Source of the DNA: Flavobacterium lacisediminis
Lineage (GTDB): Bacteria; Bacteroidota; Bacteroidia; Flavobacteriales; Flavobacteriaceae
Reading direction: 5' to 3'
Length of the DNA stretch: 64,000 bases
Assembly: GCF_025909975.1 (NCBI RefSeq)
Contig: NZ_JAPCIO010000007.1
Location: 345-64,344 of the forward strand
Shown here: one piece after another, positions 1 through 64,000 of the stretch
Numbering within the stretch: the first letter of the stretch is position 1
How the letters are laid out: the number at the start of each line of letters is the position of its first letter
Position numbers and translations under genes: made by a program
Notes under the pieces: generated by a model
What the model was told of the DNA's origin: nothing
The model's input: only the letters and a program-made list of their open reading frames with translations
Database searches by the model: none

Positions 1-572
1 CCATCACATTGTACTTCTAAATTCGAAGCTTGAACAGAAATCACAGGATTAGTGTTATCAATGATTGTAAATGTAGCAGTAGTTGAAGAACTATTTCCGC
101 AGTTATCAGTAGCAGTAAAAGTTACCGAAGCCGAACCTGTAGCTCCACAAGTATCAGAAACTGAAGTAAAGTTGTTACTCCAAGTTACAGAAGAACAAGT
201 ATCACTAGCAGAAGCACCACCATTAGAAGCTAACCAAGCGTTTAGTGCAGCAGTGTTTCCAGCGCCATCACATTGTACTTCTAAATTCGAAGCTTGAACA
301 GAAATCACAGGATTAGTGTTATCAATGATTGTAAATGTAGCAGTAGTTGAAGAACTATTTCCGCAGTTATCAGTAGCAGTAAAAGTTACCGAAGCCGAAC
401 CTGTAGCTCCACAAGTATCAGAAACTGAAGTAAAGTTGTTACTCCAAGTTACAGAAGAACAAGTATCACTAGCAGAAGCACCACCATTAGAAGCTAACCA
501 AGCGTTTAGTGCAGCAGTGTTTCCAGCGCCATCACATTGTACTTCTAAATTCGAAGCTTGAACAGAAATCAC
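1..572 (-). repeat. Tandem 264-bp repeat encoding 88-residue HYR-like modules
   Basis: Bases 1-308 and 265-572 are identical, so the period is 264 bp (88 codons). Copies begin at 1, 265 and 529. The third is identical for only 44 bases and then diverges into an older module. The repeat preserves the reading frame of the surface protein. Identity at third codon positions points to very recent duplication or ongoing homogenisation. The array probably continues to the left of the window. Confidence 0.95.
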
Positions 573-1928
573 TGGGTTTGTAGTGTCATTTATATTAAAA
601 ATTTGACTACAAGTTATTACATTTAATATTGTATTTTCTCCAGCATCTCTAATTCCATTGTCATTAGCATCAAGATATTCGGTAATTGTATAAGTTCGAG
701 TTACTTGTGTATTACAACCTAAATAAGCACTATTAGAAGCAGTTATTTGGATTACACCACAAGGATTATTTCCAATTATACCATCACCATTTCCTAAAGC
801 TTCAAATTCTAACTCAGTTAAAGAAGTTGCTTGAGGTAATAAATCATAACATTGTAAACTAATAGGAGAAAAAGTTGGACAGGTTACTAAAAATTCACAA
901 CAAACTATAGGTGATATTGTAGTTGAATAATTTTTAACACAACCCAAAGCATCAGTAATGGTTGCTGAATAAGTTCCAATACCTAAATTTGATAAATCTT
1001 GTGTTGTAGCCCCGATATTCCAAACAACGGAATAAGGAGCAGTTCCCCCAGAAATTGTCAAATCAATAGAAGCTGTAGATCCAGCAACACAAGTTAATCC
1101 TTGAACATTAGCATTTATAATCACACCACTAGGATAAACAATTGGAACTGAAAAAGTATTTGTCAATCCCATTGAATCTGTTACAGTTAATGTAGCAGTA
1201 TTTGAAGCAGTGTTATTATAATTGAAAGTTGGATTTTCTTGTGTAGAATCAATTGTTCCATTGGAATCAAAATCCCAGGCATAAGTGTAAGGAGGTGTTC
1301 CTCCATTTGTTGTAGAATCAAAATTTATGGTAGAAATGTTTCCATTTGTACAACCAGAATATTCAAATTGAACCGCAAGGGGAGCGGTAATGATTACACT
1401 AGTAGGAAATTCACATTGTGATTTGTTATAGGTACTACAAGAGTATGGAATTAATTCGGATCCATCTCCGGATGTTTTCCAAACAATTAAAATTCTATCT
1501 AAAATCATTTCTTGCCCACAAACCCAAGTAAATGGACCATAAAGTAATCGTTGACCTGAACCAGGTGCTACGGTTCCTAAATTTACATTTAATTGGGTTG
1601 TTGTTCCATCAATTATCAAATCTGCAAACATTCTTGCATGATAAATATTGCTATTTGAATTTGATGTATAGTTCAACATTACATACATGGTTTGAGACAC
1701 ACCTGGTGTACATGTAGTATTATTTAATGGTACTCCGTTAACATCAGTTAAACTTAAAAAGACATCATCTAAAGTATAATTGTTTGATGTACAATTGTAA
1801 TAATCTTGATAATAATTAGGAGCAGTACCACATAATCTTAAATCGGGTTTTGTTGTTGTAAATTGTGAATGAACAAAATTAAACCCAAGACAGATAAGAA
1901 ATATCGAAATGGTAATTTTTGCTTTCAT
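1..1928 (-). CDS. Secreted repeat-rich adhesin-like protein (partial, runs off the window)
   Basis: Only the N-terminal ~642 residues are visible; the gene continues past base 1. It starts with a signal peptide (MKAKITISIFLICLGF, cleavage probably near residue 21). A unique region of ~190 residues is followed by a PKD-like fold (WDFDSNGTID, about residue 216), a SprB-type repeat (SGGTAPYSVVW, about residue 292) and, from about residue 446, HYR-like modules of 88 residues with conserved cysteines (VQCDG, SDTCS, DTCGA, DNCGN). This layout is typical of large flavobacterial surface proteins that usually end in a type IX secretion or gliding-motility C-terminal domain, which cannot be seen here. 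The ligand is unknown. The start is the only ATG before the signal peptide. Confidence 0.85.
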   Translation of the reverse strand, partial: MKAKITISIFLICLGFNFVHSQFTTTKPDLRLCGTAPNYYQDYYNCTSNNYTLDDVFLSLTDVNGVPLNNTTCTPGVSQTMYVMLNYTSNSNSNIYHARMFADLIIDGTTTQLNVNLGTVAPGSGQRLLYGPFTWVCGQEMILDRILIVWKTSGDGSELIPYSCSTYNKSQCEFPTSVIITAPLAVQFEYSGCTNGNISTINFDSTTNGGTPPYTYAWDFDSNGTIDSTQENPTFNYNNTASNTATLTVTDSMGLTNTFSVPIVYPSGVIINANVQGLTCVAGSTASIDLTISGGTAPYSVVWNIGATTQDLSNLGIGTYSATITDALGCVKNYSTTISPIVCCEFLVTCPTFSPISLQCYDLLPQATSLTELEFEALGNGDGIIGNNPCGVIQITASNSAYLGCNTQVTRTYTITEYLDANDNGIRDAGENTILNVITCSQIFNINDTTNPVISVQASNLEVQCDGAGNTAALNAWLASNGGASASDTCSSVTWSNNFTSVSDTCGATGSASVTFTATDNCGNSSSTTATFTIIDNTNPVISVQASNLEVQCDGAGNTAALNAWLASNGGASASDTCSSVTWSNNFTSVSDTCGATGSASVTFTATDNCGNSSSTTATFTIIDNTNPVISVQASNLEVQCD

Positions 1929-2275
1929 GAACGTTTTGATTTAATTTAACAATAATTGAAAAATAGACCAAAAACGAGTAGTGAATAACTAATAGTTGGG
2001 GGAAATAAAAAACAAAAATGATTTTTTAAAAATGATTTAAATTAACTTTTTTAACACATATCTATTACTTGTAAAAAGTAATTAAAGTTCTAGTCAGGGC
2101 AACTATTGTAGAAATTTCTTAATGCTAAATTACTCAAAAACTAATAGTTAGCTATAGTTAGGTCCTTGTTTTCGATAAAGTGTTTAAAAAAATCTACTAA
2201 CTAACTTAAAATTGGCAAAAGCTTTAACTTTTAATTCAAAAAAAAGTAGTAATTTGAATCTCTAAACTAATAACT
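1929..2275. other. Intergenic region between divergent surface protein and sixA operon
   Basis: This 347-bp AT-rich gap separates two divergent transcription units and must hold both promoters. I see no exact TAnnTTTG box for either. The closest are TATTTTTC on the minus strand, about 40 bp before the surface-protein start, and a one-base-short TAATTTG before sixA. The string AACTAATAGTT occurs twice (near 1988 and 2139). No RNA gene or credible small reading frame was recognised. Confidence 0.5.
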
Positions 2276-2767
2276 ATGAAAAATTTAATACTTATTAGAC
2301 ATTCTAAATCAAGTTGGGATGCTCCAGTTCAGGATATTGATAGATCTATCTCTCAACGAGGTGTTCGTGATGCCCATTTAATCGCTTCTAAAACACCAAA
2401 AATTTTACCTCCTTCTTATATTGTTTGGAGTAGTAAAGCAAAACGTACACAAGAAACGGCTTTCATTTTTTCACAATATCTTTCTATTCCAATCGAAACA
2501 ATCCATTTTTCGGAAGATTTATACACTTTTGATTCTAAGAAGTTGGAAAAAAATATAAAAAAATGCCAAAATTCATATGATAGTTTAATTCTTTTCGGAC
2601 ATAATGAAGCTATTACAAAATTTGTTAATAAATTTGGGGACCTTTATATTGATAATGTTCCAACATCTGGAGTAGTTGCTTTGCAATTTGATACCCATGA
2701 TTGGAATGATTTATCTAAAGGAAAAACTATAGCAACATTATTTCCAAGCCAGTTTAAAAATGAGTAA
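2276..2767 (+). CDS. sixA: SixA-type phosphohistidine phosphatase (histidine phosphatase superfamily)
   Basis: This small histidine phosphatase (163 residues) carries the RHS variant of the RHG motif at residues 8-10, where His9 would be the phospho-acceptor. Arg57 (KAKRTQETA) and His109 (LFGHNEAI) complete the phosphate pocket. The length fits SixA, which removes phosphate from histidine residues of signalling proteins. It is the first gene of a tight unit with ppk1 (8-bp overlap) and ppx, so it may act on phosphate or polyphosphate signalling; the true substrate is inferred. The ATG used is the first in frame and directly precedes the conserved beta strand. Confidence 0.85.
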   Translation: MKNLILIRHSKSSWDAPVQDIDRSISQRGVRDAHLIASKTPKILPPSYIVWSSKAKRTQETAFIFSQYLSIPIETIHFSEDLYTFDSKKLEKNIKKCQNSYDSLILFGHNEAITKFVNKFGDLYIDNVPTSGVVALQFDTHDWNDLSKGKTIATLFPSQFKNE

Positions 2768-4844
2768 TACCATAGATAACTATATAGATAGAGAAAAAAG
2801 TTGGTTAACATTTAATGCAAGAGTACTTCAAGAAGCTAACGATGAGAACGTACCTTTATTAGATCGATTTCGTTTTCTTGGAATTTTTTCCAATAACCTT
2901 GATGAATTTTTTAGAGTTCGATATGCTGCCATTCGAAGACTAAGTCACGAAAATATAGATACCGAAAAAATACTAGGTTTACCAGCCGAACAATTACTTA
3001 AAGAAATTACCGATATTGTTATCGAACAACAATCGGAAAGTTTACGCATACTAAGTGAAATTGAAAAGAAATTAGAAAAAGAAAACATCTTTATTATTAA
3101 CGAAAAACAAGTTACTAAAGAGCAAGAGGTTTTCATTCATGACTATTTCATTCAAAAAGTAAGTCCAGCGGTTGTAACTATCATGTTAAATGACTTGGAA
3201 GAATTTCCTTTATTAAAAGATACTTCGGGTTATTTAGCGATAAAATTAGTAATGAAATCGGATTCGGCTCAAAAAGAAATCCGATATGCCGTTATTGAAA
3301 TTCCGCATACGATCAATAGATTTGTTGTTTTACCTTCTAATTCAGAAAAACAGTATATCATTCTATTAGATGATGTTATACGTCTTAACTTAAATAGCAT
3401 CTTTAATATTTTCGATTACGAAAGTATTTCGGCACACATGATTAAAATTACCCGAGATGCTCAGTTAGAGTTTGATAGCGATTTGAGTAAAAGTTTAATT
3501 GAAAAAATATCCAATTCGGTTAAAGAAAGAAGAGTAGGTGAGCCCGTTCGTTTTGTCTATGATCAAGCTATCGGAAAAGATACTTTAGAATTTTTTCTAA
3601 AAAGAATGAATATTTTAACTTCTGATAGTATTATTCCTGGTGGAAGATATCATAATCGTAGAGATTATATGAACTTCCCTAATTTAGGACGTTACGATTT
3701 GTTATATAGAGAAAATCTACCATTACCTGTTCCAGGTTTATCTTTGGAAGGTAGTATTTTAGAACGAATTAAAAAGAAAGATTACTTGCTTTACGCACCC
3801 TATCAGTCTTTTTCTTATATCATTAAATTTTTGCGTGAAGCGGCTTTAGATCCAAAGGTAGCTTCCATAAAAATTACATTGTATCGTTTGGCTAAGAATT
3901 CCCAAATTGTGAGTTCTTTAATTAACGCGGCTAAAAATGGTAAAAAAGTTACCGTTCAAATTGAATTGCAAGCACGTTTTGATGAAGAAAGTAATATTTC
4001 TTATTCCGAACAAATGCAAACTGAAGGTATCGAATTGATTTTTGGTGTTAAAGGTTTAAAAGTACACAGTAAAATTTGTGTAATCGAAAGAATCGAAGAA
4101 GGAAGAGTAAAACGTTACGGATTCATTTCAACAGGAAACTTCAATGAAAATTCAGCAAAAGTGTATACCGATGTTACACTTTTTACAAGTAATGTTGAAA
4201 TTTTAAAAGATGCTGCTAAGATTTTCGATTTCTTTGATGTTAATTATAGAGTGCATCGTTACAAACATTTAATAGTTTCGCCACATTATACAAGAAGTCG
4301 TTTTAATAAGTTAATCGATAGAGAAATTTTAAATGCACTTTCTGGAAGAGAAGCCTATATTAAATTGAAAATGAACAGTATATCCGATTATAAAATGACG
4401 GATAAATTATATGAAGCAAGCAAAGCTGGTGTGAAAATTCAATTGATTATCAGAGGAATTTGCTGTTTAATTCCCGGTGTAAAAGGATTAAGCGAAAATA
4501 TTGAAGCGATTAGTATCGTAGATAATTATTTAGAACATTCACGAATTTATATATTTGGTAATGCTGGCGACCCTGAAGTGTATATTTCCTCGGCCGATTT
4601 CATGACCCGTAATTTAGATGCAAGGGTAGAAGTTACTTGTCCTATTTACGATCCTGAGATTAAAAAAGAATTAATCGAAACGTTTGAAATAGGTTGGAAA
4701 GCCAATGTAAAAGCACGAATTCATTCAGCCGATTTACTAAATCAGTACAGAAAACGTGGCGATGAAAAACCGTTTAGAGCCCAACAAGAAATGTACAATT
4801 ATTACCAAAACAAATTAGAAGTAATTGCAGAAGAGTTGCAATAA
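2760..4844 (+). CDS. ppk1: Polyphosphate kinase 1
   Basis: PPK1 reversibly polymerises the gamma phosphate of ATP into polyphosphate. The 694-residue length matches the family (E. coli 688). The N-terminal domain starts YIDREKSWLTFNARVLQEA. The phospholipase-D-like catalytic half carries GLKVHSKICVIER, with His436 at the position of the E. coli autophosphorylated His435, followed by the STGNFNENSA motif. It overlaps sixA by 8 bp and is followed after 10 bp by ppx, forming an operon that couples synthesis with degradation. No truncation or unusual residue was seen. Confidence 0.97.
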   Translation: MSNTIDNYIDREKSWLTFNARVLQEANDENVPLLDRFRFLGIFSNNLDEFFRVRYAAIRRLSHENIDTEKILGLPAEQLLKEITDIVIEQQSESLRILSEIEKKLEKENIFIINEKQVTKEQEVFIHDYFIQKVSPAVVTIMLNDLEEFPLLKDTSGYLAIKLVMKSDSAQKEIRYAVIEIPHTINRFVVLPSNSEKQYIILLDDVIRLNLNSIFNIFDYESISAHMIKITRDAQLEFDSDLSKSLIEKISNSVKERRVGEPVRFVYDQAIGKDTLEFFLKRMNILTSDSIIPGGRYHNRRDYMNFPNLGRYDLLYRENLPLPVPGLSLEGSILERIKKKDYLLYAPYQSFSYIIKFLREAALDPKVASIKITLYRLAKNSQIVSSLINAAKNGKKVTVQIELQARFDEESNISYSEQMQTEGIELIFGVKGLKVHSKICVIERIEEGRVKRYGFISTGNFNENSAKVYTDVTLFTSNVEILKDAAKIFDFFDVNYRVHRYKHLIVSPHYTRSRFNKLIDREILNALSGREAYIKLKMNSISDYKMTDKLYEASKAGVKIQLIIRGICCLIPGVKGLSENIEAISIVDNYLEHSRIYIFGNAGDPEVYISSADFMTRNLDARVEVTCPIYDPEIKKELIETFEIGWKANVKARIHSADLLNQYRKRGDEKPFRAQQEMYNYYQNKLEVIAEELQ

Positions 4845-4854
4845 TTACAAATAA

Positions 4855-5745
4855 ATGATTACAATAAAAAAATATGCGGCTATCGATATCGGTTCCAATG
4901 CCATGAGGTTGTTGGTAACTAATATTGTAGAGCAAGAAGGTTGCGCTCCTCAATTCAACAAAAGTTCCTTAGTTCGTGTTCCAATTCGTTTAGGACAAGA
5001 CGCGTTTACAGTTGGTGAAATTTCGGAAGAAAACATCGACCGAATGGTTGATGCCATGAAAGCTTTTAAATTATTAATGAAAGTTCACAAAGTAGAACAA
5101 TATCGTGCTTGTGCCACTTCAGCTATGCGAGAAGCCTATAATGGAAAAGAAGTTGTCGAAATCATTAAGAAAAAAGCCGATATTAAAATTGATGTTATTG
5201 ATGGTAAAAAAGAAGCAGCTATTATTGCCGCTTCCGATTTAAAACAATTCATAACTTCTGATAAAGCTTATTTATATGTAGATGTTGGTGGTGGAAGCAC
5301 CGAATTTTCTCTATTTTTTGAAGGAAAAATTATTGCCTCCAAATCATTTAAAAACGGAACCGTTCGTTTGTTAAATGAAATGGTTAACGATATCGTTTGG
5401 CAAGAAATGGAAAAATGGATTAAAGCCAATGTGGAACCATTTGAAAATATTACGCTAATTGGTTCTGGTGGAAACATCAATAAATTATTCAAATTATCGG
5501 AGAAAAACCAAGACAAACCGCTGTCATACATGTATGTGCAATCGCAATATCAAAAGTTGAACAGCATGACATACGAACAACGTATTGCCGATTTAGGTCT
5601 TAACCCAGACCGCGCCGATGTAATTATTCCAGCAACACGTATTTATCTAAATGCCATGAAATGGAGTGGAGCAAGAAACATCTATGTGCCAAAAATTGGG
5701 TTATCCGATGGTATCGTGAAAGCGATGTATTATGGGAAGATTTGA
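4855..5745 (+). CDS. ppx: Short-form Ppx/GppA exopolyphosphatase
   Basis: This is an ASKHA-fold phosphatase with the phosphate-1 loop AAIDIGSNAMRLLV near the N-terminus and the second loop VDVGGGSTEFSLF around residue 140. A third glycine-rich segment (LIGSGGNINKL) lies near residue 203. At 296 residues it keeps only the two ASKHA subdomains and lacks the C-terminal HD-like half of E. coli Ppx (~513 residues). The family removes terminal phosphate from polyphosphate or from pppGpp. Its place behind ppk1 favours polyphosphate as substrate, but (p)ppGpp activity cannot be excluded. Confidence 0.9.
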   Translation: MITIKKYAAIDIGSNAMRLLVTNIVEQEGCAPQFNKSSLVRVPIRLGQDAFTVGEISEENIDRMVDAMKAFKLLMKVHKVEQYRACATSAMREAYNGKEVVEIIKKKADIKIDVIDGKKEAAIIAASDLKQFITSDKAYLYVDVGGGSTEFSLFFEGKIIASKSFKNGTVRLLNEMVNDIVWQEMEKWIKANVEPFENITLIGSGGNINKLFKLSEKNQDKPLSYMYVQSQYQKLNSMTYEQRIADLGLNPDRADVIIPATRIYLNAMKWSGARNIYVPKIGLSDGIVKAMYYGKI

Positions 5746-5772
5746 TGTTGTTTATATTAATTATATGTAATT

Positions 5773-6399
5773 ATGTCAAAACACTTCTTTTGTTTAGCTA
5801 TACTTCTTTTATTTTTGTCATGCACTGATAAAAATGATAAAATCTTTACATCAGAAATTAAATCAGATACTACTAAATCATATCACAAGAAAGAGAAAAC
5901 AAAACCTTTATTTGATACTATATTAAATGAAGGTAATGTAATTCTTTATGGAGATACAACTATTCAGAAAGATAAAATTAGAAGAGTTCTAATAAAATTT
6001 GAACCATATATAGCTTTTGATGATTATAAAGTTAATATTGAAAATGTCAAAGCTAAACTTGACTTAGATTCTCATGAATTAGGAAAACAATTCAGAACTG
6101 TAATTAGAGAATGTTATAATGATTCTGAAAATCTTTTTGCCGGACATTACACTTTTGCGACATGGGGCTGTGGAAGTCCTTGTCAAATGAATGTACTTAT
6201 TGACAGAAGAACCGGAAAAATATATGATGCTCCGGATTCATCAGTTGGTTCAGAGTATAAAAAAAACAGTAGAATGTTAATTATCAATCCGCCAGAAGAA
6301 GAAAATTATTATTATAATGACTGTATATTTTGTAAGCCTGAAATTTACATTCTTAATGAGACAACTAAAAAGTTTGAAAAAAAAGAGCCTCTACAATAA
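5773..6399 (+). CDS. Putative lipoprotein of unknown function
   Basis: The N-terminus MSKHFFCLAILLLFLSC is a lipoprotein signal with lipobox LFLSC and acylated Cys17, so the 208-residue product is probably anchored in the outer membrane. The rest is hydrophilic, with four further cysteines in two close pairs (GCGSPCQ and DCIFCK) that could form disulfides. I do not recognise the family. It follows ppx by 27 bp and may be cotranscribed, but its codon use is AT-richer and nothing ties it to polyphosphate. Confidence 0.75.
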   Translation: MSKHFFCLAILLLFLSCTDKNDKIFTSEIKSDTTKSYHKKEKTKPLFDTILNEGNVILYGDTTIQKDKIRRVLIKFEPYIAFDDYKVNIENVKAKLDLDSHELGKQFRTVIRECYNDSENLFAGHYTFATWGCGSPCQMNVLIDRRTGKIYDAPDSSVGSEYKKNSRMLIINPPEEENYYYNDCIFCKPEIYILNETTKKFEKKEPLQ

Positions 6400-6547
6400 C
6401 TCCATATAAAAATGATCTGTAACAATGAATGGATTGCTTTATTATCTTGACATTTTTCACAAAAATATTTATCTTTCACAGAAAATTATCATTTTGTAAA
6501 CATCTCTAATATCGAGCAGCAGAAATTTAACAACTAGTATATTTTCC

Positions 6548-7249
6548 TTAAACATCCAAATCAAACGTCTTTCTCAACAATTCAATCGTAGGATTAATTT
6601 GTTTTAAACGTTCAAATTTTTCTTGTGGTGTAAAAGCGTATTTGTTTTCAACGGTTTCATTTACAACAACTTCAATAGTAATATCGTGGTTGTGTAATTT
6701 TCCTCTTAAATATCCTATTAACTCATGGCAACCTGATAAAAATTCCTCTTTCGTACTTTGATTAGGAAGTTCTAAAGTAATGGTGGTTCCGTTTAAGGTT
6801 GGATCGTTCATTTGCATGTAAGTAGCTAATAAACGTTTTCCTGTATCAGCCATTTTTTGAGCAAACTTATTCCATTGTAACAGCATATCGGTTTCATTAA
6901 ATGCTTCTGAAGGCAATTCTTCTCTATGCTTTTGATGCTGATTTTGCTGGGCTTCTAAGTCTTTTTTAGCTTTTATACTAGCTAACGAAAGTGCCGAAAC
7001 TTTTGTTCCTGTCGGATTTAAATTCGTTAAAACCGGTTTTGGAATTTCTGGAACAATTGGAGCAACTACTTCATTTTCAACATGAGGAATTTCTGTAACT
7101 TCAGGTTCTTTTACAACGGTTTCAGCAACTACAACAGGTTTTGTTTCCTCAGTTGGAATTTGCGTTTTAATCGTTGGAATTTCAGTAATAGAGTAGGAGT
7201 TGTTCTTGTAATAAGTAGCCGGAATTATAAATTTAGCTACTTTTTTTTT
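6548..7249 (-). CDS. dnaX: Tau-specific C-terminal part of DnaX, reached by -1 frameshift
   Basis: Reading from the A10 run at 7241-7250 in the -1 frame relative to gamma gives an uninterrupted ~230 residues. There is a proline/valine/glutamate-rich linker (VVAETVVKEPEVTEIPHVE), then SALSLASIKAKKDLE, then a folded C-terminal domain (LLQWNKFAQKM to KTFDLDV). In other bacteria the DnaX tail binds the polymerase alpha subunit and helicase. There is no independent start at the junction, and the frame is open up to the slip site, so this segment must be fused to the ATPase part. The full tau product would be 587 residues. Confidence 0.88.
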   Translation of the reverse strand, partial: KKKVAKFIIPATYYKNNSYSITEIPTIKTQIPTEETKPVVVAETVVKEPEVTEIPHVENEVVAPIVPEIPKPVLTNLNPTGTKVSALSLASIKAKKDLEAQQNQHQKHREELPSEAFNETDMLLQWNKFAQKMADTGKRLLATYMQMNDPTLNGTTITLELPNQSTKEEFLSGCHELIGYLRGKLHNHDITIEVVVNETVENKYAFTPQEKFERLKQINPTIELLRKTFDLDV

Positions 7250-8310
7250 TCTCCATCAAAAGTGATAGAGGCTAATTGCATCAAACAAAGTTCAACTAAA
7301 AGTCGCTGATTTTGACTGACTTTAAATTTCAAATCGCATTCGTTTGCCAATTCAATTCCTTTTATCAAGAAATCATGCATAGCTTTGTGCGATTGCGTTG
7401 CATATAAAGCTTGCGCTTGTTCGCCAGCTTCTAATAAAGGAAGAGTTGCCGGGTTTTTACAAACCAATAAATCTCTAAAATGCGATGCTAAACCTGCTAT
7501 AAAATGATGTCCGTCAAAACCTTTTGCTAAAATATCATTGTAAGCAACTAATAAATCCGGAATTTTATTTTCTAAAATTAAATCGGTGATTCTGATGTAA
7601 TATTCAAAATCTAATACGTTTAAATTCTCGGTAACAGCTTGTCTGGTTAAATTATTTCCACAATATGAAACTACTCTGTCAAAAATTGACAAAGCATCAC
7701 GCATAGCACCATCTGCTTTTTGAGCGATAATATGCAAAGCATCATCTTCGTAAGCAACACCTTGTTCTTTTGCAATTTCGGCTAAATGTTCTTTCGCATC
7801 TTTAACCGTGATTCTTTTAAAATCAAATATCTGACAACGCGATAAAATCGTTGGTATTATTTTATGTTTTTCAGTAGTCGCTAAAATAAAAATGGCATGT
7901 TTAGGTGGTTCTTCTAATGTTTTAAGGAAAGCATTAAAAGCTGCTTGTGAAAGCATGTGCACCTCGTCGATAATGTAAACCTTATATTTTCCTGTTTGTG
8001 GAGGTATTCTAACTTGGTCGATAATACTTCTAATATCGTCAACACCATTGTTAGAAGCCGCATCTAATTCGAATACATTAAACGAAAAATCTTCATACGG
8101 GTCATCATAACCTTCTTGATTGATTTTTCGAGCTAAAATACGCGCGCAAGTTGTTTTTCCAACACCACGTGGTCCAGTAAATAATAAGGCTTGCGCTAAG
8201 TGATTGGTCTCAATAGCATTCAACAAAGTATTTGTAATAGCCTGTTGACCCACAACATCTTTAAATGTTTGCGGACGATATTTACGAGCTGATACGATAA
8301 ATTGTTCCAT
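7237..8310 (-). CDS. dnaX: DNA polymerase III clamp-loader subunit gamma (DnaX ATPase part)
   Basis: This AAA+ clamp-loader subunit loads the beta sliding clamp at replication forks. Walker A GPRGVGKT is at residues 46-53, Walker B/DEVH at 115-118, and the sensor/arginine-finger segment LSRCQ near 157-160. Unlike E. coli DnaX, the stretch between Walker A and ELDAASNN has no four-cysteine zinc module; it is replaced by NQEGYDDPYEDF. The frame ends in FDGEKKK and TAG directly after an A10 run, giving a 357-residue gamma form. A perfect promoter lies 17 bp upstream. The tau tail continues in the -1 frame. Confidence 0.95.
   Translation of the reverse strand: MEQFIVSARKYRPQTFKDVVGQQAITNTLLNAIETNHLAQALLFTGPRGVGKTTCARILARKINQEGYDDPYEDFSFNVFELDAASNNGVDDIRSIIDQVRIPPQTGKYKVYIIDEVHMLSQAAFNAFLKTLEEPPKHAIFILATTEKHKIIPTILSRCQIFDFKRITVKDAKEHLAEIAKEQGVAYEDDALHIIAQKADGAMRDALSIFDRVVSYCGNNLTRQAVTENLNVLDFEYYIRITDLILENKIPDLLVAYNDILAKGFDGHHFIAGLASHFRDLLVCKNPATLPLLEAGEQAQALYATQSHKAMHDFLIKGIELANECDLKFKVSQNQRLLVELCLMQLASITFDGEKKK
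7239..7254 (-). promoter_or_regulatory. dnaX: Slippery A10 run at the gamma/tau decision point of dnaX
   Basis: On the coding strand the message reads GGA GAA AAA AAA AAG TAG, with ten consecutive A at 7250-7241. A -1 slip, or addition of one A during transcription, moves ribosomes from the gamma stop into the open tau frame. E. coli dnaX uses an A6G heptamer for translational frameshifting and Thermus uses an A9 run for transcriptional slippage. The A10 run here is compatible with either. A GGAG stretch lies directly upstream. Confidence 0.85.
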
Positions 8311-8326
8311 AAATTCTATTGAAACA

Positions 8327-8358
8327 CAAATATAGAGGTAAAAATTCCAAAAGGCAAA
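8327..8358 (-). promoter_or_regulatory. dnaX promoter, Bacteroidota type
   Basis: On the minus strand TTTG (8358-8355) is followed by a 20-bp spacer and TATATTTG (8334-8327), an exact match to the Bacteroidota sigma consensus TTTG-N17-23-TAnnTTTG. The predicted start of transcription is near 8321, about 11 nt before the dnaX ATG. Confidence 0.75.
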
Positions 8359-8433
8359 TTCCGAAATCTAAATTGAGGAAAATGTTGCTAAAAGTTATTC
8401 ACAATTTTCAGATTATTGAATCTTGAACTAATA

Positions 8434-8742
8434 TTAAAGAGTAGGAGTGTGTTTGTTTTTGATGGCTAATTTAGATACTAATTCTGCATTTTCATCTGAA
8501 GAATTTGCGGAAGTTCCTGTAACAAATACACCTTTTAGTCCATATTTTGAAACGATACCATAAACTGAAGCCTGATCGTCTGGATTGGAGTTTCCTTCGT
8601 AATGGTAAATATGATTAATGGTATAGTTTTCGGGATGTAAAACGATATCTTTTTCATTTTGATTGAAATCAAAAGTAAATCCTTTCTCTCTTAATTTTTT
8701 TAAAGCTTCTGAAACCGAGGCATAATGATAGATACTTGACAT
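8434..8742 (-). CDS. Small conserved protein of unknown function
   Basis: This 102-residue soluble protein has no signal peptide or membrane segment. The sequence (ASVSEALKKLREKGFTFDFN near the start, HIYHYEGNSNPDDQASVYGI in the middle, GLKGVFVTG late) resembles a short family widespread in Flavobacteriaceae. I recall some members being labelled phosphoribosylpyrophosphate synthetase in databases, which the size makes implausible. It stands alone between dnaX and the divergent rnpB. Function unknown. Confidence 0.7.
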   Translation of the reverse strand: MSSIYHYASVSEALKKLREKGFTFDFNQNEKDIVLHPENYTINHIYHYEGNSNPDDQASVYGIVSKYGLKGVFVTGTSANSSDENAELVSKLAIKNKHTPTL

Positions 8743-8858
8743 AGTAATGAGAATTAAAAGATTTGTGGACTATAAATTTACAATTTAAATAAAGAATAAA
8801 AGCCAAACGTTATGTTAAACTATCTATTAAAATTTCTTTAAAACCATATAAATTATTG

Positions 8859-8866
8859 TAAGTTTG
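8859..8866 (+). promoter_or_regulatory. -7 box of the rnpB promoter
   Basis: TAAGTTTG matches TAnnTTTG exactly and ends 4 bp before the first base of the RNase P RNA P1 helix (8871), as expected for a start site about 5 nt downstream. No clear TTTG is present at -33. Confidence 0.65.
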
Positions 8867-8870
8867 CACC

Positions 8871-9184
8871 GCAGACCGCCTTATCGTCCGTGTGTAAGCA
8901 TGGTAGGAAAGTCCGGACACCAAAGAGTAGCATAGCGGGTAACGCCCGTCCGTTGAAAGGCGAGGACAAGTGCAACAGAAAGTATGTACAGGTAATGCTG
9001 TAGTGAAACCAGGTAAACTCTATGCGGTGAAATGTCAAGTATATCAGCAGTTTCTGAGCAATCAGAATAAGGGCGACTCGTCCGATGTTGAAGGGTAGAC
9101 AGCTTGAGTCACGCAGTAATGTGTGATCTAGATAAATGATAAGGCCACGCTTTGGCGTGGACAGAATCCGGCTTATAGGTCTGC
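8871..9184 (+). ncRNA. rnpB: RNase P RNA component
   Basis: This is the catalytic RNA that trims the 5' leader of pre-tRNAs. The ends GCAGACC (8871-8877) and GGTCTGC (9178-9184) pair as helix P1. Hallmarks in order are GGAAAGTCCGGACACC (P3/P4 side), GGGTAACGCCCG, GAAAGGCGAGGACAAGTGCAACAGAAA (split here as GAAAGGCGAGG and GTGCAACAGAAA), the GTGAAACC region, AAGGCCACGC-TTTG-GCGTGG, and the closing ACAGAATCCGGCTTATAGG. The length of about 314 nt fits a compact bacterial A-type molecule. A T-rich stretch (9185-9198) follows P1 and probably ends transcription. Confidence 0.95.
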
Positions 9185-9205
9185 TTTTTTTATTTTTTGA
9201 AGATT

Positions 9206-9784
9206 TTACCCTTCATCTTCCTCTTCAATATCTTCTTCTTCGTCGCTTTCAAATTCATAAAAAGAAAATACAGAACCACCATAACTTTTTGAAAACGAGA
9301 AATTTGTTAGGTGTTCTAGTTTTGTATGTTTGGAATGTTCTACAATCAACATACCTTCTTCATCTAAAATTTCGTTTTCAAAAATAAGCTGAATAATTTT
9401 TTCAAAATTTTCCTGACCTAAATCATAAGGTGGATCAGCAAAAACGATATCATAACTCGTTTTACTTTTTTCTAAGAATTTAAAAACATCACTTTTGATA
9501 ACGCTGATATCTAAATCTAAATCGGTTGAAGTTTTTTTAATGAAATTTACACAACCCATATCGCCATCAACACTTGTAATTGGTCCAGCGCCACGAGAAG
9601 CAAATTCGTAACTTATGTTGCCAGTTCCAGCAAATAAGTCGAGCACTTTTAATCCATGTAAATTAAAATAGTTATTCAGAATATTGAACAACGATTCCTT
9701 ACACATATCGGTTGTAGGACGAACAGGTAAATTTTTAGGAGCAACTAATCTACGCCCTTTGTGTTTTCCGGAGATAATTCTCAT
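9206..9784 (-). CDS. rsmD: 16S rRNA (guanine(966)-N2)-methyltransferase
   Basis: RsmD methylates G966 of 16S rRNA in the small subunit. The N-terminus MRIISGKHKGRRLVAP and RPTTDMCKESLFNIL are family signatures. The SAM-binding motif LDLFAGTGNISYEFASRGA and the catalytic NPPY-type motif, here ADPPYDL, are present. The 192-residue length is normal apart from a very acidic C-terminal tail (ESDEEEDIEEEDEG). Its start overlaps the end of the upstream DUF3822 gene by 4 bp, so translation is probably coupled. Confidence 0.95.
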   Translation of the reverse strand: MRIISGKHKGRRLVAPKNLPVRPTTDMCKESLFNILNNYFNLHGLKVLDLFAGTGNISYEFASRGAGPITSVDGDMGCVNFIKKTSTDLDLDISVIKSDVFKFLEKSKTSYDIVFADPPYDLGQENFEKIIQLIFENEILDEEGMLIVEHSKHTKLEHLTNFSFSKSYGGSVFSFYEFESDEEEDIEEEDEG

Positions 9785-10593
9785 GAATGATATAGTATAA
9801 AGTGATTTCTTAAAGCAGTGGGAGTAATGTCTAAAATTGATGCTTTACTAGTAACATCTAATAAACTACAATTTCTAATGTATTGGAAAGCTATTTTAAA
9901 ACAAGCGTCGTCTTCAGAACAATTTCCTAATATTTGAACCAAAATAGTTTCAGGATTTAGTTGTAATTGCTCGCATGTGAACAAAATATAATAAATAAAA
10001 TCTTCTGGTGTTTTATATTGAAAAGAGTTGAAAAGAATCAATTGTTGATTTTTAACTACAATAAGTTCAAAATGTTCTTTTTGTACATGAACAAAAACTT
10101 GCTTTTCTTCTTTGTTTTTAGATAAATCGAGTAGTTGTTTTACCAAAACAGAATTCGAATTTTGGTATTCAAAAGTTTCATATTGATCTAAAAGGAAATT
10201 GTTGATATTAACGAAAGGGACATAAATGTTATTCATTTCATATGGAAAAATAACATCATGTGTAAAAAAATCAGTTTCAAAAACTTTTGTATTGTATTGC
10301 AAATAACTCGCTAAAAAATTAGCGTCGAATAGGGAAGTAGGAACAAAAGCATTTAGGTTGTTGTCATGTATAACCATTACCTCGTCATATGATTTGGTAA
10401 GAATTGGATAATCGACAAAAGTTCGCCACAATTGTTCTTCCATTACTTTATTTTTCTCAAAGGGAATTGACATAGTGGTCATTACCTTATTAGAAATTAA
10501 ATCAAAGACACAAAAAGAAAGTCCACTCAAGGAAACCTGAATGGACAACTTTTTGTATGTTTTTTGAGTAATGTCGTTATTCGTTATTACCAT
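9781..10593 (-). CDS. DUF3822 family protein
   Basis: This 270-residue protein has an actin-like beta/alpha pattern (LSIQVSLSGLSFCVFDLISN at the start; VFVHVQKEHFELIVVKNQQLILFNSFQY in the middle) typical of DUF3822, a Bacteroidota-restricted family found directly upstream of rsmD. The function is unknown. It overlaps both neighbours (17 bp with the gene before, 4 bp with rsmD), so the three genes form one operon driven from about 11365. Confidence 0.8.
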   Translation of the reverse strand: MVITNNDITQKTYKKLSIQVSLSGLSFCVFDLISNKVMTTMSIPFEKNKVMEEQLWRTFVDYPILTKSYDEVMVIHDNNLNAFVPTSLFDANFLASYLQYNTKVFETDFFTHDVIFPYEMNNIYVPFVNINNFLLDQYETFEYQNSNSVLVKQLLDLSKNKEEKQVFVHVQKEHFELIVVKNQQLILFNSFQYKTPEDFIYYILFTCEQLQLNPETILVQILGNCSEDDACFKIAFQYIRNCSLLDVTSKASILDITPTALRNHFILYHS

Positions 10594-11338
10594 ATTTTTT
10601 TGGCCAGTTTCCAGTAAGAGTTACTTCTTCTAGTGAACCTAAAATAATTTGTGGACCATTGATTTCGTCAATAGACTCAACTTTATTTTCTTGTTTTACT
10701 AATTCTTGATCTAAATCTTTTAATAAAGCATTTTTGTCAATAATAGCTTGGAATACAGAAAGATTCATATCGTTTCTACTAACAACTCCTGTTTTCATAG
10801 ATACTGGAACTTCAACTCCACCAACTTTTACAACATTAAGTCTTTTGTAACGATCAGAATTTTTGAATAATGAATCTTTAACAGATACAGAACCTAATTT
10901 AGTAATGATTACTTCATCTTTAAAGAAACCACCAACACCATCAGCACCAACAGTGATACCAAAAGCAGCATTTTTAGCAGCATCAATAACAGCAGTATCT
11001 CTTCTAGAAATAATTTCAAATTGTCCGTTTTCTACAAACTTGATTAATTCCTCAAAAGTATCAGCATATTTCCCGTTAACAGATTTATAACCTGTTTGAA
11101 GTTTTTTGATGTCTAACATAGTTTTAACAGCAACTTCGTAACGAGCTTCTTTTTCATTTTGAAACTCAATAGGTTTCATAATAGATGAGTATATTAAATA
11201 TACAAGAAAAAGAGAAATTCCCCATAATACTATAGAGAATATTTTTTTATTTCCAGGTGTAACAAATTTATCAATTAGTTTAACCATTGCAAAGATTAAA
11301 ATAATTAATACGACTAAATAAATAGCAATTTCTAACAT
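10577..11338 (-). CDS. Membrane-anchored protein of unknown function, first gene of the rsmD operon
   Basis: It has two N-terminal membrane segments (about residues 3-22 and 33-53) followed by a ~200-residue soluble domain. The segment MLDIKKLQTGYKSVNGKYADTFEELIKFVENG resembles the processed-pilin-like repeat in secretion-system minor pilins, but no prepilin peptidase motif is present. The order membrane protein-DUF3822-rsmD recurs in Flavobacteriaceae as far as I recall. Function unknown. A consensus promoter lies 33 bp upstream. Confidence 0.7.
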   Translation of the reverse strand: MLEIAIYLVVLIILIFAMVKLIDKFVTPGNKKIFSIVLWGISLFLVYLIYSSIMKPIEFQNEKEARYEVAVKTMLDIKKLQTGYKSVNGKYADTFEELIKFVENGQFEIISRRDTAVIDAAKNAAFGITVGADGVGGFFKDEVIITKLGSVSVKDSLFKNSDRYKRLNVVKVGGVEVPVSMKTGVVSRNDMNLSVFQAIIDKNALLKDLDQELVKQENKVESIDEINGPQIILGSLEEVTLTGNWPKKYGNNE

Positions 11339-11370
11339 TTGAATAATTTATTTTTAGTTAAATAGGTACG

Positions 11371-11399
11371 CAAATCTACAATTTTTTTTTCTACACAAA
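11371..11399 (-). promoter_or_regulatory. Promoter of the rsmD operon
   Basis: On the minus strand TTTG (11399-11396), a 17-bp spacer and TAGATTTG (11378-11371) match TTTG-N17-23-TAnnTTTG exactly. The predicted start near 11365 gives a 27-nt leader. Confidence 0.75.
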
Positions 11400-11423
11400 A
11401 GAATTTCTTGTAAAAATCATCAG

Positions 11424-11431
11424 TATATTTG
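11424..11431 (+). promoter_or_regulatory. -7 box of the helicase operon promoter
   Basis: TATATTTG matches TAnnTTTG. It lies back to back with the rsmD operon promoter. Transcription would start near 11437, which favours the ATG at 11461 over an upstream in-frame TTG at 11443 as the translation start. No TTTG is found at the right -33 distance. Confidence 0.6.
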
Positions 11432-11460
11432 AAAAATTAATATTGGCCAAATCCATTTTC

Positions 11461-12885
11461 ATGACTTATAAGCTGTTTTACAATTTATTACAAAATAATT
11501 TTCCGCATCAACCCACACAAAAACAAGAAGTTTTTTTTCAGAAAATTGCTGATTTCATTTTGAATTCGACATCTGATGATATTTTTGTTCTCAAAGGTTA
11601 TGCCGGAACGGGTAAAACAACCATAATTTCTACGGTTATTAATAATTTGGGCGATGTTAATATGAAAGCAGTATTGTTAGCTCCAACAGGTAGAGCTGCA
11701 AAAGTGATTAGTAATTATTCAGGAAAGCCAGCATTTACAATTCATAAGAGAATTTATTTTCCTAAAAAAAATAAAACGGGAGGCGTTAGCTTTACCTTAC
11801 AACAAAATAAATTTAAGAACACACTTTTTATTGTAGACGAGTCTTCTATGATTTCAGATACGAATCAAGATTCTAAATTATATGAAAATGGTTCGTTGTT
11901 AGATGATTTGTTCTTTTATGTAGAAGCTGGAAAAAACTGTAAATTGCTATTAATAGGGGATACCGCCCAGTTGCCTCCAGTAAATATGAGTGTGAGTCCA
12001 GCTTTAGATATTGATTCACTTTCATTACATTATCAAAAAAATGTGCATCATATTGAATTAGATGAAGTAATGCGTCAGGCAGAACATTCTGGAATTTTGT
12101 ATAATGCTACCGAATTACGTGAATTATTACATTCGCATTTTATTGATACGTTTCAATTTAAGCTAAAAGGATTTAAAGACATTGTTCGTCTGCAAGATGG
12201 ATATGAAATTCAAGATGCTATTCATCAGGCTTATGATAATTATAGTATTGAAGATACGGTTTTCATTTTACGTTCTAATAAAAGAGCCAATCAGTATAAC
12301 CAACAAATTAGAACTTCCATTTTATCAAAGGAAAGTGAAATTTCAACTGGAGATTACATGATGGTCGTAAAAAATAATTATTTTTGGTTAAAGGAAGAAT
12401 CAGAAGCTGGTTTTATTGCTAATGGCGATATCATTGAAATTTTAGAAATCAGAAAAATTCAAGAGTTGTACGGATTTAAATTCGCAACGGTAAAAGTTAG
12501 AATGGTTGATTATCCCAATCAAATTCCGTTTGATACTGTTATCATGTTAGATACAATTATGAGCGAATCACCTTCGTTAACCTATGAAGAATCGAATAAA
12601 TTGTATCAAGAAGTGTTATTGGATTATGAAGACGAGCGTCAGCAATATAAAAAATTACAGAAAGTTAAGGAAAATGAGTATTTCAATGCCTTGCAAGTTA
12701 AATTCTCTTATGCGATAACGTGTCATAAATCGCAAGGTGGCCAATGGAAAACAGTTTTTGTAGAGCAACCTTATTTGCCAAATGGTATAGATATTGATTA
12801 TGTGAGATGGTTGTATACAGCCATTACACGTGCAGAAGAAAAACTATATTTAATTGGATTTAAAGATGAATATTTTCACAATTAA
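11461..12885 (+). CDS. RecD-like ATP-dependent DNA helicase (SF1)
   Basis: This is a 474-residue superfamily 1 helicase. Walker A YAGTGKTT is near residues 47-54, Walker B LFIVDESSMIS near 125, GDTAQLPPV (motif III) near 168, and a C-terminal UvrD/RecD module with FSYAITCHKSQGGQW (motif V) and VRWLYTAITRAEEKLYLIG (motif VI). It lacks the long N-terminal region of RecD2 and any RecBC partners nearby, so it is probably a stand-alone repair helicase. I chose ATG 11461 because the TTG 18 bp earlier lies only about 7 nt after the predicted transcription start. Confidence 0.88.
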   Translation: MTYKLFYNLLQNNFPHQPTQKQEVFFQKIADFILNSTSDDIFVLKGYAGTGKTTIISTVINNLGDVNMKAVLLAPTGRAAKVISNYSGKPAFTIHKRIYFPKKNKTGGVSFTLQQNKFKNTLFIVDESSMISDTNQDSKLYENGSLLDDLFFYVEAGKNCKLLLIGDTAQLPPVNMSVSPALDIDSLSLHYQKNVHHIELDEVMRQAEHSGILYNATELRELLHSHFIDTFQFKLKGFKDIVRLQDGYEIQDAIHQAYDNYSIEDTVFILRSNKRANQYNQQIRTSILSKESEISTGDYMMVVKNNYFWLKEESEAGFIANGDIIEILEIRKIQELYGFKFATVKVRMVDYPNQIPFDTVIMLDTIMSESPSLTYEESNKLYQEVLLDYEDERQQYKKLQKVKENEYFNALQVKFSYAITCHKSQGGQWKTVFVEQPYLPNGIDIDYVRWLYTAITRAEEKLYLIGFKDEYFHN

Positions 12886-12888
12886 GCT

Positions 12889-13455
12889 ATGTTAGAAACG
12901 ATAATTAGTGTTTGTTTAGGAATTGGATTAGCCGCTTCGGCTGGTTTTAGAGTCTTTATTCCTTTGTTTGTGCTAAGTTTAGCCACACATTTTGGATATG
13001 TTCCTGTGGGAGATTCATTTGCTTGGATTGGAAGTTTAACCGCAATTATTTGTTTGGGAATAGCCACAGTAATTGAAATTCTTGCTTATTACATTCCGTA
13101 TATTGATAATTTATTAGATACTCTAGCTGTTCCTTTGGCAGGAATAGCCGGAACGGTTGTGATGGCTTCCACTTTAGTCGATTTAGATCCATTGATAACT
13201 TGGGGATTAGCCATCATTGCAGGAGGCGGAACCGCTACTGCTATAAATTCAGCAACAGCAGTAACAAGAGCAACATCAACGGTAACTACTGGCGGAATAG
13301 GAAATCATTTAGTTTCTACTTCAGAAACAGCAACGGCATCTTTTGTATCCGTTTTGGCTATTTTCTTGCCTATTGTTGCTTTTATTGTTGTTATCCTTAT
13401 TATTTTTGTCGGAATTAGATTGTTCAAAAAGTTTTTTTCTAAAAAAGAGAAATGA
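12889..13455 (+). CDS. DUF4126 integral membrane protein
   Basis: This 188-residue protein has about five hydrophobic helices rich in Gly/Ala. The N-terminal ISVCLGIGLAASAGFRVFIPLF and the central IAGGGTATAINSATAVTRATST are typical of DUF4126, a family of unknown function. The C-terminus is a charged lysine tail. It begins 3 bp after the helicase stop and overlaps the next gene by 4 bp, so it belongs to that operon. Confidence 0.8.
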   Translation: MLETIISVCLGIGLAASAGFRVFIPLFVLSLATHFGYVPVGDSFAWIGSLTAIICLGIATVIEILAYYIPYIDNLLDTLAVPLAGIAGTVVMASTLVDLDPLITWGLAIIAGGGTATAINSATAVTRATSTVTTGGIGNHLVSTSETATASFVSVLAIFLPIVAFIVVILIIFVGIRLFKKFFSKKEK

Positions 13456-13823
13456 AATTAAAAACTAAAATAATTATAGGTATTTGTTTAACCCTTTTTT
13501 TATTCTTCTCATATATTTGTTATGGACTATATTTAATGAGTATTGAAGATAAATACGGAGTTTTTCAAGAATTATATTATGAAATTGATAAATCTGATAA
13601 TTACTTTATAATTGTTGATAATAAAGAAGCTGGTTTAATACAAAAATTAGATGATGAAATTTTTGTTACAATTGATGATTGTATGAAACATCTTTTAAAT
13701 TATTCTAATAAAAAAATTGAAGTATATCAGTTTGAAATTAGTGAAACAAAAACCGATTTTACTATAAAAGACGCCATTCTTTTAAAAAATAATGAGAAAA
13801 CAGAATTGATATTTAAAAATTAA
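13452..13823 (+). CDS. Small single-pass membrane protein of unknown function
   Basis: The 123-residue product has one N-terminal membrane helix (about residues 6-28) followed by a polar, acidic extracytoplasmic domain. No family was recognised. ATG overlaps the stop of the DUF4126 gene by 4 bp, which supports translation. The composition is more AT-rich than its neighbours. Confidence 0.6.
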   Translation: MKLKTKIIIGICLTLFLFFSYICYGLYLMSIEDKYGVFQELYYEIDKSDNYFIIVDNKEAGLIQKLDDEIFVTIDDCMKHLLNYSNKKIEVYQFEISETKTDFTIKDAILLKNNEKTELIFKN

Positions 13824-13856
13824 ATTTATGCCTTAGGCGATAATTATAAATCAACC

Positions 13857-14585
13857 ATGAAAATAATAGCTGTAATTCCTGCTCGATATGCATCCACACG
13901 TTTCCCTGCAAAATTAATGCAAGATTTAGGTGGCAAAACTGTAATTCTTAGAACCTATGAAGCAGCTATGTCAACAAATTTATTTGATGATGTTTTCGTG
14001 GTTACGGATTCTGATTTAATTTTCAACGAAATTATTTCGAATGGAGGCAAAGCCATCATGTCTATAAAAGAACACGAAAGCGGAAGTGACAGAATTGCAG
14101 AAGCGGTTGAAAACATGGATGTTGATGTTGTAATTAACGTGCAAGGTGATGAACCATTTATCAATAAAAAGCCTTTAGAAGAATTAATCGAAGTCTTTAA
14201 AAACGATACTGAAAAGAAAGTTGATTTGGGTTCGTTAATGTTTCAAATTACTGATAAAGAAGAAATTAACAATCCTAATAACGTAAAAGTAATTACTGAC
14301 CAACAAGGTTTTGCTCTTTACTTTTCGCGTTCGGTTATTCCGTTTCCAAGAGAAGAAAATGTTGGTGTTCGTTATATGAAACACATCGGAATTTACGCTT
14401 TTAGAAAAGAAGCTTTGATGGATTTTTATCGTTTACCTATGTTATCATTAGAGGCTTCTGAAAAACTTGAGCAACTTCGTTATTTAGAATACGGAAAACG
14501 TATTAAAATGGTGGAAACTTCGCACGGAAGCATCGGAATTGACACTATTGAAGATTTAGAAAAAGCGAGAAAGTTATTGTCTTAA
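13857..14585 (+). CDS. kdsB: 3-deoxy-manno-octulosonate cytidylyltransferase (CMP-KDO synthetase)
   Basis: KdsB activates KDO with CTP for attachment to lipid A in the cytoplasm. The 242-residue sequence has the nucleotidyltransferase signature [15 protein letters not shown] at the N-terminus, [11 protein letters not shown] near residue 80, INVQGDEPF near 98 and [16 protein letters not shown] near 171, all diagnostic. Full length is normal. It is last in the plus-strand run and converges with the potassium-channel gene (4-bp overlap of stop regions). Confidence 0.96.
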
Positions 14586-15286
14586 ATTTCTTCGTCTTCA
14601 AAATAGCCTTTACTTTTTACTTTTGTTGAGAAAAAATTTAAAAATAAGATTACAAACGATAAAAAGAACAATGCTTGTAAACTAACCAATACTTTTCCAA
14701 AAGTGGTAATAGGGTAGTAATCTCCGTATCCAATGGAATTTGAACTTATTAAACTAAAATAAACAGAATCGAACCAGTGTTCAAAAGGTTTATTCATATT
14801 ATCTCCCAAAGTATATAAAACTGCAAACGAAACTACAACTTCAATGTAATTAAAGAACAACAATAACATTGAACGTTTATAAGAGCGAGGTCTTGAAAAT
14901 AAATCGGAGGCAAAAATCAATGTTGGAATATAGAGTATGGTTTCTAATAATAAAAAGACCAATATCCAAATCACATAATCATGATTTTGCCAGTCATTTA
15001 TCAGAATTAAGAATGGAAAGATCACCTTAGACAAAACATATAAATCCATTGCCAAATCCTTATATTCATGACCGAATTTATTAGCAAAATGTTTAATATA
15101 AATTCCTAAAAAGAACAATTGAGAAATCGATAAAAACAAACGAACAATCTTCTCAATCCCATTATCATCTTCATGATCATTGTTCCAAATAGATTGAATA
15201 TTAGAAATTCTCTTTTGAAGAGGGCTAATTGATTGTGAATGATTTTCACTGACTTTACCAACCAATAATTTTTTTACTACACGCAT
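14582..15286 (-). CDS. Voltage-gated-like potassium channel protein
   Basis: This is a 234-residue integral membrane protein with about five hydrophobic segments (near 46-62, 82-97, 104-125, 139-159, 198-222). The selectivity filter NSIGYGD (residues 183-189) sits in a pore loop before the last helix, as in K+ channels. An acidic/amphipathic N-terminus precedes the first helix, and there is no recognisable RCK domain, so gating is unknown. The start codon overlaps the stop of the upstream gene (TAATG), implying coupled translation. Confidence 0.8.
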
Positions 15287-15948
15287 TAGGCTAATTTTTT
15301 AATGGTAAACAATTCGTTATGTACTTCAATTTTTGGGTATAGTCTTACAGAATAATTACTGTCAAATTTACTTTTATAAATTGCATTTCTTCTTCTATCT
15401 TGATAATCTAAAATCATGGTATTAAATAAGATAAAACCATTTACATTAAGTAAAAAATTAATTCTATTAATAAAAAAATCTTCAAATAAAAAGTTAGGCA
15501 TTGTAGTATCTTGAAAAATATCAATAACGATTAAATCGTATTTTTCTTTGGTTTTCAAAACGAATTCAAAAGCATCGTCAATTACTATAGTAACATTCTC
15601 ATAATTCCCCAATCCAAAATATTTTGTTGCCAATTCAACTACCGTTGCATCAATTTCAACTCCCGTGATTTTACCATCAAATTTCACTTCTTTTTTAAGA
15701 GTTTCAATTACACTTCCACCCGCAACTCCTAAAACTAGAATGGAGTTAAAATTTTGAATACGCTCGTAACCAATGTATTTTAATCCTTTTTTTAATACAC
15801 GTTGTAAACTACCAAAAGAATAATTAGTATTTTCTGAATCTAATACCAATTGCCCATTATTCCAGGTCACTTCTAGATTTTTACTGTAAACCGATTTCTT
15901 TTGGTGAATTTTTATAGGTAATAAATAACTCAATAAACGCTTAATCAT
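15286..15948 (-). CDS. Spermidine synthase-like methyltransferase-fold protein
   Basis: This 220-residue Rossmann-fold protein has a glycine motif (ILVLGVAGGSVIETL, about residue 70), GVEID (about 97), DDAFEFV and the acidic DLIVIDIF (about 140), resembling the spermidine synthase catalytic domain. It lacks the N-terminal beta barrel and the usual gatekeeper region, and orphan proteins of this kind often have other or unknown substrates. It is cotranscribed with the potassium-channel gene. Polyamine synthesis is possible but not shown. Confidence 0.7.
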   Translation of the reverse strand: MIKRLLSYLLPIKIHQKKSVYSKNLEVTWNNGQLVLDSENTNYSFGSLQRVLKKGLKYIGYERIQNFNSILVLGVAGGSVIETLKKEVKFDGKITGVEIDATVVELATKYFGLGNYENVTIVIDDAFEFVLKTKEKYDLIVIDIFQDTTMPNFLFEDFFINRINFLLNVNGFILFNTMILDYQDRRRNAIYKSKFDSNYSVRLYPKIEVHNELFTIKKLA

Positions 15949-15957
15949 GTATTTTTG

Positions 15958-15987
15958 TTTGTTATCGTAAATATAATTTTATTTTTG
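15958..15987 (+). promoter_or_regulatory. Promoter of the PlsC-like gene
   Basis: TTTG (15958-15961), an 18-bp spacer and TATTTTTG (15980-15987) match the Bacteroidota consensus. The predicted start near 15993 leaves a leader of about 12 nt before the ATG at 16005. Confidence 0.7.
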
Positions 15988-16004
15988 TCTCAAAATAGTC
16001 TCAT

Positions 16005-16562
16005 ATGAAACAAATTATATACAAATTTATTTTCTGTAAAATTTTTGGATGGAAAGTAGTTGGCTCCATAGCTCCAATAGTAAAAAAATGTGTAATTATT
16101 GCTGTTCCTCATACAAGTTGGTGGGATTTTTTTCTAGGTATTTTTTCTCGTGGAATTTTAAATTTGGAAATTAATTACGTGGCTAAAAAGGAATTATTCA
16201 TATTTCCATTCAAATATTTTTTTACTTGGACAGGAGGAACGCCTTTAAATCGCCAAAAAAATGAGAATAAAGTAGATACTATCGCTAAAATATTTCAAGA
16301 AAAAGAAGTGTTTCGATTAGCCATTGCTCCTGAAGGTACTCGAAAAAAAGTAACCGAATGGAAAACAGGTTTTTATTACATGGCCCTAAAAGCGAATGTA
16401 CCAATAATTCCCGTTGCCTTTGATTACGGAAGAAAAGAAGTGGTTTATCATGAACCTTTTTATCCAACCGGAAATATCGAAGCTGATATTAAATTTTTAG
16501 AATCGTATTATAAAGGAGTCATTGGAAAAGTTCCAGAATTGAGTTATGTTCCAAAGGAATAA
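16005..16562 (+). CDS. 1-acyl-glycerol-3-phosphate acyltransferase-like protein (PlsC family)
   Basis: This 185-residue acyltransferase carries the HX4D catalytic motif HTSWWD (residues 36-41) and the glycerol-phosphate-binding EGTR (near 109). A hydrophobic N-terminal stretch suggests peripheral membrane binding. The size is small for PlsC (~240), and the sequence resembles the short Bacteroidota acyltransferases annotated in glycerophospholipid or aminolipid synthesis. The actual acyl acceptor is not evident. It has its own promoter. Confidence 0.85.
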   Translation: MKQIIYKFIFCKIFGWKVVGSIAPIVKKCVIIAVPHTSWWDFFLGIFSRGILNLEINYVAKKELFIFPFKYFFTWTGGTPLNRQKNENKVDTIAKIFQEKEVFRLAIAPEGTRKKVTEWKTGFYYMALKANVPIIPVAFDYGRKEVVYHEPFYPTGNIEADIKFLESYYKGVIGKVPELSYVPKE

Positions 16563-16666
16563 TCTATTTAAAGTGTTTATTATTAGGAAGATAAAATAAA
16601 TTTCACTCAAAATAAAACCAAGAAGAATAGTTTTTCGTAGATAGAAGAAACCAAAACTTTTAACAA

Positions 16667-17704
16667 ATGAAAAAACTATTTTTACCTCTTGCTTTAGTAG
16701 CAGTTTTATTTACTTCTTGTAATGACGACGATTCTTCAATGGTAACTCCTGAACCAGAACCAATTGATCAAACACCAACTCCGGCTCAGGAATTAAAATT
16801 GGTAACCACTAGTAACACATCAGGAAAAATATCATTTACAGATTTACTAGCGACAACGCCTACTGCAAAAAGTTTTACAATTAGTTCAACGGATGCAGAT
16901 GGTGTTTACTATGATACATTTAAAGATCAAGTAGTTTTGGCTTCTCGAACCAATAATAGAGTAGAAGCTTACAACGGATTAAGAAATGCCATCATTTCAT
17001 CTGCAACAACATTAGATTTATCGTTTTCTTCTTCAGTGGATTTTACAAACGCTCGTGAAATTGCGGTTTCAGGAGATAAATTAGTGGTAGCTCAAGATCA
17101 AAATGCTGGTAATGGAAATATCAGTAAATTTTATGTGTACCAAAGAAATACAACTGGATTTACACTTTTAAATACATACACTGTAGATATCAAACTTTGG
17201 GGAATCCATTTAGATGGAACTACCATGTATGCTATTGCTGATAATACTAGCGATTTAGTAGTTTACAACAATTTCTTTTCAAATGCTACAGGGTCAATTT
17301 CGGCTTCAAAAAGAGTAACTATTGAAGGCTTAGTTAGAACACACGGAATTACTTATTCTCCGCAAGATAATGTAATGGTTTTATCCGATGTAGGATTAGC
17401 TTCAAGCGCAACCGACGGTGGTTTAGTGGTTATTAATAACTTTACTTCTGTACTAAACATGACGAATAATTTGGGAACAATTGCTATGAACAATCAAATT
17501 AGAGTGTACGGACCTAATTCTATGTTAGGAAACCCTGTCGATGTTGCTTATGACCACGTAACAAATGCAATTTATGTAGCAGAACGCTTGAATTCAGGCG
17601 GTTTAGTTTTAAAATTTGCTTTCCCAACAATGTCAGCAGATGCAACACCTCAAATGAGTAGAGCAGAAGCAGGAGTAACAGCAGTTTATTTACACAGAAG
17701 ATAA
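16667..17704 (+). CDS. Putative surface lipoprotein, beta-propeller-like
   Basis: The signal MKKLFLPLALVAVLFTSC ends in lipobox LFTSC (Cys18). The acidic run NDDDSS directly after the cysteine resembles the lipoprotein export signal of Flavobacteriia that sends lipoproteins to the cell surface. A Pro/Glu linker follows. The remaining ~300 residues repeat short beta-strand patterns (DGVYYDTFKDQVVLASR, AREIAVSGDKLVVAQD, VDVAYDHVTNAIYVAER), suggesting a seven-bladed propeller like SMP-30/YVTN proteins. Function unknown. It stands alone and ends in a hairpin terminator. Confidence 0.75.
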   Translation: MKKLFLPLALVAVLFTSCNDDDSSMVTPEPEPIDQTPTPAQELKLVTTSNTSGKISFTDLLATTPTAKSFTISSTDADGVYYDTFKDQVVLASRTNNRVEAYNGLRNAIISSATTLDLSFSSSVDFTNAREIAVSGDKLVVAQDQNAGNGNISKFYVYQRNTTGFTLLNTYTVDIKLWGIHLDGTTMYAIADNTSDLVVYNNFFSNATGSISASKRVTIEGLVRTHGITYSPQDNVMVLSDVGLASSATDGGLVVINNFTSVLNMTNNLGTIAMNNQIRVYGPNSMLGNPVDVAYDHVTNAIYVAERLNSGGLVLKFAFPTMSADATPQMSRAEAGVTAVYLHRR

Positions 17705-17728
17705 AGGTTAGTTATTTAATTATTTAAG

Positions 17729-17755
17729 AACTCTGGAGAAATTCAGAGTTTTTTT
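17729..17755 (+). terminator. Rho-independent terminator after the lipoprotein gene
   Basis: AACTCTG and CAGAGTT form a 7-bp stem around an 8-nt loop, followed by seven T. Confidence 0.75.
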
Positions 17756-18215
17756 ATGGTTTATAGTTTTTGAAAGTCCCGTTTTTAAAAAACACTACAA
17801 TGCGCTCTATTTCTTCAGGAGAATTATTTTCTGTTTTAATCGATTCTACAGTATTGCTTTCTGAAAGAGTAGGAGGAATTCCTTTTTCTACAGTCGAAAA
17901 TAAATCCAGTTCCGAATTAGGGATATCTACAATTGGTAATGAAGATGTATCTTTTTCAATTTCTATAACTGACTGAGCCACAATTTCAGATTTCGGAAAA
18001 TTTCCCTTACCGTTTAAAATCCAATACAAATCTACTTCAGGAAAAACCTCAATTACTTTGATGATAAAATCTAAGCTAGGTTTATTTCTCCCAGAGAGTA
18101 GGTGAGACAAACTCGAACGCTGCACATTGATTTTATCCGCAAATGCAGAAGCAGATAAATTATAATAATCGAGTATAATTTCTAAACGTTTAATAAAATC
18201 ATCGATGTTTACCAT
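17754..18215 (-). CDS. XRE-family HTH transcriptional regulator
   Basis: A Cro/C1-type helix-turn-helix occupies residues ~8-65 (LSASAFADKINVQRSSLSHL is the HTH core, ending LSGRNKPSLDFI), followed by VDLYWILNGKGNFP, common in Bacteroidota XRE proteins. The C-terminal ~80 residues are low-complexity and charged, with no sensor domain or catalytic dyad. Six copies of a 16-bp palindrome lie over its start codon and in the divergent promoter region, so it is very probably autoregulated and controls the neighbouring M14 peptidase gene. Confidence 0.88.
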   Translation of the reverse strand: MVNIDDFIKRLEIILDYYNLSASAFADKINVQRSSLSHLLSGRNKPSLDFIIKVIEVFPEVDLYWILNGKGNFPKSEIVAQSVIEIEKDTSSLPIVDIPNSELDLFSTVEKGIPPTLSESNTVESIKTENNSPEEIERIVVFFKNGTFKNYKP

Positions 18216-18504
18216 TGTAAATAGTGAATAGATTTAAAGAATTACAAATGTAAACAATAATAGTGAATTAAGCAAGTTTACAAATGTAAATAGAAGGTTT
18301 TAATGTAAATAAAGACTTAATGTGAGTAATGTTATTAAACTGATTTACAATAATATAATTATTTTAATTAAACTAGTATTAATCTTGTAAACATGACTAA
18401 TACTAGGGAGTTATTAAAGGTATTACAATAGTTTACAAAAGTAAATTATACGGTGTTTTTACATGTTTACAAATGTAAAATATAAGTTGTTTACATTTGT
18501 AAAT
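18207..18504. promoter_or_regulatory. Operator array: six copies of a 16-bp palindrome between the XRE and M14 genes
   Basis: Sites fitting GTTTACAWWTGTAAAY with at most two changes start at 18207 (over the XRE start codon), 18240, 18276, 18431, 18465 and 18489. Additional half-sites lie near 18303, 18344 and 18385. The site at 18489 contains TACATTTG (18492-18499), a perfect plus-strand -7 box for the peptidase gene. The site at 18240 contains the same box on the minus strand (18252-18245) for the regulator. Binding would therefore block both divergent promoters. Confidence 0.85.
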
Positions 18505-18516
18505 CAAAAGAAAGCC

Positions 18517-19671
18517 ATGAATTATTTACAATTAGCAACTCAATATTTAGAACCAAAACTCAAAGGAAAGTATATTCATTTAGATACTATTTTACCAATA
18601 TTAGAATCATTAAATTCAGATTTTAAAATTACTGAAATTGGAAAATCCGTTCAAGAAAGAGTTATTCATCAAGTAAAAATTGGAACAGGAAAAACCAAAA
18701 TTTTGATGTGGTCGCAAATGCATGGAAACGAATCTACCACGACAAAAGGGCTGTTTGACTTCTTTAATTTTTTACAATCGGATAACGAAATTGCGAATCG
18801 TATTAAAAACGAATACACCTTATTATGTATTCCTATGTTGAATCCAGACGGCGCTTTCTTATATACGAGAGAAAATGCCAATAAAGTAGATTTAAACAGA
18901 GATGCTTTTAATGCTACTCAACCAGAAATGCAAGTCTTACACAGTATTTATAAAAGTTTTCAACCTGATTATTGCTATAATTTACACGATCAAAGAACTA
19001 TTTTTGGAACAGAAGGCTTTAATTTACCAGCAACAGTTTCTTTTTTATCGCCTGCTTACAATGAAGAGAGAGAATACAACGATGTACGCTTAAAAGCAAT
19101 TCAGATAATAAACAAGATGAATAATGCGTTACAAGGCTATATTCCTAATCAAGTAGGTCGTTTTGATGATGGTTATAATGTAAATTGTACTGGTGATTAT
19201 TTCACAACTCAAAATACGCCAACTATTTTATTTGAGGCGGGCCATTATGCAAATGATTATGATAGAGATATTGTTCGAAATTATATTTTTACTTCGCTTT
19301 TGAGTTCATTTGATGTAAGTTACGAAAACGTTATAGTTGATAACGAATTAAGTGATTATTTGAAGATTCCTCAAAATAACAAATGTTTTTATGATTTTAT
19401 TTACAAAAATGTCAAAATTATTGATAATAGTGAAGAAAAAATAATTAACTTTGCAGCTCAATATACTGAAGTAGTGCAAGATGGTCAGCTAAAATTTGTG
19501 GCAAGAATCATTAAAATTAATGATTTGCAGGATTTTAAAGGACATTTAGAGTACGATTGTAAAAATGGTTTATTTACTTCAAAAGGGAATTATTTCCCAA
19601 TAATAGAAGAAAAAGCTGATTTTTTTATCAATAATTTAACAGAATTTAACAATGGTGTAAAAATTATTTGA
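18517..19671 (+). CDS. M14-family zinc carboxypeptidase-like protein
   Basis: This 384-residue metallopeptidase fold has the zinc motif HGNE (His69, Glu72), NPDGAF near residue 107, DLNRDAF near 124, the third zinc ligand in YNLHDQ near 150 and the catalytic glutamate in LFEAGHY near 237. There is no signal peptide, so it should act in the cytoplasm. I start at ATG 18517: an in-frame ATG at 18463 would add residues that only translate the operator repeats and lies upstream of the predicted transcription start near 18505. The substrate is unknown. Confidence 0.88.
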   Translation: MNYLQLATQYLEPKLKGKYIHLDTILPILESLNSDFKITEIGKSVQERVIHQVKIGTGKTKILMWSQMHGNESTTTKGLFDFFNFLQSDNEIANRIKNEYTLLCIPMLNPDGAFLYTRENANKVDLNRDAFNATQPEMQVLHSIYKSFQPDYCYNLHDQRTIFGTEGFNLPATVSFLSPAYNEEREYNDVRLKAIQIINKMNNALQGYIPNQVGRFDDGYNVNCTGDYFTTQNTPTILFEAGHYANDYDRDIVRNYIFTSLLSSFDVSYENVIVDNELSDYLKIPQNNKCFYDFIYKNVKIIDNSEEKIINFAAQYTEVVQDGQLKFVARIIKINDLQDFKGHLEYDCKNGLFTSKGNYFPIIEEKADFFINNLTEFNNGVKII

Positions 19672-19679
19672 TAAATTTG
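19672..19679 (+). promoter_or_regulatory. -7 box of the Lrp-family regulator gene
   Basis: TAAATTTG fits TAnnTTTG and directly follows the stop codon of the peptidase gene. It leaves a leader of about 44 nt before the ATG at 19729. No convincing -33 element was found. Confidence 0.5.
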
Positions 19680-19728
19680 CTTCAGATTTGAATAAAAATC
19701 AAAAATTTAACAAATATTATAAGCACTT

Positions 19729-20208
19729 ATGAGTAAGTTTCGTTTAGATGAAGTAGATCATCAAATTTTGGACATGTTGATTGATAACACGAGAGTTCCT
19801 TTTACAGATATTGCAAAAAAATTATTAATTTCTGCAGGAACAGTACATGTTAGAGTGAAAAAAATGGAAGATGCAGGAATCATTCAAGGTTCTTCTTTGA
19901 CATTAGATTATGAGAAATTAGGATATTCTTTCATTGCTTATGTTGGAGTTTTCTTGCACAACACGTCTCAAACTAAATTCGTTTTAGAACGTATCAATCA
20001 GATTCCATTCGTAACAGTTGCTCACGTGACTACTGGAAAATTCAATATTTTCTGTAAAATTAGAGCTAAAGACACTAAACATGCTAAAGAAGTTATCTTC
20101 ATGATTGACGATATCGAAGGTGTTTACAGAACTGAAACCATGATATCTTTAGAAGAGAGCATCAACGACAAAAAACGTTTAATGCATACGATTTTTAAAG
20201 AATTGTAA
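19729..20208 (+). CDS. Lrp/AsnC-family transcriptional regulator
   Basis: The 159-residue protein has an N-terminal winged HTH (DEVDHQILDMLIDNTRVPFTDIAKKLLISAGTVHVRVKKMEDAG, quoted here only by its ends DEVDHQIL and KKMEDAG, residues 6-48) and a C-terminal RAM/AsnC effector domain (FIAYVGVFL to TETMISLEESI). The family senses amino acids and forms octamers. The target is unknown. It has its own promoter and a strong terminator, so it is monocistronic. Confidence 0.92.
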   Translation: MSKFRLDEVDHQILDMLIDNTRVPFTDIAKKLLISAGTVHVRVKKMEDAGIIQGSSLTLDYEKLGYSFIAYVGVFLHNTSQTKFVLERINQIPFVTVAHVTTGKFNIFCKIRAKDTKHAKEVIFMIDDIEGVYRTETMISLEESINDKKRLMHTIFKEL

Positions 20209-20214
20209 AATACG

Positions 20215-20239
20215 AAAGCCTCTTAATGAGGCTTTTTTT
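20215..20239 (+). terminator. Rho-independent terminator after the Lrp gene
   Basis: AAGCCTC and GAGGCTT form a 7-bp stem with a TTAAT loop, followed by a run of T. Confidence 0.85.
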
Positions 20240-20252
20240 ATATCTTTAAGTT

Positions 20253-20762
20253 ATGAAAAATTTACAACCAAATGAATTTGCTCCATATTACGAGAATTAT
20301 ATCAAATTAGTTCCAGAGCAAGATATTATTAAAGGACTTATAATTCAAAAAGAAGAAATGTTGCATTTCTTTAAATCGGTTCCGGTTTTTAAGCATGAAT
20401 TTCGATATGCAGAAGGGAAGTGGACTGTCAAAGATATAATCCTGCACTTAATTGATGCGGAGAGAATATTTGCTTACCGCGCTTTACGAATTGCAAGAAA
20501 TGATAAAACTGCTTTGCCAGGATTTGAGGAAAATGATTATGTAATTACGGCTGATGCAAATAATAGAGAATACGAAAGTTTGTTAGCAGAATATGAAAGT
20601 GTTCGAAATGCTACAATAAGTCTGTTTGAAACTTTTTCAGATAAAGATTTACTAAGTTTAGGAACAGCTTCAAATTGCAGTGTATCTGTTAGAGCTATTG
20701 GATATATAACACTCGGGCATGAATTGCATCACAAGAATGTAATTTTAGAACGTTATTTATAA
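20253..20762 (+). CDS. DinB-family (YfiT-like) metal-binding protein
   Basis: A four-helix bundle of the DinB/YfiT superfamily, 169 residues. The probable metal-binding histidines are in DIILHLIDAERIF (about residue 69) and GHELHHKNVILE (about 153-156). The tryptophan motif GKWTVKDIILHL and ALRIARNDKTALPGFEEN are typical. These proteins often act as thiol-dependent transferases, but a specific reaction cannot be assigned. It is followed by a bidirectional terminator. Confidence 0.85.
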   Translation: MKNLQPNEFAPYYENYIKLVPEQDIIKGLIIQKEEMLHFFKSVPVFKHEFRYAEGKWTVKDIILHLIDAERIFAYRALRIARNDKTALPGFEENDYVITADANNREYESLLAEYESVRNATISLFETFSDKDLLSLGTASNCSVSVRAIGYITLGHELHHKNVILERYL

Positions 20763-20763
20763 T

Positions 20764-20798
20764 AAAAAAGGGGATTCAAATTTTGAATCCCCTTTTTT
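20764..20798. terminator. Bidirectional terminator between convergent genes
   Basis: GGGGATTCAAA and TTTGAATCCCC form a perfect 11-bp stem flanked by A6 on the left and T6 on the right. It can end transcription from both the DinB gene and the convergent acidic-protein gene. Confidence 0.9.
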
Positions 20799-20803
20799 AT
20801 GTA

Positions 20804-21184
20804 TTAATCTTCGTCGTCCTCGTCGTCTGAATCATCATCTGAATCTACAATATCATCTGAATCATTTGATATATCATCATCTTCATCGTCTTCTTCAATA
20901 TCTAAATCTTTAAGACTTCCTATTTTTTCATCTGGTACAGCTACCACATCATCTTCAATAATGTCGTCCTCATCATAGTTTTCGATTCTATCAGCAAGTT
21001 TTGTACTTACTTTAACTAAGTAAATAGTATCTTCTGTACGAACTTCTACAGCTTCAACAGTTTCATTCTTAGCATTTTTAAAACGAATAATGTCTGAATC
21101 ATCATATCCGTCAGGAAATTTCTCAACTAGTAAGGTTAAGATTTCATTTGTTAATTTAGCGTAATCAACAATAACTCTTTTCAT
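20804..21184 (-). CDS. Small conserved protein with a very acidic C-terminal tail
   Basis: The N-terminal ~75 residues form a folded domain (MKRVIVDYAKLTNEILTLL, FPDGYDDSDIIRFKN, VEVRTEDTIYLVKVSTKLAD). The last ~50 residues are almost only Asp/Glu/Ser. Homologues occur across Flavobacteriaceae, and some carry a doubtful DNA primase label; no primase motif is present here. The acidic tail could mimic nucleic acid or bind cations. A perfect promoter lies 28 bp upstream. Function unknown. Confidence 0.75.
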   Translation of the reverse strand: MKRVIVDYAKLTNEILTLLVEKFPDGYDDSDIIRFKNAKNETVEAVEVRTEDTIYLVKVSTKLADRIENYDEDDIIEDDVVAVPDEKIGSLKDLDIEEDDEDDDISNDSDDIVDSDDDSDDEDDED

Positions 21185-21212
21185 TGGGTAGGTTTTAATC
21201 TTGTATTTTGGT

Positions 21213-21244
21213 CAAATGTACTATCCTAAAACTATATTTTCAAA
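21213..21244 (-). promoter_or_regulatory. Promoter of the acidic-protein gene
   Basis: On the minus strand TTTG (21244-21241), a 20-bp spacer and TACATTTG (21220-21213) match the Bacteroidota consensus exactly. Confidence 0.75.
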
Positions 21245-21271
21245 CAATTTGAAATATTTTTTTCAAAAATT

Positions 21272-22246
21272 TTACCAGCCTAAAACATACGCAAACATTA
21301 ATGGCGCAACTATCGTAGCGTCAGACTCTACGATAAATTTAGGTGTATGAATATCTAATTTACCCCAAGTAATTTTCTCGTTTGGAACAGCTCCAGAGTA
21401 CGATCCATAACTTGTTGTTGAGTCAGAAATCTGACAGAAATAGCTCCAAAACGGCACATCATGCATTTCCATATCTTGATATAGCATTGGAACAACACAG
21501 ATAGGGAAGTCTCCTGCGATTCCTCCACCAATTTGAAAGAAACCAATACCTTTTCCTGCACAGTTTTTTGGATACCAATCAGCTAACCACATCATGTATT
21601 CAATTCCACTTTTCATTGTAGTAGCTTTGAATTCACCTTTAATGCAGTAAGAAGAAAAAATATTACCCATTGTACTATCTTCCCATCCAGGAACTACAAT
21701 TGGTAAATTCTTTTCAGCTGCTGCTACCATCCAAGAATCTTTAGGGTCAATTTCATAATATTGTTTTAAAACACCAGAATTAATCATTTGGTACATAAAT
21801 TCATGTGGAAAATAACGCTCTCCTTTTGAATCTGCATTGTTCCAAATATCAAATAAATGTTGTTGTAATCTTCTGAAAGCTTCTTCTTCTGGAATACAAG
21901 TATCTGTTACACGATTGTAATGGTTTTCTAATAAATCCCATTCTTCTTGTGGTGATAAATCTCTGTAATTTGGAACTCTTTTGTAAGAATTATGAGCTAC
22001 CAAGTTCATGATATCCTCTTCTAAATTAGCTCCAGTACAAGAAATAATGTGTACTTTATCTTGACGAATCATTTCGGCTAATGATTTTCCTAATTCAGCT
22101 GTACTCATGGCACCAGCTAATGTAATCATCATTTTTCCGTTGTCTAATAAATGTTCTTCATATCCTTTTGCAGCATCTACTAAAGCGGCAGAATTAAAGT
22201 GAAGATAATGTTTCTCAATAAACTGACTAATTGGTCCTTTGCTCAT
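21272..22246 (-). CDS. Deoxyhypusine synthase homologue (polyamine-related, catalytic lysine absent)
   Basis: The 324-residue sequence follows the DHS fold: ITLAGAMSTAELGKSLAEMI, HIISCTGANLEEDI, the NAD-binding IGGGIAGDFP, YGSYSGAVPNEKITWGKL and ESDATIVAPLM. Bacteria lack eIF5A, and bacterial DHS homologues work in polyamine metabolism, e.g. homospermidine formation. Aligned without gaps from WGK, the position of human catalytic Lys329 is Ile305; the nearest lysine is Lys303. It follows the arginine decarboxylase gene by 11 bp, so agmatine or a derived amine is the likely substrate. The exact reaction is inferred only. Confidence 0.85.
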   Translation of the reverse strand: MSKGPISQFIEKHYLHFNSAALVDAAKGYEEHLLDNGKMMITLAGAMSTAELGKSLAEMIRQDKVHIISCTGANLEEDIMNLVAHNSYKRVPNYRDLSPQEEWDLLENHYNRVTDTCIPEEEAFRRLQQHLFDIWNNADSKGERYFPHEFMYQMINSGVLKQYYEIDPKDSWMVAAAEKNLPIVVPGWEDSTMGNIFSSYCIKGEFKATTMKSGIEYMMWLADWYPKNCAGKGIGFFQIGGGIAGDFPICVVPMLYQDMEMHDVPFWSYFCQISDSTTSYGSYSGAVPNEKITWGKLDIHTPKFIVESDATIVAPLMFAYVLGW

Positions 22247-22257
22247 TACTTTTTATT

Positions 22258-23667
22258 TTATTGTTCTTTTTTCTTGTTGTATCCTAAAATTTCTAAAACG
22301 TCTTCGGCTTTTTGTTGCTCTGAAAATACTTCAGTTGCAATAATTCCGTTTTTGTCTTTATCAATTAAAATATGTTTTGGTTGTGGTAAAATACAGTGAC
22401 TTAATCCGCCAAAACCTCCAATAGTTTCTTGATAAGCTCCTGTATTAAAGAATCCAATGTATAATGGTTTTTCTTTGTTGTATTTTGGTAAATAAACCGC
22501 ATTCATGTGTTGTTCCGAATTGTAATAATCGTCGCCATCACATGTTAGTCCACCCAGTAATACCCTTTCGTAAGTATCATTCCAGCGATTGACAGCCATC
22601 ATAACAAAACGTTTGTTAATAGCCCAAGTATCAGGTAGAGTAGTAATGAATGAAGAATCTATCATGTTCCAGTTCTCTCTGTCATTTTGCTTCTTTTGGT
22701 ATAACACTTGGTATAAAGCACCACCTGATTCACCTACAGTAAACGAGCCGAATTCAGTAAAAATATGAGGTACAGCAACTTCTGCATCATCACAAGCGAT
22801 TTTGATTTGGTTTAAAATTTCGTCCACCATATATTGGTAATCGTAATCAAAAGCCAATGAATTTTTTATTGGGAATCCACCACCAATATTTAAACTATCT
22901 AATGAAGGACATTCTTTTTTCAAAGCAATGTACACTTTCATACATTTTAATAATTCGTTCCAATAATAAGCTGTATCACGAATACCTGCATTAATAAAGA
23001 AGTGAAGCATTTTAAGTTCAACTTTCTTATTTTCAGCTATTTGTTTTCTGTAAAATGGAAGAATATCTTTATAACCGATTCCTAAACGAGAGGTGTAAAA
23101 TTCAAACTTTGGTTCTTCCTCAGCAGCAATACGAATTCCGATTTTGAATTTACCATCGATTTCTTCTTGTAATAAATCTAATTCTTCGAAATTATCAATT
23201 ACAGGAATTGTGTTTTTATGTCCGTTATTAATTAAACGTGCAATGTTGGTTACATATTGGTCACGTTTAAATCCATTGCAAACGATAAAAGTATTTTTAT
23301 TGATTTTTCCTTCCGCCATTAATTGTTCAACAATATTAATGTCGAAAGCAGAAGAAGTTTCAATGTGAATGTTGTTTTTTAAAGCTTCATTTAAAATAAA
23401 CTCAAAATGAGAACTTTTTGTACAGTAACAATAGAAATACTTAGCTTCATAGCCATGTTTTTCCATTGAATTTCTGAACCACATTTTGGCTCTATTGATG
23501 TTTTGCGAAATTTTAGGTAAATAAGTAAACTTTAATGGTGTTCCGTATTCTTCTACTAATTTCATTAAGTCAATGCCGTGAAATTGAAGATTGTCTTTAT
23601 TTAAAGTAAATTCTTCTTGAGGAAAATAAAAAGTCTGATTAATTAAGTCGTAGTATTTAGTGTTCAT
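22258..23667 (-). CDS. speA: Arginine decarboxylase-type PLP enzyme (fold III)
   Basis: A 469-residue fold-III decarboxylase (alanine-racemase-like barrel plus C-terminal beta domain). The PLP lysine is in YCYCTKSSHF (about residue 82). The phosphate-binding GGGFPIKN is near 267 and the active-site CDGDDYYN near 377. It is shorter than E. coli SpeA (~630-660), as is usual for the Bacteroidota branch labelled arginine decarboxylase. Ornithine or carboxynorspermidine decarboxylation is less likely but not excluded. It forms a two-gene unit with the DHS homologue, and its leader holds a 17-bp inverted repeat. Confidence 0.85.
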   Translation of the reverse strand: MNTKYYDLINQTFYFPQEEFTLNKDNLQFHGIDLMKLVEEYGTPLKFTYLPKISQNINRAKMWFRNSMEKHGYEAKYFYCYCTKSSHFEFILNEALKNNIHIETSSAFDINIVEQLMAEGKINKNTFIVCNGFKRDQYVTNIARLINNGHKNTIPVIDNFEELDLLQEEIDGKFKIGIRIAAEEEPKFEFYTSRLGIGYKDILPFYRKQIAENKKVELKMLHFFINAGIRDTAYYWNELLKCMKVYIALKKECPSLDSLNIGGGFPIKNSLAFDYDYQYMVDEILNQIKIACDDAEVAVPHIFTEFGSFTVGESGGALYQVLYQKKQNDRENWNMIDSSFITTLPDTWAINKRFVMMAVNRWNDTYERVLLGGLTCDGDDYYNSEQHMNAVYLPKYNKEKPLYIGFFNTGAYQETIGGFGGLSHCILPQPKHILIDKDKNGIIATEVFSEQQKAEDVLEILGYNKKKEQ

Positions 23668-23670
23668 TTT

Positions 23671-23729
23671 GAAAAATAAGATTAAAATTAAAAAAGTTTA
23701 TAGGTGTACTTGTTTTAATCTTAATTTTC
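23671..23729 (-). promoter_or_regulatory. 17-bp inverted repeat in the speA leader
   Basis: GAAAAATAAGATTAAAA (23671-23687) and TTTTAATCTTAATTTTC (23713-23729) are inverted copies with 16 of 17 bases matching around a 25-nt loop. The repeat ends 4 bp before the speA ATG, so it could fold in the mRNA leader or act as an operator. The rest of the gap to aroB (23730-23963) shows no clear promoter. It does contain an unsupported 59-codon frame (minus strand, 23907-23728). Confidence 0.5.
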
Positions 23730-23963
23730 AAACCCTAATATTTGCATATCGAATCAGTAATTTTTCATTAAAAGCCTTCGATAGCTCGAATAAATCAGTT
23801 ATGTGAAAACAAAATATAGAAAAGAACAACCGTTCAATAATAGATAAGTCAGCATTCCTATTATTAAGAATCCTGTAGTAATTGTTCGTATTGTTGTTTT
23901 CTTTCATTGGCGCAAAGTTAAAAAATAAAATGGCTATTATTTAAAGAAAATCTAAAAAAATGA

Positions 23964-25031
23964 TTAGATAGCATAATCTTTAAATGCTTTGAAAATCAAT
24001 TCATTATCAGTTTCTTGATTGATTATTATTTTCCCAATTCCATCAAGTAAAGCAAATTGTACTTTTCCGAACTCATTTTTTTTATCGTAAATCAATAGTT
24101 CAATGATTTCATTTATATCTTTTTCAGTAAATTCAACACGATCAAAAATATCATTGATTATATATTTGATTTCTTGATATTCTTCGTTTGATAATAAGTT
24201 TTTTTCTTTAGAAATATAGCTTTCCAGTATCATCCCAACGGCAATTGCTTCTCCATGAAGTAAGCTGGTTTTATCTTCGTTTTCTAAGAAATAACTTTCG
24301 ATTCCATGACCTAAAGTGTGTCCAAAATTCAATGCTTTTCGGATGCCATTTTCAGTTAAATCTTCGCAAACAATTTCGTTTTTTATTTCAATTGATTGGT
24401 GAATTAATTGATTTAAATCCTCTGTGCTTAAATTCTTTAAGTTTTTAAATTTATTCCAATATTCTTTATCATGAATCAATCCGTGTTTCAGCATCTCGGC
24501 TAATCCTGAACGCATTTCGTTTTGAGGTAAAGTACTTAAAAACTGGGTATCAACAACGACAGCTTTTGGTTCGCGAATAATTCCGATTTGATTTTTTAAA
24601 TTTCCTAAATCCACACCATTTTTACCACCAATAGAAGCGTCAACCATAGAAAGTAATGTTGTTGGAATATTAATAAAATCAATACCTCTTTTAAAAGTAC
24701 AAGCTACAAATCCGCCTAAATCAGAAATTACGCCGCCGCCTAAATTAATAAGAATACTTTTTCTATCGCCCCCTAATTCCGACAAAGCACCCCAAACTTC
24801 TGTACAAGTAGCTATGTTTTTGTGAATTTCACCTACTTCTAATTCAATAATTTCAATTTCTATTTCGGTAGCTAAATTATTTAACAAATGTGGTAAACAA
24901 TACTGAGATGTATTTTCATCTACTAAAATAAAAATCTTAGAATAATGAGAAGGTTTTAGCATTTCTGTTAAAGTTTCATATCCTTTAGAATCAAAGTAAA
25001 CACTGTAATTATTGGCTGTAATTGTTTGCAT
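23964..25031 (-). CDS. aroB: 3-dehydroquinate synthase
   Basis: AroB makes 3-dehydroquinate from DAHP, the second step of the shikimate pathway. The 355-residue protein has LINLGGGVISDLGGFVA (NAD binding, about residues 94-110), IPTTLLSMVDASIGGKNGVDL (about 123-143) and the metal ligands in LNFGHTLGHGIE (about 237) with a following HGEAIAVGM. Full length, no oddities. It stands alone, divergent from the proline dehydrogenase gene. Confidence 0.97.
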   Translation of the reverse strand: MQTITANNYSVYFDSKGYETLTEMLKPSHYSKIFILVDENTSQYCLPHLLNNLATEIEIEIIELEVGEIHKNIATCTEVWGALSELGGDRKSILINLGGGVISDLGGFVACTFKRGIDFINIPTTLLSMVDASIGGKNGVDLGNLKNQIGIIREPKAVVVDTQFLSTLPQNEMRSGLAEMLKHGLIHDKEYWNKFKNLKNLSTEDLNQLIHQSIEIKNEIVCEDLTENGIRKALNFGHTLGHGIESYFLENEDKTSLLHGEAIAVGMILESYISKEKNLLSNEEYQEIKYIINDIFDRVEFTEKDINEIIELLIYDKKNEFGKVQFALLDGIGKIIINQETDNELIFKAFKDYAI

Positions 25032-25095
25032 GTGAAAAGCTTGAATTTTATTGCAAAATAAGGCATTTTTTATTTAAAATTCGTAAAAACTGATG

Positions 25096-25103
25096 TATAT
25101 TTG
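25096..25103 (+). promoter_or_regulatory. -7 box of the proline dehydrogenase promoter
   Basis: TATATTTG matches TAnnTTTG. A start near 25109 gives an 18-nt leader to ATG 25127. No TTTG is visible at -33. Confidence 0.6.
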
Positions 25104-25126
25104 TGTCGCTTTTTATCAAAAATACC

Positions 25127-26293
25127 ATGAATAAAATATTTGACAATACACAAGTTGCTTTTTCTTTGAAAAGTGATACCGAACTAGAAAGAGCTTATTT
25201 TCTTTTCAAACTAATTGCAAGTCAGCCACTTGTAAAAATAGGAACTGCCGTTACAAATTTCGCCCTTAAAGCACATTTACCTGTTGAAGGATTGATTCGT
25301 TCAACTGTTTTTGACCATTTTTGTGGTGGTGTCAATGAGGTTGATTGCTTAAAAGTGGTAGATAATATGTTTACCAAAGGAGTTTCATCGGTTTTAGATT
25401 ATTCTGTAGAAGGAAAAGAAGAAGAAGCTCAGTTTGACGCGGCTTTAGAAATGACTTTAAAAACAATTGAGTTTGCGAGAGAACGTGAAGCTATTCCATT
25501 TGCTGTTTTTAAACCAACAGGTTTTGGCCGTATAGATTTATATGAAAAAGTAGGAGAGAAGTCGGTTTTAACAGAAGCTGAACAACAAGAATGGAATCGT
25601 GTAATTGCTCGATTTGATTTAGCTTGTAAAACCGCTTTTGAAAAAGATGTTTTATTGTTAATTGACGCAGAAGAAAGTTGGATGCAGGATGCTGCAGACG
25701 CTATTGTTACCGATATGATGCGCAAATACAACAAGCAAAAAGCTATTGTTTTTAATACGTTACAAATGTATCGTTGGGACAGATTAGACTATTTGAAAAG
25801 TTTACACGAAGAAGCAAAATCGGAAGGATTTTATATTGGAATGAAATTAGTTCGTGGTGCTTACATGGAAAAAGAAAATGATAGAGCAGCTGAACGTGGA
25901 TTAAAATCGCCAATTTGTGTTTCTAAAGAAGCTACCGATATTAATTATGATGCTGCTGTTTTATATATGGTGGAGCATTTAGATATCATGGCAGTATTTG
26001 CAGGAACACATAACGAGGAAAGTTCATATAAGTTAATGCAATTAATGGCTGAAAAAGGAATTGCTAAAAATGACAAGAGAATCTTTTTTGGACAATTATT
26101 AGGAATGAGTGATAATATCAGCTTTAATTTAGCGGGTAATGGTTATAATGTAGCTAAATATTTACCCTTTGGACCAGTTAGAGATGTTATGCCTTACTTA
26201 ATAAGAAGAGCAGAAGAAAATACTTCAGTAGCTGGTCAAACGAGTAGGGAGTTAACGTTGATTAAAAAAGAAAAAGAACGTAGAAAGTTATAA
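25127..26293 (+). CDS. Proline dehydrogenase (monofunctional)
   Basis: A FAD-dependent PRODH barrel of 388 residues that oxidises proline to pyrroline-5-carboxylate at the inner membrane. Motifs are FAVFKPTGFGR (about residue 127), the FAD-contacting MKLVRGAYMEKE (about 243), FAGTHNEESS (about 285) and PYLIRRAEENTSV near the C-terminus. It is not fused to a P5C dehydrogenase. I start at ATG 25127 because the in-frame codon at 25103 overlaps the -7 box. It ends at a strong terminator. Confidence 0.93.
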   Translation: MNKIFDNTQVAFSLKSDTELERAYFLFKLIASQPLVKIGTAVTNFALKAHLPVEGLIRSTVFDHFCGGVNEVDCLKVVDNMFTKGVSSVLDYSVEGKEEEAQFDAALEMTLKTIEFAREREAIPFAVFKPTGFGRIDLYEKVGEKSVLTEAEQQEWNRVIARFDLACKTAFEKDVLLLIDAEESWMQDAADAIVTDMMRKYNKQKAIVFNTLQMYRWDRLDYLKSLHEEAKSEGFYIGMKLVRGAYMEKENDRAAERGLKSPICVSKEATDINYDAAVLYMVEHLDIMAVFAGTHNEESSYKLMQLMAEKGIAKNDKRIFFGQLLGMSDNISFNLAGNGYNVAKYLPFGPVRDVMPYLIRRAEENTSVAGQTSRELTLIKKEKERRKL

Positions 26294-26296
26294 TAG

Positions 26297-26325
26297 AAAA
26301 ATCCCGCACTAGCGGGATTTTTTTT
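26297..26325 (+). terminator. Rho-independent terminator after proline dehydrogenase
   Basis: AATCCCGC and GCGGGATT form an 8-bp stem with loop ACTA, followed by eight T. Confidence 0.9.
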
Positions 26326-26358
26326 AATTATAATTGTTTGGGAAAATGAATAAAAAAA

Positions 26359-26934
26359 TTATTTTCGTTGTCTACCATTCTCTTGTTCATATTGTTTGGC
26401 TTTATACGCTTGAATTTCCATTTGAATATTTTCATCTTCAGGATTTTCTTGTTGTTTTAAATATAGCTCTCTTAATTCTGGTTCATTAGAATAATAATGA
26501 TTAATTAATACACTATTAGGTAAAATTAAACAGATCGTTGCAAAAACAAATATAACAACCGTTCTTGTCAATAAGTTTTTGTAATAATTTTTTAAATCTT
26601 CATTTGATTTTTTAAATAATGAAAATCCAGCTAATAATAAAATTGCAGCTGACATACAACCTACTAGCAACATTACTTTTGATCCTGGCCAAAACATCAA
26701 TTTAAATTCAATACCAATTATTGCAACAGATAATAACCATCCAAATAATATTGAGACACCAATCTTTTGGTTTTTAAAAGTTTTGTCACTAAAAAAATAG
26801 AATCCAAACGGAAAATAACAAAAAGCTAAAAATGTTAACGATAAAACCATTAATGGGCCACCACCAGGCCAATGCATCAATTTAAAAATAAGTGAAATAA
26901 TAAATACGATTAATAAAGCTTTTTCTGTTTTCAT
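26359..26934 (-). CDS. GldL-like integral membrane protein of unknown function
   Basis: The 191-residue protein has about five membrane helices and a charged C-terminal tail. Two copies of the motif FKLM-H/F-WPG (residues ~17-24 and ~75-82) recall the FKILHWPG motif of the gliding/T9SS motor protein GldL, suggesting a duplicated half. Unlike GldL it has no long cytoplasmic domain and no gldM neighbour. Proteins with this motif are common in Bacteroidota and their function is unknown. A TATATTTG box (26965-26958, minus strand) is upstream. Confidence 0.65.
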   Translation of the reverse strand: MKTEKALLIVFIISLIFKLMHWPGGGPLMVLSLTFLAFCYFPFGFYFFSDKTFKNQKIGVSILFGWLLSVAIIGIEFKLMFWPGSKVMLLVGCMSAAILLLAGFSLFKKSNEDLKNYYKNLLTRTVVIFVFATICLILPNSVLINHYYSNEPELRELYLKQQENPEDENIQMEIQAYKAKQYEQENGRQRK

Positions 26935-27010
26935 GTTTTATCTAATTTTTAACTTCTCAAATATATCCAAATTTCTACAAAAATTCTTACCTTTAAAATA
27001 AAAATTCAAG

Positions 27011-27400
27011 ATGCGATTTCATACGAGAAAATGGGTAAAACCCGAAGATTTGAATGCGAATGGTACGTTATTCGGAGGTAAATTATTAGCTTGGATAGAC
27101 GAAGAAGCTGCTTTGTATTCGATTGTGCAATTGGAAAATTCTAAAGTGGTGACCAAGTTTATGAGTGAAATTAATTTCATGAGTGCCGCCAAACAAGGCG
27201 ATATTGTTGAAATTGGTTTGGATGTGGTACATTTTGGAAAATCTTCGTTAGTATTGAAATGCGAAGTTCGTAATATGATGACTCGTGAAAAAATTATTAC
27301 AATTGATAATATTACAATGGTCAACCTAGGCGAAGATGGAAAACCTAAACCACATGGCAAAACTCAAATTGAATTTATTGAAGACCGATTGAAAAAATAA
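27011..27400 (+). CDS. Acyl-CoA thioesterase (hotdog fold, YciA/BFIT type)
   Basis: A 129-residue hotdog protein. NANGTLFGGKLLAWIDEEAA (residues ~17-36) is the signature of acyl-CoA thioesterases of the YciA family, with the catalytic aspartate in WIDE. SAAKQGDIVEIG and GKSSLVLKCEVRN follow the family. It should hydrolyse acyl-CoA in the cytoplasm; the chain length is unknown. Its stop codon overlaps the next start region, so the two genes form an operon. Confidence 0.9.
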   Translation: MRFHTRKWVKPEDLNANGTLFGGKLLAWIDEEAALYSIVQLENSKVVTKFMSEINFMSAAKQGDIVEIGLDVVHFGKSSLVLKCEVRNMMTREKIITIDNITMVNLGEDGKPKPHGKTQIEFIEDRLKK

Positions 27401-27405
27401 TGAAT

Positions 27406-28071
27406 ATGCTACAACAATCAACTTTAGAATTTCTATCTCAACTTAAAGAAAACAACAACCGCGAATGGTTTACAGAAAATAAAAAACGTTTTGACAGCGA
27501 ACAAAAAGCTACTAAAACTTTTTTTACGCAAATACTAACCGATTTAGAAAAAATTGATAGTATCGAAAAAATGCAAATGCATCGTATTTATAGAGATATT
27601 CGTTTTTCAAAAGATAAAACACCTTACAAAAATCATTTTTCGGTAAGTTTTGATAGAACAAAACCTTTATTGCGCGGAGGTATGTATTTGCACATTGAAA
27701 ACGATGCAAGTTTTGTAGGTGGTGGATTTTGGGAGCCCAATAATGAAGATTTATTTAGAATTAGAAAAGAAATCGAATTAGATGCTTCCGATTTAAAAGA
27801 AATTATAACGGATAAAACGTTTGTTTCATATTTTGGGACATTAGAAGGCGAGGGATTAAAAACGGCACCTAAAGGATTTGATAAAACGCATCCAGAAATT
27901 GAATTGATTAGAAAAAAGCAGTTTGTAATTAGAAGAAAGTTTTCAAATAAAGAAGTTTTAGCTCCCAATTTTCAAGATGAAGTTTTAGCTACTTTCAAAG
28001 CAATGCGACCTTTCTTTGACTATATGAGTGATGTTTTGAGTACGGATTTGAATGGAGAATCGATTTATTAA
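27406..28071 (+). CDS. DUF2461 family protein
   Basis: The 221-residue protein has the family signatures NREWFTENKKRFD (residues ~17-29), HRIYRDIRFSKDKTPYKNHF (~63-82) and GGGFWEPN (~103-110), typical of DUF2461 (TIGR02453). Biochemical function unknown. Two ATG codons lie 6 bp apart (27400 and 27406). I use the second because LQQSTLEFL begins the conserved region, but either is possible. It follows the thioesterase gene directly and converges with the next gene. Confidence 0.85.
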   Translation: MLQQSTLEFLSQLKENNNREWFTENKKRFDSEQKATKTFFTQILTDLEKIDSIEKMQMHRIYRDIRFSKDKTPYKNHFSVSFDRTKPLLRGGMYLHIENDASFVGGGFWEPNNEDLFRIRKEIELDASDLKEIITDKTFVSYFGTLEGEGLKTAPKGFDKTHPEIELIRKKQFVIRRKFSNKEVLAPNFQDEVLATFKAMRPFFDYMSDVLSTDLNGESIY

Positions 28072-28463
28072 TTTTCTTCGAACAATTGAACTTGACTTTT
28101 TAAACGTTCAATCAATAAATTCATCATTCGTTTGTTTAAATTAGACGAATTTTGAATGTAGTCTTTGTATTCGGAAATTGTAAATAAGCCAATGATAATA
28201 CCTTTCAAGGAGTTTCTAAATTTGATATCGCGTTGAATGGCATTTTCAATATAAATCATTTTCTTCTCTGGATTTAAGGTAAAAAAGGCATTCTTTTGCT
28301 TAATTGCATAATTTCTAAAAACTTCAATAAACAAATCATTTTGAAATTTTAAAATAGGACGAAGAGTTTGATTTTGAAACTTTTCTTCCGAACTCGAATT
28401 TTCAAAAATGGTTCCAATAGATTCACCTCTGATTTCTAGGATTGCTTCGTCTTTTGTTTTCAT
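28068..28463 (-). CDS. Conserved hypothetical protein, 131 residues
   Basis: A soluble, mostly helical protein without signal or membrane segment. It opens with KDEAILEIRGES and has a central AIKQKNAFFTLNPEKKMIYIENAIQRD. I recall similar proteins in Flavobacteriaceae but no characterised member. It converges with the DUF2461 gene (stop codons overlap by 4 bp). It sits downstream of the MscS-type gene but is separated from it by a terminator. Confidence 0.6.
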   Translation of the reverse strand: MKTKDEAILEIRGESIGTIFENSSSEEKFQNQTLRPILKFQNDLFIEVFRNYAIKQKNAFFTLNPEKKMIYIENAIQRDIKFRNSLKGIIIGLFTISEYKDYIQNSSNLNKRMMNLLIERLKSQVQLFEEN

Positions 28464-28490
28464 TTTTTAGTTTTTTTTAATACTTAAAGT

Positions 28491-28522
28491 TAAAAAAAAT
28501 AACCTCCAATTTCTTGAAGGTT
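28491..28522 (-). terminator. Terminator after the MscS-type gene
   Basis: Read on the minus strand, AACCTTCAA and TTGGAGGTT form a stem with one mismatch around GAAA, followed by a run of eight T. Confidence 0.7.
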
Positions 28523-28561
28523 ACTTTAAGTTATTAAGAATCAGTTGTTAATTACTTTGTA

Positions 28562-29809
28562 TTATTCTGCTACTGTTTTTGGGCTTGGTGTACCAAGTTC
28601 TGATACTTCTAAATCAAAATAAGGTAAGGAAGCCATAACATGATCAAAAATATCGGCCATGATATGCTCATAATTTAACCAAGTTTTATCTTTTGAAAAA
28701 CAGTATATTTCTAATGGAATGCCTTTTTCTGTTGGTTGTAAATGTCTAACCATTAATTGCATGTCCTTATTGATTCCTGGATGTGATAAAATATATTGAT
28801 TAATGTATTTACGAAACAATCCTAAATTGGTTAAATTTCTACCATTTACAATTACCGATTTATCAATTCCATTGTTGAGATTATATTTATCAATATCCGC
28901 CTGACGATGGTTAATATAAGCTGTTAAATGCTGAATTTTTTTAAAATTTTCTAATTCTTCTGATTGAATAAATCGCACCGTATTTGCTTTTATCAAAACA
29001 TGTCTTTTAATTCGTCTTCCATCAGAATCTAGCATACCACGCCAGTTTTTAAAACTATCTGATATTAAGCTGTATGTTGGAATGGTTGTAGTGGTATTAT
29101 CAAAATTTCGAACTTTTACAGTTGCCAAGTTAATTTCAATAACATCGCCATCAGCACCAAATTTTTCCATTGTAATCCAGTCGCCAATACGAACCATATC
29201 ATTTACTGAAACAGAAATACTGGCTACAAATCCTAAAATGGTATCTCTAAATATTAAGATAATAATTGCCGAAATAGAACCAAAAGTAGTCAGTAAAGTT
29301 GTTTTACTTACGTCAAATAGAATTAAAACAAAAGAAATGATTCCAAACAACCATAAAAACAACATAATTACTTGAATATAACTATCAATTGGTTTATCGC
29401 TGAAACGTGGTTTTTGCTTTAAATAATCTCTTAGTGAATTGAAAATACTTCGAGTAATCCAAAGTGAAAGGATAATGATATAAATTTTGACTCCTTTTTC
29501 AAAAATGTATTCCCAATAGGTGAAATTCTTTAAAATTACGGGTACGGTTTTATATATAAATAGGAGAGGGAGTAAGTGAGCTAAATATTTTGCTGTTTTA
29601 TTTGCTACCAAAAAATCATCAAAAGACGATTTTGTTCTAGCAGCAATTATAGCAAGAAAAATAATGAATAATTTCTTAAACAGATAATCTAAAATATAAG
29701 AAACAACAACTAAAATAATGATATTAACACCTAAATTCAAATAGGAAGAAACGTCATTACTAAAGTCGAGACTTTTAAAAATATCGTATGCCCAATTAAA
29801 GATTTTCAT
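28562..29809 (-). CDS. Mechanosensitive ion channel of the MscS family (YbdG-like)
   Basis: A 415-residue channel protein. Four N-terminal membrane segments precede the pore helix (TTLLTTFGSISAIIILIF) and the beta domain IGDWITMEKFGADGDVIEINLATVKVRNFDNTTTTIPTYSL, given here by its ends IGDWITM and IPTYSL. The C-terminal domain ends with EIYCFSKDKTWLNYEHIMADIFDHV. Length and architecture fit the YbdG/MscM subgroup that responds to osmotic downshock. It starts right at the end of the DUF3817 gene (1-bp overlap), indicating cotranscription. Confidence 0.9.
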   Translation of the reverse strand: MKIFNWAYDIFKSLDFSNDVSSYLNLGVNIIILVVVSYILDYLFKKLFIIFLAIIAARTKSSFDDFLVANKTAKYLAHLLPLLFIYKTVPVILKNFTYWEYIFEKGVKIYIIILSLWITRSIFNSLRDYLKQKPRFSDKPIDSYIQVIMLFLWLFGIISFVLILFDVSKTTLLTTFGSISAIIILIFRDTILGFVASISVSVNDMVRIGDWITMEKFGADGDVIEINLATVKVRNFDNTTTTIPTYSLISDSFKNWRGMLDSDGRRIKRHVLIKANTVRFIQSEELENFKKIQHLTAYINHRQADIDKYNLNNGIDKSVIVNGRNLTNLGLFRKYINQYILSHPGINKDMQLMVRHLQPTEKGIPLEIYCFSKDKTWLNYEHIMADIFDHVMASLPYFDLEVSELGTPSPKTVAE

Positions 29810-30087
29810 TACGTATTTTGAAGGTATTTTTTCTCAATATAAAACGTACCAAATGGAACAATTGATGCCAAACAAACAATAATAAAGGTTTTAAAACTCC
29901 ATTTTTGTTCGTTTTTAATTAAAATAGCAAAAGCAACGTATAAAATGAATAAGACTCCATGAGCCATTCCAATATTTTTTACATAAATAGGATTTCCAGC
30001 CATATATTTCATTGGCATAGCGAAAAACAATAAAGCTAACAATGAAAGACCTTCTAATAAAGCGATTGATCTAAATGATTTTATCAT
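29809..30087 (-). CDS. DUF3817 small membrane protein
   Basis: A 92-residue protein with three membrane helices. The pattern LEGLSLLALLFFAMPMKY, GMAHGVLFILYVAFA and ASIVPFGTFYIEKK is diagnostic of DUF3817. Function unknown; members often accompany transporters. It is the first gene of the unit with the MscS-type channel. Confidence 0.85.
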   Translation of the reverse strand: MIKSFRSIALLEGLSLLALLFFAMPMKYMAGNPIYVKNIGMAHGVLFILYVAFAILIKNEQKWSFKTFIIVCLASIVPFGTFYIEKKYLQNT

Positions 30088-30171
30088 GATAAAGGAGTAA
30101 AAATTTGAAATCCATTAAAGGATATAATTCGAACAAAATTAAATAATATAGGATGTGATTACGTTAAAAAA

Positions 30172-30207
30172 AACAAAAAAATCGGTAAAAATATTTCCTT
30201 ACCGATT
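30172..30207 (-). terminator. Terminator after the 123-residue conserved gene
   Basis: On the minus strand ATCGGTAA and TTACCGAT form an 8-bp stem around a 10-nt loop, followed by seven T. Confidence 0.8.
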
Positions 30208-30233
30208 TATATTATGTAAAATAGAATTTTGAA

Positions 30234-30602
30234 TTAAAAAGCCAAAAAAGCTTTGTTATATTCTTTTAAATCCAAAAGATTATTTTTCTTATCTAAATCA
30301 GTCAATAAAGAAAGGAAGTAATTAAAACTTTCTATATTGTTTTCGTCTGAAATATTTGCTTCTAATTCAGTGTCTTTACTGTCAATTGGTTCATCATCTG
30401 GAATACCAATAAAAAAACCATTGTTGTTATCTAAATGTTCGTAGGCCAAACGTAAAGCTTTTGTTACAACTGGATTATTTAATTCTAAAGTAATTTCTCT
30501 TAGTTTTTTTAAATCGCTAACAATTTCAGAAACTTCGAAATTATCTTTAAATAATTCTTTCTGAATCTTTTCGATTAATTTAAGGGCTTGTCTGTTTTCC
30601 AT
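30234..30602 (-). CDS. Small conserved flavobacterial protein, unknown function
   Basis: The product of 122 residues is acidic and helical (KLIEKIQKELF, ELNNPVVTKALRLAYEHLDNN, YFLSLLTDLDKKNNLLDL). No signal peptide or catalytic motif. I start at ATG 30602, which lies 17 nt after the predicted transcription start; the in-frame upstream codon at 30626 overlaps the -7 box. It is flanked by its own promoter and terminator, so it is monocistronic. Confidence 0.65.
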   Translation of the reverse strand: MENRQALKLIEKIQKELFKDNFEVSEIVSDLKKLREITLELNNPVVTKALRLAYEHLDNNNGFFIGIPDDEPIDSKDTELEANISDENNIESFNYFLSLLTDLDKKNNLLDLKEYNKAFLAF

Positions 30603-30623
30603 GATTCGTAATAATATAGATTG

Positions 30624-30655
30624 CAAAACTAAACTTTCTCATAGTTTTACACAAA
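30624..30655 (-). promoter_or_regulatory. Promoter of the small conserved gene
   Basis: On the minus strand TTTG (30655-30652), a 20-bp spacer and TAGTTTTG (30631-30624) match the consensus exactly. Confidence 0.75.
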
Positions 30656-30794
30656 CGTTTTGAATAGTATTTTAACATTATTCGAAGAATTCTTTTTTGA
30701 TATATAATATACATTATGTAAAATAGAAAATTTAGCTAATTACTTTAATAAGCCATACAAACTTTGTATCTTCGTTTCGTAATATCAAAGTTAT

Positions 30795-32714
30795 ATGAAA
30801 AACCCTATTGCCGAACGCATCACTGATTTTTTAAAACATTACCCACCTTTTTCTAGTTTACCTTATGAAAGCTTATTAGAAATTGCTAAAACATGTCAGG
30901 TAATTTATTTAGAAAAAAATCAAACGTTATTTAAAATAAATGATGCTACACATTCCTTTTTTTATGTGGTGGCTTCAGGTGCTGTTGGTTTATCAGTAAC
31001 TTCAGATTCAGATGACGTACTAATTGACAAATGTGATGAGGGTGATATTTTAGGATTACGGCCTTTTTTTGCTAAAAATAATTACTTAATGACAGCGAAA
31101 GCTCGTGAAGAAAGTATTATTTATGCTATTCCAATAGAAACTTTCAAACCCTATGTAGCTGCAAATCCAGATGTGTTGAGCTTTTTATTAGAGAGTTTTG
31201 CTTCAAATACTAGAAATCCTTACGATAAAAGTCATAAAGGAAAATTAATTTCTGAAAACGTAATTTACAATGACCAAAGTTCTGAAATTCAATATTATCA
31301 ACCTATAAAGTATACTTCTAATCCTATAACTGCTTCTCCAAATGATATTGTAAAATTTGTTGCACAAACTATGTCGAGTAGCAAAATTGGAAGTATGATT
31401 ATTCACGAAAATAGAAAACCAATCGGAATTGTCACTGATAAAGATTTGCGTTCTAAAATTGCAACCGGACTTTATTCTATTGATGTTACAATTGACAAAA
31501 TCATGTCTTCTCCTGTAATTACAGTAGCTGACAACTTGTCTATTGCTGAAGCACAAATCATTATGTTGAAAAACAATGTTTCTCATTTATGTGTTACAAA
31601 AGATGGTTCTACTGATTCAGAAATAACAGGAATTATTACAGAACATGATATTGTTGTCGCTCAAGCTAACAATCCAGGAGTTTTACTAAAACAGTCTAAA
31701 CGAGCACAAAGATCATCTGATTTAAAAGAAGTTAGAGAAAAATTAGCCGATTTAATTCAACATTCGTTAGATAAAAATGTACCTATTAATCATATTGGTT
31801 CTATTGTTGGCGAAATTAATTTAGCGATTACCAAACGTGCTATCGAATTAGCTATTGAAAAAATTGGTACTCCTCCTCCAGCCCAGTTTGCTTGGATAAA
31901 CATTGGAAGTCAAGGTAGAAAAGAGCAACTTTTGCTTACAGATCAAGATAATGCAATTATTTTTGAAGATGTTCCTGAAGATAATTACGATACTGTAAAA
32001 AAATACTTTCTTGAATTAGCGGAGAAAGCAACAAAAACATTGAATAAAGTGGGTTATGATTTTTGTCCAAATGAAATGATGGCAAGTAATTCGCTTTGGT
32101 GTAAATCAATTTCAGATTGGCAAAACCAGTTTAAAGGCTGGATTATTAATCCTGCTGATAAAAACGTTTTACAAAATACTATTTTCTTTGATTATGATTT
32201 TGTTTATGGAAATGAATCTTTAGTTGATACCATTACTAAAACAATTCACGAAGAAATAAATGATAACCAGTTGTTTTTTGCGTATTTAGGTGCTGATGCT
32301 CTAAAAAATCCTCCACCATTAGGATTTTTCCGTCAGTTTTTGGTTGAAAGTGATGGTGAACACAAAGATACTTTTGATTTAAAAGGAAGAGCTTTAATGC
32401 CATTGATTGATGCTGCTCGAATTTTATCTTTAAGTAAAGGAATTAAAAATACAGCAAATACTATTTCCAGATATGCAAAGCTGGCAGAATTAGAACCGCA
32501 AAATGCTCCAGTTTATGAAGCTTGTGCCGATGCTTTTGCAGAATTATTGAAGTTCAGAACTGAAGAAGGTTTGAAAAATGAATCAGATGGTAGATATTTG
32601 AATTTAAGCGAGTTATCGAAATTAGATAAAGTAAAACTTAAAAACGATTTCCAACCAATTAACGACATTCAGGAAGTGATTAAAAATAAATTCCAATTAA
32701 CTTATTTTACTTAA
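30795..32714 (+). CDS. cNMP-binding/CBS/DUF294 nucleotidyltransferase-like signalling protein
   Basis: A 639-residue cytoplasmic protein with four parts. An N-terminal cyclic-nucleotide-binding domain spans ~10-130. A pair of CBS domains spans ~170-300 (MSSSKIGSMIIHENRKPIGIVTDKDL, here by its ends SSSKIG and VTDKDL, and NNVSHLCVTKDG). A DUF294 GlnD-like nucleotidyltransferase core spans ~320-450 (NIGSQGRKEQLLLTDQDNAI, with the two aspartates). DUF294-C is at the end. In other bacteria this protein sits with a DnaQ-like exonuclease, acs and a CrbS-type kinase, exactly the company found here. It may sense adenylate pools; targets are unknown. It is followed after 3 bp by the exonuclease gene. 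Confidence 0.92.
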   Translation: MKNPIAERITDFLKHYPPFSSLPYESLLEIAKTCQVIYLEKNQTLFKINDATHSFFYVVASGAVGLSVTSDSDDVLIDKCDEGDILGLRPFFAKNNYLMTAKAREESIIYAIPIETFKPYVAANPDVLSFLLESFASNTRNPYDKSHKGKLISENVIYNDQSSEIQYYQPIKYTSNPITASPNDIVKFVAQTMSSSKIGSMIIHENRKPIGIVTDKDLRSKIATGLYSIDVTIDKIMSSPVITVADNLSIAEAQIIMLKNNVSHLCVTKDGSTDSEITGIITEHDIVVAQANNPGVLLKQSKRAQRSSDLKEVREKLADLIQHSLDKNVPINHIGSIVGEINLAITKRAIELAIEKIGTPPPAQFAWINIGSQGRKEQLLLTDQDNAIIFEDVPEDNYDTVKKYFLELAEKATKTLNKVGYDFCPNEMMASNSLWCKSISDWQNQFKGWIINPADKNVLQNTIFFDYDFVYGNESLVDTITKTIHEEINDNQLFFAYLGADALKNPPPLGFFRQFLVESDGEHKDTFDLKGRALMPLIDAARILSLSKGIKNTANTISRYAKLAELEPQNAPVYEACADAFAELLKFRTEEGLKNESDGRYLNLSELSKLDKVKLKNDFQPINDIQEVIKNKFQLTYFT

Positions 32715-32717
32715 AAT

Positions 32718-33326
32718 ATGGCAATTAATTGGTTTAAAAAAATAGTAAAAGATTACCCTAAATTTTGGGAAACCTACCTAAGTTGCTTTAATGAAAATCA
32801 AAGTAAAGAGCAACGTTATGTAGTTTTTGATTGTGAAACCACAGGTTTAGATTACAAATCAGATAGAATTTTATCTATTGGAGCTGTTGGAATTCAGAAC
32901 AATCAAATTATTGTAGGTGACTTTATGGAAGTATTTTTACAACAAGATGTTTTCAACCCTGAAACGGTTACTTTACATGGTATTTTAAGAGAAGGAAAGG
33001 AAGAAAAAGTAGTTGAAGCTGAAGCTATAATTCGCTTTTTGGATTTTATAAAAAATGCAACTTTAGTTGGGCATCATGTGGATTTTGATATCGAAATGAT
33101 TAATCAAGCACTAGATCGTTTGGATGTAGGGAAATTACAAAATCAAGCCATGGATACAGACGTAATGTATCAAAAACTAAAATATTTACCACAAGAACAG
33201 CAAAGCTCTTTAGACGAATTATGCGATATCTACAAAATCAAAAAATCCGATCGTCATACCGCAAGTGGTGATGCATTTATTACAGCTTTATTGTTTTTGA
33301 AATTGAAGCGAAAATTAGAGATTTAA
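32718..33326 (+). CDS. DnaQ-like 3'-5' exonuclease (DEDDh)
   Basis: A 202-residue DEDDh nuclease. Asp38 and Glu40 in VFDCETTGLD form Exo I, the aspartate in GHHVDFDIEMI (about 119) is Exo II, and HTASGDAF (about 180-187) is Exo III with the general-base histidine. It is not fused to a polymerase, and a separate proofreading subunit is expected elsewhere. It is cotranscribed with the DUF294 protein, a pairing also known from acetate-regulation loci, where its role is unexplained. Confidence 0.9.
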   Translation: MAINWFKKIVKDYPKFWETYLSCFNENQSKEQRYVVFDCETTGLDYKSDRILSIGAVGIQNNQIIVGDFMEVFLQQDVFNPETVTLHGILREGKEEKVVEAEAIIRFLDFIKNATLVGHHVDFDIEMINQALDRLDVGKLQNQAMDTDVMYQKLKYLPQEQQSSLDELCDIYKIKKSDRHTASGDAFITALLFLKLKRKLEI

Positions 33327-33328
33327 AA

Positions 33329-33359
33329 TAAAAAAACTGCCCCATTACTGAAGCAGTTT
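33329..33359 (-). terminator. Terminator after acs
   Basis: AAACTGC and GCAGTTT form a 7-bp stem with a 12-nt loop. On the minus strand it is followed by seven T, so it mainly serves acs; plus-strand transcripts of the exonuclease would also meet it. Confidence 0.7.
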
Positions 33360-33381
33360 CTTAACCAATAAAACTAAAAAA

Positions 33382-35289
33382 CTAGAGCTTGCCGTTTTTA
33401 ATTTCTTCCACTATTTCAGGATTTAATAAAGTGGAAATATCTCCAAAATTAGAGAAGTCTCCTTCAGCAATCTTTCTTAATATTCTACGCATGATTTTAC
33501 CCGAACGTGTTTTTGGTAAACCACTTACAAATTGTATCTTGTCTAACTTCGCAATTGGACCTATTTGATCAGAAATCAATTGATTAATCTCTATTGCTAA
33601 GTTATTTCTATCACGACCTTCACCTGTTTCTTTCAAGATAATGAATCCGTAAAGTGCATTTCCTTTGATATCGTGAGGGAATCCTACAATCGCACTTTCT
33701 GCAACTGCTGGGTGTTCGTTAATAGCATCTTCAATAGGTGCTGTTCCTAAATTATGTCCAGAAACAATGATAACATCATCTACTCTACCTGTAATTCTAT
33801 AATACCCTACTTCATCACGTAAAGCACCATCACCAGTGAAATATTTACCTGGAAAAGCAGTGAAATAGGTTTCTTTATAACGTTGATGATCGCCCCAAAT
33901 GGTTCTCGCCATCGAAGGCCAAGGAAATTTAATACACAAAGCACCTGTTACTTGATTGCCTTCAATTTCATTACGTAATTCATCCATTAAAACAGGTTGA
34001 ATTCCAGGTAATGGTAACGAAGCATAGGTTGGTTTTGTTGGTGTTACAAATGGAATTGGCGAAATCATAATTCCTCCGGTTTCGGTTTGCCACCATGTAT
34101 CTACTAATGGGCAACGCTTCCCTCCTACGTGATCGTTATACCAGTGCCAAGCTTCTTCGTTAATTGGCTCACCCACTGAACCAATTACTTTTAGAGAGCT
34201 CAATGGGAATTTTTGTACATAATCCAAACTCTCTTTTGCTAAAGCACGAATAGCTGTTGGCGCAGTATAAAACTGTGTAACTTTATGCTTTTCAATTACT
34301 TCCCAAAAACGACTAAAATCTGGGTAAGAAGGAACACCTTCAAAAATTACGGTTGTAGCTCCATTTAAAAGAGGTCCGTATAAAATATAAGAGTGACCTG
34401 TAATCCAACCAATATCTGCGGTACACCAATACACATCGTTTTCTTCGTAATTGAATACGTTTTTGAAGGTATAAGCGGTGTAAACCATATATCCGGCAGT
34501 AGAATGTACCATTCCTTTTGGTTTTCCGGTTGAACCAGAAGTATATAATATAAATAACGGATCTTCCGCATCCATAATTTCAGCGACATTGTTACCAATA
34601 GCAGCATCCATTAATGGTTGTAACCATAAATCTCTGCCTTCTTTCATGGTAACTTCTGTATTGGTTCTATTAACTACCAAAACAGTTTCTACACAAGGAC
34701 ATTTTTCTAAAGCTTCATCAACAATTCCTTTTAAATCGATTGATTTATTACCTCTATAACTTCCGTCAGAAGTAATCACCATTTTACATTCACTATCATT
34801 AATACGACTAGCAACTGCCGAAGATGAAAATCCAGCAAAAACAACTGAATGTATAGCTCCAATTCGAGCACAAGCTAAAACTGCAACGGCTAATTCTGGA
34901 ATCATTGGTAAATAAATACAAACTCTATCGCCTTTTTTGATACCTTGATCGCGCAAAACATTTGCCATTTTAGACACACGAACGTATAATTCGTTGTAAG
35001 AAATATGTTGTGCTGCTTCGCTTGGATCATTTGGTTCAAAAATGATTGCGGTTTTATCGCCTCTTTTTGCTAAATGTCTGTCGATACAGTTTTTAGTGAT
35101 GTTTACTTTTGCATTTAAGAACCATTTAAAGTTGGCTTCTTGCATATCTACTTCAAAAACTTTGTCCCATTTTTGGTACCAAGTAAAGTTTTCATCGGCA
35201 ATACGATCCCAAAATTTTCTTGGTTCGCGCACCGATTTCTTATACATTTTAAAGTAGTTTTCTAAATCGTGTATTTTATAATAACTCAT
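33382..35289 (-). CDS. acs: Acetyl-CoA synthetase (AMP-forming)
   Basis: Acs converts acetate, ATP and CoA to acetyl-CoA. The 635-residue protein carries FILYTSGSTGKPKGMVHS (AMP-binding), the acetate-pocket stretch VDTWWQTETGG (W in WWQTE is typical of Acs), YRITGRVDDVIIVSGHNLGT, and the regulatory PKTRSGKIMRRILR, whose lysine is acetylated in other Acs proteins. It faces the exonuclease gene tail to tail. Upstream, at 35353-35371, lies an element shared with prpE. Confidence 0.97.
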   Translation of the reverse strand: MSYYKIHDLENYFKMYKKSVREPRKFWDRIADENFTWYQKWDKVFEVDMQEANFKWFLNAKVNITKNCIDRHLAKRGDKTAIIFEPNDPSEAAQHISYNELYVRVSKMANVLRDQGIKKGDRVCIYLPMIPELAVAVLACARIGAIHSVVFAGFSSSAVASRINDSECKMVITSDGSYRGNKSIDLKGIVDEALEKCPCVETVLVVNRTNTEVTMKEGRDLWLQPLMDAAIGNNVAEIMDAEDPLFILYTSGSTGKPKGMVHSTAGYMVYTAYTFKNVFNYEENDVYWCTADIGWITGHSYILYGPLLNGATTVIFEGVPSYPDFSRFWEVIEKHKVTQFYTAPTAIRALAKESLDYVQKFPLSSLKVIGSVGEPINEEAWHWYNDHVGGKRCPLVDTWWQTETGGIMISPIPFVTPTKPTYASLPLPGIQPVLMDELRNEIEGNQVTGALCIKFPWPSMARTIWGDHQRYKETYFTAFPGKYFTGDGALRDEVGYYRITGRVDDVIIVSGHNLGTAPIEDAINEHPAVAESAIVGFPHDIKGNALYGFIILKETGEGRDRNNLAIEINQLISDQIGPIAKLDKIQFVSGLPKTRSGKIMRRILRKIAEGDFSNFGDISTLLNPEIVEEIKNGKL

Positions 35290-35315
35290 TTTTTAGCTTT
35301 ATTTTAATTGATAAT

Positions 35316-35371
35316 GTAAAGATAACCAATCTGTTTTAAGAATTTTATATTTTCTTGCTAAATAGATATAG
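35316..35371 (-). promoter_or_regulatory. acs promoter with shared upstream element
   Basis: A -7-like TATCTTTA (35324-35317) lies 27-35 bp before the acs start. There is no TTTG at -33. TCTTGCTAAATAGATATAG (plus strand, 35353-35371) is 28 bp further upstream, placing its centre near -51. The same element with one change is found at the same spacing before prpE. Confidence 0.65.
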
Positions 35372-35410
35372 TTAAGTGATTAGTAAAAAGAAATTAGTGA
35401 TTGGTCAAAA

Positions 35411-37306
35411 TTATTTAAAACAACCAATTTTAGCATGTTCTAAAACATCTCTAATTTCATCAATAATTGCTTCATCGTCAATGGTTGATGGAACTTGAAA
35501 TTGTTCACCGTCTGCAATGCTTCGCATCATTTTACGAAGAATTTTTCCAGAACGTGTTTTGGGTAAACGTTGCACAATAATTACATCACGCAATGAAGCC
35601 ACCGCTCCAATTTGCTCACGAACTAAATGCACCACTTCATGTTGTAATTGGAAATGTTTAATATCTTCACCAGATTTTGCTACTACTAATGCTAAAGGAA
35701 TTTGACCTTTTAATTCGTCATTAATTCCAATAACAGCACACTCTGCCACAGAATGATGAGAAGCTACAATTTCTTCCATTTCAGCAGTTGAAAGTCGGTG
35801 ACCCGCTACATTAATGACATCATCAACTCTTCCTGTGATGTAAATGTAATCGTCATTATCTTTAAATCCGCCATCACCTGAGAAATAATAACCCGGAAAC
35901 TTGTTTAAATATCCTGCTTTAAAACGTTCGTTGTCTTTCCATAAATCTAATAAAGTTCCTGGCGGTAATGGCAATTTGATAACTACATATCCTTCTTCAT
36001 TTGGACCTAATTCTTGTCCGTTTTCTCCAAAAATTCTAATGTCATAACCTGTAACCGCTTTTCCTGCTGAGCCTGGTTTTATAGGCAAATACTCCACTCC
36101 CATCATATTAGCAATCATTGGCCAACCTGATTCTGTTTGCCACCAATGGTCAATTGCTGGAACTGGAATATGTTCGCGATACCATTCTAAAGTCGCCACA
36201 TCACAACGTTCACCTGCTAAGAATTGAATTCTCAAACTACTTAAATCGTATTGTTTGATGAACTCTCCATTTGGATCTTCTTTTTTAATAGCGCGAATGG
36301 CTGTTGGAGCGGTAAACATGATATTTACTTTATGTTCAGCAATAACACGCCAAAACGTACTCGCATCAGGAGTTCGGATTGGTTTTCCTTCGAAAAGAAC
36401 CGTAGTATTTCTATTCATTAAAGGTCCGTAAACAATATAACTATGTCCAACTACCCAACCCACATCAGAAGCTGCCCAAAAAACGTCACCTTCTTTTGCA
36501 TCGTATATATGTTGCATTGAAAATTTAAGTGCTGTAGCATAACCGCCTGTATCTCTGACGATTCCTTTTGGTTTTCCAGTGGTTCCAGAAGTGTATAAAA
36601 TATATAATGGATGTGTCGAATTTACAGGAATACAAGGCGTTTCTTCTGAACCGTAAACCAATGCATCATAATCAACATCATATTTTTTGAATGGAACTCT
36701 TGCTCCTAATTTTCTATTGAAAACCACTACTTTTTCTGGTTTGTGATTGGCTAATTCGATAGCTTCATCTACTAAAGGTTTGTAGGCAATTAATCTATCG
36801 ATTTCAATTCCTGAGGAAGCGGTAATAATGGCTTTAGGTTCGCAATCATCGATACGAATGGCTAACTCATGTGGTGCGAATCCTCCAAAGACTACCGAGT
36901 GCGTTACTCCTATTCGAGCGCAAGCTAACATAGCAAAAGCTGCTTGAGGAATCATTGGCATGTATATTACAGCGGTGTCGCCTTTTTCTAATCCAAGTGA
37001 TAATAAACCGCCTGCTAGTTTGGCTACTTCGGTTTTAACTTCGTTAAATGTATACTTTTTAACAGTTTGTGTAACGGGTGAATCGTAGATGATAGCTACT
37101 TGTTCGCCATAGCCATCTTGAATGTGTTTATCAACTGCAAGGTAGCAAGCGTTTAAATCTCCATCGGCAAACCATAATGGATAACCGTTTTTATCAGTTG
37201 ATAAAATATTGGAAGGTTGATTATACCATTCTAACTGATTCGCTTGTTCCTTCCAGAATTCTTCAGAAGAAGTTATACTTTTATTATAAATATCGCAATA
37301 ATTCAT
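35411..37306 (-). CDS. prpE: Propionyl-CoA synthetase-type acyl-CoA ligase
   Basis: A 631-residue AMP-forming ligase related to Acs but of the PrpE type: HSVVFGGFAPHELAIRIDD and GARVPFKKYDVDYDAL distinguish it from Acs. LYILYTSGTTGKPKGIVRD, DHWWQTESGWPM, ITGRVDDVINVAGHRLST and the C-terminal PKTRSGKILRKMM are intact. It probably activates propionate or other short acids. It is followed by acs on the same strand, but a 121-bp gap with its own promoter suggests separate control. Confidence 0.9.
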   Translation of the reverse strand: MNYCDIYNKSITSSEEFWKEQANQLEWYNQPSNILSTDKNGYPLWFADGDLNACYLAVDKHIQDGYGEQVAIIYDSPVTQTVKKYTFNEVKTEVAKLAGGLLSLGLEKGDTAVIYMPMIPQAAFAMLACARIGVTHSVVFGGFAPHELAIRIDDCEPKAIITASSGIEIDRLIAYKPLVDEAIELANHKPEKVVVFNRKLGARVPFKKYDVDYDALVYGSEETPCIPVNSTHPLYILYTSGTTGKPKGIVRDTGGYATALKFSMQHIYDAKEGDVFWAASDVGWVVGHSYIVYGPLMNRNTTVLFEGKPIRTPDASTFWRVIAEHKVNIMFTAPTAIRAIKKEDPNGEFIKQYDLSSLRIQFLAGERCDVATLEWYREHIPVPAIDHWWQTESGWPMIANMMGVEYLPIKPGSAGKAVTGYDIRIFGENGQELGPNEEGYVVIKLPLPPGTLLDLWKDNERFKAGYLNKFPGYYFSGDGGFKDNDDYIYITGRVDDVINVAGHRLSTAEMEEIVASHHSVAECAVIGINDELKGQIPLALVVAKSGEDIKHFQLQHEVVHLVREQIGAVASLRDVIIVQRLPKTRSGKILRKMMRSIADGEQFQVPSTIDDEAIIDEIRDVLEHAKIGCFK

Positions 37307-37341
37307 TTGTATTATTCAATTTATGTGATTTATTTTCTTTA

Positions 37342-37397
37342 GTAAATGTAGAAAATAAAATAATGCTAAATGAATTAATCTTGCTAAATAGGTATAG
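37342..37397 (-). promoter_or_regulatory. prpE promoter with shared upstream element
   Basis: A -7-like TACATTTA (37350-37343) and, 28 bp further upstream, TCTTGCTAAATAGGTATAG (plus strand, 37379-37397) repeat the arrangement before acs, with 18 of 19 bases identical. A partial second copy (GCTAAAT) sits at 37365-37371. No -33 TTTG is seen, as expected for an activator-dependent promoter. Confidence 0.65.
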
Positions 37398-37430
37398 ATT
37401 GTAAAAGATATTTAATTAATTGTTTTAAAA

Positions 37431-38078
37431 CTAATTTTGAGATGAATTTAAAACTTTTCTGTAATTATATACTCTTTTTATAGAAGCAAATAGTAAGATA
37501 ATGTTTGTCAAAAAGAAAATTAGTTCTGCATTATGAATATTTTTCCAATTTGTATTAACAACAAGAAAAACCAAAAAACCAGAGAGTATAACAACATTAA
37601 AAATCATCATTGAATTATTCGACTTTGCTTGCTCAATTGTGATTTTATCTTTGTTAAGATTTCTATTTAAATTTCTTACCAAATTTTCAAAATTTTCAAA
37701 TTCTAAATCTGATATATCAATTTTGTTTTTTTCTTGTTTAAGTTCAACATTTCTATAAATTGTTCCTTTAAATGCAGAAAATTTTTTCCATTTCACGTTT
37801 TTTGTATGCGAAATATCAATTGTAATTACTTTTAAAATAAAAGGATGAATTGAAATGAAACGATTTTTATAAACTATCAAAATTCTAAACTTATATAAAA
37901 GATAGAACAGAACACAAATAAAAATTAAAGATATTATTGCAATAACTATTTTTACAATTAAAATAGCATCACCTGAATATAGGTTTTTATAAAATGAAAA
38001 GTAAGTTAGAGTACCGCTACATAGCAACATTATTAAAAACCAAAAGGTTGTAAATATGTTATAAATGCCAATTTTCAT
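37431..38078 (-). CDS. Membrane protein with a PH-like domain, unknown function
   Basis: A 215-residue protein with two N-terminal membrane helices (~10-30, 42-65), a soluble beta-rich middle (SIHPFILKVITIDISHTKNVKWKKF, written here by its ends SIHPFIL and VKWKKF) and two C-terminal helices. The middle resembles bacterial PH-like domains. It uses more AT-rich codons than the flanking kinase and ligase genes and may be a passenger in the acetate locus. Function unknown. Confidence 0.6.
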   Translation of the reverse strand: MKIGIYNIFTTFWFLIMLLCSGTLTYFSFYKNLYSGDAILIVKIVIAIISLIFICVLFYLLYKFRILIVYKNRFISIHPFILKVITIDISHTKNVKWKKFSAFKGTIYRNVELKQEKNKIDISDLEFENFENLVRNLNRNLNKDKITIEQAKSNNSMMIFNVVILSGFLVFLVVNTNWKNIHNAELIFFLTNIILLFASIKRVYNYRKVLNSSQN

Positions 38079-38103
38079 TATAATTTTACTCTCAAAATGA
38101 TTA

Positions 38104-38466
38104 CTAACTCAACAACTCCTCCACTTTCTCTACCACTTTCTTAATCGAAAACGGCTTCGTCATATAAGCATCAGCACCAAGTGCTAAACCTTTTTCAATG
38201 TCGCTTTCTTTATTTTTTGCGGATAAAAACATGACTTTGGTGTGTTGTAAATTAGCGTCTTTTCTGATTTGTTCTAAAGTGGCAAAACCGTCTACCATCG
38301 GCATCATGATATCCAAAATGATAACATCAGGGAAATTGGTTTTTAAAATATCTAAAGCTTCTTGTCCATCGCGTGCTATGAAAACTTCGTAATTGCTTTT
38401 CTTGAAGGTGTATTCAAGTGTCATTACGATATTAGGTTCGTCGTCTACTATTAAAATCTTTTTCAT
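38104..38466 (-). CDS. Receiver-only response regulator (CheY-like)
   Basis: The 120-residue protein is a single REC domain: acidic pair Asp8-Asp9, phospho-acceptor Asp52 (IILDIMMP), Ser82 (FLSAK) and Lys104 (MTKPF). There is no output domain. It overlaps the histidine kinase gene by 4 bp (ATGA), so the pair is translationally coupled. In V. cholerae the partner CrbR has a LuxR DNA-binding domain. Here the signal must pass to another protein or act by protein-protein contact. Confidence 0.93.
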   Translation of the reverse strand: MKKILIVDDEPNIVMTLEYTFKKSNYEVFIARDGQEALDILKTNFPDVIILDIMMPMVDGFATLEQIRKDANLQHTKVMFLSAKNKESDIEKGLALGADAYMTKPFSIKKVVEKVEELLS

Positions 38467-41165
38467 AAATCTGTATTTTCAATATTTTTTATCGGTAAAG
38501 TGAATACAATACAAGCGCCTTTTACACTTGGTTCTACCCAAATTCTACCTTTGTGATGTTCTATAATTTGCTTACAAATCGCTAATCCTAATCCGCTACC
38601 AACGGGTTTTTTGAAATTCTGATTGGAAGCTTGATAAAATTTGTCAAATATAACGTCAAAATCGTTAGGATTTATACCTTTTCCGTTGTCTTGAACCGAA
38701 GTTTCTATAAAATTATCTTTCTTTTTGACTTGAATCGTGATTAAACCATCTGTTTCGGGACAGAATTTTATGGCGTTTGAAAGTAAATTGGTAACCACTT
38801 GAATAATTCTATCTTCATCATAAAAAGCCAAAACCGTGTCTTTACTTTCTACATAAACGCTGATATTTCGGTTCTTAATTAACTGTTTTAGAGGTTCAAT
38901 CGAATGTTCAATCGTGGCAATTAAGTTGTTTTGACTTGGATGAATGGTTTGTTTTCCGGTTTCGAATTTCTCTAAATCCAAAATTTTATCAATCAAACGA
39001 TTCAATCGGTCGGATTCGGAAATGATATTTTGTAAAAACTGTTTTCGTAATTCTTCTGGAATTTCGTCATCATCGTGCAAAATCTCACTCGCAGCCCGAA
39101 TAGCGGTAATTGGCGTGCGAAGTTCGTGTGTTACCGTATCTAAAAATTCATCTTTTTGAACATCTTTTCGTACCAACGTTTCATTGGCTTTTTGTAATTC
39201 TGAAGTGATTTTTTGGAGTTGGTTCGAAGTTTCCGTCAATTTTTTATTGATGGTGATATTTTCTTTTGATTCTTCTAGAATTTTCAAAACTTCAGGAAGT
39301 GTAACTTTTTCTTCCTTAACCACACTCGAAATCAGAATTCGTGCCGAAGCTGTTCCAATGTGACCCGTTAATAAATTCTCGGCAAATTTCACTAATCTCG
39401 CATCTGCCAATTCTTGATCTTTATCCACATTGTACTTCACATTGAAGATATTCATGGCGCGTTTGGTACGTTCTTCTCCTAAAAATCGGATTAAGACTTT
39501 TTCGATATCACGTGTGTAAGCCGTTCCTTTCCAAACAAAAGCGTTTTCATGATTGGTACTGTATTTATCGATGTCAACGTACATTTCGGCATAATTGCGT
39601 TCGCGATAATTTCCTTTAAAACTCACCGAAACCGCGAAATAAGTCAACGTATTGAATAACATACTCCAAAACAAAGCATGTGGTACTGGTTGCAAATAAT
39701 CCAATCCAAAAAGTTGAAATGGTTTTAAAAGCCCAATTTTCATGAAACCTTCTGATATAAACGAACTTTCATTATTGGTTAACCCGATAGCATAAGGCAA
39801 CAACAAAGTATAAATACAAATTACAAATCCAATTAAAATTCCATAAATAGCTCCCATTCTTGAACCTCTTCTCCAGAAAATGGCTCCGAAAAATGCTGGC
39901 GCTAATTGGGCAATAATGACAAACGAAATCAATCCAATAGAAACTAAACTGTAATCTAATGCGAAGAATCGGTAAATCAAATAAGCGCCGATAATTAATG
40001 AAAAGATTCCGATTTTACGGATATTTACAATCTTTTTGTTGTTGATAATTTGCTCCTCGTTTTTTAATTTTCCTAAGAAAGTATACGGAATCAACAAGTT
40101 GTTACTCAACATCGTAGACAAACTGATGCTTGAAACTACAATCATAGAAATTGCTGCTGAAAATCCGCCAAGAAAAACTAAAACAGTTAAGGTTTTATTA
40201 TCGAAAAATTGAGGAATTAAAAGCGAGTAAGTATCAGCATTTACATTTTGACCTTCAAATAAAACATTTCCACCCCAAGCAATTGGGTACACAAAAATAT
40301 TGAACAACAATAAGTATAATGGAAACAACCAAATCGCGGTTTTAATATGACGTTCTCTGTTATTTTCCACTACCGACATTTGGAATTGTCTAGGCAATAA
40401 GAAAATAGCAAAAAGCGAAACCATACTCAAAAAGAACCAGTTTAATCCTTGTTCTAATCCGCCGATGGTATTTTTTTCTTTAAAGTTTTCTAAAAGTGAG
40501 GCTTTTGCATAAATATCATCGTATCCATCAAAAACGAAGAAAGTAACGTAAACTCCAACAATTAAAAAGAAGACTAACTTCAGTATACTTTCCAAAGCTA
40601 CAGCAGTTACAATTCCCTTACGTTTTTCAGAAGCATCTACATAACGTGTTCCATAATAAGAAGCAAATAAGGCTAAAGCGATGGCGACATAAGTCGTGGT
40701 GTCATCAAAAATATAAGAACTTGTATTCGTTTTTGTTACAATATGAAATGTTTCTGAGATTGCTTTTAATTGTAAAGCGATGTAAGGAGTAATTCCGGCC
40801 AAACAAACGACAGTTACAATGGCTCCTAAAAAACGACTATTACCATAACGAAGGGAAATAAAATCAGCAATACTTGAAATTTTATTCACTCGAGAAATGC
40901 GAATGATTTTCTTTAAAATAATAATCCATGCGGGAATTATGATGATAGGTCCAATATATATAGGCAAATATCCTAAACCCGAATTTGCTGCTACTCCAAT
41001 ACTTCCATAGTACGTCCAAGCCGTACAATACACCGCTAATGATAAAGAATAGATATATGAATTATTAGTCCATTTGATGTTTTCTTTTTTCTCAGCCCAA
41101 TGTGCAATAAAAAAAAGAATACCCAAGTAGCCTAGTAGAATAAGTAAAAGTATCGCACTATTCAT
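38463..41165 (-). CDS. Transporter-histidine kinase fusion (SLC5-STAC-HK, CrbS/CbrA type)
   Basis: A 900-residue sensor. Residues ~1-530 form a sodium:solute-symporter (SLC5) domain with about 13 helices (YCTAWTYYGSIGVAANSGLGYLP is family-typical; here given as YCTAWTYYGSIGV). Residues ~560-650 look like a STAC linker (IEKVLIRFLGEERTKRAMNIF, shortened to IEKVLIRFLGEERTK). A coiled coil without PAS precedes HisKA (FLDTVTHELRTPITAIR, H-box) and HATPase_c (NLLSNAIKFCPET, DNGKGI, GSGLGLAICK). In gammaproteobacteria such sensors (CrbS) switch on acs; the neighbours here support acetate control. It is cotranscribed with a small membrane protein (8-bp overlap). Confidence 0.93.
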   Translation of the reverse strand: MNSAILLLILLGYLGILFFIAHWAEKKENIKWTNNSYIYSLSLAVYCTAWTYYGSIGVAANSGLGYLPIYIGPIIIIPAWIIILKKIIRISRVNKISSIADFISLRYGNSRFLGAIVTVVCLAGITPYIALQLKAISETFHIVTKTNTSSYIFDDTTTYVAIALALFASYYGTRYVDASEKRKGIVTAVALESILKLVFFLIVGVYVTFFVFDGYDDIYAKASLLENFKEKNTIGGLEQGLNWFFLSMVSLFAIFLLPRQFQMSVVENNRERHIKTAIWLFPLYLLLFNIFVYPIAWGGNVLFEGQNVNADTYSLLIPQFFDNKTLTVLVFLGGFSAAISMIVVSSISLSTMLSNNLLIPYTFLGKLKNEEQIINNKKIVNIRKIGIFSLIIGAYLIYRFFALDYSLVSIGLISFVIIAQLAPAFFGAIFWRRGSRMGAIYGILIGFVICIYTLLLPYAIGLTNNESSFISEGFMKIGLLKPFQLFGLDYLQPVPHALFWSMLFNTLTYFAVSVSFKGNYRERNYAEMYVDIDKYSTNHENAFVWKGTAYTRDIEKVLIRFLGEERTKRAMNIFNVKYNVDKDQELADARLVKFAENLLTGHIGTASARILISSVVKEEKVTLPEVLKILEESKENITINKKLTETSNQLQKITSELQKANETLVRKDVQKDEFLDTVTHELRTPITAIRAASEILHDDDEIPEELRKQFLQNIISESDRLNRLIDKILDLEKFETGKQTIHPSQNNLIATIEHSIEPLKQLIKNRNISVYVESKDTVLAFYDEDRIIQVVTNLLSNAIKFCPETDGLITIQVKKKDNFIETSVQDNGKGINPNDFDVIFDKFYQASNQNFKKPVGSGLGLAICKQIIEHHKGRIWVEPSVKGACIVFTLPIKNIENTDL

Positions 41166-41352
41166 AATAACGTTGTACTACAATCCATGACATTAAAACC
41201 GAAAATAACCAAGCTGAAAAAATATAAATATAAATGATGGGAAACCCTAAAAAACTTTCGGAACTATCAAATAATAATACTATTGGCAAGTTGAGCGCCA
41301 AAAGCAATAGCAATGACAAAACCACTAATTTTTGTTGATGTCTTTTTTTCAT
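41158..41352 (-). CDS. Small two-helix membrane protein upstream of the sensor kinase
   Basis: This 64-residue protein has a basic N-terminus (MKKRHQQK) and two membrane helices. It overlaps the sensor kinase start by 8 bp. Small proteins at this place accompany SLC5 transporters (e.g. DUF485 or DUF4212 types) and may assist assembly. This one matches neither signature clearly. Function inferred from position only. Confidence 0.65.
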   Translation of the reverse strand: MKKRHQQKLVVLSLLLLLALNLPIVLLFDSSESFLGFPIIYIYIFSAWLFSVLMSWIVVQRYYE

Positions 41353-41377
41353 TTTTATATCTATTTATAAAACCTAA

Positions 41378-41402
41378 AAGCCCTTATGTAAAATAAGAGC
41401 TT
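41378..41402 (-). terminator. Terminator between the MFS unit and the sensor-kinase unit
   Basis: On the minus strand AAGCTCTTAT and ATAAGGGCTT form a stem with one mismatch around TTTAC, then a T-rich stretch. It separates the carrier genes from the kinase genes. Confidence 0.6.
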
Positions 41403-41426
41403 CTAAGTTAAGTATATTTTTTTTAA

Positions 41427-41642
41427 TTAATCTTCATATTCGTCAGTGATTGCATACCAACCAAAAATAGTTAATCCGGTAACAACCATTGGTAAAAGTA
41501 TAAAGAAAACTATAATTCCAAAAACTAAATCATCTTGTTTTCCTGAAGTTAATTTACCTCCAAAAATTCCAATCGAAAAATAGGCTATTGCAATTGCTAA
41601 CGCTATCCATACGATTCCTAAATATTTTTTTATTGTGTTCAT
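41427..41642 (-). CDS. Small membrane protein accompanying the MFS transporter (DUF6814-like)
   Basis: A 71-residue protein with two membrane helices and an acidic C-terminus (ITDEYED). The pattern KKYLGIVWIALAIAIAYFSI and LPMVVTGLTIFGWYAI resembles short flavobacterial proteins encoded behind MHS-type MFS carriers. It starts 12 bp after the transporter stop. Probably an accessory subunit; function not shown. Confidence 0.65.
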   Translation of the reverse strand: MNTIKKYLGIVWIALAIAIAYFSIGIFGGKLTSGKQDDLVFGIIVFFILLPMVVTGLTIFGWYAITDEYED

Positions 41643-41654
41643 GATTATTATTTT

Positions 41655-43196
41655 TTAGTCGTGAAGTGTATTAATTTTTCTATCGATGTAAATCATTCCA
41701 ATTACGAAACATATCGCTGCTATTCCAATTGGATACCAAAGTCCTTCCAAGTAAAACTCTACATCTCCTGCTTCTTTAGAAGTGGTAACAAAATACGTTG
41801 AAATTGCAGGCAGTAATCCTCCAAAGATACCATTTCCTACGTGATATGGCAAAGACATTGAGGTATATCTAATCTTAACAGGGAACATTTCTACAAGGAA
41901 TGCAGCAATTGGTCCATAAACCATAGTTACAAAAATCACCTGAATAAAAACCATTAATACTAAGAACCATCGGTCGCTATTATTAATCATTTTAGTTACT
42001 TTGGTTTCTACTCTGTCTTTTCCTTTGTCATCTAACATTACTTTTCCACTTTCAAAATGGATAGTTTTGATTTCTTCTACAGTAGTCCCATCGGTGTAAG
42101 CTTTAGTTGTAGTGTAGATAGAATCCATTTTTGTAGCATCAATTTCTTTTAAAGAAGGAACTACTTTAGTTTTCTCAACAATTTCTGTTTTCAATGCTAA
42201 ATCTGTTGAAGCATACATGGCTCTATAAATTGGGCGATACGCTAAAATAGCAATCAACATACCACTCATCATAATCACTTTTCTTCCAACTTTATCACTC
42301 AACCATCCAAAGAATACGAAAAATGGAGTTCCTAATAAAAGCGCAATACCTAATAGAGTATCTACTTGAGAAGATTCAATACTTTGTACTGTTTTTAAGA
42401 AGTTCATGGCATAAAATTGCCCCGTATACCAAACAACTCCTTGCCCCATTGTTGCACCAAATAATGCTAAAAGAACAAATTTTAAATTGAATTTATTTCC
42501 AAAACTCTCTTTTAATGGATTTGTTGATGTTTTACCTTCCGATTTTGCTTTTGCGAAAGCTGGAGATTCATGCATGTTTTTACGAATCAAGAACGAAACA
42601 TATACCATTACAATAGAAACCCAAAACGGTACTCTCCATCCCCACTCATCAAAAGCTTCTTTAGACATTAGCCCTTTAGTAAGTAAGATTACCATCAAAG
42701 AGATAAATAAACCTACAGTTGCTGTAGTTTGAATCCAAGAAGTCCAATATCCTTTTTCGTTTTTAGGCGCATGTTCTGCTACATAAGTTGCTGCACCACC
42801 ATATTCACCTCCAAGCGCTAAACCTTGAAGTAAACGAAGAATTAACACTAAAACAGGTGCTGCGTAGCCAATGGTTTCAAAACTTGGAATACATCCAATT
42901 ATAAAAGTAGCACCCCCCATTAACATTAAAGTAACCATGAAAGTATACTTTCTTCCAATTAAATCGCCTAATCTACCAAAGAAAAGGGCTCCAAACGGAC
43001 GAACTACGAAACCAGCAGCAAATGTTGCTAACGTTGACAAGAAGGCAGCTGTTGGATTATCTGAAGGGAAAAATTTAGTAGATAATACTACAGCTAAACT
43101 TCCGAAGATGTAGAAATCGTACCACTCAATCATTGTTCCCATAGAGGAAGCCGAAATAACTTTCCAGATTCCTTTTGATGATTTGTTATCGCTCAT
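41655..43196 (-). CDS. MFS transporter, metabolite:H+ symporter (MHS) type
   Basis: A 513-residue, 12-helix carrier. N-terminal ASSMGTMIEWYDFYIFGSLA, FGRLGDLIGRKYTF (MFS motif A) and LQGLALGGEYGGAATYVAEHAP are hallmarks of the MHS subfamily (ProP, KgtP). Between helices of the C-terminal half lies an unusual hydrophilic insert of ~85 residues (about 325-410), rich in Lys/Asp/Thr. The neighbours suggest import of acetate, propionate or another short organic acid. The substrate is inferred. Confidence 0.88.
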   Translation of the reverse strand: MSDNKSSKGIWKVISASSMGTMIEWYDFYIFGSLAVVLSTKFFPSDNPTAAFLSTLATFAAGFVVRPFGALFFGRLGDLIGRKYTFMVTLMLMGGATFIIGCIPSFETIGYAAPVLVLILRLLQGLALGGEYGGAATYVAEHAPKNEKGYWTSWIQTTATVGLFISLMVILLTKGLMSKEAFDEWGWRVPFWVSIVMVYVSFLIRKNMHESPAFAKAKSEGKTSTNPLKESFGNKFNLKFVLLALFGATMGQGVVWYTGQFYAMNFLKTVQSIESSQVDTLLGIALLLGTPFFVFFGWLSDKVGRKVIMMSGMLIAILAYRPIYRAMYASTDLALKTEIVEKTKVVPSLKEIDATKMDSIYTTTKAYTDGTTVEEIKTIHFESGKVMLDDKGKDRVETKVTKMINNSDRWFLVLMVFIQVIFVTMVYGPIAAFLVEMFPVKIRYTSMSLPYHVGNGIFGGLLPAISTYFVTTSKEAGDVEFYLEGLWYPIGIAAICFVIGMIYIDRKINTLHD

Positions 43197-43216
43197 AATT
43201 TAATTTTATTAGTTGT

Positions 43217-44593
43217 TTATAAATAGATTTGTAATTGTATGATGAATTCTCCTTTATACTTGTCAATTTTATCAACTGCTGTGTAAACAGGTCGTGTTGA
43301 ATATTGGGTAGTAATTTTTGCATGATGACCGTCTAAGAAAAAGTTAGCACCTAAGTCAAATTGGCTACTTGCTTTTTCTAAAGCATCAAAGTTTTTATAA
43401 GTATAAGCTCCAAATGGTTGAATTCTTACTTTTGGTTTCTCACTTTTACTTGGTAATAAAACCCCTGCTTGTGTGTACCAAATATTTCCTGTACCAATCA
43501 TCGGTTGTAAATTCCCTACTCCTGCCAGAGATGGTGAACCTGAAAATGATGGATCCGCAATACTTTCATTCATAATACCAAGATTTCTTAAATAATTAGG
43601 TCCGAAATCATAATTATAGAAAACACTATACGCTGTGATAGCCATTTTTTTCTCTTTAGCTCCAATTGGCATGTCCAAGAAAACATCACCAGCAAATAAG
43701 TTGATTGGATGTTCTTCAATTACTCCGTTTACTGAAGTTTGCGTTCCTTTTGGTGCATTATAAAAACCTGCTCCAATATTGAACATTTTTTTAGTTCCTA
43801 AATAAGTTCCCACTTTATAAGGTAAAAAGTTAGCTTCTTTATCAAAGAATTGATATTCCACATAACCCGCTTTTGACCATTGAGTAACATTGTTATTATC
43901 TACAGCTCTTGCAATGCTTGCATCGGTAACATTTGTTGGTGTTTGATTTGTAGAAAAAGGTTTATTGATACTAAAACGATATTCTAATTTGTTATATTTT
44001 CCTTTAGCGAAAATTCCAATTTGTCTTGCAAATTGATCTGAATTTTCAATTAACGGCCAGTTGAAGATTGGTGCATCAACAGTTAAATAATTTAAGGTAG
44101 AAGACATTGTCATGCGAGATAATCCCATATAATAATGTAATCCAGCTCCAACAGATAAACTAAAAGGTTTTGATTCTTGTGGTAAAACTACAGCATATTC
44201 ATTCCACGCATCATGGAAAAATATTCCCGGTTTTTTTCCTGCTCCATATCCACCAGTTCCAGCCGAACCTGAAGCACCTCCATTAATAAAAGTTTGATTA
44301 TTGATTCCAATGTGAGTCAAAATCATATAACGTGGAGAAATTTGTGCATAAGCTAACAAACGTAAACGACGTAAGCCAGCATCTTCATAAGAAGAAACAG
44401 ATTCATCTCCAATCATAGAACCTGGATTCAAATCGGTTGAACGAAGCCAAACTTGATTCCATGCAATAAAGCGCATGTATTTGCTTCCTTCTGGATTTAA
44501 ATTGAATTTTAAACCTCCACCGTAATCAGGTGAACCCTGAGCAGATACAAGCAGAGATAAAAATAATCCTGAAATAGTTAGTAATTTTTTCAT
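43217..44593 (-). CDS. Outer-membrane porin
   Basis: The 458-residue precursor begins with signal peptide MKKLLTISGLFLSLLVSAQG. Alternating aromatic/hydrophobic strands (KYMRFIAWNQVWLR, RYMILTHIGINNQTF, KLEYRFSINKPF) end in FIIQLQIYL, a typical C-terminal beta-barrel strand. I start at ATG 44593; an upstream in-frame start would add 13 residues before the signal peptide. It is followed after 20 bp by the MFS gene, so porin and carrier form a path across both membranes. Confidence 0.85.
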   Translation of the reverse strand: MKKLLTISGLFLSLLVSAQGSPDYGGGLKFNLNPEGSKYMRFIAWNQVWLRSTDLNPGSMIGDESVSSYEDAGLRRLRLLAYAQISPRYMILTHIGINNQTFINGGASGSAGTGGYGAGKKPGIFFHDAWNEYAVVLPQESKPFSLSVGAGLHYYMGLSRMTMSSTLNYLTVDAPIFNWPLIENSDQFARQIGIFAKGKYNKLEYRFSINKPFSTNQTPTNVTDASIARAVDNNNVTQWSKAGYVEYQFFDKEANFLPYKVGTYLGTKKMFNIGAGFYNAPKGTQTSVNGVIEEHPINLFAGDVFLDMPIGAKEKKMAITAYSVFYNYDFGPNYLRNLGIMNESIADPSFSGSPSLAGVGNLQPMIGTGNIWYTQAGVLLPSKSEKPKVRIQPFGAYTYKNFDALEKASSQFDLGANFFLDGHHAKITTQYSTRPVYTAVDKIDKYKGEFIIQLQIYL

Positions 44594-44690
44594 AATTAAA
44601 ATTTGGTTAGTTGGGCATTTCTGCATGACCAAATTCTGAATTTCTGTTAACGAAAAAAATTACGGTATATATTTTTGTAAACTACTATAG

Positions 44691-45110
44691 TTAATCTTTA
44701 AATCGTTCCCATTTAATCAACATGAATTTATCTCCAAGTTCTGTGATTATCATACCAGCACCAGACAATTGATCTTTGTTTTGAAGGAATTCAACCAATT
44801 CATTATGCTTAAAAATCTTATATGTTGGATGGTAATTAGGATGTGGTGGTTTCTTGATTTTAAACTCTTTTACCCAATTACTAATAGAAACGTGTGAAAC
44901 ACCAATAATACGTTCAATTTCTCTAAAACTCAATCCTTCTAAATACAATTGTAAAGCCTTAGTTACATAGTAATCATCTATCTTTTTTCCTAATTTATTG
45001 ACTGTGAAGTAATAATTACATGATTTGCATAAATAGCGCTGTCTATCTTTGATGATACCACTTTTAACGATATTGTCGCTTTGACACTTTGGACAGGATA
45101 AAATCTCCAT
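44691..45110 (-). CDS. IS1 InsA-like zinc-ribbon/HTH protein, probably a domesticated regulator
   Basis: The 139-residue protein has a four-cysteine zinc ribbon (CPKCQSDN at residues 5-12, CKSCNYYF at 28-35) and a helix-turn-helix (LSFREIERIIGVSHVSISNWVKEF, ends LSFREIER and NWVKEF), the InsA architecture of IS1. There is no InsB-type DDE domain, no terminal inverted repeat and no second copy in the window. A non-transposase C-terminal domain (LSGAGMIITELGDKFMLIKW) replaces it. It is divergent from the aromatic operon and upstream of the porin gene, so it could regulate either. Confidence 0.75.
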   Translation of the reverse strand: MEILSCPKCQSDNIVKSGIIKDRQRYLCKSCNYYFTVNKLGKKIDDYYVTKALQLYLEGLSFREIERIIGVSHVSISNWVKEFKIKKPPHPNYHPTYKIFKHNELVEFLQNKDQLSGAGMIITELGDKFMLIKWERFKD

Positions 45111-45341
45111 ATATATAATTTTTGCATAAATATACTAATTTTGCAAATATACAAAAAATAATATGATAAAAATTTCAATTCATTTTTTTACTTCTTTCAA
45201 TTTTTAGGTTTTAAAATTATGAATAGTATAAATTAAACTCAAAATCACTACATTTTTAATTTTGTTAAAATGAAAAAAAATGCATTTTTGTTATGAAATA
45301 GTATAGTTATTTTATTTAATTTGTAGAAACAACACTAAACC

Positions 45342-45947
45342 ATGCAATTCGATATTACTAATACGGAATCTTCCGCTTTATATAAACTATTAACAGGAAC
45401 TGTAATTCCTAGACCAATAGGTTGGATTTCAACAATTGATGCCAATGGAATTAATAACCTTGCTCCTTTTTCCTTTTTTAATGTAGTAAGCGAAGATCCG
45501 CCACACGTTATGTTTTCAACTGTTCGAACTGGAAATAAAAACAAAGACACCTTAAATAATATATTAGATAACAAACAATTCGTTGTCAATTTAGTTACGG
45601 AAGAAGTTGTAGAACAAATGAATACCACTTCTCAAAGTGTTGCTTCTGATATCGATGAATTCGAATTAGCAGGTGTCACTCCAATTAATGCTGTTTACAT
45701 CAAACCAAAACGTGTCAAAGAAAGCTTAGTCCATTTTGAATGTGAAATGGTACATCATTATTTTATAGAAAATCATCAAAATGGCGGCGCTTGTATTATT
45801 ATTGGTAAAATAATCACCATGCATATTGACGACTCTATTTTAATGGAAAATCATAGAATTAACTTAGACAAATACAAACCAGTTGCGCGTTTAGCAGGTT
45901 CAAATTATAGTAAATTAGGAGAAATTTTTTCAATCAAAAGACAATAA
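45342..45947 (+). CDS. Flavin reductase-like FMN-binding protein
   Basis: A 201-residue split-barrel flavoprotein. TVIPRPIGWISTIDANGINNLAPFSFFNVVS (given as TVIPRPIGWIST and APFSFFN) is the flavoredoxin/DIM6 signature, with PPHVMFST and DTLNNILDNKQFVVNLV following. It probably binds FMN and supplies reduced flavin or reduces a small substrate. It is the first gene of the aromatic operon, 40 bp before the hydroxylase gene, so a role with that flavoenzyme is likely but not proven. Confidence 0.88.
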   Translation: MQFDITNTESSALYKLLTGTVIPRPIGWISTIDANGINNLAPFSFFNVVSEDPPHVMFSTVRTGNKNKDTLNNILDNKQFVVNLVTEEVVEQMNTTSQSVASDIDEFELAGVTPINAVYIKPKRVKESLVHFECEMVHHYFIENHQNGGACIIIGKIITMHIDDSILMENHRINLDKYKPVARLAGSNYSKLGEIFSIKRQ

Positions 45948-45948
45948 C

Positions 45949-45982
45949 TAATTATCAATTATTCATTGTTAATTATCAATTA
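45949..45982. repeat. Short direct repeat filling the gap before the hydroxylase gene
   Basis: TAATTATCAATTA occurs at 45949-45961 and 45970-45982, separated by 8 bp. Together they occupy nearly the whole 40-bp intergenic gap. Such AT-rich repeats recur between genes in Flavobacterium as far as I recall. Confidence 0.7.
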
Positions 45983-45987
45983 AAAAC

Positions 45988-48282
45988 ATGAAAATAACAG
46001 TTATAGGTGGTGGTCCAGGCGGACTTTACTTTTCGATATTAACCAAAAAAGCAATGCCACATTGCCAAATCGATATTTACGAGCGCAATAAACCCGACGA
46101 TAGTTTTGGTTTTGGTGTAGTATTCTCCGACGAAACCTTAGGTGAATTCCTAAAACGTGACATGCAATCATATGAATTAATTCGTAGCAAATTTGCGTAT
46201 TGGGACGATATTATTGTAGCTCGTGATGGCGAATCAGTTAATATTGCTGGAAATGGATTTTGTGGTTGTTCAAGAAAAACATTGTTACAATTATTACAAC
46301 AACGCTGTATTGAAGAAGGCGTAAATCTGCATTTCGAACAAAATGTTGAAGATTTGTCGCAATTCGCAGATTCTGATATAATTCTAGCAACTGATGGAAT
46401 TGCAAGTACTATTCGAACAAAATACCAAAAAGAATTCGGAACTAAAATCGAATTAAAGAAAAACAGATTCGTTTGGTTAGGTTCAACAAAACCGCTGGAT
46501 GCATTTACCTATTTCTTCAGAAGTACACCTCACGGAACAATAGTTGCTCACTCCTATCAATATGAAGAAGGCATGAGTACTTGGATTTTCGAGTGTTCAG
46601 ATGAAACTTGGCAAAAACACGGTTTTGAAGTCACAAATGAAGAAGACACGATGACTAAAATCGCGGAAATCTTTAAAGAAGAATTAGATGGTCATCCGCT
46701 AATCTCAAACAAATCACATTGGCGTCAATTTCCGCATGTAACGAATGAAAATTGGTATCATAACAATATTGTTTTATTAGGCGATGCGAAAGCTACAGCC
46801 CACTACTCTATTGGTTCAGGAACAAAATTAGCAATGGATTGTGCTATCGGATTATCAGATGCCGTAATTGCTAACCCAAACAATGTGCAAGCCGCTTTTG
46901 AACAATACGACAAGTCAAGAAGAAATACAGTAGAAATGATTCAATATGCAGCAATCGTTTCTTTAGATTGGTTCGAAAATATGGATCGTCACATGCAACA
47001 TCCCTTCCAACAATTTGCGTTTGGATGTATGACACGTTCGAAAAAAGTAACGTATGAAAACTTACGTTTAAGAGATAGTTCGTTTACAGATAAAGTTTTA
47101 GAAGAATTCAATGACAATTGCAATGTCAATATCAAAAATCAATCAGTAGCTTTTTCAAAATTCAAATTAAGAGAATTAGAACTCCCAAACCGCATCGTTA
47201 TGGCGCCAATGGGACAATATTCCGCTACAGACGGATTGGTTTCTGATTGGCATTTGGTACATTACGGAAGTCGCGCAACTGGTGGCGTTGGATTAATCAT
47301 TACCGAAATGACTGCCATTTCCGAAACCGGAAGAATTACAGAAGGTTGTGCAGGAATTTACAATGCAGAACAATTGAACCAATGGAAAAAAATTACCGAT
47401 TTCATTCATAACAATACTTCTACTAAAATCGGAATTCAATTAGGACATTCGGGACGTAAAGGTGCTACTAAAAAACCATGGGAAGGCAACGGACCAATGG
47501 AAACACCTTGGAATTTAATTTCGGCTTCTCCTATTCCATTCAATGAAAATTTTGCTACTCCAAAGGAAATGACTTTGGAAGATATGACAGCGATTAATGC
47601 ACAATTCGTACAAGCAACAAAAAATGCAGACGAAGCTGGATTTGATATGATAGAATTACAAGCCCATCACGGCTTTTTATTAGCTTCTTTCTTATCACCA
47701 TTAACCAATATTCGTACAGATGAATTTGGTGGAAGCATCGAAAATCGTTTGAAATATCCAATAGAAGTATTTAAAGCAATTCGTGAAGTATTCCCAACTG
47801 AAAAACCAATTTCAGTGAGAATTTCAGCAACAGATTGGGCAGAAAATGGAATTTCAGAACAAGAAGTAATTGCAATCACAACTGCTTTTAAAAATGCTGG
47901 AGCTGACATCATCAATGTTTCAACAGGAAATACGGTCTCAGGTCAAAAACCATTAACGGGAAGAATGTGGCAGACACCTTTTTCAGATGCCGTTCGAAAT
48001 ACTGTTCATATCCCAACCATTACCACTGGATATATTCAAGATATCGACCAAATCAATACAATAATTCTTAACGGAAGAGCTGATTTAGTCGCTTTAGGAA
48101 GACCTTTATTGTTAGATGCTAATTTCGTTAGAAACGCACAAGCTTACGAACAATTTCAAGCGAATGATATCCCAAATCCATATAAAATGGGAATTTCGCA
48201 TCTGTATCCGCTAAAAGCTTCGGAAAGAAAACATGTGGAAGGAATGAAAAAAGCATTAAAACCGAAAAGTAATAAGAAGTAA
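45988..48282 (+). CDS. Bifunctional salicylyl-/anthraniloyl-CoA 5-hydroxylase with fused OYE-type reductase domain
   Basis: A 764-residue fusion. Residues 1-~385 are a FAD monooxygenase: VIGGGPGGLYFSIL (dinucleotide binding), LATDGIAS, and VLLGDAKATAHYSIGSGTKLA (GD motif, about 262). Residues ~388-750 are an old-yellow-enzyme barrel: LPNRIVMAPMGQYSA, IGIQLGHSGRKG, ELQAHHGFLLASFLSP, ALGRPLLLD. This is the organisation of 2-aminobenzoyl-CoA monooxygenase/reductase and the PRK08255-type salicylyl-CoA 5-hydroxylase. The neighbouring ligase and gentisate-type dioxygenase favour hydroxylation of an ortho-substituted benzoyl-CoA. The substrate (salicylate or anthranilate) is undecided. Confidence 0.9.
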   Translation: MKITVIGGGPGGLYFSILTKKAMPHCQIDIYERNKPDDSFGFGVVFSDETLGEFLKRDMQSYELIRSKFAYWDDIIVARDGESVNIAGNGFCGCSRKTLLQLLQQRCIEEGVNLHFEQNVEDLSQFADSDIILATDGIASTIRTKYQKEFGTKIELKKNRFVWLGSTKPLDAFTYFFRSTPHGTIVAHSYQYEEGMSTWIFECSDETWQKHGFEVTNEEDTMTKIAEIFKEELDGHPLISNKSHWRQFPHVTNENWYHNNIVLLGDAKATAHYSIGSGTKLAMDCAIGLSDAVIANPNNVQAAFEQYDKSRRNTVEMIQYAAIVSLDWFENMDRHMQHPFQQFAFGCMTRSKKVTYENLRLRDSSFTDKVLEEFNDNCNVNIKNQSVAFSKFKLRELELPNRIVMAPMGQYSATDGLVSDWHLVHYGSRATGGVGLIITEMTAISETGRITEGCAGIYNAEQLNQWKKITDFIHNNTSTKIGIQLGHSGRKGATKKPWEGNGPMETPWNLISASPIPFNENFATPKEMTLEDMTAINAQFVQATKNADEAGFDMIELQAHHGFLLASFLSPLTNIRTDEFGGSIENRLKYPIEVFKAIREVFPTEKPISVRISATDWAENGISEQEVIAITTAFKNAGADIINVSTGNTVSGQKPLTGRMWQTPFSDAVRNTVHIPTITTGYIQDIDQINTIILNGRADLVALGRPLLLDANFVRNAQAYEQFQANDIPNPYKMGISHLYPLKASERKHVEGMKKALKPKSNKK

Positions 48283-48283
48283 A

Positions 48284-48310
48284 TAATTACGAATTAGAAA
48301 TTACGAATTA
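48284..48310 (+). repeat. Left inverted repeat of the four-helix-bundle cassette
   Basis: The 27 bp (TAATTACGAATT, AG, AAATTACGAATTA) match the reverse complement of 48654-48680 at 25 of 27 positions. The repeat begins 1 bp after the hydroxylase stop codon and ends at the A of the four-helix-bundle ATG. Confidence 0.9.
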
Positions 48311-48663
48311 TGAAAAATGATAATGTTGTTCAAATAAAAAGTTATGCTTTTGCTGTTCGAATAATAAAAGTTTTTAAATATTTATCTGAACAAAAAAAAG
48401 AATTTGTTTTAAGTAAACAACTATTAAGATGTGGAACTTCAATTGGAGCTAATATTGAAGAAGCCATTGGAGGACAATCAGGAAAAGATTTTTTCGCCAA
48501 AATAACCATATCATATAAAGAAGCAAGAGAAACACATTATTGGATTAGATTATTAAAAGATACTGATTATTTATCTGTTGAGGAAGCTGATAGTTTACTT
48601 AAAGATGTTGATGAGTTACTTAGAATAATTGGTTCTATTCAAAAAACGTTACGTAATTCGTAA
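48310..48663 (+). CDS. Four-helix-bundle protein (S23/23S-rRNA-IVS family)
   Basis: A 117-residue helical protein. LSKQLLRCGTSIGANIEEA (residues ~36-54), GKDFFAKITISYKEARETHYWIRLL (ends GKDFFAK and YWIRLL) and a final helix of hydrophobic heptads define the family first found in 23S rRNA intervening sequences and now seen in many intergenic positions. The fold may bind nucleic acid; its biological role is unknown. It interrupts a catabolic operon, is AT-richer than its neighbours, and is enclosed by a 27-bp inverted repeat, which suggests insertion as a cassette. Confidence 0.9.
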   Translation: MKNDNVVQIKSYAFAVRIIKVFKYLSEQKKEFVLSKQLLRCGTSIGANIEEAIGGQSGKDFFAKITISYKEARETHYWIRLLKDTDYLSVEEADSLLKDVDELLRIIGSIQKTLRNS

Positions 48664-48680
48664 TTTAAAATTCGTAATTA
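48654..48680 (-). repeat. Right inverted repeat of the four-helix-bundle cassette
   Basis: Inverted counterpart of 48284-48310 (TAATTCGTAATTT, AAAATTCGTAATTA on the plus strand). It contains the stop codon of the four-helix-bundle gene and ends exactly one base before the ATG of the CoA-ligase gene. Confidence 0.9.
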
Positions 48681-50261
48681 ATGAAGGATAATTTCGCTCA
48701 CAATAGCTTACCTGCTCTGGAATTACAACCAGAATATACCTTTTTGGATTTACCTCAATTCCAACATTCAGAAATGCTGAATTGCGTAGAAAGATTGTTA
48801 GATAGCCATGTTCGAGAAGGTCGCGGAAATAACATTTGCATTCGTACGTTTGAGGAAACTTGGACGTATCAAGATTTATATGAAAAAGCGAATCAAATTG
48901 CTCACGTTTTGGTGGATGATTTAGGATTAAAATCGGGTAATCGTGTTTTGATTCGTTCGGCTAATAATCCGATGATGGTGGCGTGTTGGTTCGCTATTTT
49001 AAAAGCGGGTGGAATTGTTGTGGCAACCATGCCATTGCTTCGTTCTAAAGAATTGACTACAATTATCGATTGTGCTGAAATTTCGCATGTGATGTGTGAT
49101 AAGGAATTGGAAGAGGAAATCCATTTGGTAAAATCCGATTTCTTAAAACAAACGTGTTTTTATGGGAATTCACAATTAGAAGTATTAATGGCTTCTAAGT
49201 CTAAAATATTCGACAATTATCATTCAAAATCAGATTCGGTGGCTTTGATTGGTTTCACTTCTGGAACAACAGGTTTACCCAAAATGACGGCACATTATCA
49301 CAAAGATATTTTGAATATTTGCGAAGCGTTTCCACAATATTCACTACAAGCCACTCCAAATGATATTTTTACAGGAAGTCCACCTTTAGGATTTACTTTT
49401 GGTTTAGGCGGATTAGTATTATTTCCAATGTATTTCGGAGCTTCAACATTTCTTATCGAAAAACCAAGTCCAGATTTATTGTTGAAAGCGATTCAAGACT
49501 TCAAAATCACGATTTGCTTTACCGCTCCTACTGCTTGGCGCATCATCACTACAAAAGTTCAGGATTACGATATTTCAAGTTTGAGAAAATGTGTATCTGC
49601 TGGTGAAACCTTGCCTTTGAAAGTTTGGCAAGATTGGTACGATGCGACAGGTTTAAAAATCATTGACGGAATTGGCGCTACCGAAATGTTGCATATTTTT
49701 ATTTCATCAAACGAAGAGAACATGAAACCTGGCGCTACAGGAAAAGCGATTACAGGTTACGAAGCTAAAATCATAGACCAACAAGGCAACGAATTACCAA
49801 GAAACGAAGCTGGAAGATTAGCGGTGCGAGGAATTACAGGTTGTAAATACTTAAACCGAGAAGAAAAACAACGAGAATATGTAGAAAACGGTTGGAACAT
49901 CACGGGCGATATTTTCCGTCAAGATGAAGAAGGCTACTTCCATTTTGTGGCACGTGGCGATGATATGATTATTTCTTCGGGCTATAATATTGCGGCAATT
50001 GAAGTAGAATCCGTACTTTTAACCCACGAAGATATTTTGGAATGTGCCGTAGTAGGTTTACCTGATGAAGAACGAGGAATGTTGGTTTGTGCGCATATTG
50101 TGTTACACGATACAACTAAAGCAACAGATGCAATGAAAAACCGTATTCAACACTGGTTCAAAGAAGTAGCTGCTCCCTATAAATACCCAAGAGTAATTAA
50201 TTTCGTGGAATGTTTGCCAAAAACGGAAACAGGAAAAATACAGAGGTTTAAATTAAAATAA
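48681..50261 (+). CDS. Aryl-CoA ligase (benzoate/2-aminobenzoate-CoA ligase family)
   Basis: A 526-residue AMP-forming ligase. VALIGFTSGTTGLPKMTAHYHKD (P-loop; here GFTSGTTGLPKMT), FTAPTAWR, DGIGATEMLHIFISS and the C-terminal catalytic lysine in PKTETGKIQRF are intact. GATEMLHIF is characteristic of benzoate- and aminobenzoate-CoA ligases rather than fatty acid ligases. It would produce the aryl-CoA used by the fused hydroxylase two genes upstream. Ring substituents accepted cannot be read from the sequence. Confidence 0.9.
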   Translation: MKDNFAHNSLPALELQPEYTFLDLPQFQHSEMLNCVERLLDSHVREGRGNNICIRTFEETWTYQDLYEKANQIAHVLVDDLGLKSGNRVLIRSANNPMMVACWFAILKAGGIVVATMPLLRSKELTTIIDCAEISHVMCDKELEEEIHLVKSDFLKQTCFYGNSQLEVLMASKSKIFDNYHSKSDSVALIGFTSGTTGLPKMTAHYHKDILNICEAFPQYSLQATPNDIFTGSPPLGFTFGLGGLVLFPMYFGASTFLIEKPSPDLLLKAIQDFKITICFTAPTAWRIITTKVQDYDISSLRKCVSAGETLPLKVWQDWYDATGLKIIDGIGATEMLHIFISSNEENMKPGATGKAITGYEAKIIDQQGNELPRNEAGRLAVRGITGCKYLNREEKQREYVENGWNITGDIFRQDEEGYFHFVARGDDMIISSGYNIAAIEVESVLLTHEDILECAVVGLPDEERGMLVCAHIVLHDTTKATDAMKNRIQHWFKEVAAPYKYPRVINFVECLPKTETGKIQRFKLK

Positions 50262-50268
50262 GCATTAA

Positions 50269-51057
50269 ATGAACGCAAAACAATTAGTAAAAATTAGCAA
50301 TTATATTGGCTTCATATCAATTATATTATTGGTGTATTGGGTATTTACATTTATTTTAATAGAAGTTTTTGGATTAAAAGTTTTCAGAAAAAATATGACT
50401 GACTCATTTTATTTAAGTGTTTTAGGAATATTAGCAATGATGGCAGGAGCCTTGATAATCAATATAATGTTCAATTTAACTCGAATTGCCCAAAAACACA
50501 ACAATGACGAAGAAGTTTCGAAAAATAACAAAAAAATAATCATTACTCTTTTACTAATTTTTCCAACAATTGCAATTATACTTTTTGGAGGTGATTATTT
50601 AACAAAGAAAAAAAAGGAAGAGCTTTTAATTAATTCTGCCGAATACATCATTAAAATTAGTCAAGAAAAAACCAACAAACTTGTAGATTATAAATTTTCT
50701 AAAAATTACATAATAAATACTGCAGATATTTTGGAGCAATACTCAAATACCGATAGGAATTTTCCAAATGTTAGATTGATTGTCAAAGATACAATTGACA
50801 AAAATCAAGTGTATCTAATTTTCAATGATTACGCTTCATTTAAGGAAAATGACACATTGGTTCCTAGAAAAAATAATTACATTTATAAAACAACCAAAAT
50901 TGAAAGAGATTATTTAGATAATGTTTTCAATAAAAATAATACTGAAGTTCGATTTTCATCATCTGATGGCGATTATGAATTATTCTATCCATATAAAAAA
51001 GGTAACAAAACAATAATTCTTTATTTTTCTGAACATCAACGTTATGGAAAATTATAA
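50269..51057 (+). CDS. Membrane protein of unknown function inside the aromatic operon
   Basis: A 262-residue protein with three N-terminal membrane helices (~14-34, 47-67, 88-106) and a ~150-residue hydrophilic domain that probably faces the periplasm. No transporter or catalytic motif. Its AT-rich codons differ from those of the flanking catabolic genes, and it has no obvious role in the pathway, so it looks like a passenger. It starts 7 bp after the ligase stop. Confidence 0.6.
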   Translation: MNAKQLVKISNYIGFISIILLVYWVFTFILIEVFGLKVFRKNMTDSFYLSVLGILAMMAGALIINIMFNLTRIAQKHNNDEEVSKNNKKIIITLLLIFPTIAIILFGGDYLTKKKKEELLINSAEYIIKISQEKTNKLVDYKFSKNYIINTADILEQYSNTDRNFPNVRLIVKDTIDKNQVYLIFNDYASFKENDTLVPRKNNYIYKTTKIERDYLDNVFNKNNTEVRFSSSDGDYELFYPYKKGNKTIILYFSEHQRYGKL

Positions 51058-51074
51058 AGTTAAAACATAAAAAT

Positions 51075-51491
51075 ATGCAATTTATAAAACAAGAAAAAGT
51101 ACGTTTCCAACATATAGATTATGCTGGAATTGTCTTCTATCCCCGATTTTTAGAAATGCTAAATTGTCTAGTAGAAGATTGGTTTGAAGAAGCCTTAGAT
51201 CGTCCTTTTTCAAAAATGCACGAAACCAATGGAATTCCGACGGTTGATTTAAAAATTCAATTCAAAAATGCTGCAAGATTAGGCGAAATCTTAACCAAAA
51301 AACTTTGGGTAAAAGAATTAAAGAACTCCTCTATTCTATGTGGGTTTCAATTTGTAAATGAAGCAGAAAATACCGTTTTAGAAGGCGAAGTAACATTGGT
51401 AAACGTAGCTTTCAACGCAGAAAGAAATGGCATCAAAGCGGAACCTTTTACAGAAGAAATGAAGAATAAAATAAAGTTTTATGAAATATAA
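51075..51491 (+). CDS. 4HBT-family acyl-CoA thioesterase
   Basis: A 138-residue hotdog thioesterase. RFQHIDYAGIVFYPRFLEMLNCLVEDW (here HIDYAGIVFYPRF, residues ~12-24) is the 4-hydroxybenzoyl-CoA thioesterase signature, with the catalytic aspartate in HIDYAG. In the context of aryl-CoA ligase and aryl-CoA hydroxylase it most likely releases the hydroxylated aryl acid (e.g. gentisate) from CoA. It overlaps the next gene by 11 bp. Confidence 0.9.
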   Translation: MQFIKQEKVRFQHIDYAGIVFYPRFLEMLNCLVEDWFEEALDRPFSKMHETNGIPTVDLKIQFKNAARLGEILTKKLWVKELKNSSILCGFQFVNEAENTVLEGEVTLVNVAFNAERNGIKAEPFTEEMKNKIKFYEI

Positions 51492-52272
51492 AATATTAGT
51501 AATATTATTTTTTGTTTTCTACAAGAGCTTTTCCTGTTCTTGTTCGCAATTATCATTAATTGATAAAGTTAAAACACATGATTATATAGCAAAAATTAAA
51601 ATTACAGAATCTAAAACAATTGAGAATTATATAGATACTTTTAACCCTTATTTTGTAAAAATAGAAACAGTTAAACAATATTTTGGTGAAAAAGTAAATG
51701 AAATACATTTGGAAAGTATGAATGATTCATCATGTGGAATGTACTTACCAAAAGATTCTGAATGGATTGTTTATGGTTTTAAAAATAAGAAAGATGGTAA
51801 AATTTACACCAGCCTTTGCAGTGGTAATTTTCAATTAAACAAAACTATCGATTCTTTAAAATATAAAAATTATTTTGAAGAATATCCTAAACAACAAAAA
51901 AGAGTTTTGAATATCTTAGAAGAATTAAACATCAAAAAGATTAAAGAATTTAATCTAAAGTCATCTAATAAATTGCCAAAAGATGATGGATATCACAAAG
52001 CCTTACTAAGTATAAATAATTTAGATTCTAAAAAAACTTTTGGATGTTATAAGCTAATCCATAATGAAAAAGGTGAAGTTATTGATATAGAAGTGATAAA
52101 CTCTTTAGGTAGAAAAATTGATCAAATTTTCATTCGGAATTTAATTGGGTCTAAATGGTCATATAAAAAAATTGATGATTCTGTCGAAGCTTTTGAACAA
52201 ATTATACTCATAAATTACAACAAAGAAAATACTGATAATACATCATTAAAGTATTCATTAGACAATAATTAA
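51481..52272 (+). CDS. Exported cysteine-containing protein of unknown function
   Basis: The 263-residue protein has a signal sequence (MKYKILVILFFVFYKSFS) followed at once by CSCSQLS, and later SCGMY and SLCSG. The first half (YIAKIKITES, YFVKIETVKQYFG) resembles an NTR/TIMP-like OB fold that begins with a cysteine pair. This is a loose resemblance only. The second half is polar. It is AT-rich compared with the catabolic genes around it and probably a passenger. Its start lies inside the thioesterase gene. Confidence 0.6.
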   Translation: MKYKILVILFFVFYKSFSCSCSQLSLIDKVKTHDYIAKIKITESKTIENYIDTFNPYFVKIETVKQYFGEKVNEIHLESMNDSSCGMYLPKDSEWIVYGFKNKKDGKIYTSLCSGNFQLNKTIDSLKYKNYFEEYPKQQKRVLNILEELNIKKIKEFNLKSSNKLPKDDGYHKALLSINNLDSKKTFGCYKLIHNEKGEVIDIEVINSLGRKIDQIFIRNLIGSKWSYKKIDDSVEAFEQIILINYNKENTDNTSLKYSLDNN

Positions 52273-52275
52273 ACT

Positions 52276-53256
52276 ATGGAATTCAAAAAATTCAAAGCCG
52301 CAACCGTTCAAACTTCTCCTGTATTTCTTAATGTAGAAAAAACAGTAGATAAAGCCATTTCTTTTATTAAAGAAGCTAGTAATAGCGGAGCAAAATTAAT
52401 CGCTTTTCCAGAAGTATTTATCGCTGGATATCCCTATTGGAATTGGATTATGACGCCAGTTCAAGGGAGCAAATGGTACGAAGAATTGTATAAAAATTCG
52501 GTTGACGTAGCAGGTCCAGAAATCAAAAAACTTTGCTTAGCAGCTAAGGAGAATGATATTCATATTGTAATGGGAATCAACGAACGTGGTAAAAGCTTTG
52601 GAGAAATATACAATACCAATTTAATCATCGACAACAAAGGAGTTATCGTTGGAAAGCACAGAAAGTTAGTCCCAACATGGGCTGAAAAACTAACCTGGTC
52701 TTCAGGCGATGGTTCTTCGTTAAAAGTGTACAATACAGAAATTGGTCCAATCGGAACCTTAGCTTGTGGCGAAAACACAAATACATTAGCGCGTTTTACC
52801 TTACTTTCTCAAGGCGAATTAATTCATATTGCGAATTATATTTCGCTTCCCGTAGCGCCACCTGATTACGATATGGCAGAAGCAATTAAAATTCGTGCTG
52901 CAGCGCATTCGTTTGAAGGAAAATTGTTTACAATTGTTTCTTGTTCGACCGTTTCGCAAGAAATCAAAGACGCTTTACGTGCAGATGTTCCGAATGTAGA
53001 TGAATTATTGGATAGAAAAAGTTCCGCTTTCTCTGGATTTATAGGTCCTAATGGTGCTGTCATCGGACAACCACTAATTGATGAAGAAGGAATGGTATAT
53101 GCCGAAATTGATTTAGCAAAATGCATCCAACCGAAGCAAATGCACGATATTTTAGGACATTACAATAGATTTGATATTTTCGACTTACGAGTAAACACTG
53201 CTCCTACTCGAAAAATTACGTTTATCGATAATCACGAAGAATTTAATAAAAGATAA
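52276..53256 (+). CDS. Nitrilase (carbon-nitrogen hydrolase family)
   Basis: A 326-residue nitrilase with the catalytic triad Glu46 (FPEVFIAGYPYW), Lys130 (GKHRKLVPTWAEKLTW) and Cys164 (LACGENTN). The FPEVFIAGYPYWNW and CGENTN forms are those of true nitrilases rather than amidases, which turn nitriles into carboxylic acids and ammonia. In this operon it could form an aryl acid from a plant-derived nitrile. The substrate is inferred. It precedes the dioxygenase gene. Confidence 0.9.
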   Translation: MEFKKFKAATVQTSPVFLNVEKTVDKAISFIKEASNSGAKLIAFPEVFIAGYPYWNWIMTPVQGSKWYEELYKNSVDVAGPEIKKLCLAAKENDIHIVMGINERGKSFGEIYNTNLIIDNKGVIVGKHRKLVPTWAEKLTWSSGDGSSLKVYNTEIGPIGTLACGENTNTLARFTLLSQGELIHIANYISLPVAPPDYDMAEAIKIRAAAHSFEGKLFTIVSCSTVSQEIKDALRADVPNVDELLDRKSSAFSGFIGPNGAVIGQPLIDEEGMVYAEIDLAKCIQPKQMHDILGHYNRFDIFDLRVNTAPTRKITFIDNHEEFNKR

Positions 53257-53258
53257 AT

Positions 53259-53291
53259 AATTGGTGACTGTGGCTCTCGAGATCACCAATT
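53259..53291. repeat. Small inverted repeat between nitrilase and dioxygenase genes
   Basis: AATTGGTGA (53259-53267) and TCACCAATT (53283-53291) form a perfect 9-bp stem with a 15-nt loop. The loop has a CTCGAGA core. It lacks a T-run, so it is not a standard terminator, and it resembles REP-like palindromes seen in Flavobacterium intergenic DNA. Confidence 0.65.
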
Positions 53292-53304
53292 AAAATATAA
53301 GATT

Positions 53305-54417
53305 ATGGAAGAAAACAACTATTCAGACGACCAATACGGAAGAGCTCGAGTTCAAGACTCTCCCGAATTAATTGCGTACTATAAAGAATTAGAAACACTA
53401 GGCGCTGGCGCTTTATGGACAGTTGCCAACGATATAGAACCATGGGAACCACGTTCTTCTTCTGTTCCAATGCTTTGGAAATATGACGATTTACGTGATT
53501 TAGTGCTAAAATCATCCGAACTAGTAACACCTGAACAAGCCGGAAGACGCGTTGTTTATTTGGTAAACGACAAACGAAAAGATGTTTCCGCTGCCGTGGG
53601 TTGGTTGTATACTGGAATTCAAGTAACACGTCCTGGTGAAAGTACTTCGGCACATCGTCATCGTGCTTCTGCCCTACGTTTTATTATGGAAGGCGAAAAA
53701 GGATATACCGTGGTTGATGGTAATAAAATTATGTTAGAGGTGAATGATTTTGTCATTACACCAAATTCTACTTGGCATGAACATGGCGTTGAAGAAGGCG
53801 GAAAAACATGTATTTGGCAAGATGGTTTGGATATTCCATTAGTTAATGCTTTGGAGGCCAATGATTATGCGGTTTATGATGGTAAACAACCATTAACAGC
53901 ACCATTAAACTTCTCTCCTATGACATATGGTGGTGCAGGATTGATTCCAGCGGATAAGACTTGGGACAAACCGTATTCTCCGCTATTCAAATATTCTTGG
54001 AAAAACGTTTATCCAGCATTATTAGAAGCCCAAAAAGTGAATGAAGTCAACCCATTTGATGGAATTTTTATGCAATATTCGAATCCGTTAACTGGCGGAC
54101 ACGTGATGCAAACCATGGGAGCTTCTATGCAATTATTACCAGCAGGATTCAAAGGAAAAGCACACAAACACACGGGTTCATTTGTGTACCAATGTGCGAA
54201 AGGAAAAGGCTACACCATCATCAACGGAAAACGCTTCGATTGGAAAGAGCGCGATATTTTTTGTGTTCCGAGTTGGGCTTGGCACGAACACCACAACTTA
54301 TCCGAAACTGAAGATGCTTGCCTTTTCAATTTCAATGATTTACCAGTGATTGAAGGTTTAGGATTGTTTCAAGGAAGAGAATTAACAGAAAACAACGGAC
54401 ACCAACAAATTCAATAA
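53305..54417 (+). CDS. Gentisate 1,2-dioxygenase-type bicupin
   Basis: A 370-residue bicupin. The N-terminal cupin holds the iron site His117, His119 (SAHRHRASALRF) and His158 (STWHEHG). The C-terminal cupin repeats a similar pattern (GKAHKHTGSF and WAWHEHHN). GAGALWTV near residue 36 and GWLYTGIQVTRPGE near 100 are typical of gentisate dioxygenases. The enzyme opens the ring between C1 and C2 to maleylpyruvate. Hydroxynaphthoate or aminosalicylate dioxygenases share the fold, so the exact acid is inferred from the neighbours. Confidence 0.9.
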   Translation: MEENNYSDDQYGRARVQDSPELIAYYKELETLGAGALWTVANDIEPWEPRSSSVPMLWKYDDLRDLVLKSSELVTPEQAGRRVVYLVNDKRKDVSAAVGWLYTGIQVTRPGESTSAHRHRASALRFIMEGEKGYTVVDGNKIMLEVNDFVITPNSTWHEHGVEEGGKTCIWQDGLDIPLVNALEANDYAVYDGKQPLTAPLNFSPMTYGGAGLIPADKTWDKPYSPLFKYSWKNVYPALLEAQKVNEVNPFDGIFMQYSNPLTGGHVMQTMGASMQLLPAGFKGKAHKHTGSFVYQCAKGKGYTIINGKRFDWKERDIFCVPSWAWHEHHNLSETEDACLFNFNDLPVIEGLGLFQGRELTENNGHQQIQ

Positions 54418-54426
54418 AAACAAAAA

Positions 54427-54473
54427 CTTTGCGAACTTAGCGCAAAACTTAGCGCTCTTTGCGTTTAAATAAA
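54427..54473. repeat. Intergenic TTTGCG/TTAGCG repeat
   Basis: The gap holds tandem-like variants of CTTTGCGAACTTAGCG, AAAACTTAGCG and CTCTTTGCG. I recall this family as a common intergenic repeat in Flavobacterium and relatives. Confidence 0.65.
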
Positions 54474-54477
54474 GAAT

Positions 54478-55386
54478 ATGAAACTACTTACATACAAAAC
54501 ACAAGACACCGAGCCACGTTTAGGCTTCATTCATAACAATCAAGTAATTGACATGGAAGATTTTGGAGAGATATCAAATTTCCCATTACCTAATGACATG
54601 TTAGAATTAATTGATATGGGATTTGAAATTATTCCAGAAATTACAGAAATGATTGATGAAACTCCAGAAAATTTCTTCGAAGAAATCGCTTATGAAATGA
54701 ACGAAGTAACGATTTTAGCTCCTATCGAAAAACCAAGAAAAAACATCATTGGAATTGGTTTAAATTACACGGAACATGTTGCTGAAAGTGCTCGTACTTT
54801 AGATACAACTGGAAAGCTTCCAACAAAACCGATTATCTTTTCAAAACCACCAACAACCGTTACAGCTACGAATACCGAAATAATCAAAAACACCAAGTTA
54901 ACTTCACAATTAGATTGGGAATGTGAATTGGCGGTAATCATCTCAAAGAAAGGTAAATATGTACCTAAATCGGAAGCATTAGATTATGTATTTGGTTACA
55001 CAGTTATCAACGATATCTCAGCGCGTGATTGTCGTCGTGAAGGACAATGGATTGTTTCCAAAGGACAAGATACTTTTGCTCCAATGGGGCCAGTTATCGT
55101 AACAAAGGACGAAATTGAAAATCCACACAACTTGAATTTGTCATTAAAAGTAAACGGAGTTGAAAAACAAAATTCGAATACTAAATTAATGTTATTCAAC
55201 ATCAACGATTTAATTGAAGATTTAAGTACTGTTTTTACTTTAGAAGCTGGTGACATCATTGCAACAGGAACTCCAGCAGGTGTTGGCGCAGGTCGTGACC
55301 CTCAAGAATGGATGTACGATGGAGATGTTGTGGAAGCTACTGTAGAAGGAATTGGTACAATAGTAAATACAATTAAAGAAATATAA
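54478..55386 (+). CDS. FAH-family hydrolase (maleylpyruvate/fumarylpyruvate hydrolase-like)
   Basis: A 302-residue fumarylacetoacetase-fold enzyme. IIGIGLNYTEHVAES (about residue 90), FSKPPTTV, the metal ligands in LDWECELAVI (about 143) and GYTVINDISARDCRREG (about 174), and AGDIIATGTPAGVGAGRDP near 260 are diagnostic. Behind a gentisate dioxygenase it should cleave the ring-opened keto acid to pyruvate. As no maleylpyruvate isomerase is present and a maleate isomerase follows, direct hydrolysis of maleylpyruvate to maleate is the simplest reading. Confidence 0.88.
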   Translation: MKLLTYKTQDTEPRLGFIHNNQVIDMEDFGEISNFPLPNDMLELIDMGFEIIPEITEMIDETPENFFEEIAYEMNEVTILAPIEKPRKNIIGIGLNYTEHVAESARTLDTTGKLPTKPIIFSKPPTTVTATNTEIIKNTKLTSQLDWECELAVIISKKGKYVPKSEALDYVFGYTVINDISARDCRREGQWIVSKGQDTFAPMGPVIVTKDEIENPHNLNLSLKVNGVEKQNSNTKLMLFNINDLIEDLSTVFTLEAGDIIATGTPAGVGAGRDPQEWMYDGDVVEATVEGIGTIVNTIKEI

Positions 55387-55396
55387 TCAAAGTATT

Positions 55397-55448
55397 CAGT
55401 CCCAGTTTTCAGTTTTCAGACTGCTAACTGTGAATGAGACTGTAAACT
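55397..55448. repeat. Intergenic CAGTTTTCAGT-type repeat
   Basis: Degenerate repeats of CAGTTTTCAGT and CTGCTAACTGTGAATGAG fill the gap before the maleate isomerase gene. Similar arrays occur between genes in Flavobacteria as far as I recall. Confidence 0.6.
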
Positions 55449-55455
55449 AAAAAGA

Positions 55456-56202
55456 ATGAAATACAGAATAGGCCAAATAGTTCCATCATCAAACGTAACG
55501 ATGGAAACCGAAATACCAGCAATCTTCCGCTCACGTGAAACCATTTTACCGGAACGTTTTACGTTTCACAGCAGCAGAATGCGCATGAAAAAAGTTACCA
55601 AAGAAGAATTGGAAGCTATGGATGCCATGAGTTTAAAATGTGCGCAAGAATTATCTGATGCTCATGTTGACGTAATGGGTTATGCATGTTTAGTAGCCAT
55701 TATGAGTATGGGACGCGGTTATCATTGTGTATCAGAAGTAAATTTACATCAAGAAACGGTAGCAAACGACTTCCCTACTCCAATTGTAACTTCGGCTGGT
55801 GCTTTGATTAATGGATTGAAAGTTTTAGGTGCGAAACAAATTTCAATTATCACACCATATATGCGTCCATTAACCGACATGGTGGTGGATTATATCGAAA
55901 ATCAAGGAATTAAAGTAAAACAAAGTATTGCTTTAGAGATTCCAGACAATTTAGAAGTTGCGGCTCAAAACCCGATGAATTTATTGGAAATCTACAAACA
56001 ATTAGATTTAACCGATGTGGATGTTTTAGTGGCTTCGGCTTGTGTACAAATGCCATCGTTAGAAGCGATTGATTTAATACAAGCAGAATGCGGAATTCCT
56101 GTGACTTCAGCAGCGGTTTGCACAACATACGAAATGATGAAGAAATTAGGAATCGAAGCCAAATCAGCTATTGGTGGTGAATTGTTAAGTGGAAAGTATT
56201 AA
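55456..56202 (+). CDS. Maleate cis-trans isomerase (Asp/Glu racemase superfamily)
   Basis: A 248-residue protein with the two catalytic cysteines of maleate isomerase, Cys78 (MGYACLVAIMS) and Cys196 (VASACVQMPSL). The N-terminal IGQIVPSSNVTMETEIPA is a family hallmark that binds the carboxylates. The enzyme turns maleate into fumarate without cofactors. It closes the pathway by feeding the carbon from ring cleavage into the citric acid cycle. It is the last gene of the operon and overlaps the convergent metalloprotease gene by 4 bp. Confidence 0.9.
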   Translation: MKYRIGQIVPSSNVTMETEIPAIFRSRETILPERFTFHSSRMRMKKVTKEELEAMDAMSLKCAQELSDAHVDVMGYACLVAIMSMGRGYHCVSEVNLHQETVANDFPTPIVTSAGALINGLKVLGAKQISIITPYMRPLTDMVVDYIENQGIKVKQSIALEIPDNLEVAAQNPMNLLEIYKQLDLTDVDVLVASACVQMPSLEAIDLIQAECGIPVTSAAVCTTYEMMKKLGIEAKSAIGGELLSGKY

Positions 56203-56816
56203 TTCAATTGCGCTTTACATTTCCCACACAACGCCAATTTAGCATTATCAATAGTTTTCACGCTTTCCACAGCATCAGTCATAACGCAAGTTTTATCAGG
56301 ACAATGTGGCAATCCTAAATTGTGTCCAAATTCATGAACAGCTACTTTTTTAAAACGTGTAAAATGCGTTTTTAAGTTGGGATGTTGAATGCGAAAAGTC
56401 GAAACAATACAACTATTCCCTGGGCAATACGCCAAACCCATAATTCCCCAATCGGCATATTTGTAGGTTGGGGTTTTTATTTTTCCCCACTTGTCTTTTT
56501 TGGTAACCGAAATATCTTTAGTGGTTAATCCTAAAACAAAATCTAACGATTCTACTTTATTCTTTTTCTGTAAATTAATCATTTTATCTGCACGATAACG
56601 AGGTGATTTCACTTCTGTAAAAGCTTCTTTATATAATTCTTTAGCAGGAAGAATAACCGTTTTAATCTGATAAAAATCGGCAATTGTCTTAGAGATAGTG
56701 TCAGTTTTATCTTCTGGAAATATGCCATAAGGTTGAATACCAACAGTTAACTTTTCGGTTTCGTTGGATTGGCAACTAAAAAATAGAATCGCAAGAATAA
56801 TTATAAACTTTTTCAT
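56199..56816 (-). CDS. Archaemetzincin-type zinc metalloprotease, predicted lipoprotein
   Basis: The 205-residue precursor has a lipoprotein signal MKKFIIILAILFFSC (Cys15). The C-terminus matches the archaemetzincin consensus HExxHxxGx3Cx4CxMx17CxxC exactly: HEFGHNLGLPHC, CVM, then CGKC after 17 residues. The core is otherwise normal. Family members are usually described as soluble proteins, so membrane anchoring is notable. I start at ATG 56816 since that begins the signal peptide; longer in-frame starts reach into the divergent gene. The substrate is unknown. Confidence 0.9.
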   Translation of the reverse strand: MKKFIIILAILFFSCQSNETEKLTVGIQPYGIFPEDKTDTISKTIADFYQIKTVILPAKELYKEAFTEVKSPRYRADKMINLQKKNKVESLDFVLGLTTKDISVTKKDKWGKIKTPTYKYADWGIMGLAYCPGNSCIVSTFRIQHPNLKTHFTRFKKVAVHEFGHNLGLPHCPDKTCVMTDAVESVKTIDNAKLALCGKCKAQLN

Positions 56817-56876
56817 ACTTTTATGAAACGTGAAAACAATTAAAAAAGTATTTCTCAATTCAACTTCAATGACTTT

Positions 56877-57452
56877 ATGCAAAATTCTGATATTCTTTTA
56901 CAAACATTAAAACAGATTACTAATTTAGAAGCCCATGAAGAACAATTGTTCTTAGATGCTTTCAAACCTTACAAGTTGAAAAAGAATGAACACTTTTTAC
57001 AAGCTACAGAAGTGTGTACTAAACTAGGTTTTTTGTGTAAAGGATTGGTTCGTTATTACGTTTTTAGAAATGATGAAGAAGCAACTTTGGAATTTACCAA
57101 AGAAGGCGAATTTGTTGCAGATTATGGAAGTTTTATTGCTAAAGAACCGTCAATACAAAATATTCAAGCATTAGAGGATTGTGAATTTTTAGTTATTGAT
57201 TATGATAAATTACAAGAACTCTATAAGATTTCAAAAAATGCAAATTTATTAGGGAGAATCATCATTGAGCATCGATTTATTATCATGGTAAATCAATTGT
57301 TGACCGTTCATCGTTATAATCCAGAAGATCGTTACCGCTATTTTTTGGAACATTACAAGGATTTGACCCAACGTATTCCTCAATATTTAATTGCTTCGTA
57401 TGTTGGCGTAAAACCACAATCGTTAAGCCGCATCCGAAAACGCATTTATTAA
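56877..57452 (+). CDS. Crp/Fnr-family transcriptional regulator
   Basis: A 191-residue protein with a cNMP-binding beta roll (residues ~20-125; KNEHFLQATEVCTKLGFLCKGLVRYY, ends KNEHFLQA and GLVRYY) and a C-terminal HTH (IPQYLIASYVGVKPQSLSRI). It lacks the arginine phosphate pocket of true CRP, so the ligand is unclear, as for most Bacteroidota members. It precedes the sterol-desaturase-family gene and may control it. Confidence 0.9.
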   Translation: MQNSDILLQTLKQITNLEAHEEQLFLDAFKPYKLKKNEHFLQATEVCTKLGFLCKGLVRYYVFRNDEEATLEFTKEGEFVADYGSFIAKEPSIQNIQALEDCEFLVIDYDKLQELYKISKNANLLGRIIIEHRFIIMVNQLLTVHRYNPEDRYRYFLEHYKDLTQRIPQYLIASYVGVKPQSLSRIRKRIY

Positions 57453-57466
57453 CTTAGGTGCATCAA

Positions 57467-57493
57467 TTGTATCTTTAATGAATAGTAATTTTG
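57467..57493 (+). promoter_or_regulatory. Promoter of the sterol-desaturase-family gene
   Basis: TTG (57467-57469), a 16-bp spacer and TAATTTTG (57486-57493) come close to the consensus. A start near 57499 gives a 22-nt leader. Confidence 0.55.
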
Positions 57494-57520
57494 GTTTAGA
57501 AATCAATTAAAAAAATTACT

Positions 57521-58243
57521 ATGACACTTACCATCATCTTTATCGTTTTTGGAGGTTGCTTTTTATTAGAGCGATTAATTCCGGGTTGGAAATTACCAGA
57601 AGTTCCTACTTGGACTATCAGAGTTTTAGCCGTTAACTTTATTCAATTGGGGGTTGTAACTTTAGCAGGTTATACTTGGGAAATTTGGCTTTCACAATAT
57701 TCCTTATTCCATCTTTCAAATCATGTAAACCCATTTTTAGGTGGACTTATCTCCTACTTTATTGCAACATTTATCTTCTATTGGTGGCACAGATGGAGAC
57801 ATAAAATCGACTTTTTATGGACTCATTTTCACCAAATTCATCATAGTCCACAACGTTTAGAAGTTATTACTTCATTTTATAAGCATCCTCTGGAAATGAC
57901 TGTAAATTCAATTATTGGAAGTCTATTAGTGTTTACCACTTTAGGATTAGATGTTGAAGCTGGCGCTGTTTATACACTATTTACAGCTTTGGGTGAATTC
58001 TTTTATCATACCAATGTAAAAACACCGCAATGGGTTGGGTATATTTTTCAACGTCCAGAAATGCATAGAATTCACCATGAATACAATAAGCATACGAATA
58101 ATTATGGCGATATTGTTTGGTGGGACATGCTTTTTGGAACTTATGAAAATCCAAAAGAATTCAAATCAACATGTGGATTTGACAATGAAAAAGAACAACG
58201 ATTATTTGAAATGCTTCAATTCAAAGATGTTCATAAAGAGTAA
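57521..58243 (+). CDS. Sterol desaturase/fatty acid hydroxylase family protein
   Basis: A 240-residue integral membrane di-iron enzyme with four helices and three histidine clusters: WWHRWRHK (about residue 89), HFHQIHHSP (about 105) and MHRIHHEYN (about 182). The family hydroxylates lipids such as fatty acyl chains or carotenoids; the bacterial substrates are mostly unknown. The preceding Crp/Fnr gene on the same strand is a likely regulator. It ends at a bidirectional terminator. Confidence 0.9.
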   Translation: MTLTIIFIVFGGCFLLERLIPGWKLPEVPTWTIRVLAVNFIQLGVVTLAGYTWEIWLSQYSLFHLSNHVNPFLGGLISYFIATFIFYWWHRWRHKIDFLWTHFHQIHHSPQRLEVITSFYKHPLEMTVNSIIGSLLVFTTLGLDVEAGAVYTLFTALGEFFYHTNVKTPQWVGYIFQRPEMHRIHHEYNKHTNNYGDIVWWDMLFGTYENPKEFKSTCGFDNEKEQRLFEMLQFKDVHKE

Positions 58244-58249
58244 AAAAAC

Positions 58250-58280
58250 AAAACCCTGAAATTTAGTATTTCAGGGTTTT
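58250..58280. terminator. Bidirectional terminator between convergent genes
   Basis: AAAACCCTGAAAT and ATTTCAGGGTTTT form a perfect 13-bp stem with loop TTAGT, flanked by an A-run to the left. Confidence 0.9.
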
Positions 58281-58300
58281 AAATATCTTTTGAAAATCAA

Positions 58301-58990
58301 TTATTTTCTGCTCATTAATATTCTTAAAATATACCAGAACAATAACATAATCGAAGCAAACAATTGTAATGAAGCACCTACGTATTGATCTGTACTGAAT
58401 TGGTCTTTAATTTGACTAGTTTGATATAAAATACTTGCCGAAGCCAATACCACCATACCAACAGAAAACCATAATCCTAAATTAAATCCGAAAATAGCTC
58501 CTACAACGATAACTCCTAAAGCTACAAAACCACCGATAGTGATTGCAGTTCTTAAGAATGAGAAATCAGTTTTTGTCAAAAAAACTACTGCAGTTAATCC
58601 AGAAAACATGAATAAGGTTATAATTGCTGCTTGCATAATCATTTCGCTACCAGAATATAAAACAGCCATAGCAATCATTGGTAAGAAAACAATTGCTTGT
58701 AATAGCACGTATAATCCTAAACCTAAATATTGTTTGTCTCTATCAGGATGAAAAACCAATCGGTCTGATAAGGTAGAACCCAACCAAAATAATCCTAAAA
58801 TAAATAACCAAACGAATTTCCCACCCATCATAGCTAATATCCAATCCATAGGAACAATTCGCAATAAAATTGATTCTACTAGCATAAAAGCTAAAATAGC
58901 GTAAGCAACATGACTATACGTCTTTTTAAAAAAAGTAGCTCTGTCCGCATCGGTTGCATAAGAAACCACCACATTGTTTTCTGAGTTCAT
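58301..58990 (-). CDS. Bax inhibitor-1/YccA family membrane protein
   Basis: A 229-residue protein with seven hydrophobic helices. The N-terminal ATFFKKTYSHVAYAILAFMLVE, VFLPMIAMAVLYSGSEMIMQAAIITLFMFSGLT (ends VFLPMIAM and MFSGLT) and the C-terminal FASIMLLFWYILRIL match BI-1 family proteins, which act as proton-sensitive calcium leak channels or interact with FtsH. ATG 58990 is chosen because the longer in-frame start adds 13 unconserved residues. Monocistronic. Confidence 0.9.
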   Translation of the reverse strand: MNSENNVVVSYATDADRATFFKKTYSHVAYAILAFMLVESILLRIVPMDWILAMMGGKFVWLFILGLFWLGSTLSDRLVFHPDRDKQYLGLGLYVLLQAIVFLPMIAMAVLYSGSEMIMQAAIITLFMFSGLTAVVFLTKTDFSFLRTAITIGGFVALGVIVVGAIFGFNLGLWFSVGMVVLASASILYQTSQIKDQFSTDQYVGASLQLFASIMLLFWYILRILMSRK

Positions 58991-59080
58991 AAAATTTAGT
59001 TTAAAGTTTATCGAATTTAAGATTTTCAATCAAATAAAAAAACTTTAAATCTATTTTAATCCTTGAAAAGTATCTAAAAT

Positions 59081-60043
59081 TTAAAAATGTTGAGCTATGT
59101 AAAAGTATATCGGCATTCCAATGGTAATATTAACAGGAAATGTTATGGCCAATGCCATAGGTAAAAACAACCCTGGATTAGCTTTCGGAACTGTTATTTT
59201 CATAGCTGCAGGAACTGCTATATAAGAAGCACTCGCAGCCAATATCGCAAAAATGAAGCGATTCGATACGTCATCCGTTACAAAACCACTCAGCCAAGCA
59301 AAAACTCCTCCATTTATTAATGGAATCAGCAAGGCAAAAGCAAACGGAAACCAACCATGAGCAAAGAAAGATTTCAATTTTTTTCCGCTTGTGATTCCCA
59401 TATCCAATAAGAATATAGCTAAAAATCCTTTGAACAAATCATTGGTAAAAGGTTGAATTCCTTGTGCTTCTTTGGCACTTGTTAGATAACCAATAATCAA
59501 ACTTCCCAAAATCAACAGCACGCTTCCATTGGTAAACGAGTGGCGTAAAATTTCAGTTTTATTGATTTTTTGCGCTTTTTCTTTATTAAAAATTGAAATT
59601 AATACCAAACCTACAATAATGGCAGGCGATTCCATGAGCGCCATAATAGCTACCATATAACCGTGAAGTTCCAATTGATGGGATTCTAAATAGGAAACAG
59701 CAGTTACAAAAGTAACCGCACTTATCGACCCATAAGCAGCAGCAATGGCTCCGGCATCATACACATTTAACTTGCGTTTTAGAATGAAGAAGGTATACAA
59801 GGGAATCACAATTGCAATTGACATTCCAAATAACATAGACCAAATAATTTCACTATTAATCGTTTCATGTGATAATTCTTGACCTCCTTTAAATCCAATA
59901 GCAAACAGTAAGTATAAAGAAATGAATTTAGACGAATTATTAGGAATTTCTAAGTCACTTTTTAAGCTAACTGCAATAATTCCTAAGATAAAATAAAGTA
60001 AGGCCGGATTGGTTAAATTTTCAAATAGTAAGCTAAAATCCAT
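59081..60043 (-). CDS. sbtA: SbtA-type sodium-dependent bicarbonate transport permease
   Basis: A 320-residue permease with about ten helices. NLTNPALLYFILGIIAVSLKSDLEIP at the start (ends NLTNPALL and SDLEIP), LFAIGFKGGQEL, AYGSISAVTFVTAV and the inverted-repeat ALLIPLINGGVFAWLSG/ASASYIAVPAAMKITVP are SbtA family patterns. Cyanobacterial SbtA imports bicarbonate with sodium. No sbtB PII-like partner is adjacent, but a LysR regulator lies at the far end of this cluster. The substrate in a heterotroph is probably bicarbonate for carboxylases, by inference. Confidence 0.88.
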   Translation of the reverse strand: MDFSLLFENLTNPALLYFILGIIAVSLKSDLEIPNNSSKFISLYLLFAIGFKGGQELSHETINSEIIWSMLFGMSIAIVIPLYTFFILKRKLNVYDAGAIAAAYGSISAVTFVTAVSYLESHQLELHGYMVAIMALMESPAIIVGLVLISIFNKEKAQKINKTEILRHSFTNGSVLLILGSLIIGYLTSAKEAQGIQPFTNDLFKGFLAIFLLDMGITSGKKLKSFFAHGWFPFAFALLIPLINGGVFAWLSGFVTDDVSNRFIFAILAASASYIAVPAAMKITVPKANPGLFLPMALAITFPVNITIGMPIYFYIAQHF

Positions 60044-60067
60044 TTTATATTTTTTATTTTGTTGTGT

Positions 60068-61021
60068 TTATTTTTTTGAGGCTCTTTCTAATCTGTCGTT
60101 TATTGAAATACCTAATCCATATTCAGGTAAGCGTTCTGCAATGATTAAATCCAAATTCATTTTATCCAATTTATGCATCGCATGGTATAATTTGGATGCC
60201 GCAATTTTTAAATCGCTTTCCTCCGATAAAACGATTTGATTTTTTCTCTCTAAATCAGGCATGAAAGAATTGTAAAGAAGCAATCCAATTTTCTTATCAG
60301 AATACCAATCTAATTCTTCTTGAACATTTCGAGTTAGAATAAAATCGGTTTTTGGAGCGTAATGTTTCAGTAACATTCCGGGTGCGATTGGTTTTTTATC
60401 TTTTTTGTTTAATAATGTCACACTTCCTGATACTTTTTCAATTTCTTCCAATGCCAATGCTCCCAAGCGATACACTACTACTCTATTATTTTCAAATCCA
60501 ATAATAGTTGATTCTATTCCTGCCGAACATTCGCCGCCTTCTAAAACCATATTGATTTGATTTCCAAAGTAATTTTCAACATGTTCAGCGCTTGTTGGAC
60601 TTATGCTCGTAAAAGGATTCGCACTTGGAGCTACCAAAGGAAAATCTAATTGATGCAAAAGTTCTAAAGCCACAGGATGATTAGGCACTCTAACCGCTAC
60701 TGTATCTTGATTGGCTGTAACTAGATCTGGGATATAAGGTTGTTTTTTTAATATTAAAGTCAAAGGTCCTGGCCAAAAAGCATTAGCTAATTCATAAGCT
60801 ATTGGTGGAATTTCTGTAGCGACTTGTTTTAAATCTTCAATTCCTTTAATATGAACAATTAAAGGATTAAAAGTAGGACGCTTTTTTACATCAAATATTT
60901 TGTGAATGGCTTCGGTTTCAAATGCGTTTCCTGCCAATCCATAAACGGTTTCTGTTGGAAAACCTATGATGCCGTTTTGGTTGAGATGCTGAACAGCTAA
61001 ACTAATATCTTTACTAATCAT
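60068..61021 (-). CDS. tsaC: L-threonylcarbamoyladenylate synthase (Sua5/TsaC)
   Basis: TsaC/Sua5 makes threonylcarbamoyl-AMP for t6A37 of tRNA. The 317-residue protein has the YrdC domain (GIIGFPTETVYGLAGNAF, KKRPTFNPLIVHI, VAVRVPNHP, PLVAPSANPFTSISPTSAEHV shortened to PLVAPSANPF) and a C-terminal Sua5 domain after APGMLLKHYAPKTDF. ATG 61021 is used; a longer in-frame start would place coding sequence inside the upstream gene. It follows the zinc-ribbon protein gene by 4 bp. Confidence 0.93.
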   Translation of the reverse strand: MISKDISLAVQHLNQNGIIGFPTETVYGLAGNAFETEAIHKIFDVKKRPTFNPLIVHIKGIEDLKQVATEIPPIAYELANAFWPGPLTLILKKQPYIPDLVTANQDTVAVRVPNHPVALELLHQLDFPLVAPSANPFTSISPTSAEHVENYFGNQINMVLEGGECSAGIESTIIGFENNRVVVYRLGALALEEIEKVSGSVTLLNKKDKKPIAPGMLLKHYAPKTDFILTRNVQEELDWYSDKKIGLLLYNSFMPDLERKNQIVLSEESDLKIAASKLYHAMHKLDKMNLDLIIAERLPEYGLGISINDRLERASKK

Positions 61022-61025
61022 TTTT

Positions 61026-61880
61026 TTATGGGTTACAAAAATCACAATACATTGGGTCTTCCGTTTTCTTTCCGTTCGGATATAAAACTTTCGATTTGTA
61101 ATTGCAATGTTGACATTGGTAAATATGTGCTGATGTAGAACGTGTAGGCATTGAACAACTACTACATAACAAACCGGCTTCGGCACCAACCACGCCAAAG
61201 CCGGGAATAAAGCATTCGGGACAAACCGAGTGCAACTTGTTTATTAACTTAAAACAAACATCATATATAATCTTCATTCGAGTTGGATTGAACATAGCAC
61301 GCATATCCGTTTCTATGAAACACGAATTACATGAAGCAACTATTTCATTAAATATCTTTTCAACTGAATCATAATCGGTAATACCTTTATAAATTGTAGT
61401 CCAATATTCATCAGCATTCTTCAAAATAACAGCATGAGAAGGGAATTGAACTTTATCTAAAAAAGCTTTTAATTCATCTCGAGATTGAATTTCTGAACTA
61501 TCAAAATTGGTTTCCATGCTTAGGACGCGTTCCACAATTTCGAGATTATGTTTTTGGTCTACCAGCATAATTAATTCGTCATTTGCAGGTGCGAAAAAAA
61601 CAGTAGGATGATTCCCAAACGAACCCTCAGTTGCTATTGCCAAATCAAAACCTTCTGATTGCATACCTTCCAAACATTTTTTTCTGAGCGTAGTTAAAGC
61701 ATCATCTTTTCTTGCGATTTCTCCCGAAAAGGTGCCTAAACTATCCGTATCAAAGTCTTTCGAAACAAAACAAGTTACTCCAAGAGCTTCTTCAAGTAAA
61801 GGAGCAATAACAGCTTCCTTTTCATGTTTTGTCACAATAAGCAAACGACGTCCAGAAAAAAAATCGGAATTAGTCTTCAT
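61026..61880 (-). CDS. DUF6671-like protein with C-terminal zinc ribbons
   Basis: The 284-residue protein has a deaminase- or deacylase-like N-terminal half (RRLLIVTKHEKEAVIAPLLEE; LAIATEGSFGNHPTVFFAPANDELIMLVD, ends LAIATEGSF and DELIMLVD) and six to eight cysteines in CPECFIPGFG, CSSCSMPT, CQHCNYKS and CDFCNP at the C-terminus, which should bind two zinc ions. I associate this with DUF6671. Function unknown. It lies between a small acidic protein and TsaC and is probably cotranscribed with both. Confidence 0.75.
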   Translation of the reverse strand: MKTNSDFFSGRRLLIVTKHEKEAVIAPLLEEALGVTCFVSKDFDTDSLGTFSGEIARKDDALTTLRKKCLEGMQSEGFDLAIATEGSFGNHPTVFFAPANDELIMLVDQKHNLEIVERVLSMETNFDSSEIQSRDELKAFLDKVQFPSHAVILKNADEYWTTIYKGITDYDSVEKIFNEIVASCNSCFIETDMRAMFNPTRMKIIYDVCFKLINKLHSVCPECFIPGFGVVGAEAGLLCSSCSMPTRSTSAHIYQCQHCNYKSKVLYPNGKKTEDPMYCDFCNP

Positions 61881-62148
61881 ACTCGATTTCGATGAATGAT
61901 TTTATTTTTAGTTTTCTATTATTAGCTTTTGCTTCCTCTAAAATTTCAGAAATATGAGATACACTTTCTTTTAATTGATCAATTCGATGAAGGGCTTTTT
62001 CGTCATCTTCACCAAACCGAATTTGGGAACTAAAATTTTGAACCTTATTAAAATTGATATTTTTATTATACATATCCATCAATATTTCACGCGCTTCAAA
62101 CGAATTAAATTCGCCATTAATCAAATTAATTTTCTTCAGGGTTTCCAT
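61870..62148 (-). CDS. Small helical protein of unknown function
   Basis: A 92-residue protein predicted helical or coiled-coil (IDQLKESVSHISEILEEAKANNRKL, ends IDQLKES and KANNRKL), ending acidic. It overlaps both neighbours (11 bp downstream, 23 bp upstream), strong evidence for real translation within the operon. Function unknown. Confidence 0.65.
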   Translation of the reverse strand: METLKKINLINGEFNSFEAREILMDMYNKNINFNKVQNFSSQIRFGEDDEKALHRIDQLKESVSHISEILEEAKANNRKLKIKSFIEIEYED

Positions 62149-62323
62149 AGGTAATGTCTGTTAAATTATGTATTAAACGAATTATGGTTAGCATTACTAA
62201 AATTGCTAATCCAGCATAAAGTTCTTGGTAGATAATCTCAGGTGATGCCATCATTTTAAAAATTAATAGTGCTTCAATTACTACACAGAGTATCAAAACT
62301 ATTTGTATTGCTATTCTTTTCAT
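62126..62323 (-). CDS. Small two-helix membrane protein
   Basis: A 65-residue protein with two membrane helices (~5-25, 33-54) and an acidic end. It is the first gene of the minus-strand unit that leads to sbtA and is divergent from the LysR gene, 102 bp away. Function unknown. Confidence 0.6.
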   Translation of the reverse strand: MKRIAIQIVLILCVVIEALLIFKMMASPEIIYQELYAGLAILVMLTIIRLIHNLTDITYGNPEEN

Positions 62324-62392
62324 CGTTTGGATTTTACCTTATGATTTAATTTCAGATGCAAATTTTAGAATTATAATTCATATATTTTTATT

Positions 62393-62400
62393 TATCTTTG
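62393..62400 (+). promoter_or_regulatory. -7 box of the LysR gene
   Basis: TATCTTTG matches TAnnTTTG. A start near 62406 gives a leader of about 19 nt. The surrounding AT-rich region between divergent genes probably contains LysR sites (T-N11-A), but none stands out. Confidence 0.55.
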
Positions 62401-62424
62401 CTATACATTATATAAAATATTTTT

Positions 62425-63348
62425 ATGAATTACACTTTAAACCAATTACGAATTTTCTTGAAAGTAGTACAAAACCAAAGTGTTACCAAAGCTTCTGAGG
62501 AACTACATTTGACCCAACCAGCGGTGTCAATTCAATTAAAAAATTTTCAAGATCAATTTGAAATTCCCTTAACCGAAGTTGTGGGTAGAAAAATTTACGT
62601 AACTGATTTTGGTAAAGAAATAGCAGAAGCAGCCGAACAAATATTGCAGCAAGTCAATACTATCGATTATAAAACCTTGGCTTATAAAGGACAGCTTTTT
62701 GGGAAAATAAAAATCTCGGTTGTATCAACAGGTAAATATGTAATGCCTTACTTCTTAGCTGATTTTTTAAAAATGCATCCTGGAGTAGAATTAGAAATGG
62801 ATGTGACCAATAAAAATAAAGTAGTTAAAAGTATGCAAAACAATGAAGTAGATTTTGCTTTGGTTTCGATACTTCCCGATAAAATGAAAGTAGAGAAAAT
62901 AGATTTGATGCAAAACAAATTGTTTTTAGTTGGGAATATGGAAGAAGATTTTACCAAGAAAAAGAAAATTGAAGATATACTACAAAATCGTCCATTATTG
63001 TTTAGAGAAAACGGTTCTGGAACACGTCAAACCATGGAACGTTTCATTGTACAACAAGATTTTAAGATTAGTAAACGAATGGAATTAACCTCAAATGAAG
63101 CAGTTAAGCAAGCAATTTTAGCAGGTCTAGGATATTCAATTATGCCTTTAATTGGGATTCGTAAAGAAATACAAAACAAGGACTTACAAATCATTCCGTT
63201 AAAAGGATTACCTATTAAAACCGACTGGAGTTTGATTTGGGTAAAAGGTAAAAACCACAACCCAGCCGGCCTAGCCTATTTAGATTATTTAAAAAAAGAA
63301 AAAGAAGCAATTATCCATTCCAAATTTAGTTGGTACGAGACGATGTAG
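62425..63348 (+). CDS. LysR-family transcriptional regulator
   Basis: A 307-residue LTTR. The N-terminal winged HTH (LNQLRIFLKVVQNQSVTKAS, LHLTQPAVSIQLKNF) is followed by a periplasmic-binding-like effector domain (GKIKISVVSTGKYVMPYF, FRENGSGTRQTMERF, AILAGLGYSIMPLIGI). It resembles CbbR/CysB-like members that are often encoded near sbtA or carbon and sulfur genes. The divergent operon that ends in sbtA is the likely target. Confidence 0.92.
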   Translation: MNYTLNQLRIFLKVVQNQSVTKASEELHLTQPAVSIQLKNFQDQFEIPLTEVVGRKIYVTDFGKEIAEAAEQILQQVNTIDYKTLAYKGQLFGKIKISVVSTGKYVMPYFLADFLKMHPGVELEMDVTNKNKVVKSMQNNEVDFALVSILPDKMKVEKIDLMQNKLFLVGNMEEDFTKKKKIEDILQNRPLLFRENGSGTRQTMERFIVQQDFKISKRMELTSNEAVKQAILAGLGYSIMPLIGIRKEIQNKDLQIIPLKGLPIKTDWSLIWVKGKNHNPAGLAYLDYLKKEKEAIIHSKFSWYETM

Positions 63349-63407
63349 CTTCTTTTTTTCAGTTATTTTCAATCCAATTGGCTCAACACCATTGCGATTT
63401 TACAAAC

Positions 63408-63479
63408 ATGATAGCGACTTTTATCAAAGTCATTATCATATCGTTATTATTATCTTCTTTCATTTTTCTTAGTTTTTAA
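63408..63479 (+). CDS. Possible 23-residue hydrophobic peptide
   Basis: ATG at 63408 opens a frame encoding MIATFIKVIIISLLLSSFIF plus LSF and stop, a single membrane helix. It lies between the LysR gene and the slipin terminator. No homology or promoter supports it, and chance frames of this size are common in AT-rich DNA. Confidence 0.2.
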   Translation: MIATFIKVIIISLLLSSFIFLSF

Positions 63480-63508
63480 AAACCTCGAAAAATAAATTCC
63501 GAGGTTTT
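63479..63508 (-). terminator. Terminator after the slipin gene
   Basis: AAACCTCG and CGAGGTTT form a perfect stem around a 12-nt loop. On the minus strand it is followed by TTTTTA. Confidence 0.75.
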
Positions 63509-63510
63509 GA

Positions 63511-64000
63511 TTATTTAACGAAAATGTCTTTCAATTGACTGATTACGTTACCACTTCCTGAAATGGTGATTTCACCAATTCGATCTGCGATTTTTTCTAC
63601 GTATTCCATCTCTTTTAATTTCCACAACATTTCGTTTTCTTCCATTAATTTAGCGGTATTCAACATGCTACGCATCGTAGCTGTTTCTTCCCGTCTCATA
63701 ATACTGTTGGCTTGTGCTTTTTTCTCCGCTACCAATACCTGATTCATGATTTCTTTCATATCACCAGGCAAAATAACATCTCTAATTCCAGCATCGGCAA
63801 CACTTAAACCTAAGGCATTGATTTTATCCAACATGTTTTCCAAAATTTCTTTTGAAATTGTGTCTTTTTTGTTCAACAACTCATCTAATGTGTAGCTACC
63901 AACTAAAGCGCGTAAAGCCAATTGCATCAACACATACAACTGTTTGTCATATTCTTTGTTGTTTACCAAAGCTTTAACCGCGTCAATTACTTGGTAACGA
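63511..64000 (-). CDS. Slipin/SPFH (band 7) family protein, C-terminal part only
   Basis: The gene runs off the right end; 162 residues are visible. RYQVIDAVKALVNNKEYDKQLYVLMQLALRALVG (ends RYQVIDAV and LALRALVG), YTLDELLNKKDTISKEI, ADAGIRDVILPGDMKEIMNQVL and AEKKAQANSIMRREETATMR belong to the SPFH domain and following helix of slipins. They oligomerise on the inner membrane as raft-like scaffolds. The N-terminal anchor and any NfeD partner are outside the window. A terminator lies immediately downstream. Confidence 0.9.
   Translation of the reverse strand, partial: RYQVIDAVKALVNNKEYDKQLYVLMQLALRALVGSYTLDELLNKKDTISKEILENMLDKINALGLSVADAGIRDVILPGDMKEIMNQVLVAEKKAQANSIMRREETATMRSMLNTAKLMEENEMLWKLKEMEYVEKIADRIGEITISGSGNVISQLKDIFVK

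Follow-up and report, generated by a model that had tools for sequence, protein, structure and literature searches.

An S23 gene between inverted heptamer arrays in Flavobacterium: a probable minimal mobile unit whose array word goes with the protein lineage

The cyanobacterial STRR sequences are heptamer repeats, while the inverted short repeats called REPINs go with the lineage of a chromosomal RAYT protein, RAYT being a Y1 transposase; for the S23 family, we know of no catalytic domain. TAACTGA repeats are known in Beggiatoaceae, Cyanobacteria and Bacteroidetes, their mechanism of transmission not being evident, and a repeat-binding protein has been suggested as a possible mobile element, the section in question naming none (PMC4679880, in the part available). 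For X. campestris, 70 convergent repeat pairs have been reported (PMC4692102, in the part available), and neither the term S23 nor the term intervening appears in the available text of this GGGNATC paper or of the TAACTGA paper (PMC4692102, PMC4679880). In the intervening sequence (IVS) of Coxiella, tandem GACAGAT heptamers precede the S23 ORF, and excision of rRNA IVS by RNase III is reported in the same source (PMC4990558, in the part available). The S23 family, the IVS and heptamer repeats are already known separately; as to a general link between S23 and heptamer arrays, none was found among the open-access papers listed, subscription papers and preprints lying outside that scope, and within it the Coxiella IVS is the sole case.

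The locus described here lies in a stretch of 64,000 nucleotides, analysed as a whole and called the window below, on the Flavobacterium contig NZ_JAPCIO010000007.1, where a 397-bp unit fills the gap between two operon genes:

45988-48282, + strand: upstream operon gene, salicylyl-CoA 5-hydroxylase/oxidoreductase-like (ORF; NCBIfam NF006101, 989 bits, below the cut-off of 1078)
48284-48310, + strand: left arm, a period-7 array with AATT at 48285, 48292, 48299 and 48306, such as related loci also have on the left side of the gene
48310-48663, + strand: S23 / four-helix-bundle gene, 117 aa (TIGR02436, PF05635; structure model)
48654-48680, - strand: right arm, an inverted period-7 array (CGTAATT) with AATT at 48655, 48662, 48669 and 48676 (repeat comparison)
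48681-50261, + strand: downstream operon gene, benzoate-CoA-ligase-like (TIGR02262, 326 bits, below the cut-off of 375), whose orthologs were used for empty sites

The upstream stop codon (48280-48282) is followed by one base and then by the left arm, and the right arm ends at the downstream ATG; the A of the S23 start codon (48310) is the last base of the left arm, and the S23 stop codon (48661-48663) lies inside the right arm. The arms are identical at 25 of 27 bases (93% over 27), and a repeat finder reports the pair as 48284-48315 and 48649-48680 (32 nt at 88%). A preliminary description of this DNA had given the same cassette bounds, arm match and sharing of start and stop codons with the arms, all of which are borne out; its inverted repeats also stand, and what it missed is that they are heptamer arrays, with AATT repeated every 7 bases in both arms (left word AATTACG, right word CGTAATT) and a word that follows the S23 lineage. 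In the predicted RNA fold the arms pair with each other (z -4.4; 0 of 100 shuffles as stable), and Rfam gave zero matches at E up to 1 within 47000-50500. The cassette lies between protein genes and not inside a 23S rRNA gene; S23 is the sole ORF of at least 70 aa inside the arms, and no transposase is found there; no target-site duplication is evident by eye at the junction, where the boundaries of empty sites vary. An IS1-like transposase ORF occurs in the window at 44691-45110 (- strand; 84 bits against a family cut-off of 100).

It was found that the S23 protein matches TIGR02436 with 108.9 bits (cut-off 24, E 1.5e-31) and PF05635, 23S_rRNA_IVP, with 97.2 bits (cut-off 33.8, E 8e-28), in line with the earlier assignment to the protein family of 23S rRNA intervening sequences. 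Its predicted structure is a four-helix bundle (pLDDT 94.7) that matches 2rld (Z 21.2) and 2gsc (Z 17.1), crystal entries of relatives with 5 chains each; the next-best fold is Avd in the ribonucleoprotein of diversity-generating retroelements (DGR; 8ub7, Z 14.4; 4dwl, Z 14.0), and a designed helical bundle scores 13.3. In 12 comparisons with the window gene, dN/dS of S23 is about 0.02-0.17, and the coding sequence, as judged from these alignments, is under purifying selection.

Of 150 genomes in the genus, 68 have a ligase ortholog, and 67 of these loci were retrieved, G205 being left out as its ligase match begins at a contig end. Nine named junction loci had been found through S23, so the occupancy count rests on 65 other junctions that were not chosen for S23 (L264 is out, its upstream ortholog not being read). 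The cassette is present at 6 of these, the window included, and S23 of any type is absent at 59, meaning that empty sites do exist in orthologous operons and that the gene is not fixed; a profile search for S23 of other types in the long junctions lacking AATTACG-type S23 found none. The 65 junctions and 7 named S23-chosen loci (L265 dropped for overlap, L022 and L017 as apparent duplicates) form a set of 72 rows, in which classes other than S23 were assigned by eye: 13 rows carry S23, 21 junctions measure at most 15 nt (down to one base), 13 are other short ones, 2 hold a left arm only and no gene, and 7 hold other inserts, the remaining gene-less rows being 7 AAATCCC/GGAATTT inverted hairpins, 3 of TATTGTA type and 6 of CTTTGCG type. 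The nearest relative of the window at the ligase (98.7% identical) lacks the cassette and has nine bases at the junction. Between the window and F. odoriferum the cassette is 98.2% identical and the flanks 88-90%, with dS of 0.07 for S23, 0.46 for the hydroxylase and 0.63 for the ligase; among window comparisons where both values are defined, S23 dS is below ligase dS in 9 of 9 and below hydroxylase dS in 9 of 10, and one comparison that goes the other way, between L210 and L026, has dS of 2.56 for S23 and of 2.02 and 1.39 for the neighbours, all saturated. The ligase tree requires at least 11 changes of S23 presence for the 13 carriers of 72 rows, against a mean of 12.3 with shuffled labels; 16% of 300 shuffles lie at or below 11 changes, and the tree leaves 27 of its 69 inner branches without resolution. 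Neither movement nor a target-site duplication, an excision product or an enzyme has been seen. Because the nearest relative is without the cassette, bare and gene-less junctions occur and S23 dS is low, the cassette is read as a mobile unit, and the pattern, on sequence comparison, is that of horizontal spread or renewed insertion and not of plain descent. The earlier proposal of a mobile unit between operon genes without a transposase of its own agrees with this coming and going around a single ORF.

Two further features of these junctions were noted. The ligase N-terminus (48681-48700 in the window) reads MKDNF/MLDNF at several occupied junctions and is MKHYEDNF-like at many bare ones, the short form also being found at two bare junctions (L203, L204), perhaps as a scar; and L240 and L243 hold another inverted repeat (CTCTGTCAGAGTT-like) at the same place, which is terminator-like.

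Arrays of this kind are present around S23 genes in many other genomes. Set A comprises 79 loci with close relatives of the window protein, taken from a scan of named genomes. At 80 loci, 79 of them picked by similarity, ATTACGA occurs 187 times forward and 19 times reverse in the left flank, and 31 and 190 times, respectively, in the right one; the background is 0.06 per 150 bp, so the enrichment is not due to chance. The flanks of set A have a sharp lag-7 peak of 0.46 and 0.42, compared with 0.27 in other parts of the same loci. To reduce the bias that selection by similarity brings, S23 genes of every type, most of them high-scoring, were added from 149 genomes of the window's family and from seven others; S23 is present in 113 of the 149 family genomes, with 0-17 matches per genome, and in 46 of 98 cyanobacterial genomes. 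For the inverted-arm test, duplicates and short flanks were dropped (200 to 182 genes), and in set B, which consists mainly of the best-scoring family matches per search, 69 of 97 genes have inverted arms that score beyond the 99th percentile of controls, significant arms being absent in 28. Of 154 flank pairs (sets B, C and D, cyanobacteria included), 101 have their best lag at 7 and 30 at 8, while in control stretches 700-900 bp away lag 7 is best in 5 of 147 and lags 6, 9 and 12 dominate. The sample of named plasmid and phage records covers 16 of 27 matches (15 of 25 plasmids, 1 of 2 phages); 15 of the 16 show lag 7 as the best, several of them with a weak signal, and in 13 the inverted arms score above 11, with five records already counted among the 154 pairs and not all being independent (L381 = L319/L362/L376, L390 = L373 and L386 = L369 are the same or nearly the same loci). 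The exceptions are L384 (lag 6, weak arms), L389 (weak arms) and L391 (phage, array not seen). It can be seen that inverted heptamer arrays flank most of the S23 genes examined, in Bacteroidota, Cyanobacteriota and other phyla, and the arms of the cassette, found in dozens of other genomes, are not unique to this place. Two cyanobacterial loci, L323 and L326, have AATTACG units with the arrays facing in reverse (CGTAATT left, TTACGAA right), and G149:C94:1627-2513 holds three consecutive S23 matches, the last two interrupted by stops.

For the comparison of array words, the left arm of one element was set against the complemented right arm of a second element, which keeps homologous flanks from matching by descent; short proteins and short flanks were left out. 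Among pairs at different sites, the word is shared by 2679 of 2733 at protein identities of at least 60% and by 1348 of 21724 (6%, the background) below 50%; with coding bases removed the counts are 2420 of 2733 and 1008 of 21724, pairs not being independent and the AATTACG clade dominating the counts. Cross-phylum pairs of at least 60% identity share it in 314 of 352 cases, few genes being from outside Bacteroidota and 23 of 231 being without a phylum, and with set A left out sharing is 30 of 52 (at least 60%) versus 705 of 10938 (below 50%), from few independent lineages. Sites were taken as the same if any flanking ORF up to 1500 bp away had a match on the corresponding side; at such shared sites, pairs below 50% identity share the word in 7 of 125. 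The genome of the window has three S23 genes, each with a different word; the copy on C32 has AAAAGTA arms, and its nearest S23 in the set, from Nostoc (50%) and Pseudanabaena (44%), have AAAAGTA-type arrays, partly reversed and mixed with AAAAGGA in Pseudanabaena. The two arms within an element resemble each other more than they resemble those of relatives located elsewhere (19.8 versus 16.6; 66 of 92), which fits pairing or local homogenisation. In these alignments, the heptamer word goes with the S23 protein lineage and not with the place of insertion.

Heptamer arrays are also found apart from S23 genes. Two cyanobacterial S23 genes (L314, L315) are flanked by TAACTGA arrays, and three-unit TAACTGA arrays occur in 10 of 98 cyanobacterial genomes, the top counts being 464 and 323 (overlapping matches) and the next 19; the only two of the 98 genomes with an S23 at least 97% like the TAACTGA-armed one are those with 464 and 323 matches. 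S23 of any type is present in 9 of the 10 array genomes versus 37 of the 88 others (p 0.006), and 8 of the 10 are without an S23 at least 60% identical to the cognate type. A Euhalothece plasmid S23, 76-77% identical to the TAACTGA-armed S23, has TAACTGG/TCACTGG arrays; it equals L319, a locus known before the TAACTGA link was formed, so it is no blind test. In a TAACTGA-rich genome, L330 consists of two facing arrays with a short spacer and no S23, before a gene read by eye as minD. As for AATTACG arrays, 2 of the 8 genomes with them have an S23 of at least 60% identity, compared with 1 of the other 141 (p 0.007), a weak co-occurrence; 6 of the 8 have no such cognate, and S23 lies within about 1500 bp at 1 of 8 exact-array loci examined. 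Arrays in genomes without a cognate S23 mean that arrays may outlive S23 or not need it. A wider reading, which we hold tentatively and at somewhat below an even chance, is that the S23 proteins may make up a large class of rings, every one of them specific for a single heptanucleotide, that S23 with its arrays may form a separate class of transposase-less elements, and that the orphan heptamer repeats (TAACTGA, probably others) may be their ends, scars or non-autonomous copies spread in trans.

By comparison of sequences, S23 presence at the junction is off-tree, spread is independent of the neighbours, the gene is under purifying selection and the arrays are matched to the protein lineage. 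The S23-heptamer element is probably a minimal mobile unit, with one S23 four-helix gene between inverted heptamer arrays and a protein that would recognise its cognate heptamer. The S23 ring may recognise, in RNA or DNA form, the heptamers belonging to its own unit, and such recognition could drive or license movement, with host enzymes helping and doing the chemistry; in the transcript, the arms would form a stem that RNase III may cut as in rRNA IVS, so that the neighbouring genes would stay functional, and gene-less arrays might be leftover non-autonomous copies or scars.

DNA mobility in trans, in which a host transposase or recombinase recognises the arrays and S23 is cargo or regulator, is a possible though rather unlikely explanation. 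The gene-less inverted arrays at the junction and at L330 resemble non-autonomous elements, and DNA insertion permits the antisense placement seen for 4 of 15 annotated plasmid records; however, the word varies with the S23 lineage, a variation that a common transposase would not demand, and the exact two-unit arm pattern, common as such arms are in other genomes, is present in the window's own genome only at the cassette, so that nothing there points to a resident element ending in this way.

Movement at the RNA level is more doubtful still; here a stem-loop RNA would be cut from the transcript and reverse transcribed or recombined, S23 acting like the Avd of DGR. For 216 S23 genes both neighbours lie no more than 500 bp away; of these, 193 are sense, 4 antisense and 19 have mixed neighbours (60:2 for sense to antisense counted once per site cluster), where sense and antisense refer to co-directional neighbours under a simple ORF rule; on plasmids, where the incomplete gene table was used, 8 of the 15 records are sense, 4 antisense to both neighbours and 3 mixed. 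This strong but non-absolute bias fits expression from a host promoter or an RNA step, and the stable predicted stem of the arms, the fold match to Avd and the reported RNase III excision of rRNA IVS (PMC4990558, in the part available) point in the same direction. Nevertheless, the bias may be selection for expression, co-directional plasmid cases are antisense in 4 of 12, and the Z score for Avd barely exceeds that of the designed helical bundle. S23 is also not associated with reverse transcriptase (RT) genes (PF00078): it is present in 32 of 39 RT-positive versus 81 of 110 RT-negative genomes (p 0.39; RT-positive genomes lacking S23 were identified from the two match lists), G007 has 17 S23 family matches and no RT match, the RT family is not among the matches listed for ORFs neighbouring the cassette, and the two RVT_1 matches of the window genome lie on other contigs (C4, C5).

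The neighbours of S23 on plasmids were noted as well. S23 lies between cas2 and cas1 on Nostoc and Anabaena plasmids or between csx2 and cas1 on a Pseudanabaena plasmid (L325, L384, L389), and in 5 of 15 records (L328, L383, L386, L387, L388) inside restriction- or defence-like gene sets, with neighbours comprising DISARM drmD and MmeI, HsdS/HsdR, a helicase and methyltransferase, and DUF1156 and Swt1-HEPN proteins.

A target preference, by which S23 genes insert into or persist at pre-existing heptamer arrays, would account for arrays without a nearby S23 and for the two junctions with one arm and no gene, but it is improbable and already weakened, as 21 of 72 junctions are too short to have room for two arms and where S23 genes of several lineages share a site, their arrays differ too. 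A host regulatory gene of the ordinary kind, in vertical descent with slippage-prone repeats around it, would be under the same purifying selection, but the absence of S23 at 59 of 65 junctions, its dS below that of the ligase in 9 of 9 and of the hydroxylase in 9 of 10 window comparisons and the 0-17 matches per genome make this hardly tenable and, at this junction, close to refuted unless losses are extremely frequent.

If the preferred reading of a minimal mobile unit with cognate heptamers is right, the cassette is a member of a widespread set of very small, seemingly mobile units with protein-matched seven-base ends, and S23-heptamer units may explain some of the unexplained seven-base repeats in bacterial genomes. 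The S23 family, widespread, structurally solved and without a known function, is then a candidate for the repeat-binding protein suggested in the available part of PMC4679880, and a protein family named after rRNA intervening sequences would gain a possible role. As S23 is tied to the heptamer lineage by lineage, the open question of the repeats can be tested directly, a single protein and two short nucleic acids being enough.

Compared with known systems, the gene-less inverted-array hairpins at the same junction are similar to MITEs, although, unlike for a MITE, a parent transposon was not found by arm pattern in the window's own genome. Avd of the diversity-generating retroelements has a fold similar to the S23 model at 13% identity, and the resemblance of PF05635 to Avd is stated in PMC10053308 (in the part available). 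The 23S rRNA IVS with an S23p ORF (Coxiella, Leptospira) shares with the cassette the protein family, terminal inverted repeats and an orientation sense to the host transcript, and the Coxiella IVS measures 428 nt versus 397 bp (PMC4990558, in the part available); unlike the rRNA IVS, the cassette lies between protein genes of an operon and has period-7 arrays on both sides, and its S23 is under purifying selection, whereas Coxiella S23p is described as being in reductive evolution (PMC4990558, in the part available). The orphan heptamer repeats, namely TAACTGA, GGGNATC (Xanthomonas, Nostoc) and cyanobacterial STRR, have the same unit length as the arms, are mostly intergenic and in part form inverted pairs. 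REPIN/RAYT systems are similar to S23 units in their inverted short repeats and differ from them in the place of the gene, since the S23 gene sits inside its own repeats.
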